A stretch of DNA of 34,758 bases. It comes from Bacteroidetes bacterium ADurb.Bin217 (GTDB taxonomy: Bacteria; Bacteroidota; Bacteroidia; Bacteroidales; UBA1715). The position numbers were made by a program, and so were the translations under genes. The stretch is from positions 1 through 34,758 of the forward strand of contig MWCJ01000030.1 of assembly GCA_002069975.1 (NCBI GenBank), in the 5' to 3' direction. Positions 1-34,758 of this stretch are shown piece after piece (positions within the stretch are counted from its first letter, which is position 1; each line of letters starts with the position of its first letter). The notes beneath the pieces were generated by a model. That model had not been told where the DNA came from and searched no databases. It saw only the letters and a list, made by a program, of their open reading frames with translations.

Positions 1-1
1 A

Positions 2-139
2 AAAAACAAACACTCTGGAGAAAATTTATTTTTACTAGATAAACTAGTTGGATTATGCAATATTGAGTATCTTATTGATATGTATGCACCAACAAAAATA
101 ATCTTAAAATTATTGTTAAAAATTAAAAATTTAAATTAA
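2..139 (+). CDS. C-terminal end of an unidentified protein (partial)
   Basis: An open frame runs from the left edge of the window to a TAA at 137-139 and gives 45 residues ending in a Lys/Leu-rich tail (LKLLLKIKNLN). The other two forward frames close within about 45 bases. The stop lies four bases before the stop of the convergent gene at 144, a spacing expected for two real genes meeting tail to tail. No domain can be recognised from so short a piece. It could be a chance open frame in AT-rich DNA, so confidence is modest. Confidence 0.4.
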   Translation, partial: KNKHSGENLFLLDKLVGLCNIEYLIDMYAPTKIILKLLLKIKNLN

Positions 140-143
140 TTAA

Positions 144-713
144 CTATTTATTTGAACAATTTTCAATCATATAATTTAAATGGTTCTCATTTTCAGTTGC
201 AAAATCGAATAATTCTTGTGCTTTAATTTTTGCAAAATTTTCAACATTATTTGATTGAATAAGTTTGATAAGTGTATCAATAAGGCTAAAATTCTCACAA
301 TCTTTATACATTAACCACCAATCACTAGTTGTATGCCAGCCTTCAAAGTTCTTTACAACTTTAGATTTATATTCTTTAGTTTTATCTTGATTGCAGTTAG
401 TCAACCATATCCATAAACCAATCGAAAGATTATTAGATAAATGTTCGTATGTGATTCGAAATATATGATTATCATTTTTATACAAATATAATTTTGAAAT
501 AGGATTTAAAATATCCTCATCAAGAAAGACTTTAAAATTTGAATTTTTTGAAATATTATCTAGTTCATTTTTAACCATTATCCAAAAATCAGATATTAAT
601 TTACCTTTAACTTTTGGAATAAATTCACTTATTTCTATTGCTGAAGTAAGATTTTCTTCATTTATAGTCAATGTCTTAAAGATTTGCTCTTCGTATGTGG
701 TCATTTTATACAT
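144..713 (-). CDS. C-terminal part of a PD-(D/E)XK nuclease-like protein, probably split off by a frameshift
   Basis: The frame is open from 737, but the ATG at 711-713 is the more natural start: it begins one base after the stop codon of the upstream gene (715-717). From there the product is about 189 residues, with no signal peptide or membrane segment. It has a mixed alpha/beta look, including the stretch LSIGLWIWLT followed by GWHTTSDWWLMYKD. This Trp-rich part resembles the region that follows the nuclease domain in single-chain proteins of the PD-(D/E)XK_4 type (PF14281). The upstream gene stops exactly where such proteins would continue. Removing one A from the A-run at 722-726 would fuse the two frames. 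It is therefore probably the back half of one broken gene; a separate, translationally coupled gene remains possible. Confidence 0.6.
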   Translation of the reverse strand: MYKMTTYEEQIFKTLTINEENLTSAIEISEFIPKVKGKLISDFWIMVKNELDNISKNSNFKVFLDEDILNPISKLYLYKNDNHIFRITYEHLSNNLSIGLWIWLTNCNQDKTKEYKSKVVKNFEGWHTTSDWWLMYKDCENFSLIDTLIKLIQSNNVENFAKIKAQELFDFATENENHLNYMIENCSNK

Positions 714-714
714 T

Positions 715-1467
715 TTACAAGTTTTTAATAATTTCAATATATTGTTTAATTAATGTCTTTACATTTTGTGCTTCAATTTTATGTAAGCTTTCATTAAGTA
801 AAGGTTGTATGTTTTTTTTATATCCTAAATTTACAAGTACATTATTATTTATGAGAGAATTTTGTTTTTCTATATCCATTGAACTTTCACTTGCCATATT
901 TCCTTCCGGAGATAAATATATTAATAGAATATTATCATCTTTTAGACCTAATACTCTAGTACAATATTTATAATATCTTTCAAGTTGCATGTCTTGATCG
1001 CTAGCATATATTTTATTTTCAATGATTAATGCAAAAGGTTCTTCATTTCCTTTACTTTGAATAAGAATATCTATTCTACCATAATTGGCGGTACTTTTTT
1101 CTTCAAAAACTTCAATTTTTGATGTTTTAAATTTTTCTATTTTTTGAGAATTTTTATTAAATTTTATCTGCTCAAGCAATAAATTGTAGAATAATAGTCC
1201 TTGACCATGTGTGCTATTGGGTTTTAATAAATTAACCAAAAAAGGAGTATGAGTTTTTGTTTCAAGATGTCTAATATTTAGAATCTCAAATATATTATAA
1301 TCAATAGCATTTGTTTTATTCCACTCTAAATATTTATTATTTGTAATAGTATATTCTGTAAGTAATGTTTTTATTTTAGGTAATTTTTCAGCAATTAATT
1401 CATCTTCATATTTTTTTTTAGTTGAATTATAAATGCTTAAAAGATTTTGTATGTTTTCAATTTGCAT
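715..1467 (-). CDS. PD-(D/E)XK nuclease superfamily protein, N-terminal part
   Basis: The 250-residue product carries the signature of PD-(D/E)XK_4 nuclease-like proteins. GRIDIL supplies the Asp near residue 130, and about 20 residues later ALIIENKI supplies the E-x-K pair. It is followed by DQDMQLERYYKY, the Gln/Tyr helix typical of this group. The N-terminal part (FEILNIRHLETKTHTPFLVNLL) matches the conserved opening, in which an E-x-x-H-T segment precedes the nuclease core. Relatives are often found in defence or accessory islands, but no partner gene is visible. The protein ends abruptly at QYIEIIKNL, where homologs usually continue for 100-200 residues; those residues appear in the +1-shifted frame at 144-713. 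It may be a pseudogene or two coupled genes. A 15-bp palindrome and an IS end lie just upstream. Confidence 0.7.
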   Translation of the reverse strand: MQIENIQNLLSIYNSTKKKYEDELIAEKLPKIKTLLTEYTITNNKYLEWNKTNAIDYNIFEILNIRHLETKTHTPFLVNLLKPNSTHGQGLLFYNLLLEQIKFNKNSQKIEKFKTSKIEVFEEKSTANYGRIDILIQSKGNEEPFALIIENKIYASDQDMQLERYYKYCTRVLGLKDDNILLIYLSPEGNMASESSMDIEKQNSLINNNVLVNLGYKKNIQPLLNESLHKIEAQNVKTLIKQYIEIIKNL

Positions 1468-1493
1468 TTTCGAGTACTTTTTTTTGTTTGTTC

Positions 1494-1508
1494 ACGTCAA
1501 TTTGACGT
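1494..1508. promoter_or_regulatory. 15-bp perfect palindrome upstream of the nuclease gene
   Basis: ACGTCAA-T-TTGACGT is a perfect inverted repeat with 7-bp arms around a single T. It lies 27-41 bases before the ATG of the nuclease gene (minus strand) and 24 bases outside the left end of the IS. Its symmetry and place fit an operator for a dimeric regulator. No regulator gene is nearby and no second full copy was noticed, so function is inferred only. Confidence 0.3.
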
Positions 1509-1532
1509 AAGAAAATTAAATAAAATCATTAG

Positions 1533-1544
1533 TGTCCGATAAAA
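1533..1544 (+). repeat. IS left terminal inverted repeat
   Basis: TGTCCGATAAAA, an exact inverted match to 2905-2916. Confidence 0.85.
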
Positions 1545-1548
1545 ATTT

Positions 1549-1581
1549 AAGAGAAGGAAGATGTTAGTCTTCCTTTCTCTT
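1549..1581 (+). terminator. Hairpin with T-run inside the IS left end
   Basis: The arms 1549-1561 and 1568-1581 pair over 13 bp with one bulged T (1576) and a 6-base loop, and T's follow to 1585. As RNA read rightward this is an intrinsic-terminator shape. It lies between the IS end and the transposase start, so it would stop transcripts entering the element from outside, a known way of protecting an IS from impinging transcription. Confidence 0.55.
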
Positions 1582-1584
1582 TTT

Positions 1585-1619
1585 TAGTAGATTTGGTTCG
1601 ACTAAAAACTATTCTACTA
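1585..1619 (+). promoter_or_regulatory. Hairpin covering the transposase start region
   Basis: The outer arms TAGTAGA (1585-1591) and TCTACTA (1613-1619) pair perfectly. Inside them TTTGGT (1592-1597) pairs with ACTAAA (1601-1606), with one G-U pair. The 3' arm runs into the A of the transposase ATG. Such a fold in a long read-through RNA would hide the start codon, as is known for IS10 and IS50. The pairing is seen in the sequence; the effect is inferred. Confidence 0.4.
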
Positions 1620-2818
1620 TGGACAAATCTACACATTTTTTTGGCACTTCGGTTTTCGGACAGCTAATTTCTTTAATTGACACAAAATTTATTAACTCTT
1701 CAACAAAGACATGCAATTCTGATAGATATGTAAAGAAGTTTACAACAAAAGACCATCTTATAAGTATGTTGTTTTGCTCGTTTGCAAAATGTTCATCACT
1801 AAGAGAGGTTTCTGGTGCAATGCTAGGTTTAGCAGGAAAGACTAATCATTTTCAATTGCAGCATATTCCAAAGAAAAGCACATTGGGTGATGCAAATCAA
1901 AGACGAGATGCAGAAGTATTTGGAAAAATTTATCATAAACTTCTTGCGAAGTATGGTCATGTTTTTTCGGACAGCCGAATAAAAGATGTGATAGATAAAC
2001 AAATAGAGATTTTTGATAGTACCACAATTAGTCTTTTTAAAGATATTTTACAATGTGTTGGACGGAATCCGCAAAATGGAAAGAAAAAAGGTGGAATAAA
2101 AGTTCATACTATTATAAATGTAGACCAAACTGTCCCTAAAATGGTTTGGTTTTCGGAGGCTGCAAAGAATGACCACATGTTGTTAGAAAAACTTAAAATG
2201 GATTCGAATACAATATATGTTTTTGACAAAGGATATAATGATTATAGGGCTTTCAAGAAATTTACAGATCATCAAACTGGCTTTGTTACTCGAATCAAAG
2301 ATAATGCAGTATATGAAATAATAGAGCAAAATACCTTGGAGGAGAATATACATTCGGGAGTAATAGAAGATACAATAATTGAAGTGACCGTTAAAGAAAA
2401 GAATAAAGAGAGTAAACTTAAACTTCGTAAAATTCGATTCTACGACAGAGTGTTAAAGCGTGAATTTGAATTTCTTACCAATTTATTTGAAATGAGACCA
2501 GACTTGGTTTCTGCAATATATAAACTACGCTGGCAAATCGAATTGCTGTTCAAACAATTAAAGCAGAATTTTCCTTTGAAATATTTTCTTGGAGATAATG
2601 AGAATGCTATAAAAATACAGATATATTGTGCTTTAATTGCCAATTTACTAATGACAGTTATTCAAAAAATACTAAAAAGGCGTTGGGCATTTTCAAATTT
2701 GGTAAGTTTTTGTAAAATTCATCTGTTTAATTACATTCATCTTATCAATTTTCTTGAAAATCCCGAAAACGATTGGCGAAAAATTCAAGAAAATTCAGTC
2801 CAATATTCGCTATTTTAA
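1619..2818 (+). CDS. IS4-family transposase
   Basis: The 399-residue DDE transposase cuts and joins the ends of its own IS. The N-terminal ~75 residues look like the DUF4372 domain found in this branch (HFFGTSVFGQLISLI and the following K-F-T-T-K-D-H-L segment). The catalytic residues are visible: D133 in IFDSTTISL, D203 in YVFDKGYNDY, and E308 within the IS4 Y(2)R(3)E(6)K signature (Y301, R304, E308, K315 in YKLRWQIELLFKQLK). The length is normal for the family and nothing is interrupted, so the gene looks functional. The start is the ATG directly after a hairpin. No Shine-Dalgarno is evident. The stop lies about 100 bases inside the right end. Confidence 0.95.
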   Translation: MDKSTHFFGTSVFGQLISLIDTKFINSSTKTCNSDRYVKKFTTKDHLISMLFCSFAKCSSLREVSGAMLGLAGKTNHFQLQHIPKKSTLGDANQRRDAEVFGKIYHKLLAKYGHVFSDSRIKDVIDKQIEIFDSTTISLFKDILQCVGRNPQNGKKKGGIKVHTIINVDQTVPKMVWFSEAAKNDHMLLEKLKMDSNTIYVFDKGYNDYRAFKKFTDHQTGFVTRIKDNAVYEIIEQNTLEENIHSGVIEDTIIEVTVKEKNKESKLKLRKIRFYDRVLKREFEFLTNLFEMRPDLVSAIYKLRWQIELLFKQLKQNFPLKYFLGDNENAIKIQIYCALIANLLMTVIQKILKRRWAFSNLVSFCKIHLFNYIHLINFLENPENDWRKIQENSVQYSLF

Positions 2819-2904
2819 GGGGGCTTACTTTTAAAAAAACAAAAAACACGATTTTAATTAATTGAAAATCAGATACGTTTTGTTGTTTAAAAATATTTTT
2901 GTAG

Positions 2905-2916
2905 TTTTATCGGACA
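2905..2916 (-). repeat. IS right terminal inverted repeat
   Basis: TTTTATCGGACA, the exact reverse complement of 1533-1544. Confidence 0.85.
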
Positions 2917-2973
2917 ATAATGTTTGATTTTACATATTTCATAGTATGTTTGTATCGAATGCTTTTTTTATTT

Positions 2974-3939
2974 ATGAATATTTCAGATGCTGTAATATAT
3001 ATCAATGATTTAACGCAGAATCATATTCCGCATATTTTCGTATTTGATTATGCCTTAACTCAAGCATATGTATGGAAAACAGACGAAATTCCACATGATG
3101 TTTTGGTATCTTTTCCATCGTTTTCAAATACTGACTGTAACAAACAAATTTCCCAACCACAATTAACTTTTACTCCAATCCCTTTAGATACATACTATTC
3201 CTCTTTTGAGATTGTACAATATCATTTACAACGTGGAAATTCATTTTTGGTAAACCTAACCGCCGAAACTCCAATACATACAAAGTCATCATTACCAGAC
3301 ATTTTTTATGCAAGCTCGGCGCCTTTTAAACTATGCATCGACAATGAATTCATAGTTTTTTCACCCGAACCATTTATATCGATATCAAACAATTGCATTC
3401 AAACATTTCCGATGAAAGGCACTATTGATGCTCGAATTGAAGACGCTCATGAGAAAATTTTGAACAACAATAAAGAAATGGCAGAACATGCAACTATAGT
3501 TGATTTACTTAGAAACGATATGAGCATGATAGCTCAGAATGTACGAGTAAGAAAATACAGATACACAGAAACTATTCAAACTACAAACTCCCCACTTATT
3601 CAAGTAAGCTCTTGTATAGAAGGTACTATTATACCTGAATTACAAAAAAAATATGGTTCAATATTATATAGTATGCTTCCGGCAGGTTCTATATGTGGAG
3701 CCCCTAAACCAAAAACTTTGGAAATAATAAAAGAAGCAGAGACTCATGACAGAGGATTTTATACCGGAGTAATGGGATTTAGCAATGGGCACAAACTTGA
3801 AAGTGCTGTTATGATTCGATTTATACAACAAAAAAAATCAAAACTTTATTACAAAAGTGGTGGTGGTATAACAACACAAAGCAATAAAAACGATGAATAT
3901 AATGAACTAATCCAAAAAATTTATGTTCCAACTCATTGA
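2974..3939 (+). CDS. pabB: Aminodeoxychorismate synthase component I (chorismate-binding)
   Basis: PabB converts chorismate and ammonia to 4-amino-4-deoxychorismate, the branch step toward p-aminobenzoate and folate. The product has the chorismate-binding-enzyme signatures in order: PMKGT (the Lys is K148 from this start, equivalent to the Lys of the PIKGT motif in PabB-type enzymes), IVDLLRNDMS, PAGSICGAPKPKT, RGFYTGVMGF and ESAVMIRF. The frame is also open from an ATG at 2920, but the 18 extra residues (Phe/Leu/Tyr-rich) begin four bases from the IS end. Relatives start with a short M-x-x-A segment like MNISDAVIYIND, so 2974 is preferred (321 residues). It overlaps pabC by 17 bases. No glutaminase subunit (pabA) lies in the window. 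The native promoter may have been replaced by IS sequence. Confidence 0.9.
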   Translation: MNISDAVIYINDLTQNHIPHIFVFDYALTQAYVWKTDEIPHDVLVSFPSFSNTDCNKQISQPQLTFTPIPLDTYYSSFEIVQYHLQRGNSFLVNLTAETPIHTKSSLPDIFYASSAPFKLCIDNEFIVFSPEPFISISNNCIQTFPMKGTIDARIEDAHEKILNNNKEMAEHATIVDLLRNDMSMIAQNVRVRKYRYTETIQTTNSPLIQVSSCIEGTIIPELQKKYGSILYSMLPAGSICGAPKPKTLEIIKEAETHDRGFYTGVMGFSNGHKLESAVMIRFIQQKKSKLYYKSGGGITTQSNKNDEYNELIQKIYVPTH

Positions 3940-4522
3940 AACAATTCGAATTCAAAATGGTAATCCTGTCAATCTCACACAACATCAAACTAGAATGGAT
4001 AGGAGTATATTTGAACTATTCAAAACTAAAAACAATATCCAATTACAAAATATAATTGAAGTTCCAAATGAGGCACAACAAGGAATATGGAAATGCAGAA
4101 TTATATATAACATAGAAATCCATGAAATATCGTATACTCCATATATATATAGAAACATTAAATCACTTCAAATTATAGAGGCTTCAAACATTGAATACCC
4201 TTATAAATATAGCGACAGAAATGAATTCGAAACATTACTGTATAAAAAACAAGATGCAGATGAAATACTTATAACAAAAAATGGTTATATAACCGACACT
4301 TCTTACACCAACATTATATTCTTTGATGGGACACAATGGGTAACACCAAAAACATATTTACTTCCCGGCACACAACGGGCATTTTTATTACAAAATAATA
4401 AAATTCAAGAAAAATCTATTCATAAAAATGATATTTTAAAATTCAAAAAAGCCCGAATGATTAACTGCTTTCTTGATTTGGAATATGGTAATGATATAGC
4501 TATAGATCAAATATATTCATAA
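3923..4522 (+). CDS. pabC: Aminotransferase class IV, probable 4-amino-4-deoxychorismate lyase
   Basis: The product (199 residues, shorter than typical 270-residue PabC) is a fold-type IV PLP enzyme of the compact Bacteroidota type. Lys95 in YPYKYSDRNEF is the likely PLP lysine. DEILITKNGYITDTSYTNIIFF and the TP..YLLPGTQR segment match the class IV core. The residue after the G-x-I-T turn is Asp rather than the usual Glu. Its start lies inside the end of pabB, so the two are co-transcribed and probably coupled. That placement supports the lyase step releasing pyruvate and p-aminobenzoate. The class assignment is firm; the exact substrate is inferred from the neighbour, and a branched-chain or D-amino-acid activity cannot be excluded from sequence. 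Confidence 0.82.
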   Translation: MFQLIETIRIQNGNPVNLTQHQTRMDRSIFELFKTKNNIQLQNIIEVPNEAQQGIWKCRIIYNIEIHEISYTPYIYRNIKSLQIIEASNIEYPYKYSDRNEFETLLYKKQDADEILITKNGYITDTSYTNIIFFDGTQWVTPKTYLLPGTQRAFLLQNNKIQEKSIHKNDILKFKKARMINCFLDLEYGNDIAIDQIYS

Positions 4523-4554
4523 AAAAAGGAGAATGTTTCCAATCTCCTTTTTTT
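4521..4554. terminator. Intrinsic terminator between pabC and the PorP-like gene
   Basis: The arms AAAAAAAGGAGA (4521-4532) and TCTCCTTTTTTT (4543-4554) are perfectly complementary around a 10-base loop. With A-runs on one side and T-runs on the other it can end transcription from both convergent genes. Confidence 0.85.
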
Positions 4555-4575
4555 ATATTTTCAAAATAACAAATA

Positions 4576-5739
4576 CTATTTAAAGAACTTATCGTTCGGG
4601 TGAGGCACCGCATTTCTTCGAGCATCACGTCCCGGCAATTTTAAATTATGTATTTCAAACGACAATGTAATTTCATGAGAACCACCGGTACTTAATCCTG
4701 CTTGTGATATTGTCATATCATAACTATATACAATTTGATATAATGATTTTTTATCACGAGAATTCTTTTTATATCCCAATGTGAAAATCATAGAATCAAA
4801 TGTTTTATTTTTAAGATTAGCTATATCATCTTGTAAGGCAATCCGTTTTATATACATTTTCCGCATCCATATACCTGTATACAATGAAGACACAAAAGAT
4901 ATCTTAGAAGGAATTAACGCATTTATACCAAACGATAATGTTTTTGCACCAGCTTCTGAACCAGTAAACCATAAATTAGAAGGTGTTTGATTTTCAAATA
5001 AAAATCCCGGTGTCAACAAGAAAAATCTGTTATAAAAACCACTTCTATCTATACGCACCATTGAATACCCATGAATATTTACCTTCATTGGAAGCGGAGC
5101 TTCTTTTCCATCGTCAACCCATGACATATCAGGTTGCGATAAGTGATGAAATGCAATACCAAACGAGTTCGATGCAATATATTTAACTGGAGTTTTTCTA
5201 ATATTAAAACGAATTACTAAACCAGCATTATAATCAAATACACCTTGTTTCCAATACCCTTCACCTGGTGGAATAAATTCTGTTTCGTAAATTCTACCAA
5301 ATCGAGGATCAAATTCATCAACAAACGATAATTCAGTATAATCAATACTTTTATGAATATACTGAGCACCTGCACCTATTTGAAACATTAAGTCTGGTAA
5401 TACTCGAATTTGTTTTGCATAACCAACACCACCTTGAAAAGTATTAAGAAAATTTTCACCTTGAGTATTACGAGTAATATGACCACCTATACCACCTTGC
5501 GCAAATTTAACATCATAATAATCAAATGCTATACTTTGCGTACCCCATTCTCCGGGAACACTTGTCCATAGGTGCCTGTCAGTTACTGTACCTCGTAATC
5601 CCGGATTAATCCCTATAAATCCCGGATTATAATACATCTCTTTTAAGAAAAACTGTGAAAAGTTAGGATCTTGTGCATACAATTGTACGCCTCCAAGCAT
5701 GCTTATAATTGCTATTACAATACGGAATATCTTCTTCAT
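4576..5739 (-). CDS. PorP/SprF family outer-membrane protein (type IX secretion/gliding associated)
   Basis: This 387-residue protein has a signal peptide (about residues 1-22, ending LYAQ) and the family's opening QDPNFSQFFLKEMYYNPGFIG. That is followed by GTVTDRHLW, QSIAFDYYDVKFAQGGIGGHI and many alternating beta-strand segments expected of a small outer-membrane beta-barrel (PF11751). Members pair with type IX secretion and gliding components, or serve as membrane anchors for large C-terminal-domain adhesins. No such adhesin or other secretion gene is adjacent, so it is an orphan copy here. The gene stands alone, with a shared terminator downstream and a long upstream gap that holds a possible -7 box. 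The N-terminal Met is set by the signal peptide. Family assignment is confident; the specific partner is unknown. Confidence 0.9.
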   Translation of the reverse strand: MKKIFRIVIAIISMLGGVQLYAQDPNFSQFFLKEMYYNPGFIGINPGLRGTVTDRHLWTSVPGEWGTQSIAFDYYDVKFAQGGIGGHITRNTQGENFLNTFQGGVGYAKQIRVLPDLMFQIGAGAQYIHKSIDYTELSFVDEFDPRFGRIYETEFIPPGEGYWKQGVFDYNAGLVIRFNIRKTPVKYIASNSFGIAFHHLSQPDMSWVDDGKEAPLPMKVNIHGYSMVRIDRSGFYNRFFLLTPGFLFENQTPSNLWFTGSEAGAKTLSFGINALIPSKISFVSSLYTGIWMRKMYIKRIALQDDIANLKNKTFDSMIFTLGYKKNSRDKKSLYQIVYSYDMTISQAGLSTGGSHEITLSFEIHNLKLPGRDARRNAVPHPNDKFFK

Positions 5740-6087
5740 TGTATATTGTGTATTATCGTAATAATTTTTTAAAAAATTCTTTCTCTCAACACGGTTAGAA
5801 AAAATCTTATATTATCGCCGTGATATGCAAACTTACAAAAAAAAACATAAAAAAAACATAGCTTATGCAATAAAGTGAGGAAAATCTCATATTTTTTTTA
5901 GGTCTTAAAAATACAACTTGGAAAACAATCACATTAAAAACCTGTTTATCAAATATTTAAAACAAAAAACATTTACTATACGCATGAATATTTTTTATGA
6001 AAAAAATTTGCACTAACACGGATTTTTCTTTAGTTTTTAAGGTAAAAATTAATAAAAACTCTCTTTTTAATATGCGTTAACGTCAAT
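5740..6087. other. 348-bp intergenic region without a gene
   Basis: The region is very AT-rich. It holds no open frame longer than a few codons that looks coding, and no RNA gene was recognised. The only signals seen are a -7-like box for the PorP-type gene (5828-5835, minus strand), a weak 5-bp inverted repeat CACGG/CCGTG around 5790-5822, and the short palindrome CGTTAACG at 6075-6082. No convincing terminator for the regulator gene ending at 6088 was found. Confidence 0.5.
5828..5835 (-). promoter_or_regulatory. Candidate -7 box for the PorP-like gene
   Basis: The minus strand reads TAAGTTTG, an exact match to the Bacteroidota vegetative -7 consensus TAnnTTTG, about 90 bases before the start codon. 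No TTTG lies at the usual 19-21 base spacing upstream, so this is only a candidate. Confidence 0.3.
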
Positions 6088-6750
6088 TTAAATTTGAATA
6101 ATGTTATTTTTAATAGCATACTTCATTAAATCTACTGCTGTTTTTAATTGCAATTTTTGCATAATATGTGTTTTGTGCGACTCAACAGTTCTTACACTTA
6201 TAAATAATTTTTCCGCTATTTCTTGGTTTGTAAAACTATTACCCCATAATTGTAGAATTTCAATTTCACGTGAACTCAATGTTTCAATTCCTTTTAATGA
6301 AGAAATGCTTTCATTGTTTTGAATTGAATGTACGTATCTGCTCAATAAAATTGTTGTAATACATTTACTAAAATAATCATGTCCGTTTCGTAAAGTATAC
6401 ACAGCCTCTATTAAATCACTTCGTTGAGAATCGTGTGCCAAAAACCCTTTAACTCCGGCACGTATAATATTAAAGATAGTTTGTTCCTGTTCCGAAAATG
6501 AGATAAGTAATATTTTAATTTTAGGATATTTTTTTCCTACAATTTCGACGTCTTCAATAGTTTTCGATTCTACTTTAGGGATATTTATTATCAATATATG
6601 AGCATGTTGTGCAATTTCCGAATCAATAAAATCAACTACATATAAATGTTTTGAAATAACATTAAATTCGGGAATTGAAAACAATAATGCCTCAATTCCT
6701 TCATTCAACACATGGTGTAATCCAACTATTGCAATACGTATCTCACTCAT
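6088..6750 (-). CDS. LuxR/NarL-type response regulator with a degenerate receiver
   Basis: The 220-residue protein has a receiver-like fold (about 1-120) and a C-terminal LuxR-type helix-turn-helix (about 157-216). The latter is intact: LSSREIEILQLWGNSFTNQE then IAEKLFISVRTVESHKTHIMQKL. The receiver has lost its chemistry. The acidic pair normally found before the conserved His is G10-L11 (IVGLHH). The phospho-acceptor Asp is N56 (ILIINIP). The conserved Lys near the end is H106 (GFLAHDS). It should bind DNA but not accept phosphate in the canonical way. Its ATG overlaps the end of the 1386-residue sensor gene by 8 bases (ATGAGTGA), so the two are translated as a pair and probably work together. 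Targets are unknown. Confidence 0.93.
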   Translation of the reverse strand: MSEIRIAIVGLHHVLNEGIEALLFSIPEFNVISKHLYVVDFIDSEIAQHAHILIINIPKVESKTIEDVEIVGKKYPKIKILLISFSEQEQTIFNIIRAGVKGFLAHDSQRSDLIEAVYTLRNGHDYFSKCITTILLSRYVHSIQNNESISSLKGIETLSSREIEILQLWGNSFTNQEIAEKLFISVRTVESHKTHIMQKLQLKTAVDLMKYAIKNNIIQI

Positions 6751-9700
6751 AATCTAAACTATAAACCACCGCACTTCTATGTTTTCCGTCCATTACTACA
6801 CGCAGCGGTTTTTTTAACTGAACGTATTTAAAAAACTCTGTCTCTTTAACGACTTTTTGTTTATCTAATATGTGCCAAGAAATAAAATTTTGTTCATTTA
6901 TATGCTCAATTGCAAAATAACCTACATTCATTGACGTAATATTATGAAAAAAATGTGAACCTAATGAAGAATCTAAAGGAAAATTTGACAAGCTTGTTTC
7001 AACAATAATTTTTGCATTAGATATTTGAGGCCACTGCACCGGAATCCCCAAAAATCTATCACTTGTTCCCCACCTACCGGGTCCCACTAATACATAATGT
7101 TTATTTAACAAAATCATTTCTTTATTTAACAATTCTATTTCTTGAGCCATTTCAATAGTTCTCATTTTATCAAAGGCATCAGGTTTTACAAAAATCACAT
7201 CAGTTAAATCTTGAATAACACCATTTCCTAATGCTTGAGATGAACGCAATATAACTTCCGTATATACATTTTCATCCTTATAATCTGATTCTTCCGGTAA
7301 TACATTTACAGTTAAAGGTTTAATTTGTAACAAATAAAAACGAGGAATACCAAATTCTTCTTTTGATAAATCAACAGCAAACTCAATTTCAACAGCACAC
7401 CCCATAGCTTCTTTAACGGTATCAAGCATCCTTGAAATAATTTGAGGTAATGGTATGTAATTATATTCTAAAATATTTGCAAAATTAACTACACGAGCTC
7501 CTTCACCGGATAAACCAGGCTCTAGTCTATCATTTTGAGTATTATACACAGAAACACAATGCGTTAATGTTTTATGTCGTTCTGCTTCTTCAATTGAAAG
7601 AGATACTAATGCTGCCCGCTCTCCATCTTTTATAAAATCATACGATTGTTTTTGTAAATCTACAGCTAAAAATTCAACTTGTGACGATTGCACCATACTC
7701 TTCACTGACATCATTTGTAATTTTGGATATATTGGCGAAAATCTATATGACTTACCACCATCAACAATATAAAAGCCTAATCCAACAGCACACATCGCAA
7801 ATCCCTCTTCGGGCTTCATATGCGATACTGGATAAAAATTATACGATTGAGCAACTCCACTTATGTGAGGATAAAAATATGATTCATAATAATTCCCAAC
7901 TAATTCTTGCAATACAACAGCCATTTTCTCTTCCTCAAGATTTAAATACGTATGTTTATAAAACTGCTTAACTTGTTGAGTAAAAACTGAGGCAAACACT
8001 AATTTAATAGCAGTTTCTAAATCATGTATTCGCTTTTCCGAATTACTATTATTAGGTATGATATACGTACTAAATAAGCCCGCAAGCGGCTGGTTCAATG
8101 AATCTTCAAATATACTCGATGATCGCACTGCAATAGGTTTATTGATTTGTTCTAATAAAGCTATTAGTTTTTTACGCAAATCATCCGAAAGTTTGCCTTC
8201 ACAAAACATTTGTTTAATTTCCTCGTCAGAATATTCTTTTTCATATACATTTTTATTTGATATATATGTTTTAATGAATTTTTCAAATTCATCTGTTCCA
8301 ATTATTGCTGTACGAGGAGTTGTAATATGAATTTTATCTGCAAATGGATTAAAATCAATATTTTGAATAAGAGCATTTGCAAAAGCTAACCCCCTACCTT
8401 TCCCCCCCATAGAACCGGAGCATAAACTAACGATACTATTTTCGTCAATTTCTATTGTTTCTTCAAAACTCAATATCTTTCCACGCTTTTTGGTTCGCTT
8501 ATGTTCTTCAAATATTTGTATATTTTTCAAACGCAACTCATCAATACTTTTAAAATCAGATAATTGAATAGGATTCATTTTAGTTGCTATATCTATTTCA
8601 CCTCTTCCCATTAACCAAATTGAAAATTGATTTTGTTGGGCATGAAATGCAAGTGAATCATCTGGTATTGTTCGTAACATTGTTTCGAATTCTCTTAAGT
8701 TTTTTGCTTTTCCTATTGGTTTACCTTTGGAATTTCTAAAAATAAAATCACCATAGCCAAAATTATGCATAACAAATCGTTTGATTTTATCTAATAATAT
8801 TTCAGACTGTTTAAGGATAAACGATGCTCTAATTCTTTTAGCAACATCTACAAAATCAGCATCACTTGACTGAATTAAAATTGGCAAATTCACATCTAGT
8901 TGCCTAATTTTTTCTAAAAATTTAATTCCCGATGATTTATTTATTAATCCAGATTGCTCGAACTCACCATCACAAATTATACAAGTAATAAAATCTTTAT
9001 ATTTATTATATAAGAAACTTGCTTGCTCAAAATTTGTAGCCCATAATAGTTTTGGACGGGATCGCATTCTCGATATTTTCTCAAGTTCATTCAACTCATA
9101 ATCAACAATTTGCTCGCCAACCTGATTAAAAAATACTGAATATATTGCAGGTAAATATTTTGAATAGTAATATGGAGAATCTTCAATTAATAATATAGCC
9201 CTTACAAGACCTATTTTCGTGTCATTTTCAACATTTGCAAGATCTTCAAGTGATTTAACCATTGCAAAAAATATTTGCGAATCGCCATTCCAAATAAATA
9301 TTTTATTAAACAAAGAATTTTGCAAAATAATATTTTGAAAATACGCAACATTTGATCGTTGATTTAACAATAAATAAATTGGAATATCTGAGGAATATTC
9401 TCTAATTTTTGAACCTAATTGAATAGGGTCGTTTACATCAGCTCCGACCATTAGTACTACCATATCAAATTTACTGCTTTGCAATAAATCTAGAGCTTGT
9501 TCGTGCGAAGATACACCAATAATTCGAGGCAATGAGAATAAACTATATTGATAAATTGGTCCCATAAATTTTTCAAAAAAACTATCGTCTTTTTCTAAAT
9601 TATAGGCATCATACAATGTTGCAACAAACAAAATCTCTTTAACTTTATACTTCATCATATCTAGATATATATATTTATCTAGAATTTGTTTGTTTACAAA

Positions 9701-10903
9701 ATTTTGTAAAGGTTGTTTATCCTTAATAAGCGACTCTCTGTATACATCAGTATTAACTAAAGACTGAACTGCAGGTTTATTAACTATTTGTCTTCCTTTA
9801 GTATCATTTAAGAAACCTTGAATCAAACTAGCAATATTTATTATCAAATTCCGCTCTTCTCTCAAAAAAGGACCTTCATCCAAAAGTGGAAATTCTTTTG
9901 TATAATAAATCTCTATACTTCCAATATTATTATCAAAAGTCACAAAAGTTTCTTTCATACACCAATTAGTACATGTAAAATCGGCACTTACATACTTTTT
10001 ATCTTCATACATAATGCAACTACAGGTATACTTAGGATATTGCCAAGACGCAGGTAATATATCACAAATTTGTTGAAGAGTATCATCAATTGGTCTTGCC
10101 TGGTTTAATATATATCGAGTTTTGTTTATCCCATCTAATTCCTTAAGACGTTCATTATTTTTATACAACAAATCTCTTAATAAATCTTGATTTATAGTTG
10201 CTACTATAAGCATACAAATATTATGTAACAAATCAATTTCCTCTTTTAAAAAAGGTCCCTTATATGCATCTTTAAAAGCTTGCGTATAAAATATTTCTAT
10301 TTTACCTTGTTTATTATGTGCTGTTTTAAAATGCTGCTTTAAACACCATTCTGTTTTTATAAATTTTTTGGTTGTATATTCAGTATTATCAAATATAATT
10401 CTTACCACAGTATTATCGGGATACTGCATAGTTTGAGGAATATAATTACATATTTCTTGTAATTTCTGTTCTATTTCTTTGTTTTGTTTAAAAATATGAG
10501 TTGTTTTTGTGATCCCATGTAATTCTTTAATTCGTTCAGTATAATCATACGAAATAATTGACAATTTTTTTTGAGCAATAAAACCACTAATCATTGCAGC
10601 TATTTGCTGTAAATCTTCTTTAAAAAAGATTGAAGTTTCTGTTGGTGTTTTATAGTATATTATTAGTTCCCCCAACTTTTGCTCTTGTATTGAGATTTGA
10701 TGCTTTTGTGTATATTGGGTAAACAAACATTCCAAACTCACACTGCTAACACCTTCGTAAACTATCTCTACACCGGCTATATTAGACAACATCCAATGAT
10801 TATAAATACTATCAACAAAACGTTGCAACATATCGGAAATAGTATCAAAACTATTTCCTATTGTAATTATTTCTTGTAATACCCCTTTGGTTTCTCTATT
10901 CAT
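6743..10903 (-). CDS. Giant sensor protein: repeated sensor domains, receiver-like modules and a PPDK/PEP-synthase ATP-binding domain
   Basis: The product has 1386 residues, no signal peptide and no membrane span, so it is probably cytoplasmic. Residues 1-115, 122-240 and 251-365 are three copies of one sensor-like unit; the last two share ER(I/L)KEL.GI.KT, QYP and GPFL(K/R)EE. Residues 420-555 look like a degenerate receiver. Residues 566-705 form a receiver-like module with E574-D575, D645, S680 and K698 in the expected order. Residues 820-1200 are a pyruvate-phosphate-dikinase N-terminal-like ATP-grasp domain: GSMGGKGRGLAF near 833, AVRSSSIFEDS near 927, and EIEFAVD then LLQIKPLT near 1172-1197. 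The C-terminus (VGPGRWGTSDRFLGIPVQWP) is typical of this Bacteroidota family. The phosphohistidine and PEP-binding barrel domains of true PEP synthase are missing. It is therefore likely a signalling protein rather than a metabolic enzyme; the reaction is unknown. Confidence 0.88.
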   Translation of the reverse strand: MNRETKGVLQEIITIGNSFDTISDMLQRFVDSIYNHWMLSNIAGVEIVYEGVSSVSLECLFTQYTQKHQISIQEQKLGELIIYYKTPTETSIFFKEDLQQIAAMISGFIAQKKLSIISYDYTERIKELHGITKTTHIFKQNKEIEQKLQEICNYIPQTMQYPDNTVVRIIFDNTEYTTKKFIKTEWCLKQHFKTAHNKQGKIEIFYTQAFKDAYKGPFLKEEIDLLHNICMLIVATINQDLLRDLLYKNNERLKELDGINKTRYILNQARPIDDTLQQICDILPASWQYPKYTCSCIMYEDKKYVSADFTCTNWCMKETFVTFDNNIGSIEIYYTKEFPLLDEGPFLREERNLIINIASLIQGFLNDTKGRQIVNKPAVQSLVNTDVYRESLIKDKQPLQNFVNKQILDKYIYLDMMKYKVKEILFVATLYDAYNLEKDDSFFEKFMGPIYQYSLFSLPRIIGVSSHEQALDLLQSSKFDMVVLMVGADVNDPIQLGSKIREYSSDIPIYLLLNQRSNVAYFQNIILQNSLFNKIFIWNGDSQIFFAMVKSLEDLANVENDTKIGLVRAILLIEDSPYYYSKYLPAIYSVFFNQVGEQIVDYELNELEKISRMRSRPKLLWATNFEQASFLYNKYKDFITCIICDGEFEQSGLINKSSGIKFLEKIRQLDVNLPILIQSSDADFVDVAKRIRASFILKQSEILLDKIKRFVMHNFGYGDFIFRNSKGKPIGKAKNLREFETMLRTIPDDSLAFHAQQNQFSIWLMGRGEIDIATKMNPIQLSDFKSIDELRLKNIQIFEEHKRTKKRGKILSFEETIEIDENSIVSLCSGSMGGKGRGLAFANALIQNIDFNPFADKIHITTPRTAIIGTDEFEKFIKTYISNKNVYEKEYSDEEIKQMFCEGKLSDDLRKKLIALLEQINKPIAVRSSSIFEDSLNQPLAGLFSTYIIPNNSNSEKRIHDLETAIKLVFASVFTQQVKQFYKHTYLNLEEEKMAVVLQELVGNYYESYFYPHISGVAQSYNFYPVSHMKPEEGFAMCAVGLGFYIVDGGKSYRFSPIYPKLQMMSVKSMVQSSQVEFLAVDLQKQSYDFIKDGERAALVSLSIEEAERHKTLTHCVSVYNTQNDRLEPGLSGEGARVVNFANILEYNYIPLPQIISRMLDTVKEAMGCAVEIEFAVDLSKEEFGIPRFYLLQIKPLTVNVLPEESDYKDENVYTEVILRSSQALGNGVIQDLTDVIFVKPDAFDKMRTIEMAQEIELLNKEMILLNKHYVLVGPGRWGTSDRFLGIPVQWPQISNAKIIVETSLSNFPLDSSLGSHFFHNITSMNVGYFAIEHINEQNFISWHILDKQKVVKETEFFKYVQLKKPLRVVMDGKHRSAVVYSLDYE

Positions 10904-10990
10904 TATAATTTATTTTCAAAACAGAAAACAACACCTGCTCTGCAAAAACATATTTCGAAAATACAATATATTTAATAAATAACCATAAAA

Positions 10991-11020
10991 AAAGCGGCAT
11001 AAGAATATTTATGCCGCTTT
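10991..11020 (-). terminator. Intrinsic terminator after the FadL-like gene
   Basis: AAAGCGGCATAA (10991-11002) and TTATGCCGCTTT (11009-11020) form a perfect 12-bp stem with a 6-base loop. On the minus strand it is followed by a T-run (opposite 10984-10990), so it ends transcription from 11043-12509 before the sensor gene. Confidence 0.88.
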
Positions 11021-11042
11021 AAAAAATTGTTTGTTTATACAA

Positions 11043-12509
11043 TTAAAACTTGAAACCTATAGTTACTAAGATATTATCACGCTTTAATTGAGTACTTGAA
11101 CTTATTTCTTTTCCATTAAAATCACTATATAATTGATTGTATTGTTTCGTATTAGAACGAACCCATGCTAAATCACAATAAAAAGAATCATTACCTATAC
11201 CTACTCCACCAGAAACATCGGTTCGTATAATCGGATCTTCTGTAACATGCTTTGTATATGGATTTCCGTAGGAAGCAAAACCACCTCTAAAACTAAAAGG
11301 ACCATAGCGTAATTCACCACCTATTTTCAAATTATCGGTTTTAGTTAAATTGTCCTCAATAGCTTGATTTCTTATAGACTCTTCGGTAGAATTTAAATTT
11401 AAATACCCATACGAGTAATTAATACTTTCATAATCTACCCCTAAAACTGCAATATTTTTATACACAAAACCTAAACTCGCTATCATTCTTGCTGGAGTAA
11501 GCATTTGATAATCATACTCATTTATATTTTCCGCATATTTTTCAGTAAAATTTAAATTTTCAAAATTAGCTTGAATACTTGAAGTGGTAGTTGTATTCAT
11601 TGAATAAACCGAAGGTGAATGAGCGGCAAATCCTAAACGTAAATATTCTATAGGGCGAACAATAACACCTATCTTAGCATTAACTCCCATTCCATTAAGT
11701 TCGGTTTCTCGACTATAAGTATAATTATTTAAATACAATAATTCTAATTGATTATCTGTTTCGGTAAAACTAAACTTTTCTGAATAAAAAATGCTTTCGG
11801 CGGCTATATTTGCACCTATATACACTTTTTGTGAAAAATCAATTCCAAAATTAGCCAAATATTCTCTTTTTGATCCGGTTTTCTTTACATTAATTGATTG
11901 TTCTTGCCCATACACAGTTTTAATTGCATTTCCATCATACCATCGAAAATCGCTTACGTAAGACTGACTTGCGGTATCATAAAAAATAAGATTTGCATTA
12001 TATGCTAAATCATTATAATCGGCATACCACAAATCTTTATTAGCTAAATATAAAAAATCATCTGTTAAAGAACTCGAAACATTATTTGCGTTGTAATTCG
12101 AAGATTGATTATATAAATTTTGTCTGTTTATAGAAAACCCAAATGAAACACCTGTAATAAACAAATCACCTTCTTTTACATTTTTACCGGCAACAAAACC
12201 AACATTTGGAATTTTTAAAGCCCCAGTGAAAGCTCGGTCATAATTTCCAAGATAATGATTTTCAGTTTTAGTTAATGTAAATTCCGGAGAAAATTCGAAC
12301 ATAGAACCTCGAACTAAAGCACTTCCGGCGGGATTAACACTCAAAGCAGAAATATTTGCACCTAACGACCCAAAAGCACCTGCCATTGCAGAATATCGTG
12401 CATTTCCGGTTTGATATGATTGACTATATCGCAACACATCTTCAAAATCTTGAGCCCAACTCACTATTGCTAGGCAACTTACTAATATACTTATAATTAT
12501 CTTTTTCAT
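11043..12509 (-). CDS. OmpP1/FadL-like outer-membrane transport protein
   Basis: The 488-residue protein has a signal peptide (about 1-19, ending SWAQ). It then carries the conserved N-terminal segment ARYSAMAGAFGSLGANISALS and VNPAGSA, typical of Bacteroidota members of the FadL/OmpP1 family, where an N-terminal hatch plugs the barrel. The rest is rich in alternating aromatic strands and ends in Phe (VTIGFKF), as outer-membrane barrels do. Family members take up hydrophobic compounds; the substrate cannot be read here. The gene lies 17 bases downstream of the Tyr-rich lipoprotein gene and is followed by a strong terminator, so the two are probably one transcript. Confidence 0.87.
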   Translation of the reverse strand: MKKIIISILVSCLAIVSWAQDFEDVLRYSQSYQTGNARYSAMAGAFGSLGANISALSVNPAGSALVRGSMFEFSPEFTLTKTENHYLGNYDRAFTGALKIPNVGFVAGKNVKEGDLFITGVSFGFSINRQNLYNQSSNYNANNVSSSLTDDFLYLANKDLWYADYNDLAYNANLIFYDTASQSYVSDFRWYDGNAIKTVYGQEQSINVKKTGSKREYLANFGIDFSQKVYIGANIAAESIFYSEKFSFTETDNQLELLYLNNYTYSRETELNGMGVNAKIGVIVRPIEYLRLGFAAHSPSVYSMNTTTTSSIQANFENLNFTEKYAENINEYDYQMLTPARMIASLGFVYKNIAVLGVDYESINYSYGYLNLNSTEESIRNQAIEDNLTKTDNLKIGGELRYGPFSFRGGFASYGNPYTKHVTEDPIIRTDVSGGVGIGNDSFYCDLAWVRSNTKQYNQLYSDFNGKEISSSTQLKRDNILVTIGFKF

Positions 12510-12526
12510 ATCAATATGTATTTAAA

Positions 12527-13975
12527 TTATCTATTGTTTGGATTTCGTGAAGAACTCGAGCTCGTTGGTTTTGATGATTGAGATGACGAGCGCTGTGTAG
12601 AATTACCGCTATATGATTTACTGCTCGAAGGTTTACTATAAGAATTTGTATTACCACGAGAAGGAGATTGAGACGATGAATAATTCTTTTTAGTCGAATA
12701 ATCTTGCGGGCCTCTACCTGATTGTGTTCTGCTAGATTGTGAAGTTTGTTCAGACTTTCTATAATTATCAGAACTAGAACTATTTGCACGAGGACTTACA
12801 TGAGAATTACTGTTTCCCGATTGATACGAACGAGGTGTTGCATTATTATTTTGTACTTCACGACTTTGATTTGTAGAACGAGAATTCACAATTTTATTTT
12901 GAGGTTGCTCAATATTTGAACGTGAAGAATTTGGCTGAACTCTGTTTTGTTGAGCTGGGACACCTGTCCGAGGAGGTGCACTTTGATTTCTAGGCTCTAC
13001 TGTATTTGAACGAGAATCATTTTTTTGTTCATTTTGCGGTATAGCTTGAGAACGATTAGATGAATTTGGTCGAGATTGCTCTGCAGCCGAACGCCCCGAA
13101 TGTGAACTAGTAGGAGTATTAGTACGAGTTGTTGAAGGAGTTTGACTTCTTTGTTCACTAGAATTGTTATAAGATTTTGAATTATTTTGTGAACGAGGTG
13201 TTGCTTGTTCTATTCTTTGTGAACTTTGTGATGCACGAGAAGATGAAGAACTACTTGGAGAAGAGGTTCTTGTTTGGTTACGCGAATTATCGGAATAAGT
13301 TCCAGTTTTAGTTCCATTCGAATATGTTGAAGAAGATGGTCGAGATTGAGCTTGACTTCTTCGTGAACTTGAACTTGAATTAGGTCCATAGGTATCATAT
13401 CGTGGTTTTGAATGAGAATAGTATCGAGGATATGAATAATATGGATAATCATAATATCTATAATACGGATATCTATATCCATAATAATATGAATCATAAT
13501 AATAAGGACGATAATATCGATATCCCCATGGTCGATAACTTATACTCCAATATGGGTCACCAATGTTAATAGACACATTCCAATCTGGATAACCATAATA
13601 ATTATCATAATAATAAGTTGGGGTATACGAATCGAAAAAACGACGTGAATAATAATAATCGTCAGAATATACATTACCATAATAATTATTAATTACAGTA
13701 GGTTCATCTGTTAAATAATTTGTTTCTTCTTGTTCGTTTAATGGAAGGGATTGAACTGTATTTTCTGCAAAATTTTCTTGATATACTTGATTGTCAATAG
13801 TACCATCTGCATATACAGGTTGAGAATTGTTGGACTGTGCCTCTTGAGCAACCTCTTTATATTTAGGCTTAGGAGAATACACATCGTCTTGGTATTGAGC
13901 ATTTAATGCCTCCCAAGAACTGCACGACATCAAAAATATCGTACTAACTATTGTTATTGAAATTATTGTTTTCAT
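12527..13975 (-). CDS. Tyr-rich, Ser/Asn/Gln/Arg-rich lipoprotein of unknown function
   Basis: The start at 13975 is chosen because GGAGG lies 8 bases upstream and [10 protein letters not shown] begins a lipoprotein signal ending L-M-S-C, giving C18. The frame is open five codons further (13990), but that start would lie over the ribosome-binding site. The mature protein of about 465 residues has an acidic/Asn segment, then a roughly 100-residue stretch with about 38 tyrosines (many YYY runs with Asp, Arg and Pro). After that come nearly 290 residues of Ser, Asn, Gln, Arg, Thr and Pro with almost no hydrophobics. It should be anchored in a membrane and mostly disordered outside the cytoplasm. 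No catalytic domain is visible. It precedes the FadL-like gene in an apparent operon. A structural or matrix role is a guess. Confidence 0.82.
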
Positions 13976-14077
13976 TGTTATGTCCTCCATATGTTTAAAA
14001 ATATAAATATTTTTTTATTTATTTGCATAAAAATTAGTTTTTTTTCATTTTCAATTTTCATACCAAACATATATAAT

Positions 14078-15553
14078 ATGGCAAAAGAATTAACAAATAG
14101 AAGTGAAAACTATTCTCAATGGTATAACGATTTAGTTGTAAAAGCCGATTTAGCGGAAAATTCGGCTGTTCGTGGATGTATGGTAATTAAACCATATGGT
14201 TATGCCATTTGGGAAAAAATGCAAGCACAATTAGATAAAATGTTTAAAGAAACCGGACATGTAAATGCATATTTCCCATTGTTTATACCTAAATCGTTTT
14301 TCAGTAAAGAAGCTAGTCATGTTGAAGGTTTTGCAAAAGAATGTGCAGTAGTTACACATTATCGATTAAAAAATGACCCCAATGGTAAAGGTATAATTGT
14401 AGACGAAAATGCAAAATTAGAAGAAGAACTAATTGTTCGCCCAACTTCTGAAACAATCATATGGAATACTTACAAAAATTGGATTCAATCGTATCGCGAT
14501 TTACCTATTTTATGTAATCAATGGGCCAATGTAGTACGATGGGAAATGCGAACAAGATTATTTTTACGCACCGCAGAATTTTTGTGGCAAGAAGGTCATA
14601 CAGCACATGCTACAAAAGAGGAAGCAATAGAAGAAGCCGAAAAAATGATTCGAGTTTATGCGGATTTTGCGGAGAATTTTTTAGCATTACCAGTAATTAT
14701 GGGAGCAAAATCGGCAAATGAAAGATTTGCAGGTGCTATAGAAACTTATACTATTGAAGCTTTAATGCAAGATGGTAAAGCATTACAATCTGGCACTTCA
14801 CACTTTTTAGGTCAAAATTTTGCAAAAGCTTTTGATGTAACATTCACATCAAAGGAAGGAACCCTTGATTATGTATGGGCTACTTCATGGGGTGTTTCCA
14901 CTCGCTTAATGGGGGCACTTATAATGGCACACTCCGACGATAATGGTTTGGTATTACCCCCAAAATTAGCACCGATTCAAGTTGTTATAGTTCCTATTTA
15001 TAAAGGTGAAGAACAACTTACTGAAATTTCCAAAACAGCAATAAGCATTAAAAAGAATCTTGAATCACTGGGTATAAGTGTTAAATACGACAATCGCGAT
15101 ACCCAAAAACCAGGGTGGAAATTTGCAGAATATGAATTAAAAGGTGTACCTGTTCGGATTGCTATTGGGCCACGTGATATTGAACAAGGCACTGTTGAAA
15201 TAGCACGCAGAGATACTCTTACAAAAGAAACGCTTCCAATAGAAGGAATTGAGTATACAATCCAACAGTTATTAGAAACCATTCAAAACTCTATTTACAA
15301 AAAAGCATTTGATTTTAGAGAATCAAACACTATAGAGGTGCAAACCTATGAAGAATTTAAAAATGCTATTTCAAAACAAATAGGATTTGTATCGGCTCAT
15401 TGGGATGGAACTACAGAAACCGAAGAAAAAATAAAACAAGAAACTAAAGCAACTATTCGTTGTATACCTTTTAACGCAAAACAAGAGGAAGGTACGTGTA
15501 TATATTCAGGAAAACCTTCAAAACAACGAGTGTTATTTGCTATTGCGTATTAG
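14078..15553 (+). CDS. proS: Prolyl-tRNA synthetase
   Basis: This class II synthetase charges tRNA-Pro. The preferred start gives 491 residues beginning [19 protein letters not shown], the normal length and opening for the Bacteroidota enzyme. The frame is open 29 codons further (13991), but those residues are Phe/Ile-rich and would abut the divergent gene. Motif 2-like sequence ([16 protein letters not shown], then [27 protein letters not shown]) and the [15 protein letters not shown] region are clear. The anticodon-binding domain follows, and the C-terminus ([20 protein letters not shown]) is that of the archaeal/eukaryal-like type without the editing insertion. It converges on rnz with a 4-base overlap of the stop codons. 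No promoter box matching the consensus was found just upstream. Confidence 0.96.
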
Positions 15554-16461
15554 AACTTGTATACATCTAAATCGCTAACAGCTTTAGTATTTAAAAATTT
15601 TGATTGAGCTTCAATTTCGAGTTCTTTAATTGAACTATACCGAGCAGAGAAATGTCCAATGAGTAATTTTTGTGCCTCACATTGTGCCGCAAATTCTCCA
15701 GCCTGCAAAGCTGTTGAATGATATGTTTCTTGAGCTCGCGACAAAAGTGCATGCAAAAATGTAGCTTCGTGATATAAGAGTGTAACATGGTGCAAATACT
15801 TTGAAACATTCGGATTGTAGATCGTATCGCTTATATATGCATATGATTTTAATTCTTTAGGCGGTAATGTTATTTCATCATTCTTAATAATTCTATAATT
15901 ATCAATACAAATATCCTCCCCCCTTTTTGCTGCAACAATTTGAGGTATTGTAAGCTTATACAGTTCTATTGCTTCTTTTTTAACATTATATTCCTTTTGC
16001 TTTTCTTTAAAATAAAATCCCCATGTAGCTATTCTATGTTGAAGTTGAATAGCATAAACATCAATTTTTTTATCCGAAAAAATACAATGATACGGTTCTA
16101 AAGGTAAATCAAAAAAAAGTAAAGGAAAATTTAGTTCGGCAAGTAAAAAATTTAATTGATACTTTACAATTTTATCAAATCCTTTGGGAGCAAATATTTT
16201 AAGAGGAGTTTTTCTACCGAGTAAATTAAATGATGATAATACTCCAAAAATCCCTAAATAATGGTCACCATGAAGATGACTAATAAAAACAGCTTGAATT
16301 TTCGAAAAAGGTATATTTGCTTTTCGTAACTGCATTTGAGTTCCTTCTCCACAATCAATTAAAAAAAAACGCTCAAGCATTTGTAACACTTGAGCGCTTG
16401 GAAATCTTTGTGAAGTTGGCAATGCAGAACTACTACCTAAAATAGTAAGTGCATGTTCCAT
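15550..16461 (-). CDS. rnz: Ribonuclease Z (tRNA 3'-processing endonuclease)
   Basis: RNase Z cuts the 3' trailer from tRNA precursors. The 303-residue length is typical. The metallo-beta-lactamase metal site is complete: HLHGDH (H62, H64, D66, H67), plus downstream AYISDT, LYHEATF and LIGHFSARY supplying the remaining metal ligands. The N-terminal [19 protein letters not shown] and [11 protein letters not shown] are diagnostic of the family. It starts 7 bases after the stop of the STAS gene, so both are probably one transcript. Its stop overlaps the stop of convergent proS. No terminator is visible between them. Confidence 0.96.
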
Positions 16462-16468
16462 CTATCAT

Positions 16469-16816
16469 TTACATACTTTGAAATACAACTTCTTCTGCTT
16501 TTTCAATAGTAGGGGCAATATTTAGTACAGAATCTAATTGAGAAATTGTTACTAATCGTTCCACAGCTGTTTGCAAACCGCATAAAACAAAAGTTCCATT
16601 TGCATTTTTACATAATCTGTTAGCAACAAGTATGGCACTTAAACCTGACGAATCGCAATACCTACAATTTGACAAATCAAGAATTATATTTTTTTCTTTA
16701 TTTCCTGAAATTAATACTAATTCAGATTTCAAAGAAGGAGCTATCTGAGAATCTAACTTATCTGAAAGTACTTCAATCAGTGTGTGAGTGTCTTTTTTAG
16801 TTATTTTGCATTCCAT
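16469..16816 (-). CDS. STAS-domain protein, anti-sigma factor antagonist type
   Basis: The 115-residue protein is a single STAS domain. The conserved loop DLSNCRYCDSSGLSAIL carries the Ser (S56, directly after D55) that in SpoIIAA/RsbV-type proteins is phosphorylated by a partner anti-sigma kinase. No kinase, phosphatase or alternative sigma factor is adjacent, so the partner must lie elsewhere, or the protein may have another STAS role. It sits between rpsA and rnz, 7 bases upstream of rnz. A 14-bp perfect stem-loop separates it from rpsA. The start at 16816 is the only plausible Met, and the N-terminus MECKITKKDTHTLIEV fits the first strand. Confidence 0.87.
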   Translation of the reverse strand: MECKITKKDTHTLIEVLSDKLDSQIAPSLKSELVLISGNKEKNIILDLSNCRYCDSSGLSAILVANRLCKNANGTFVLCGLQTAVERLVTISQLDSVLNIAPTIEKAEEVVFQSM

Positions 16817-16850
16817 TGTTTTTCCAATTTAGTTTCAACAGAGTAAAGAT

Positions 16851-16883
16851 AATGTAAGCTTTGTAAAAAACAAAGCTTACATT
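16851..16883 (-). terminator. Perfect stem-loop after rpsA
   Basis: AATGTAAGCTTTGT (16851-16864) and ACAAAGCTTACATT (16870-16883) pair over 14 bp around five A's. It lies 10 bases past the rpsA stop. The T-run on the minus-strand exit side is poor (ATCTTTACTC), so it may be a weak terminator or an mRNA 3'-end stabiliser that allows some read-through into the STAS gene. Confidence 0.65.
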
Positions 16884-16892
16884 AAATTATTT

Positions 16893-18875
16893 TTATTTTT
16901 TATTAGCTTTTTTTTCTTCTGCTTTTTTTAATTCAGATTTTAAATTAGCCAAATCAGATACATCACCAAGAGTTGTTTTCTCAATTGTATCACTTACTTT
17001 TTTTATTGATTTTTTATTAGCTGCTGCTTTTGATTGCTTTTCAGTATCATCTTGAACTTTTTTCGCATCTTCAAATGTACGAGTATGTGATACAAAAATT
17101 TTCTTAGCATCTTTTGAGAATTCGATAACTTTAAAATCTAATTTTTCATCTACTTTAGCTTGCGTACCATCTTCTTTAACAATATGATTAGGAATAGAAA
17201 TAGCTTCAACACCATAAGGCAATGCAACAATTACATTTTTTTCACTAACTTCAATTACAGTACCTTCATGAATTGAATCAACATTAAATATTGTTTCAAA
17301 TACATCCCAAGGGTTTTCTTCTAATTGTTTATGACCTAAGCTTAAACGACGATTTTCTTTATCTACCTCTAAAACAACCACTTCAATTTCAGATCCAACA
17401 GCAGTAAATTCAGCTGGATGTTTAATTTTTTTAGTCCATGATAAATCAGAAATATGTATTAAACCATCTACACCTTCTTCAATTTCTACAAACACTCCAA
17501 AGTTTGTAAAATTACGAACTGTTGCTTTATGTTTACTATTTATAGGATATTTAGAATCAATTGCATCCCATGGATCTGGTTTTAATTGTTTCATTCCAAG
17601 CGACATCTTACGTTCTTCACGATCAAGAGTTAATACAACTGCCTCTACCTCATCGCCTACATTTAGGAATTCTTGAGCACTACGTAAATGTTGAGACCAA
17701 GACATTTCTGAAACGTGAATTAAACCTTCGATTCCGGCAGCTATTTCTACAAATGCTCCATAATCTGCCATTACAACAACTTTTCCTTTTACTTTATCGC
17801 CTATTTGTAATTCTTTATCTAATGTATCCCAAGGATGTGAAGTTAATTGTTTCAATCCTAAAGCAATACGTTTTTTCTCATCATCAAAATCAAGTATTAC
17901 AACATTAATTTTTTCATCTAATTTTACAATTTCTTCAGGATGTGTTATTCTACCCCAAGATAAGTCGGTAATATGAATTAAACCATCTACACCACCAAGA
18001 TCGATAAACACACCGTATGTTGTAATATTTTTAACAATACCTTCGAGCACTTGTCCTTTTTCGAGTTTTGAAATTATTTCTTTTTTCTGAACTTCAAGTT
18101 CCGCCTCGATAAGTGCTTTGTGAGAAACAACAACGTTTTTAAATTCGTGGTTAATTTTAACTACTTTGAATTCCATTGTTTTACCAACATACACATCATA
18201 ATCGCGAATTGGTTTCACGTCTATTTGTGATCCAGGTAAGAACGCTTCTATTCCGAACACGTCTACAATCATACCACCTTTGGTACGACATTTCACATAT
18301 CCTTTAACTATTTCATTCTCTTCTAATGCTTGATTTACACGATCCCATGATTTTAATGCACGTGCTTTTTTATGTGATAAAATAAGCTGTCCTGATTTAT
18401 CTTCTTGACTTTCAACAAACACTTCAACTTTATCGCCGGGTTTTAATTCCGGATTGTAACGAAACTCGTTTACATTAACAATACCATCTGATTTGTAGCC
18501 TATATTTACAACAACTTCTCGTTTTGTTACTGTTACTACAATACCTTCTACAACCTCATTTTCAGAAACAGTTGACAATGTTTTGTCATACATAGCTTCT
18601 AAACTTCCACGTTCTTTATTTGTATAATAATTTTGATTTGATTCAAACTTTTCCCAATCAAAATCATCTTGAGCAGCTTTTGCTGCAGATACAATAGAAT
18701 CAATTTCTTCGTCAGACGCACTATCTTCTTCAACTAGTTCATCATCTTCATCTTCAACCTCTTCATCTGCATCAAGATCTTCATTTTCAATTTGTTCAAC
18801 ATCATCTACCGGAGTAATATCTAAGATATCCTTGGTTTCGATTTCTTCGTTTTGTTTTTTTTCTTTTTTAGTCAT
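16893..18875 (-). CDS. rpsA: 30S ribosomal protein S1
   Basis: S1 binds mRNA on the small subunit and helps initiation, which matters in Bacteroidota because most genes lack a strong Shine-Dalgarno. The 660-residue product has six S1 RNA-binding repeats at about 106-170, 187-254, 273-344, 358-431, 446-517 and 534-600. Repeats 3-5 share the (G/A)VF(I/V)(D/E) and GLIH(I/V)(T/S)(D/E)(L/M)SW pattern. A very acidic N-terminal extension (about residues 10-60, many Glu/Asp) and a Lys/Ala-rich tail (about 600-660) flank them, as in relatives. Divergent rpoD begins about 210 bases away. A -7-like box lies about 50 bases before the start codon. Confidence 0.97.
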   Translation of the reverse strand: MTKKEKKQNEEIETKDILDITPVDDVEQIENEDLDADEEVEDEDDELVEEDSASDEEIDSIVSAAKAAQDDFDWEKFESNQNYYTNKERGSLEAMYDKTLSTVSENEVVEGIVVTVTKREVVVNIGYKSDGIVNVNEFRYNPELKPGDKVEVFVESQEDKSGQLILSHKKARALKSWDRVNQALEENEIVKGYVKCRTKGGMIVDVFGIEAFLPGSQIDVKPIRDYDVYVGKTMEFKVVKINHEFKNVVVSHKALIEAELEVQKKEIISKLEKGQVLEGIVKNITTYGVFIDLGGVDGLIHITDLSWGRITHPEEIVKLDEKINVVILDFDDEKKRIALGLKQLTSHPWDTLDKELQIGDKVKGKVVVMADYGAFVEIAAGIEGLIHVSEMSWSQHLRSAQEFLNVGDEVEAVVLTLDREERKMSLGMKQLKPDPWDAIDSKYPINSKHKATVRNFTNFGVFVEIEEGVDGLIHISDLSWTKKIKHPAEFTAVGSEIEVVVLEVDKENRRLSLGHKQLEENPWDVFETIFNVDSIHEGTVIEVSEKNVIVALPYGVEAISIPNHIVKEDGTQAKVDEKLDFKVIEFSKDAKKIFVSHTRTFEDAKKVQDDTEKQSKAAANKKSIKKVSDTIEKTTLGDVSDLANLKSELKKAEEKKANKK

Positions 18876-18922
18876 TTTAAATAATTAATAGTTAGACATT
18901 ATATATATAAATTTTGGAGCGG

Positions 18923-18930
18923 CAAAAATA
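18923..18930 (-). promoter_or_regulatory. Candidate -7 box for rpsA
   Basis: The minus strand reads TATTTTTG, matching TAnnTTTG, about 48 bases upstream of the rpsA ATG. The nearest upstream element is ATTG at about 23 bases, slightly wide of the usual 19-21. Confidence 0.38.
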
Positions 18931-19029
18931 AAAAACTTTATTTATTTAACTAACAATATTTTATAATTTTTTGAAATATTTTTAGAATAAAACAACATTT
19001 ATAAAGAAATTTTCACGAAGTTTGCAAAC

Positions 19030-19037
19030 TATTTTTG
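19030..19037 (+). promoter_or_regulatory. Candidate -7 box for rpoD
   Basis: TATTTTTG matches TAnnTTTG 48 bases before the rpoD start chosen here. The upstream partner is only TTTC at about 16 bases. Its place also argues against translation starting at the upstream TTG-like codon near 19035, which would lie inside the promoter. Confidence 0.35.
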
Positions 19038-19085
19038 AAAGGATATCGTATTAATGTTGACATATATAAAAAAGGATTTTTTACT

Positions 19086-19949
19086 ATGAGGCAACTAAAA
19101 ATTACTAAACAGGTTACAAATCGCGACACGCCATCGTTAGATAAATATTTACATGAAATTGGCAAAGTTGACTTAATCTCTGCCGAAGAAGAGGTGGAAT
19201 TAGCAAAACGTATTCGCGAAGGTGACCAAAAAGCACTCGACAAATTAATTAAAGCAAATTTACGCTTCGTAGTATCAGTATCTAAACAATACCAAAATCA
19301 AGGATTAAGTTTACCTGATTTAATTAATGAAGGTAACTTAGGTTTAATTAAAGCAGCACAACGTTTTGACGAAACACGTGGTTTTAAATTTATTTCGTAT
19401 GCTGTATGGTGGATTCGTCAATCAATTTTACAAGCATTAGCAGAACAAGCTCGTATTGTTCGATTACCTTTAAATAAAATTGGTTCAATTAATAAAATTA
19501 ACAAAACACTTTCAAATCTTGAACAAGAATTTGAACGTGAACCAACTGCCGAAGAAATTGCAGCTGAATTAGATTGTAGTGCTCGTGATGTAAAAGAATC
19601 GCTTAAGAATTCTGGTCGACATATTTCCATGGATGCACCTCTTTCGCAAAGTGAAGAAGGCACTTTATATGATGTTTTGGATAATAAAGATACCCCATCG
19701 CCAGACCAAATTCTTATGCAAGAATCATTACGCAAAGAAATTGAACGTGCTATTTCAACGTTAACTGAACGCGAAGCTAGTATAATTAGATTGTATTTTG
19801 GTTTAGGACAAAAAAATCCGTATACATTAGAAGAAATTGGCAGTGAATTTGGACTAACGCGAGAACGTGTTCGTCAAATCAAAGAAAAAGCAGTACGAAG
19901 ATTAAAACACACTTCACGAAGCAAAATATTAAAAACATATTTAGGTTAA
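19086..19949 (+). CDS. rpoD: Primary RNA polymerase sigma factor (RpoD/SigA family)
   Basis: The product from ATG 19086 has 287 residues, the normal size for the Bacteroidota housekeeping sigma, which lacks region 1.1. [25 protein letters not shown] is the usual N-terminus. An open frame extends 17 codons upstream but would run through the promoter, and AAAGGA lies at 19071-19076 before the chosen ATG. Region 1.2 is [21 protein letters not shown]. Region 2 contains [18 protein letters not shown] and the promoter-melting helix [15 protein letters not shown]. Regions 3 and 4 follow, with the -33-binding helix-turn-helix [23 protein letters not shown]. In this phylum the sigma reads TTTG/TAnnTTTG promoters, the type seen in front of several genes here. 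A strong terminator follows directly. Confidence 0.96.
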
Positions 19950-19951
19950 AT

Positions 19952-19982
19952 AAAAAAAGCACTGAAATTCAGTGCTTTTTTT
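19952..19982 (+). terminator. Intrinsic terminator after rpoD
   Basis: AAAAAAAGCACTGA pairs with TCAGTGCTTTTTTT across a short AAT loop, with T's at the 3' end. The A-run on the other side lets it serve the convergent receptor gene at 20008 as well. Confidence 0.9.
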
Positions 19983-20007
19983 ATCCTTATTATTGAAACA
20001 TTCAAGT

Positions 20008-22389
20008 TTAAAATTCTATCATTATACCTAATGTAGGCAATACAGTTCCGGAATTACTAGAAATTGATCGCAATTTATATGTAGTTCCTTCATTTTCAAG
20101 AATAAAATTACCATTTGAATCTTTTTCACGTAATATAATATCTTGTTGTTCAGACTGATAATTATAAGCATTTTGTATGTCTACATATATCATAAAACTC
20201 CAAGATTGAAAATACCAACGTCTATCAATTCTTATATCAAGTTGATGAAAAGGTTTAAATCGCTCTTCGTTGTAACGCGAATAATCTAATACCGGACCAC
20301 CCCGAGTATCCCAAACAGCTTTGACTGATGACGCTTCCATATCATACGGTGTATATGGTAAACCGCCTACATATCGCCATTTTGCCCCCACTATCCATTT
20401 GTTCGAAAAATTCTTTGAGAGTGTAGCACTAAGCAAATGTTTACTATCCCATGTTGTAGGCACATAAGTTTCATAAAAGTCTTGAGATTCACTACGAACC
20501 AATGTATAAGAAATTGTAGATGTAAATCCATTTGTTAAACGCATCCTATTCATAAATTCAAGCCCATATGCACGCCCCTTACCTATTGATAGAATTTCTT
20601 CATCACCTAAAACACCAAAATCACCACCTTTTGAAGCCAACGAAATTGAATCTTTTACAGAAAATGGATAATTATCATATTGTTTATAAAACCCTTCAAC
20701 AGTAAATACTATTTGTTTATTCATTTGATATTGAAAACCACCAATGATATGATTTACAGAAATATAAGTAATATCATTTTCTTTATTCACATATTCCCCG
20801 GTATTATTTTTATATCCTAATGTTGTATAAGGAGGTAATTGATAATAACGACCGGTATTAAAATTTAAATTAATTTTTTCGCTCAAGCCATACGATAATG
20901 ACAACCGAGGTGATATTTGAAAAAATGGATTTGCCATAGATTGTGCATATGAATTACCATCAACTCGAACTCCTGCCGATAGAACCAAACGTTCTTCAAG
21001 CACTTTTTTACTAATTTGCGTAAATGCACCATACTTAAATAAATCAATATTTGAATTGTAATTTATTTCAAAAACTTGATCTTGAATAGTTCGTTTTTGA
21101 TATGTATCGTTAGTATATTTTGCAAATTCTCCGGAAACACCATAGGTAATTTTAAATCCTTGAACACGTGTTACATATTCATACCGTAATTTGTTTTCCA
21201 TTTCTTGAGAAGAGTAATCAAGAATTCGAGGTAAATTTTCATTGTTATCGGGAAATTTATACGAAATATTATTAAGCATATTTCTACTCATAACAAAACG
21301 GTGAAACCCTGAATTGGTAAATTTTTTATAATTGGCTCCAATTGCATAACTCCATTGTTTAGTTACGGGCAAATAAGCCAAAATATACTCTTGCGACTCG
21401 TCCGGCTCCTCTATTCCTAAATTCAAACTAAAATCATCTAAAGCTCCAATACTTACAATAGTTAATTCGCTTCGGTCGTCAAACAACGTTTTATGTTTAA
21501 ATTGATAATCGGTAAATGTAGGTAAAAACGGTAATCCAATAGCATCGAATAAAAACTGCAAATATGAACGACGAACTGATGCTATGTATGAAGATCTTTT
21601 ACCAGAAGGGCCATCGAGTGTTGCCGATAATTCTGAAGCACCTACACTACCTCTAAATTTAGTTTTTTCTTTATTACCTGATATTTGAGAAAAATCGAAC
21701 ACTCCACTTAATGCATTACCATACATAGCCGGAAATGCTCCGGAATAAAAATCGACTCCACCTATAAAATCGGCATTAATAATACCTACAGGTCCACCGC
21801 TAGATCCTTGCGTTGAAAAATGGTTTAAATTTGGAATTTCGATACCATCAAGATAAAATCGACTTTCGTTGGGACCTCCACCACGAATTATAATATCGTT
21901 ACGAAATGAAACAGTAGATCCTACTCCGGGAAACGACTGTATAACTTTAGAAATATCGCGATTACTGCCGGGATTTGCATCAATTTCCTGCAAACCAATT
22001 CGTTGTAAAGACAATGGACTTTCCTCAGGTTTAATAAAAGGGGAAGCTGTAACTACTACACCTTCAAGTTTTTGAGCTTCTTCTTGCATAGCTATTTCTA
22101 CAAATGCTTGTTTGGCATTGGTAACTTGAATATCACGAGAAATAACGGTTTTAAAACCTATAAAACTTGCAGTAAGAGTAACAATTCCTGAAGGTAAACC
22201 GGTAATTAAAAATTTACCTTCTAAATCGGTTAATGCCCCTATTAGGGGCTGTCCGGTTATTTCTACATACGCAAAAGCAACCGGTTCATTAGTTAATTCA
22301 TTATATACACGCCCAGAAATACTACCATTTTGACCTAGAGAATATAACGATAAACTTATTATAATATACATTAAAAAAATTCGTTTCAT
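20008..22389 (-). CDS. TonB-dependent outer-membrane receptor with carboxypeptidase-regulatory-like N-terminal domain
   Basis: The start at 22389 gives 793 residues with a signal peptide (MKRIFLMYIIISLSLYSLGQ). The frame is open to 22425, but that would overlap the upstream gene and spoil the signal. About residues 20-105 are the CarboxypepD_reg-like beta-sandwich (GSISGRVYNELTNEPVAFAY). The plug follows, with IRGGGPNESRFYLDGIEIPN and GAFPAMYGNALSGVFDF, then a 22-strand-type barrel ending in Phe (GIMIEF). It starts 8 bases after the stop of the DUF2271-like lipoprotein gene, so the two form a transport unit. The substrate is unknown: no SusD, heme or vitamin gene is adjacent. Confidence 0.93.
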   Translation of the reverse strand: MKRIFLMYIIISLSLYSLGQNGSISGRVYNELTNEPVAFAYVEITGQPLIGALTDLEGKFLITGLPSGIVTLTASFIGFKTVISRDIQVTNAKQAFVEIAMQEEAQKLEGVVVTASPFIKPEESPLSLQRIGLQEIDANPGSNRDISKVIQSFPGVGSTVSFRNDIIIRGGGPNESRFYLDGIEIPNLNHFSTQGSSGGPVGIINADFIGGVDFYSGAFPAMYGNALSGVFDFSQISGNKEKTKFRGSVGASELSATLDGPSGKRSSYIASVRRSYLQFLFDAIGLPFLPTFTDYQFKHKTLFDDRSELTIVSIGALDDFSLNLGIEEPDESQEYILAYLPVTKQWSYAIGANYKKFTNSGFHRFVMSRNMLNNISYKFPDNNENLPRILDYSSQEMENKLRYEYVTRVQGFKITYGVSGEFAKYTNDTYQKRTIQDQVFEINYNSNIDLFKYGAFTQISKKVLEERLVLSAGVRVDGNSYAQSMANPFFQISPRLSLSYGLSEKINLNFNTGRYYQLPPYTTLGYKNNTGEYVNKENDITYISVNHIIGGFQYQMNKQIVFTVEGFYKQYDNYPFSVKDSISLASKGGDFGVLGDEEILSIGKGRAYGLEFMNRMRLTNGFTSTISYTLVRSESQDFYETYVPTTWDSKHLLSATLSKNFSNKWIVGAKWRYVGGLPYTPYDMEASSVKAVWDTRGGPVLDYSRYNEERFKPFHQLDIRIDRRWYFQSWSFMIYVDIQNAYNYQSEQQDIILREKDSNGNFILENEGTTYKLRSISSNSGTVLPTLGIMIEF

Positions 22390-22396
22390 AGTTTTA

Positions 22397-23128
22397 CTAT
22401 TTAAGAGTAACAGAAATAAAATCAACTATTTGCAAAGCTGAAGTATGACCTCTCAAATCGGTATACAATTCACCATTTTCACCAGCAAAATGTCCATGAC
22501 CGATTGGATTCATATAATATATAGTGTTTTTTGAAGTTACATCAACATTTACAGCATATATTACCGATGGTTGAGCCGAGGTTTTATATTCAAAGCTGTT
22601 AGGATATTTTGAATTTGTATAAAACTGATTCCAATCCCAAGCCTGATTAATTTCTAAACATACTTTTATTTTATGAGGAAACGTTTCAGGAATTGATGAA
22701 TAAATAGTAACACTTCCTTTAGGAGTTGCACCACTTAATGCATCGGGCACTATAGGATTTTGTAGATTCACCGCAGTTATATTTCCTCCGGTTTGTTTAT
22801 GAAGCCAATAAGGTAAAGTGGCAGGACGAATAGATATTCCTGAGTCGGGCAACCATACATTATTTTTAGAATAAGCATGACCATAATAATTTGTTGCAAC
22901 AGATTTTGTAACAAAAATAGTAGATAGAATTTGTTCGTTCATATCTTCAATCCAAATGGCAAATGAAGGATTATTAAATGATTTGCCGGTTTGAATTGCA
23001 ATAGTTAGAGGTATACTTTTAAGAGAATCTAAAGTAATAACATCATTTATGTTTTGCTGTTTTTGAGATGTACACGCCAAAAAACTTAAAAATATTCCAA
23101 CACATACAATTAATATACATTTTCTCAT
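22397..23128 (-). CDS. DUF2271-like lipoprotein
   Basis: From ATG 23128 the product has 243 residues with a lipoprotein signal (MRKCILIVCVGIFLSFLAC, Cys19; the lipobox has Phe at -3, a loose match). The frame is open 10 codons further to 23158, but MRKC gives the better signal. The core matches DUF2271-type proteins: PSFAIWIEDMNEQILSTIFVT, PDALSGATPKGSVTI, then VCLEINQAWDWNQFY and PSVIYAVNVDV. The C-terminus is GHGHFAGENGELYTDL followed by HTSALQIVDFI. Such proteins often occur beside TonB-dependent receptors in Bacteroidota, as here, where the receptor starts 8 bases later. The molecular role of the domain is not established. Confidence 0.8.
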   Translation of the reverse strand: MRKCILIVCVGIFLSFLACTSQKQQNINDVITLDSLKSIPLTIAIQTGKSFNNPSFAIWIEDMNEQILSTIFVTKSVATNYYGHAYSKNNVWLPDSGISIRPATLPYWLHKQTGGNITAVNLQNPIVPDALSGATPKGSVTIYSSIPETFPHKIKVCLEINQAWDWNQFYTNSKYPNSFEYKTSAQPSVIYAVNVDVTSKNTIYYMNPIGHGHFAGENGELYTDLRGHTSALQIVDFISVTLK

Positions 23129-23216
23129 ATTATACATTTTTTTAAAAACTACAATCAATTTTACACTGATATATGTTGGAGTAATTAGTATGTATACCTT
23201 ACTAAAACTTACATCA

Positions 23217-24074
23217 TTATTTAATAATTATAAAATACACTTTACTTGCATACCCACACCAAATACCCATTCCATTTTCGATATTTGAAGTAAGATTAAA
23301 ACCATTACTTGCAAAAGGATTACCTGAATTAAATACTTCTTTTTCGTAATTATTCCAAAACAAATAGGATTGTTTATCTATTGCACATATTTTTATCAAC
23401 ACCGTATCGCCCACAGTATATGTATCTTCTCTATTTTTATCATAAAAATTTTCAATCCCCTTATATAACATTACATCAGGACAAGTTCCATTAAAATAAT
23501 CATCGCGAAATGCAGACTGATATGTTGGAACAAAATCATTTTGTTTTCCACGTATTTGAGTGAAAATTCTATAATAATTTTGTGTTTGAACTTCATCGCA
23601 AAATGAAATCCAGACATATCGTTGTGTAGAATCGGTTGCATGCGGCTCTGTCCAAATATTTGAAATTGCAACACTTTGCGGTATCGTTGTTTGAGCTCGC
23701 AGAGTATCGGAATAATATACAACTTCGAGTGAATAGGTTTTTCCTTGAATACCTTTTATACTTTGAGAAGTATAATAATGAGGCGGAAATGAATTTTTTC
23801 TCTTAACCAAGGTTAATATTTCTGTTTTTTCGCCATCGCTAATAGTAACTTTTGCTCGTGTATTTACCACATCATAATAGGCGGAAGAATCAATTTTAGC
23901 AGTTAAGGGTAACGAATATGTTAAAACCACTTTAGGTGATGCTCCAACTTCTATACTAGCATCAACAACGACACGTCTCGATGTTGGTTCTGTGTTTGTG
24001 AAATTATCGGAACACGAAACAAAAACTGTAATTATAGTGAAAAAATATACAATATAGTAACGATAAAGAATCAT
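23217..24074 (-). CDS. DUF4249-like lipoprotein
   Basis: The 285-residue product has a lipoprotein signal ending F-V-S-C (Cys21). After it comes the opening typical of DUF4249 proteins (RRVVVDASIEVGASPKVVLTYS, then ARVTISDGEKTEILTL-like strands and PPHYYTSQSIKGIQGKTYSLEV). The C-terminal part contains the usual YLFWNNYEKEVFNSGNPFAS segment. This family nearly always sits directly behind a TonB-dependent receptor and is thought to be its surface or periplasmic lipoprotein partner. Here the receptor at 24078 ends 3 bases upstream. Binding target unknown. A gap of about 88 bases separates it from the DUF2271 gene, so the next pair may have its own start. Confidence 0.85.
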   Translation of the reverse strand: MILYRYYIVYFFTIITVFVSCSDNFTNTEPTSRRVVVDASIEVGASPKVVLTYSLPLTAKIDSSAYYDVVNTRAKVTISDGEKTEILTLVKRKNSFPPHYYTSQSIKGIQGKTYSLEVVYYSDTLRAQTTIPQSVAISNIWTEPHATDSTQRYVWISFCDEVQTQNYYRIFTQIRGKQNDFVPTYQSAFRDDYFNGTCPDVMLYKGIENFYDKNREDTYTVGDTVLIKICAIDKQSYLFWNNYEKEVFNSGNPFASNGFNLTSNIENGMGIWCGYASKVYFIIIK

Positions 24075-24077
24075 ATA

Positions 24078-26423
24078 TTAGAAATTTAATTGTACTGATA
24101 CTGAGGGTAATATAGGAAATAAACCAACATAATTTTTAACAAATTGCAATGAAAATTCTTCCACATTACCCTGCATTTCATAATATATATAATATACATT
24201 GTTTCTGTTATACACATTATAAACAGACAGTTGAGTTGCCAATTCAAACTTATTGTTTTGAATAATTACATATTCAGCTCCTATATCTAACCTATGATAG
24301 GCAGACATTCTTGAACTATTTAGAGCACCATATTCGCTCACCACATTCTTACCAATAAAATATTTTGATACAGGCTCAGAATATACTTTTCCGCTACTAT
24401 ACACCCACAATCCACTAAACTTTAAAGATTTCGAAAGCTCATATTGTATTTGCACAGATACATCATGGGGTTTATCGTATGATGCAGGATACAAATACCC
24501 TGAATTTAACTCCTTAAATTTTCTTAAAGTTCTTGAAAAATTGTAAGAAATAGCACCTGTGAACTCACCAATTTGTTTTGACAGAGCGAATTCTGCTCCA
24601 CATGCGTAACCTTTACCTCGAGTAATTTTTTGATTATAAGAATTTGCATATAATGTTATAAATCCATCTTTAAATTCTATAATATTGTTCATGGTTTTAT
24701 AATACAACGACAATGAAGTTTCGAACATATTATTATTCCAATTTTTATATACACCTACACTCGAAATCCAACCATACATTCGAGGATTGTAGATTCCCGC
24801 AGGCATCCAAATATCGGCAGGTAATGCCGCCGAAAGCATAGAAACCATATGAGTGTGTTGAGTTGTCCGCATACACGAAAGTTTAACTGTAGACTCCGTA
24901 GAAAGTTTATATTGTAATTGAATTCGAGGTTCAATTCCTACATTTGAATAAATAATTTGATTTGTATAAAACTTAAGAGTATCAGCTATTTCGCCAACCT
25001 CATTGTATTGAACATATGAAGATGGACCTAATAAAAAATAAGGAACAACTCGAAACGAAATTACACTTGAAAGTTTTGGAATAATTTGCCAATTATGTTC
25101 AATAAACATAGATTGTTCCGCACATTGCGAGAGTAATGCCGGTGAAGCAATAAAAGCTTGGTTATTAATTGACACATCTACAGTTCCAGAATTAAACGTC
25201 TGAAAATCGGAACTCAAACCATACATAAATGTATGTGAATCGAGTCGTTTTTTTGCAATATATTGTAATGCATATTTTGAAACACCAGTAGAAATATGTA
25301 ATGAATACAAACTTTGTTGTGCAGCAAAATCAAAATTATATTTTGAAAAACTTGCGGTAGTCGTATGAACCCAATTTTTAGGCGACAAATATTTCCACTG
25401 AACTGCAACACCTATATTTCCCCAATTAGCTTTATTTTGCAAAGAAATTTGAGAATTATCCAATCTAAAAATATCGCCCCCAGCATATCCCGACACATAA
25501 AAAATATGCTGCGTATTTGGCTTATAATCAAAACGAAATGTTGCATCGGTAAATCCAAATTCGGTAGAAACCTCTTCTCGCAACTGTAAACTTTTTTCTA
25601 CAAGCGGCATTACAAACAAATTTAGATATGTTTTGCGAAACGAAGCTCTTAAAGCACTTTTGTTGCTAATAGGTGCATTTATCATACAACGAGAAGATAA
25701 CACCCCGACAGAAATTTTCGTCTCAATACTATCTAAAATAGCAGGCTGCGATTGTATCGCAAGAACTGAAGACAAACGACCTCCATACATAGCCGGAGCA
25801 CCTGATGAAAATAATGTTGCCGATTGGATAATGTCGGAATTGAAAACCGAAAAAAAACCTAATAAATGCGAAGGGTTATATATCGTAGCACCATCATATA
25901 CAATTAGATTTTGGTCTTGACTACCTCCACGCACAAAAATACCTTGCATACCTTCAATCTGCCTTACACCCCCCGAAGCCGCTAATGTTCTAAGCACATC
26001 AGGTTCACCCATAAAACTTGGTAAACTTCGCAATTGGGCTCGTTGCATAGTAATTTCGCCAATAGAGTTAGTCAAATTATCATCTATCTTTTGTTTTGTA
26101 ATTGTTACTTTTTGAATATCAAATTCATTAGGTTTTAAAGCCACTGAAATATCAGGTTTAAAATTTTTATTAAGTATCAAAACAGTGTCATTAAACCCTA
26201 AATAACTAACAAACAAGGAATCACCGGAACAAGAAATTTCGCAATCCACAATTCCATAATTATTCGATATATAGCTTACCCCTTGTGTAGCAACATACAC
26301 TTGAGCTCCAGATAATACTGCATTATTTAACGAATTAAACACTTCAACTCTAATTCTACAAGCATTTTGCGAAAATGTTTGTAAACTTACTATTATTAAA
26401 AATATGGTAAAAAGTTGATTCAA
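24078..26423 (-). CDS. TonB-dependent outer-membrane receptor, partner of the DUF4249 lipoprotein
   Basis: The 781-residue protein has a signal peptide (about 1-18, ending QTFSQ). A CarboxypepD_reg-like domain spans about 20-100 (VEVFNSLNNAVLSGAQVYVA). The plug carries GIFVRGGSQDQNLIVYDGAT and GAPAMYGGRLSSVLAI, and the long barrel ends in Phe (SVQLNF). The plug reads like that of receptors paired with DUF4249 rather than SusD, and the next gene confirms this. It differs widely from the other receptor in the window, so the two are not a recent duplication. It is the first gene of the leftward cluster 26423-20008. A weak promoter-like pair lies just upstream (TTTG at 26470-26473 and TATTTTTA at 26444-26451 on the minus strand, spacing 18). 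Confidence 0.93.
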   Translation of the reverse strand: MNQLFTIFLIIVSLQTFSQNACRIRVEVFNSLNNAVLSGAQVYVATQGVSYISNNYGIVDCEISCSGDSLFVSYLGFNDTVLILNKNFKPDISVALKPNEFDIQKVTITKQKIDDNLTNSIGEITMQRAQLRSLPSFMGEPDVLRTLAASGGVRQIEGMQGIFVRGGSQDQNLIVYDGATIYNPSHLLGFFSVFNSDIIQSATLFSSGAPAMYGGRLSSVLAIQSQPAILDSIETKISVGVLSSRCMINAPISNKSALRASFRKTYLNLFVMPLVEKSLQLREEVSTEFGFTDATFRFDYKPNTQHIFYVSGYAGGDIFRLDNSQISLQNKANWGNIGVAVQWKYLSPKNWVHTTTASFSKYNFDFAAQQSLYSLHISTGVSKYALQYIAKKRLDSHTFMYGLSSDFQTFNSGTVDVSINNQAFIASPALLSQCAEQSMFIEHNWQIIPKLSSVISFRVVPYFLLGPSSYVQYNEVGEIADTLKFYTNQIIYSNVGIEPRIQLQYKLSTESTVKLSCMRTTQHTHMVSMLSAALPADIWMPAGIYNPRMYGWISSVGVYKNWNNNMFETSLSLYYKTMNNIIEFKDGFITLYANSYNQKITRGKGYACGAEFALSKQIGEFTGAISYNFSRTLRKFKELNSGYLYPASYDKPHDVSVQIQYELSKSLKFSGLWVYSSGKVYSEPVSKYFIGKNVVSEYGALNSSRMSAYHRLDIGAEYVIIQNNKFELATQLSVYNVYNRNNVYYIYYEMQGNVEEFSLQFVKNYVGLFPILPSVSVQLNF

Positions 26424-26575
26424 AATGCAGATAATTATATATGTAAAAATACATAAAATTAGTGTATTTCAAAACAAATAAGATAATAGAGTTTAGTGGA
26501 TATAAGTAATAAAAAAAAGGAAGATTATTTTTATAAAAAAAATTATAATTTCACTATGTAAATAAAAAAATAAAT

Positions 26576-26583
26576 TAGCTTTG
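26576..26583 (+). promoter_or_regulatory. Candidate -7 box for corA
   Basis: TAGCTTTG matches TAnnTTTG. The best upstream partner is TTTC at 26549-26552, about 23 bases away. A transcript starting just downstream would carry a leader of roughly 120 bases that holds both hairpins described for 26609-26705. Confidence 0.42.
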
Positions 26584-26608
26584 CAATCGAATTTTAAAAC
26601 ATATACAG

Positions 26609-26705
26609 CTATGGACGAAGTCCCGGATTATAGACAAATAAAGTATTAACACATCTGTAAGGGACTCTTAATAATGTATCCTTTGCAGTAATAATGTAAG
26701 GGGAA
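26609..26705 (+). promoter_or_regulatory. Structured 5' leader of corA, possible riboswitch or RNA switch
   Basis: Hairpin 1 pairs CTAT (26609-26612) with ATAG (26630-26633) and GGAC (26613-26616) with GTCC (26620-26623) across a GAA loop, leaving a one-sided bulge CGGATT. Hairpin 2 is a 10-bp stem of CTGTAAGGGA (26655-26664) with TCCTTTGCAG (26679-26688), including two G-U pairs. TGTAAGGG occurs twice, in hairpin 2 (26656-26663) and over the ribosome-binding site (26695-26702). Either copy can pair with UCCUU (26679-26683). When hairpin 2 forms, the RBS AAGGGG is free; otherwise it can be masked. I do not recognise it as a known Mg riboswitch class. Confidence 0.5.
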
Positions 26706-26709
26706 CATT

Positions 26710-27639
26710 ATGATAAAAATTTTCAAAACTTTTGGCGGATATTTAGAAATTGCCGAACCACAGCAAGGTTGTTGGATAAATGTAATAAAACCAACACCTA
26801 AAGAAATTGAACGATTATCGAACGAATTTAATTTACCAAGTGATTTAGTAACTGACGTACTCGACGTTGATGAGCGTCCACGTATTGAATTCGAAGATGA
26901 ATGGACATATATAATTTTACGTATTCCTGTAGAAGTTCTTAATAATGGACTTCCATTTCATACCATTCCCCTTGGTATTTTTATTACCGATAAATTTACA
27001 CTTACAATTTGCATTCAAGAAAATGAAGTATTGCCAACAGGTCAACCCTTGCCTTTTCGCGAACAATACAGACAAATAACAGACAGTTTGAATTTCTCGT
27101 TGCGTTTGTTTATGCGTTCGGGAACATTATATTTGCGGTATTTAAAACAAATAAACCAAATGACTTCGCTTATTGAGCAAGACTTAGAAAAATCTATTAA
27201 AAACAAGGAATTAAATAAATTGTTGAAAATGGAAAAATGTTTGGTATATTTTATTACATCAATTAAAGCAAACGAAATAGTACTTGCAAAACTGCGAAAT
27301 TCTAAAAAAATTACAACCGAAATAAATGAAGACTTACTTGAAGATGCATTTATTGAAAACAAGCAAGCTTTGGAAATGGCACAAATTTATTCCGATATAC
27401 AAAGCGGTATGATGGATGCATTTGCTTCGGTAATATCAAACAACTTGAACGTGGTAATGAAAAAACTAACCCTAATTTCCATTATCCTCATGATTCCAAC
27501 TTTAATTGCAAGTATATTTGGTATGAACGTACCTAACTTTATGGAAGATTGGACTTGGGCTTTACCTAGCATCATTGCAGGTTCGGTATTACTTTCTGTG
27601 TTAGGTGTAATTTGGTTTAAAAAACAAGAGTGGATATAA
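26710..27639 (+). CDS. corA: CorA-family divalent cation (magnesium) transporter
   Basis: CorA is a pentameric inner-membrane channel for Mg2+ (also Co2+ and Ni2+). The 309-residue protein has a cytoplasmic N-terminal domain (about 1-240, with the DERPRIEFEDEWTYIILR segment) and a long stalk helix. Two C-terminal membrane helices follow (about 252-270 and 284-303), with the GMN selectivity motif at 271-273 (IFGMNVPNF) and a basic tail. The lysines after TM2 (WFKKQEWI) fit the inside-positive end. The start is fixed by AAGGGG at 26698-26703, seven bases ahead, a strong ribosome-binding site by the standard of this genome. It is a single gene with a structured leader. No terminator is visible before the convergent lipoprotein gene. 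Confidence 0.95.
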   Translation: MIKIFKTFGGYLEIAEPQQGCWINVIKPTPKEIERLSNEFNLPSDLVTDVLDVDERPRIEFEDEWTYIILRIPVEVLNNGLPFHTIPLGIFITDKFTLTICIQENEVLPTGQPLPFREQYRQITDSLNFSLRLFMRSGTLYLRYLKQINQMTSLIEQDLEKSIKNKELNKLLKMEKCLVYFITSIKANEIVLAKLRNSKKITTEINEDLLEDAFIENKQALEMAQIYSDIQSGMMDAFASVISNNLNVVMKKLTLISIILMIPTLIASIFGMNVPNFMEDWTWALPSIIAGSVLLSVLGVIWFKKQEWI

Positions 27640-27667
27640 TATCAAAGTAATATTTGCCACGACACTA

Positions 27668-28585
27668 TTAGTTTTGTTCAATTATTATATCAAATCTATC
27701 CCAAAATTTTGGTTCAAGTACAAACATATCATCACTCGTATATGCTATGTTATCGTATCCGGCGTAATGTTGAATTATATTTTCGGAATTAAATGTTATA
27801 TATGTTGTTATAATTTTTGATTGCCGTTTGGCAGGGGGTGTTAATATAGGACACTCATAATTACCAGATCGTGCAACACTATGAGGTTGTGCCATGCTTA
27901 TTAAATCAAATATATCTGCAGCACTTTGCGATTGAGTGGCAATAAATGAAGTATCGGTACCTCCAAATACAAAACCTTTTAAAAAAATTCCATGTTCATA
28001 ATCATATGCCTGATGTTGTGTACGTTGCAAAAGATAATGCATATCGCAGGTTACAGTATTTCCGTTTCTTTTAAAAATATTTGGCCATGTATTGTATTCA
28101 TACATTGGTAATTCTGCAGGATAATCAAATTCAAACGTAAAAGCATCAGGCAAAATTAATAAATACCGTAAGCGAATAGTATCTTCTACAAACCAACCGT
28201 CATTATCAATATTTCCCCACATTTGCGGTATTACTTCAACAGTACTTCCATTGGTAAAATCGGCAAATCGTCGTGCATCATCTGATGGCCAATTTACACT
28301 AATGACTTCTACCATTGTTTGCATACCTGCTTCGGATTCTTTTCTATCAACATAACGAATAGAATTGAATTTTGCAGTAACCTTTGATGGGCTGATAAAC
28401 TGTATAAAATCGCCATATTCATAATACTGTTCATACATAGATTCAGATGTCGATTCTGATTTTACATGCAGCTGCTTAAGCAATCCCGAACCATACATTG
28501 TTCGAAACTTCACATCTAAGCCTTCTTTATGACATGCTGTTGTAAAAACAATTAATGACAGAATTGATAATACTTGTATTTTCAT
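27668..28585 (-). CDS. Lipoprotein of unknown function
   Basis: The 305-residue product has a lipoprotein signal (MKIQVLSILSLIVFTTAC, Cys18) and then a soluble, beta-rich body with many aromatic and acidic residues. Features include WPSDDARRFADFTNGSTVEV, a Met/Trp-rich middle and a C-terminal KFWDRFDIIIEQ. I do not recognise a family. The size and layout are like the DUF4249-type or cell-surface lipoproteins common in this phylum, but the diagnostic segments are not evident. It stands alone: convergent with corA and separated from the next leftward gene by about 165 bases without an obvious promoter or terminator. Confidence 0.8.
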   Translation of the reverse strand: MKIQVLSILSLIVFTTACHKEGLDVKFRTMYGSGLLKQLHVKSESTSESMYEQYYEYGDFIQFISPSKVTAKFNSIRYVDRKESEAGMQTMVEVISVNWPSDDARRFADFTNGSTVEVIPQMWGNIDNDGWFVEDTIRLRYLLILPDAFTFEFDYPAELPMYEYNTWPNIFKRNGNTVTCDMHYLLQRTQHQAYDYEHGIFLKGFVFGGTDTSFIATQSQSAADIFDLISMAQPHSVARSGNYECPILTPPAKRQSKIITTYITFNSENIIQHYAGYDNIAYTSDDMFVLEPKFWDRFDIIIEQN

Positions 28586-28750
28586 AAAAATGGATTAAAA
28601 ATTAAAACCTAACTCAAGTTTCTTATAAATTAGCAATCATTCTTTGGATTCAAACTCTACATTGTTCTTTTCGAAATTACAGATTAAAAATTTCACATAA
28701 AGTTATACTGAGGTAACACTATATACACTCAATGAATTCATAATTAAAAA

Positions 28751-29269
28751 TTATTCCTCAGTATACCAACTTGCATACATAGAATAATTATTTGCAATTT
28801 TTATAATTATTTCGCGCGTTTGCTCAGGGTCTATGTCTTTAATTTTTTTTGCAGGAACTCCGGCGTATATACTATTAGGCTCTAATACTTCGCTATCGCG
28901 AACCAAAGCTCCAGCTGCAATTATGGTATTTTCGTTTACTACCGCATGATCCAATATTATTGCCCCCATACCTACCAACACATAATCTTTTATTGTAGCA
29001 CCGTGTATAGTTACATTGTGTCCTATAGAAACATTGTTTCCTATATGTATTTTTGATTTTTCGTATAAAGTATGCAATACAGACCCATCTTGAATATTTA
29101 CCTTATCACCTATAGATATTGAATTTACATCACCCCGCAACACTGCATTAAACCAAATACTACAATCGTCGCCAATTACAACATCGCCAATTACAGTAGC
29201 TGTTTCAGCTAAAAAACAATTTTTTCCGATTTTAGGAGTAAATCCCCGAACTGATTTTATAAGAGCCAT
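28751..29269 (-). CDS. Gamma-class carbonic anhydrase-like hexapeptide-repeat protein
   Basis: The 172-residue protein folds as a left-handed beta-helix. Hexapeptide-type turns are clear (IGDDCSIWFNAVLRGD, ISIGDKVNIQDGSVLH, IHIGNNVSIGHNVTIHG). The three metal-binding histidines of the gamma-carbonic anhydrase family are present: H66, H84 and H89. Arg45 and Asp47 in AVLRGD and Gln60 in VNIQDGSV also match conserved positions. Members bind Zn or Fe; some hydrate CO2 and others have no shown activity. It is the last gene of a tight operon and starts 3 bases after the TolB-like gene, so its expression is tied to the peptidases upstream. The functional link is unclear. Confidence 0.92.
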   Translation of the reverse strand: MALIKSVRGFTPKIGKNCFLAETATVIGDVVIGDDCSIWFNAVLRGDVNSISIGDKVNIQDGSVLHTLYEKSKIHIGNNVSIGHNVTIHGATIKDYVLVGMGAIILDHAVVNENTIIAAGALVRDSEVLEPNSIYAGVPAKKIKDIDPEQTREIIIKIANNYSMYASWYTEE

Positions 29270-29272
29270 AAT

Positions 29273-30124
29273 TTATTGTTTAATATAACGTACAAATGCT
29301 AATTGAGTTCCATCGGGTGACCAAGAATTTACGTTAATAGTTCCTTGTCCACCATAGAATTGGTCGGTAATATCATAAATTTCTTTCGTTAAAAGATTCA
29401 TGCAACGAAGTTTTACTTGTTGCCCAAACGGGTGCGCTTGCTGTTGGTCGTGCACATACGACAAAAAAACCATATACGTATTGTTGGGACAAATATGCGG
29501 AAACCAATTAGAATATTCATCATTAGTTATTTGAGTTTGTTCACTTCCATCGGCACGCATTCGCCAAATTTCCATACTGCCCGATACAAACGAATTATAA
29601 TAAATATAAGCACCATCGGGCGAAAACTCCGAACCATCGTCTTGCACTGGCGAATTTGTCAACTGCACTTCGGCTCCCCCCTTATCTGCTATGGCATATA
29701 TATCCCACTGATTGTTGCGCAATGCTGTATAAATATGGGTTGTACCATCGGGAGAAATGCCATGCCAAAAACATCCGTTGATTGGTGTTACTAAACGTGG
29801 CGTTCCGCCTTGGATTGGAAGTGTATATATTTTTGAGGTCTGCCATGCCAAGGGATTTGTGTCATCTGCATCGTGCGAACTTATAACGATACGTGTTCCG
29901 TCGGGGGTTATACCATGGTCATTATTGCAATTAACAGCAAAATCTGTGTCAACTAATTCTTTTCGTTTATTAGAGAAATAAATTTTATACAAACGGCCTT
30001 CCGAATTGACTAACAAAAAACCATCTTTACTCCAATTGGGAGCTTCAACAATTTGGGTATCTTGCCAAAAAATTTCACATTTTTTGGTTGTAATATCAAG
30101 TATTTCAACAACAGAACGTATCAT
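29273..30124 (-). CDS. TolB-like beta-propeller protein, probably cytoplasmic
   Basis: From ATG 30124 the product has 283 residues. This start is preferred because GGGG lies about 7-8 bases upstream and the codon sits one base after the S10 gene's stop; the frame is open 10 codons further but overlaps that gene. There is no signal peptide. Propeller blades show as repeated (S/T)PDG motifs: HGITPDGTRIVISS, HGISPDGTTHIYTA, EFSPDGAYIYYNS, WFPHICPNNTYMVF and the final GGQGTINVNSWSPDGTQLAF. This is a strongly conserved TolB/PD40-like family of uncertain role. Name-based transfer of periplasmic TolB function would be wrong, because the protein lacks an export signal and no Tol-Pal gene is near. Confidence 0.85.
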   Translation of the reverse strand: MIRSVVEILDITTKKCEIFWQDTQIVEAPNWSKDGFLLVNSEGRLYKIYFSNKRKELVDTDFAVNCNNDHGITPDGTRIVISSHDADDTNPLAWQTSKIYTLPIQGGTPRLVTPINGCFWHGISPDGTTHIYTALRNNQWDIYAIADKGGAEVQLTNSPVQDDGSEFSPDGAYIYYNSFVSGSMEIWRMRADGSEQTQITNDEYSNWFPHICPNNTYMVFLSYVHDQQQAHPFGQQVKLRCMNLLTKEIYDITDQFYGGQGTINVNSWSPDGTQLAFVRYIKQ

Positions 30125-30125
30125 A

Positions 30126-31595
30126 TTATTTCCCCTGATAAAGTTGCACTGCATCTACCTTTAACTGCTTCAACTCCGATTCCACAAAATACATCATATG
30201 CCCACCTTTGTAGTATGTCATACTAATATTTTTTTGTAATTCAGGCGAAAGATTTAAATGATTTACAAAATATTGCGTACCAAAATAACTGGTTGCTAAA
30301 TCGTATAATCCATTTGCCATCCAAACTTTCATATGGGGATTTGTGAACATTGCATGACGTAATTCTGATGTTACGTTCAAATATTTGCCATCAGAAAATT
30401 TCCAAGGTTGCACATTTCCAATTACATAAAAAGGTAGATTGTTTTTGTATTGCAAATCGGTACGTACATATTCGTTGAATGCAGTACCAAACGCTCCCGA
30501 TATTTGCGTATAACTAGGGTCGTCGCCGGCATAATCACGATTATTTATTGGATCGTCCATAAGTAAACGCACATCGTAACGACCTATAATTTTATCCGTA
30601 TCATCGAGCAAATATTTACGAAATTTATATGACGGCATCCGTAAATTGTTTTCCAAATATATTTCGTAAGACACACCGGTATACAACTCTAAGGTTTTTG
30701 CTATTAAAACTTTATTTACATCAGAAAGTTTATCGCCTTGCAACAGTGCTAATGCATATTCATTGAGTGCAAATGCTTCTACTTTTGCTATCAGGTCTTT
30801 GTCTTGTGTTTGTTCAGCTTTTAGTTTATTATGATACAAGGCAGCATATGTATAAACCGGAAGATTACAAATAAAGGGCATATCATTATTTTCGAATTCG
30901 CGTAATGTTTGAAAATCTAATGCACAAGATATTAAAGAAATACCATTAAAATACATAGAATATTCATCCATTAGATACTCTACCACACCACATGCACGAG
31001 TAGTTCCATAACTCTCGCCAGCCAAATATTTTGGCGACCCCCATCGGTTATTCTCGCTCGTCCACTGACGAATAAAATCACTTACCCATTTCACATCATT
31101 TTCGAAACCATAAAATTGGTCGGCTTTTTCGCCCTCGGCAGGTTTACTAAAACCGGTTCCAACAGGGTCTATAAACACTAAATCAGTAATATCGAGCCAT
31201 GAATATTCATTGTTCACAATAGAATACGGCGGTTTTTGTGCATTTCCGTCGGCAGACATAGCTATACGCTTTGGTCCCAAAGCCCCCATGTGTAGCCAAA
31301 CCGAAGCAGCACCCGGTCCACCATTGAATACAAATGTAATGGGGCGATTTTTCATATTGGATTCACCTTGTTTAATATAAGCTACATAAAACATATTTGC
31401 TTTGTGTACCCCTTCTTTATCTTGCACTTGCAAATATCCGGTAGTACTTTTATAAGGTATGGATTTTCCGCCAATTTGAGCTGAACCTTGAACGACAACA
31501 GTCCCTTGAGGTATAACAGATTTAACAGATGATTTTTCTTGTGCAACAACTGATACAGAAAACACACAAAGTAATGATATCCAAAAAATTTTCAT
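30126..31595 (-). CDS. S10-family serine carboxypeptidase-like exported peptidase
   Basis: The 489-residue protein has a signal peptide (MKIFWISLLCVFSVSVVAQ). It then has an alpha/beta-hydrolase core with the S10 signatures: FVFNGGPGAASVW (oxyanion region), the nucleophile Ser195 in LAGESYGTTR, Asp432 in ANGLYDLATS and His466 in YKGGHMMYF. LVFIDPVGTGFSKP is also diagnostic. It should remove C-terminal residues from peptides in the periplasm or outside the cell. Its start codon shares one base with the stop of the M23 peptidase gene (TAATG), so the two are coupled; both act on envelope or extracytoplasmic peptides. Substrate not readable. Confidence 0.94.
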   Translation of the reverse strand: MKIFWISLLCVFSVSVVAQEKSSVKSVIPQGTVVVQGSAQIGGKSIPYKSTTGYLQVQDKEGVHKANMFYVAYIKQGESNMKNRPITFVFNGGPGAASVWLHMGALGPKRIAMSADGNAQKPPYSIVNNEYSWLDITDLVFIDPVGTGFSKPAEGEKADQFYGFENDVKWVSDFIRQWTSENNRWGSPKYLAGESYGTTRACGVVEYLMDEYSMYFNGISLISCALDFQTLREFENNDMPFICNLPVYTYAALYHNKLKAEQTQDKDLIAKVEAFALNEYALALLQGDKLSDVNKVLIAKTLELYTGVSYEIYLENNLRMPSYKFRKYLLDDTDKIIGRYDVRLLMDDPINNRDYAGDDPSYTQISGAFGTAFNEYVRTDLQYKNNLPFYVIGNVQPWKFSDGKYLNVTSELRHAMFTNPHMKVWMANGLYDLATSYFGTQYFVNHLNLSPELQKNISMTYYKGGHMMYFVESELKQLKVDAVQLYQGK

Positions 31596-32842
31596 TATTT
31601 AATTGAATTTAAAATAAGTACTACACTATCACGCAATTTCATATATTCGGGCATACGATTTTTACTAACGGGTTCAGAAGGCGGCGAAACAATTTTAAGT
31701 GGATTAACAGCTTTTCCGTTTTGATAAATTCTAAAATCGAGATGCGGCCCCGAGGACAACCCCGTACTACCAACATATCCAATTACTTGCCCTTGACTCA
31801 CACGAGCTCCTTCACGAATACCACCTGCATATTTAGATAAATGCATATATGAACTTGTAAAAGTTGTATTATGTTTAATTTTAACCATATGCCCGGCACC
31901 TCCGGCATAACCTTTTTTGATTACCGTACCATTCCCTATTGACATTACCGGAGTACCAATAGGTGCAGCATAATCTACTCCATGATGTGGGCGAACAATT
32001 CGTAATACAGGATGCTTTCGAGCGTGTGAAAAATAAGAACTTATTCTCGAAAATTTTAGCGGTGCTTTTAAAAAAGCCTTTTTTATCCCATTACCATTTT
32101 CGTCAAAATAGCCCATTTTCCCATCTTTTCCCTCAAAAGGAATTGCATAGTAATCTTTACCTTCATGATTAAAAACGGCAAATTTTATTTCCTTTACCCC
32201 TACACTCTTTTTGTCAATTTGTTCTTCGAGAAAAACTAATTTAAAATAATCACCTTTTTGCAAACCAAAGAAATCTACTGTCCATGCATAAATATCGGAC
32301 ATTTCCATAGCAAGCGAAGGCGTCAACCCCTTATCAATCATAGCATTCCAAAGCGAAGACTCTATCACGCCTTTTACTCTACGTTCGACAATTTCTACCG
32401 GTTTACTTTCTTTGTATATTCGCATATTGGTTGAATCACGCAAATCAAATACAAGGTAATCGGTGGTACTAATTTCATAAATAAAATATTGTAATGATTG
32501 TATTGAATCTTTATTACCATACAACATAGTAATAGGATTACCTGCTCTAAATTTACGAACATCAAATACGGTATCACATGATTGTGTAAGTTCAAAAGCT
32601 TTTGTTTTAGATATACCAGCTTCAATTAACATTTGAGTTAAATGTTTATTTCGCATAAGCTTATCTTCTATAACATCAAATATATTTACCTGAATACCAT
32701 ACATGTATTGCGGTTCTTCCTGCGGTTCGGATTTTTGCTCTTCTGTTTTGTTAGTCGAAAACCACTCACATGAATGCATCATGCTCAATACCAAAATTAT
32801 AAATAAAAATTGAATATATGTTTGTTTGATCACGCTTGTCAT
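31595..32842 (-). CDS. M23-family metallopeptidase lipoprotein (cell-wall endopeptidase type)
   Basis: The 415-residue protein is predicted to be a lipoprotein (signal to about residue 25, ending MMHSC). It has a long N-terminal part (about 50-260, probably LysM-like or regulatory, typical of Bacteroidota members) and a C-terminal LytM/M23 domain (about 262-385). Zinc residues H286 and D290 (HHGVD) and catalytic H334 (YMHLS) are clear. The last motif is GPHLDF: H367 is present, but the usual second His of HxH is Asp369. That variant occurs in other M23 proteins and may still bind metal. It should trim peptidoglycan cross-bridges in the periplasm. It heads a four-gene operon with S10, TolB-like and carbonic-anhydrase-like genes. 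Confidence 0.92.
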   Translation of the reverse strand: MTSVIKQTYIQFLFIILVLSMMHSCEWFSTNKTEEQKSEPQEEPQYMYGIQVNIFDVIEDKLMRNKHLTQMLIEAGISKTKAFELTQSCDTVFDVRKFRAGNPITMLYGNKDSIQSLQYFIYEISTTDYLVFDLRDSTNMRIYKESKPVEIVERRVKGVIESSLWNAMIDKGLTPSLAMEMSDIYAWTVDFFGLQKGDYFKLVFLEEQIDKKSVGVKEIKFAVFNHEGKDYYAIPFEGKDGKMGYFDENGNGIKKAFLKAPLKFSRISSYFSHARKHPVLRIVRPHHGVDYAAPIGTPVMSIGNGTVIKKGYAGGAGHMVKIKHNTTFTSSYMHLSKYAGGIREGARVSQGQVIGYVGSTGLSSGPHLDFRIYQNGKAVNPLKIVSPPSEPVSKNRMPEYMKLRDSVVLILNSIK

Positions 32843-33130
32843 TTTTAATTACATTCCTGCATTTTTTACGAAAATACTAAAAAAACAAGTATTGATATAG
32901 AAAAACCGTTGGAGGTTATTAACAGACAATTGTTAATTATGAGTTATGAGTTGCGGTATAGTTACATTTAAACCTTTCAGACTTTTAAGACTTTCATCAT
33001 TCGTGTCTTTGTGGCATTTATTAATGATTAATAAAAAAATCTGTGGTAACAAAATCAATGGAAAAAACATAAAAAAGCCGATTGAGATACAACCGGCTTT
33101 AAATATTTTACAGTTAAATAGGTACGGAAA
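32843..33130. other. 288-bp intergenic region, promoter side of the M23 operon
   Basis: No gene is seen. It holds the terminator of the CoA-transferase gene (33074-33100), a 7-bp tandem repeat TATGAGT x2 near 32937-32951 and a direct repeat of AGACTTT near 32979-32994. No clear TTTG/TAnnTTTG pair for the leftward operon was found. Confidence 0.4.
33074..33100 (-). terminator. Intrinsic terminator after the CoA-transferase gene
   Basis: AAAGCCG (33074-33080) and CGGCTTT (33094-33100) form a stem followed on the minus strand by a run of T's (opposite the A's at 33071-33076), 30 bases past the stop codon. Confidence 0.8.
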
Positions 33131-34618
33131 TTATGCCCATTTTGTATTACGCATATCTCCCGATGCTATAAATTCTGTGTGCATTTTGAATGCTTCAGAC
33201 AACATTAGATTTGTATGCATACGTTTGTTACCTAATTTAACAAAATCCCATAATAATTGTTTATAATCGGGGTGCACACAATTTTCAATAATAGTTTGTG
33301 CACGTTGGCTTGGAGATTTTCCGCGCAAATCTGCAATACCTTGTTCGGTTATCAATACTTTAACCGAATGTTCAGAATGGTCGAAATGAGATACCATAGG
33401 AACAATAGCAGAAATAGCACCTTTTTTTGCCACAGAAGGACAAGTAAAAATTGATAAGAAACTATTACGCGTAAAGTCACCCGAACCTCCAATACCATTC
33501 ATCATGGTAGTTCCAAGCACGTGAGTTGAATTAATATTCCCATAAATATCGGCTTCTAACGCTGTATTTATAGTAATTAATCCTAACCGACGCACAACTT
33601 CGGGATTATTAGAAATTTCTTGTGGACGTAAAACCATTTTAGGTTTAAAAAATGCTAAATCTGCATAAATTTCATTTAAAACTGATGGAGAAACAGTTAA
33701 AGAACAACCACTAACAAATGTAAGATTTCCTTGTTTCATTAATTCAATTACAGCATCTTGAATAACCTCGGTATACATCATAAACGGAGGAATTTCGGGA
33801 TTTGCACCAAGTGAACCAAGAACTGCATTTGCAATATTTCCCACACCAGATTGTATAGGTAAAAATTCACGAGGAATAATTCCTTTAGCAATTTGCGATG
33901 CTAAGAATTTAGCAACATTATCACCAATTTTTGCAGTTACTTCATCAACCGGACTAAAACCACCAACCTCATCGGGACGATTGGTTTCTACCACTCCAAT
34001 GATTTTAGCAGGATCTATTTGCAATACCGGCGTACCACATAAATCTTTAACCGTATATACAGGCACCGCTCTACGAATAGGAGGATCTTGCAATTCATAA
34101 ATATCATGTATTCCTTTAATCGCCGCAGGGTGGTTTGCATTTAATTCAATAATAACTTTTTTTGCTAAACGTGCAGCAGTTGGAGAAATACCAACCGATG
34201 ATGTCAACACAACCTCTCCTTTATCATTCACATCAGCAGCCTCAATAATAGCAACATCTACATCGCCCATGAATCTATAACGTAATTCTTGAGCAACTTG
34301 CGACAAGTGCATATCAAAATATTCCGTTTGACCGCTGTTAATTAAATTTTTCATGTCTTTATTTGACTGATACGGTGTTCTGAATTTCACCGCATTTGCA
34401 CGTGCCAATTCGCCATCAAGAGAATCGCCGGTAGATGCACCGGTAAACATACCAATTTTGAAAGGTCGTCCCGCTTCGTGTTCTTTTTTTGCTCGTTCTG
34501 CTAATGCTGTAGGAACGGCTTTAGGAGCCCCAGCAGGTGTAAAACCACTAAACGCAACATTATCGTCGTGATTAATGTAAGAAGCTGCTTCTTCAGCAGT
34601 TATAAATCGTAATGCCAT
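33131..34618 (-). CDS. Acetyl-CoA hydrolase/CoA-transferase family protein (succinyl-CoA:acetate or propionyl-CoA type)
   Basis: The 495-residue protein belongs to the Cat1/Ach1/AarC group, which moves CoA between acyl groups. Conserved blocks are clear: FSGFTPAGAPKAVP near the N-terminus, MFTGASTGDS, GVGNIANAVLG, and YTEVIQDAV, where Glu284 is the expected catalytic Glu. Others are GIGGSGDFTRN and VLITEQGIADLRGKSP. In fermentative Bacteroidota such enzymes release acetate, propionate or succinate while conserving CoA energy. Which pair is used cannot be read here, and no methylmalonyl-CoA genes are in the window. It is a single gene with a consensus promoter just upstream and a terminator just downstream. 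Normal length; start fixed by the MALRFITAEEAA opening. Confidence 0.94.
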   Translation of the reverse strand: MALRFITAEEAASYINHDDNVAFSGFTPAGAPKAVPTALAERAKKEHEAGRPFKIGMFTGASTGDSLDGELARANAVKFRTPYQSNKDMKNLINSGQTEYFDMHLSQVAQELRYRFMGDVDVAIIEAADVNDKGEVVLTSSVGISPTAARLAKKVIIELNANHPAAIKGIHDIYELQDPPIRRAVPVYTVKDLCGTPVLQIDPAKIIGVVETNRPDEVGGFSPVDEVTAKIGDNVAKFLASQIAKGIIPREFLPIQSGVGNIANAVLGSLGANPEIPPFMMYTEVIQDAVIELMKQGNLTFVSGCSLTVSPSVLNEIYADLAFFKPKMVLRPQEISNNPEVVRRLGLITINTALEADIYGNINSTHVLGTTMMNGIGGSGDFTRNSFLSIFTCPSVAKKGAISAIVPMVSHFDHSEHSVKVLITEQGIADLRGKSPSQRAQTIIENCVHPDYKQLLWDFVKLGNKRMHTNLMLSEAFKMHTEFIASGDMRNTKWA

Positions 34619-34651
34619 ATGTTTTTTATTTTTTTAGTAAATATCAGCTAA

Positions 34652-34683
34652 CAAAAATAGTATTTGTTGCGAAATCAAACAAA
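34652..34683 (-). promoter_or_regulatory. Vegetative promoter for the CoA-transferase gene
   Basis: On the minus strand TTTG (34680-34683) and TATTTTTG (34652-34659) are separated by exactly 20 bases. This fits the Bacteroidota consensus TTTG-N19-21-TAnnTTTG, and the start codon is about 33 bases downstream. It is the only full match found in the window. Confidence 0.62.
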
Positions 34684-34758
34684 ACAAATGCACAAAACTT
34701 ATCATAAAAAATAGCTTAATTAAATCATAAACTAACAATGATATAGAGCTGTTTTTTT

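Follow-up and report, generated by a model that had tools for sequence, protein, structure and literature searches.

In bacteria, the means by which a DNA-binding response regulator is switched once it has lost its phosphorylation site remain an open question (PMC12632262), which is raised by a pair of minus-strand genes in the window analyzed here, a 34,758-nucleotide stretch (contig MWCJ01000030.1, positions 1 to 34,758) from Bacteroidetes bacterium ADurb.Bin217. An 8-base stop/start overlap (6743-6750) joins a 1386-codon gene (6743-10903), which encodes a large multidomain protein, to a 220-codon gene (6088-6750), which encodes a NarL/LuxR-type regulator (Table 1). Directly downstream of the pair lies a gene for a type IX secretion membrane protein of the PorP/SprF type (4576-5739, minus strand), and the sister genome G001 has a homologue of it at the corresponding position. 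The window also codes for a DDE_Tnp_1/DUF4372 transposase (1619-2818, plus strand), just upstream of a gene for a chorismate-binding enzyme, and for a 487-aa protein with a high content of Ser, Asn, Tyr and Arg (12527-13990, minus strand), which has a lipoprotein-like start (LMSCSS) and belongs to no Pfam family. No RNA or tRNA features were found in the window.

Table 1. Features of the gene pair, in window coordinates
Feature	Position	Strand	Evidence
220-aa NarL/LuxR-type regulator with degenerate receiver	6088..6750	-	GerE E=1.6e-18; Response_reg 0.0063; residues checked
Regulator pseudo-receiver, residues 1-125 (G10, L11, N56, S84, H106; clade-specific Y118, R121 on alpha5)	6376..6750	-	
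Regulator LuxR/GerE DNA-binding domain, residues 157-212	6115..6282	-	Pfam; nearly invariant across clade
Gene overlap, 8 bases, stop/start	6743..6750	-	
1386-aa sensor/dikinase-like protein	6743..10903	-	Homologues in 56/60 relatives
Large protein, N-terminal region, residues 1-370, ~3 related ~120-aa repeats	9794..10903	-	Internal repeats in tblastn
Large protein, Asp-less receiver-like domain, residues 420-560	9224..9646	-	
Large protein, receiver with complete site, residues 566-705 (E574, D575, D645, S679, K698)	8789..9208	-	
Large protein, DUF5752-like linker, residues 732-806	8486..8710	-	30.5 bits, cut-off 23, searched alone
Large protein, PPDK_N ATP-grasp domain, residues 831-1201	7301..8413	-	Pfam E=1.3e-35; invariant residues
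Large protein, C-terminal domain, residues 1204-1386, swivel-like fold, H1317	6746..7294	-	Structural match and invariance; without sequence support

Alignment of the regulator with VraR, NarL and intact cousins reveals that G10-L11, N56 and H106 occupy the positions of the acidic pair, the phosphorylatable Asp and the Lys, as the preliminary description of this locus had read them, and that the Thr/Ser position (S84) and the aromatic position (F103) are retained. Pfam recovers the GerE domain, with the Response_reg match falling under the Pfam cut-off. An AlphaFold2 model based on 16 orthologues (mean pLDDT 84.7) assumes a normal (beta-alpha)5 receiver followed by a helical output domain, and its receiver aligns with known receivers at a best Z of 19.1 (rmsd 1.5 A over 119 aligned residues; VIA-align). 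The protein accordingly combines a NarL/FixJ-type receiver fold and a GerE/LuxR DNA-binding domain with the absence of a phosphorylatable site; a recognizable receiver fold devoid of the key catalytic residues is what defines the pseudo-receivers (PsR/ALR).

Loss of the site is not peculiar to this genome. Among the first 60 relatives, all 16 regulators encoded beside the large gene lack at least one key residue, and a profile search of 247 genomes of the order added nine more, none of them complete, so that the full phosphorylation site is found in 0 of 25 adjacent regulators (25 genomes of the same order). An intact regulator beside the same large gene was sought, and none was found among these 25 or among the strongest matches in the 247 genomes. 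Both the pairing and the loss are conserved among orthologues, and the earlier proposal of gene control that bypasses His-to-Asp transfer onto the regulator is partly supported; these results support the view that the regulator is unable to take a classical His-to-Asp phosphoryl group. The commonest change is Asp-to-Asn. In some members (e.g. G227 and G129) Asp is the sole loss, with the DD pair and Lys kept, a pattern suggestive of an early loss of Asp followed by drift of the remaining site residues; the regulators of G046, G002 and G159 retain the Asp and lack other site residues.

In a tree built with the site columns removed, all 25 dead sequences included in it form one clade (100/100) apart from 19 intact cousins. 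Judged from these sequences, the dead regulators have one evolutionary origin and the 25 adjacent cases are not independent events; independent pairs are too few for a sign test of the co-change of adjacency and site loss. The three intact cousins that were checked, those of G211, G036 and G140, directly adjoin HisKA_3 histidine kinases, making it a reasonable inference that a kinase-paired ancestor changed partner.

The large protein has homologues in 56 of the 60 relatives, as a long form with the N-terminal repeats (~41-76% identity) and a ~1000-aa paralogue (~36%), often in tandem; a separate scan of genome contigs with the large protein picked up the sister genome alone. Of the dead regulators in the tree, six do not directly adjoin the large gene: a distance of 3.9 kb separates one from it, and each of the remaining five shares its genome with a long form encoded elsewhere (5/5). 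Every genome checked that has a dead regulator also has the large protein. Many genomes possess the large protein, the long form included, with no dead regulator adjoining it, so it has a function that does not need the regulator. By these patterns of gene content, the regulator depends on the large protein in a one-way fashion, and the large protein is the older and more widespread of the two. The pair is arranged on the same strand in some genomes and divergently in others, indicating that the pairing has survived rearrangement. Gene pairing alone could mean shared expression only.

The dN/dS of the dead receiver is ~0.016, 0.035, 0.10 and 0.27 in four species pairs, the last two values being rough as their dS is >1. 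By this measure the dead receiver is under purifying selection; it is chemically dead yet not decaying. Comparison of dead and intact receivers points to where its surface may matter: R121 is present in 25 of 25 and Y118 in 22 of 25 dead receivers, neither is conserved in the intact ones, and both map to helix alpha5 of the AlphaFold2 model. This helix is the face commonly used for receiver contacts. The same comparison revealed neither a clade-specific conserved Cys nor an obvious pocket in the pseudo-receiver. It had also been suggested that the ATP-binding domain of the large protein may act on the regulator; covalent action of this kind is not supported, as no clade-specific acceptor residue was seen. 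Covalent action on H106 in particular was rejected, given that the position takes 11 different residues across the clade (H, Y, S, N, M, Q, K, A, I, C or G). The PPDK-like domain may instead change shape with ATP/AMP, as was also suggested.

The N-terminal repeats of the large protein are a probable sensor. They gave no convincing Pfam match, and GAF domains were rejected as a candidate for this region, with support from neither Pfam nor PDB sequences. The live receiver (566-705) contains an acidic pair, Asp, Thr/Ser and Lys, and these residues are kept in essentially all of the 51 homologues: E574, D645, S679 and K698 do not vary, and D575 is almost invariant. Its fold comparison gave a Z of 15.0 (rmsd 2.0 A, 125 aligned residues), and by residues and fold it is probably phosphorylatable. 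The earlier assignment of E574, D575, D645 and K698 stands, but the T/S position is the invariant S679 and not the variable S680. Another receiver, which lacks the Asp and immediately precedes the live one (~420-560), had been missed. Residues and folds agree with the central claim that the live receiver sits in the large partner and the dead one in the DNA-binding protein. Profile searches are likewise in line with the earlier reading, in that they found no histidine kinase domain (HisKA/HATPase) in the large protein.

The PPDK_N domain has six residues that are invariant in the 51 homologues, namely K835, R927, T946, E1172, E1174 and Q1193. In our reading of the alignment the first three fall at the positions of the Lys, Arg and Thr that hold the ATP triphosphate in RPH (PMC4844700), and the large protein is likely to bind ATP on the strength of these residues. 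No match to the C-terminal PEP/pyruvate-binding barrel (PF02896) was obtained in the 51 homologues, and the large protein ends at residue 1386. Within the ATP-grasp domain of the window (7301-8413) and its homologues, the long form always has the motif LQ-x-K-P, and the short form and the canonical dikinases have LQ-x-R-P; the variable residue is the equivalent of PPDK Arg337, an active-site residue.

The remaining segment, residues 1204-1386, strongly conserves the motifs YxLxGPGRWG and GS/THFF, the latter containing H1317, which is invariant (51/51) and kept in the divergent homologues inspected. Related sequences elsewhere in the phylum also retain the motifs, among them a receiver-less 580-aa form and a distant ~1065-aa form. 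Several loci from other lineages (L162, L163, L167, L179, G432:C50 and G303:C112) encode a ~580-aa protein with PPDK_N and the C-terminal domain and no receivers, and a highly diverged ~1065-aa relative is encoded on the same strand of the same contig, ~2-3 kb away; the two could possibly constitute a two-protein system. An AlphaFold2 model spanning residues 405-1386 as one piece (mean pLDDT 84.5, pTM 0.66) was compared with known structures by VIA-align. It aligns with PEP synthase (2ols) at a Z of 24.4 (rmsd 4.6 A, 366 residues) and with the PPDK of C. symbiosum at a Z of 17.5 (rmsd 5.3 A, ~348 residues). The two alignments reach chain residues 467 and 505-511 respectively, where the swivel phosphohistidine domains end when located by sequence comparison with true swivel domains. 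Matches to 1dik and its relatives and to 5hv3 extend to the swivel-domain end, domain orientation being uncertain at a pTM of 0.66. In the DSSP string of the model the order of strands and helices fits a swivel domain, and H1317 would lie at the start of the phospho-His helix.

Sequence comparisons were uniformly negative on this point. Eight members gave no PF00391 match up to a Pfam E of 10; hhalign returned no profile-profile score for the domain against seven swivel domains, or against 29 with a broadened query in local and global modes; and hmmsearch against PDB chains revealed no swivel homology. Swivel domains carry a T/SxxGGxxxH motif (PMC12167813), and this is absent from the C-terminal domain. 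Sequence homology to PF00391 was rejected on these grounds. The newly recognized resemblance of residues 1204-1386 to a swivel domain is one of predicted fold and not of sequence. On balance we favor the domain being a swivel relative; that H1317 carries a phosphate is a more tentative proposition, and that such a phosphate feeds D645 is doubtful. If the domain is a phosphohistidine swivel, the large protein could itself harbor a phospho-His route of a non-classical kind.

Given that a dead regulator is joined to a partner with a working-looking receiver and ATP module, the pair probably signals by touch or by unusual ATP chemistry rather than via a conventional histidine kinase. We propose, with a probability of about one half, that the state of the large protein is passed by direct contact to the pseudo-receiver of the regulator, which binds DNA without Asp phosphorylation. 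The large protein would comprise a probable sensor (the N-terminal repeats), the Asp-less and live receivers, the ATP-grasp and the swivel-like domain. Its state would depend on bound nucleotide, on whether the live receiver is phosphorylated (D645), or on both, and it would engage the alpha4-beta5-alpha5 face of the pseudo-receiver; the regulator would then bind DNA, never being phosphorylated on Asp. This is the most economical reading. Given that protein contact is among the controls described for pseudo-receivers, along with ligand, redox and amount (PMC12632262), a pair working by contact would be of a known general kind.

Control by amount might suffice if the regulator is constitutively active and encoded in an operon with the large gene, the two proteins never touching. 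The overlap of the genes implies co-expression, and an expression-level mode for constitutively active pseudo-receivers has been discussed (PMC12632262); however, the pairing is kept in divergent layouts, co-occurrence holds where the genes are apart, and the clade-specific surface residues of the pseudo-receiver are conserved, and we consider this scenario unlikely. Less probable still is the direct action of a small molecule or redox signal on the pseudo-receiver, with the large protein as a separate dikinase-type metabolic enzyme that is simply co-regulated. The ligand-bound pseudo-receivers JadR1, RedZ and CikA are precedents (PMC12632262), and the large gene often lies near that of an enzyme, glutamate dehydrogenase; but the lack of a clade-specific Cys or obvious pocket among the dead receivers, and the presence of the large protein in every genome checked that has a dead regulator, do not favor it.

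A further alternative is a dikinase-type phosphoryl relay within the large protein. The ATP-grasp domain would phosphorylate His1317 of the C-terminal domain, from which the phosphoryl group would move to Asp645 of the same chain, and the phosphorylated receiver would control the pseudo-receiver regulator, a PPDK-derived unit thereby replacing the histidine kinase. The invariant ATP-site residues are equivalent to the Lys, Arg and Thr of RPH (roles in PMC4844700), the matches to 2ols and C. symbiosum PPDK extend to the swivel-domain ends, and the secondary-structure order fits, with G-S/T-H at the helix start and H1317 invariant in 51/51. Moreover, with neither a PEP/pyruvate nor an antibiotic-binding domain in the large protein, no phosphoryl acceptor other than the receiver is evident. 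Points against the relay are the failure to obtain a PF00391 match or profile-profile score, the absent T/SxxGGxxxH motif and the receiver-less 580-aa form of the family, which indicates that a receiver is dispensable for whatever the ATP/His unit does. We regard such a relay as improbable at present, and the same goes for its specific version in which a dikinase-derived ATP-grasp/phosphohistidine unit stands in the kinase's place (ATP to His1317 to Asp645) and is read by a dead regulator through contact only.

The system differs from each of its nearest known parallels. Maule et al. 2015 found Asp-less receivers enriched next to PPDK domains (PMC4395418), so that the joining of the two is not itself new; the passage of that study reporting these ALR-PPDK proteins, in which Asp-less receivers are likewise attached to PPDK domains, does not describe a mechanism, a partner regulator, a neighboring live receiver or a C-terminal His domain. 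ALR regulators such as ChxR, HP1043, NblR, WhiI and CmrT share the site-less receiver fold, the working DNA-binding domain and the signature of selection, whereas the dead regulator here is tied to one partner with a live receiver and ATP-grasp, and its whole clade is of one origin. PEP synthase, PPDK, rifampin phosphotransferase and two-component HpeHI-type dikinases also have an ATP-grasp with phosphate-binding residues and a His swivel domain that the C-terminal domain resembles in predicted fold; unlike them, the large protein lacks a PEP/pyruvate or small-molecule-binding domain, the swivel motif and the PF00391 signature, and has an N-terminal probable sensor and receivers. PleD (receiver, Asp-less receiver and diguanylate cyclase; Foldseek E 1.2e-7) similarly places tandem live and dead receivers before an enzyme domain, but the order here is dead-then-live, the output module is of the ATP-grasp type and the gene next door encodes a dead DNA-binding regulator. 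In contrast to classical two-component systems, the large protein has no HisKA/HATPase, while the three intact cousins checked have a HisKA_3 partner. A literature search returned no paper on the family of the large protein and no precedent for such a regulator partner.

Gene neighborhoods offer a clue to the possible targets. In 18 of 50 loci a glutamate dehydrogenase gene lies no more than ~2.1 kb from the large gene: in 12 the distance is 61-371 bases and no regulator intervenes, and in six, where the dead regulator adjoins the large gene, it is 0.86-2.1 kb. In several loci the regulator is between or beside the two. For genomes of 3-4 Mb this proximity is far above chance, but the loci share common descent. 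The family to which the window belongs has glutamate dehydrogenase elsewhere, not near the pair. Four genomes (L073, L077, L078, L082) have genes coding for a thioredoxin-like 2Fe-2S subunit and for a flavoprotein resembling NuoF/Complex1_51K beside the large gene, the flavoproteins being hydrogenase- or NADH-dehydrogenase-like. These contextual connections suggest that the physiological theme is probably the central nitrogen and energy/redox economy, with glutamate dehydrogenase as the first candidate target. As a separate observation, seven loci in other genomes of the order (L075, at 6036-12567, L080, L079, L086, L085, L084 and L074) carry the long form and the ~1000-aa paralogue in tandem, and in six of the seven glutamate dehydrogenase lies 61-351 bases away with no regulator between.

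Together the above observations suggest that evolution has fixed one pseudo-receiver regulator to one partner with a live receiver and an ATP-binding unit. They single out specific testable residues, R121 and Y118 in the regulator and D645 and H1317 in its partner, along with glutamate dehydrogenase as a candidate target. More generally, they point to a widespread family of uncharacterized PPDK-like proteins that look regulatory, not gluconeogenic.
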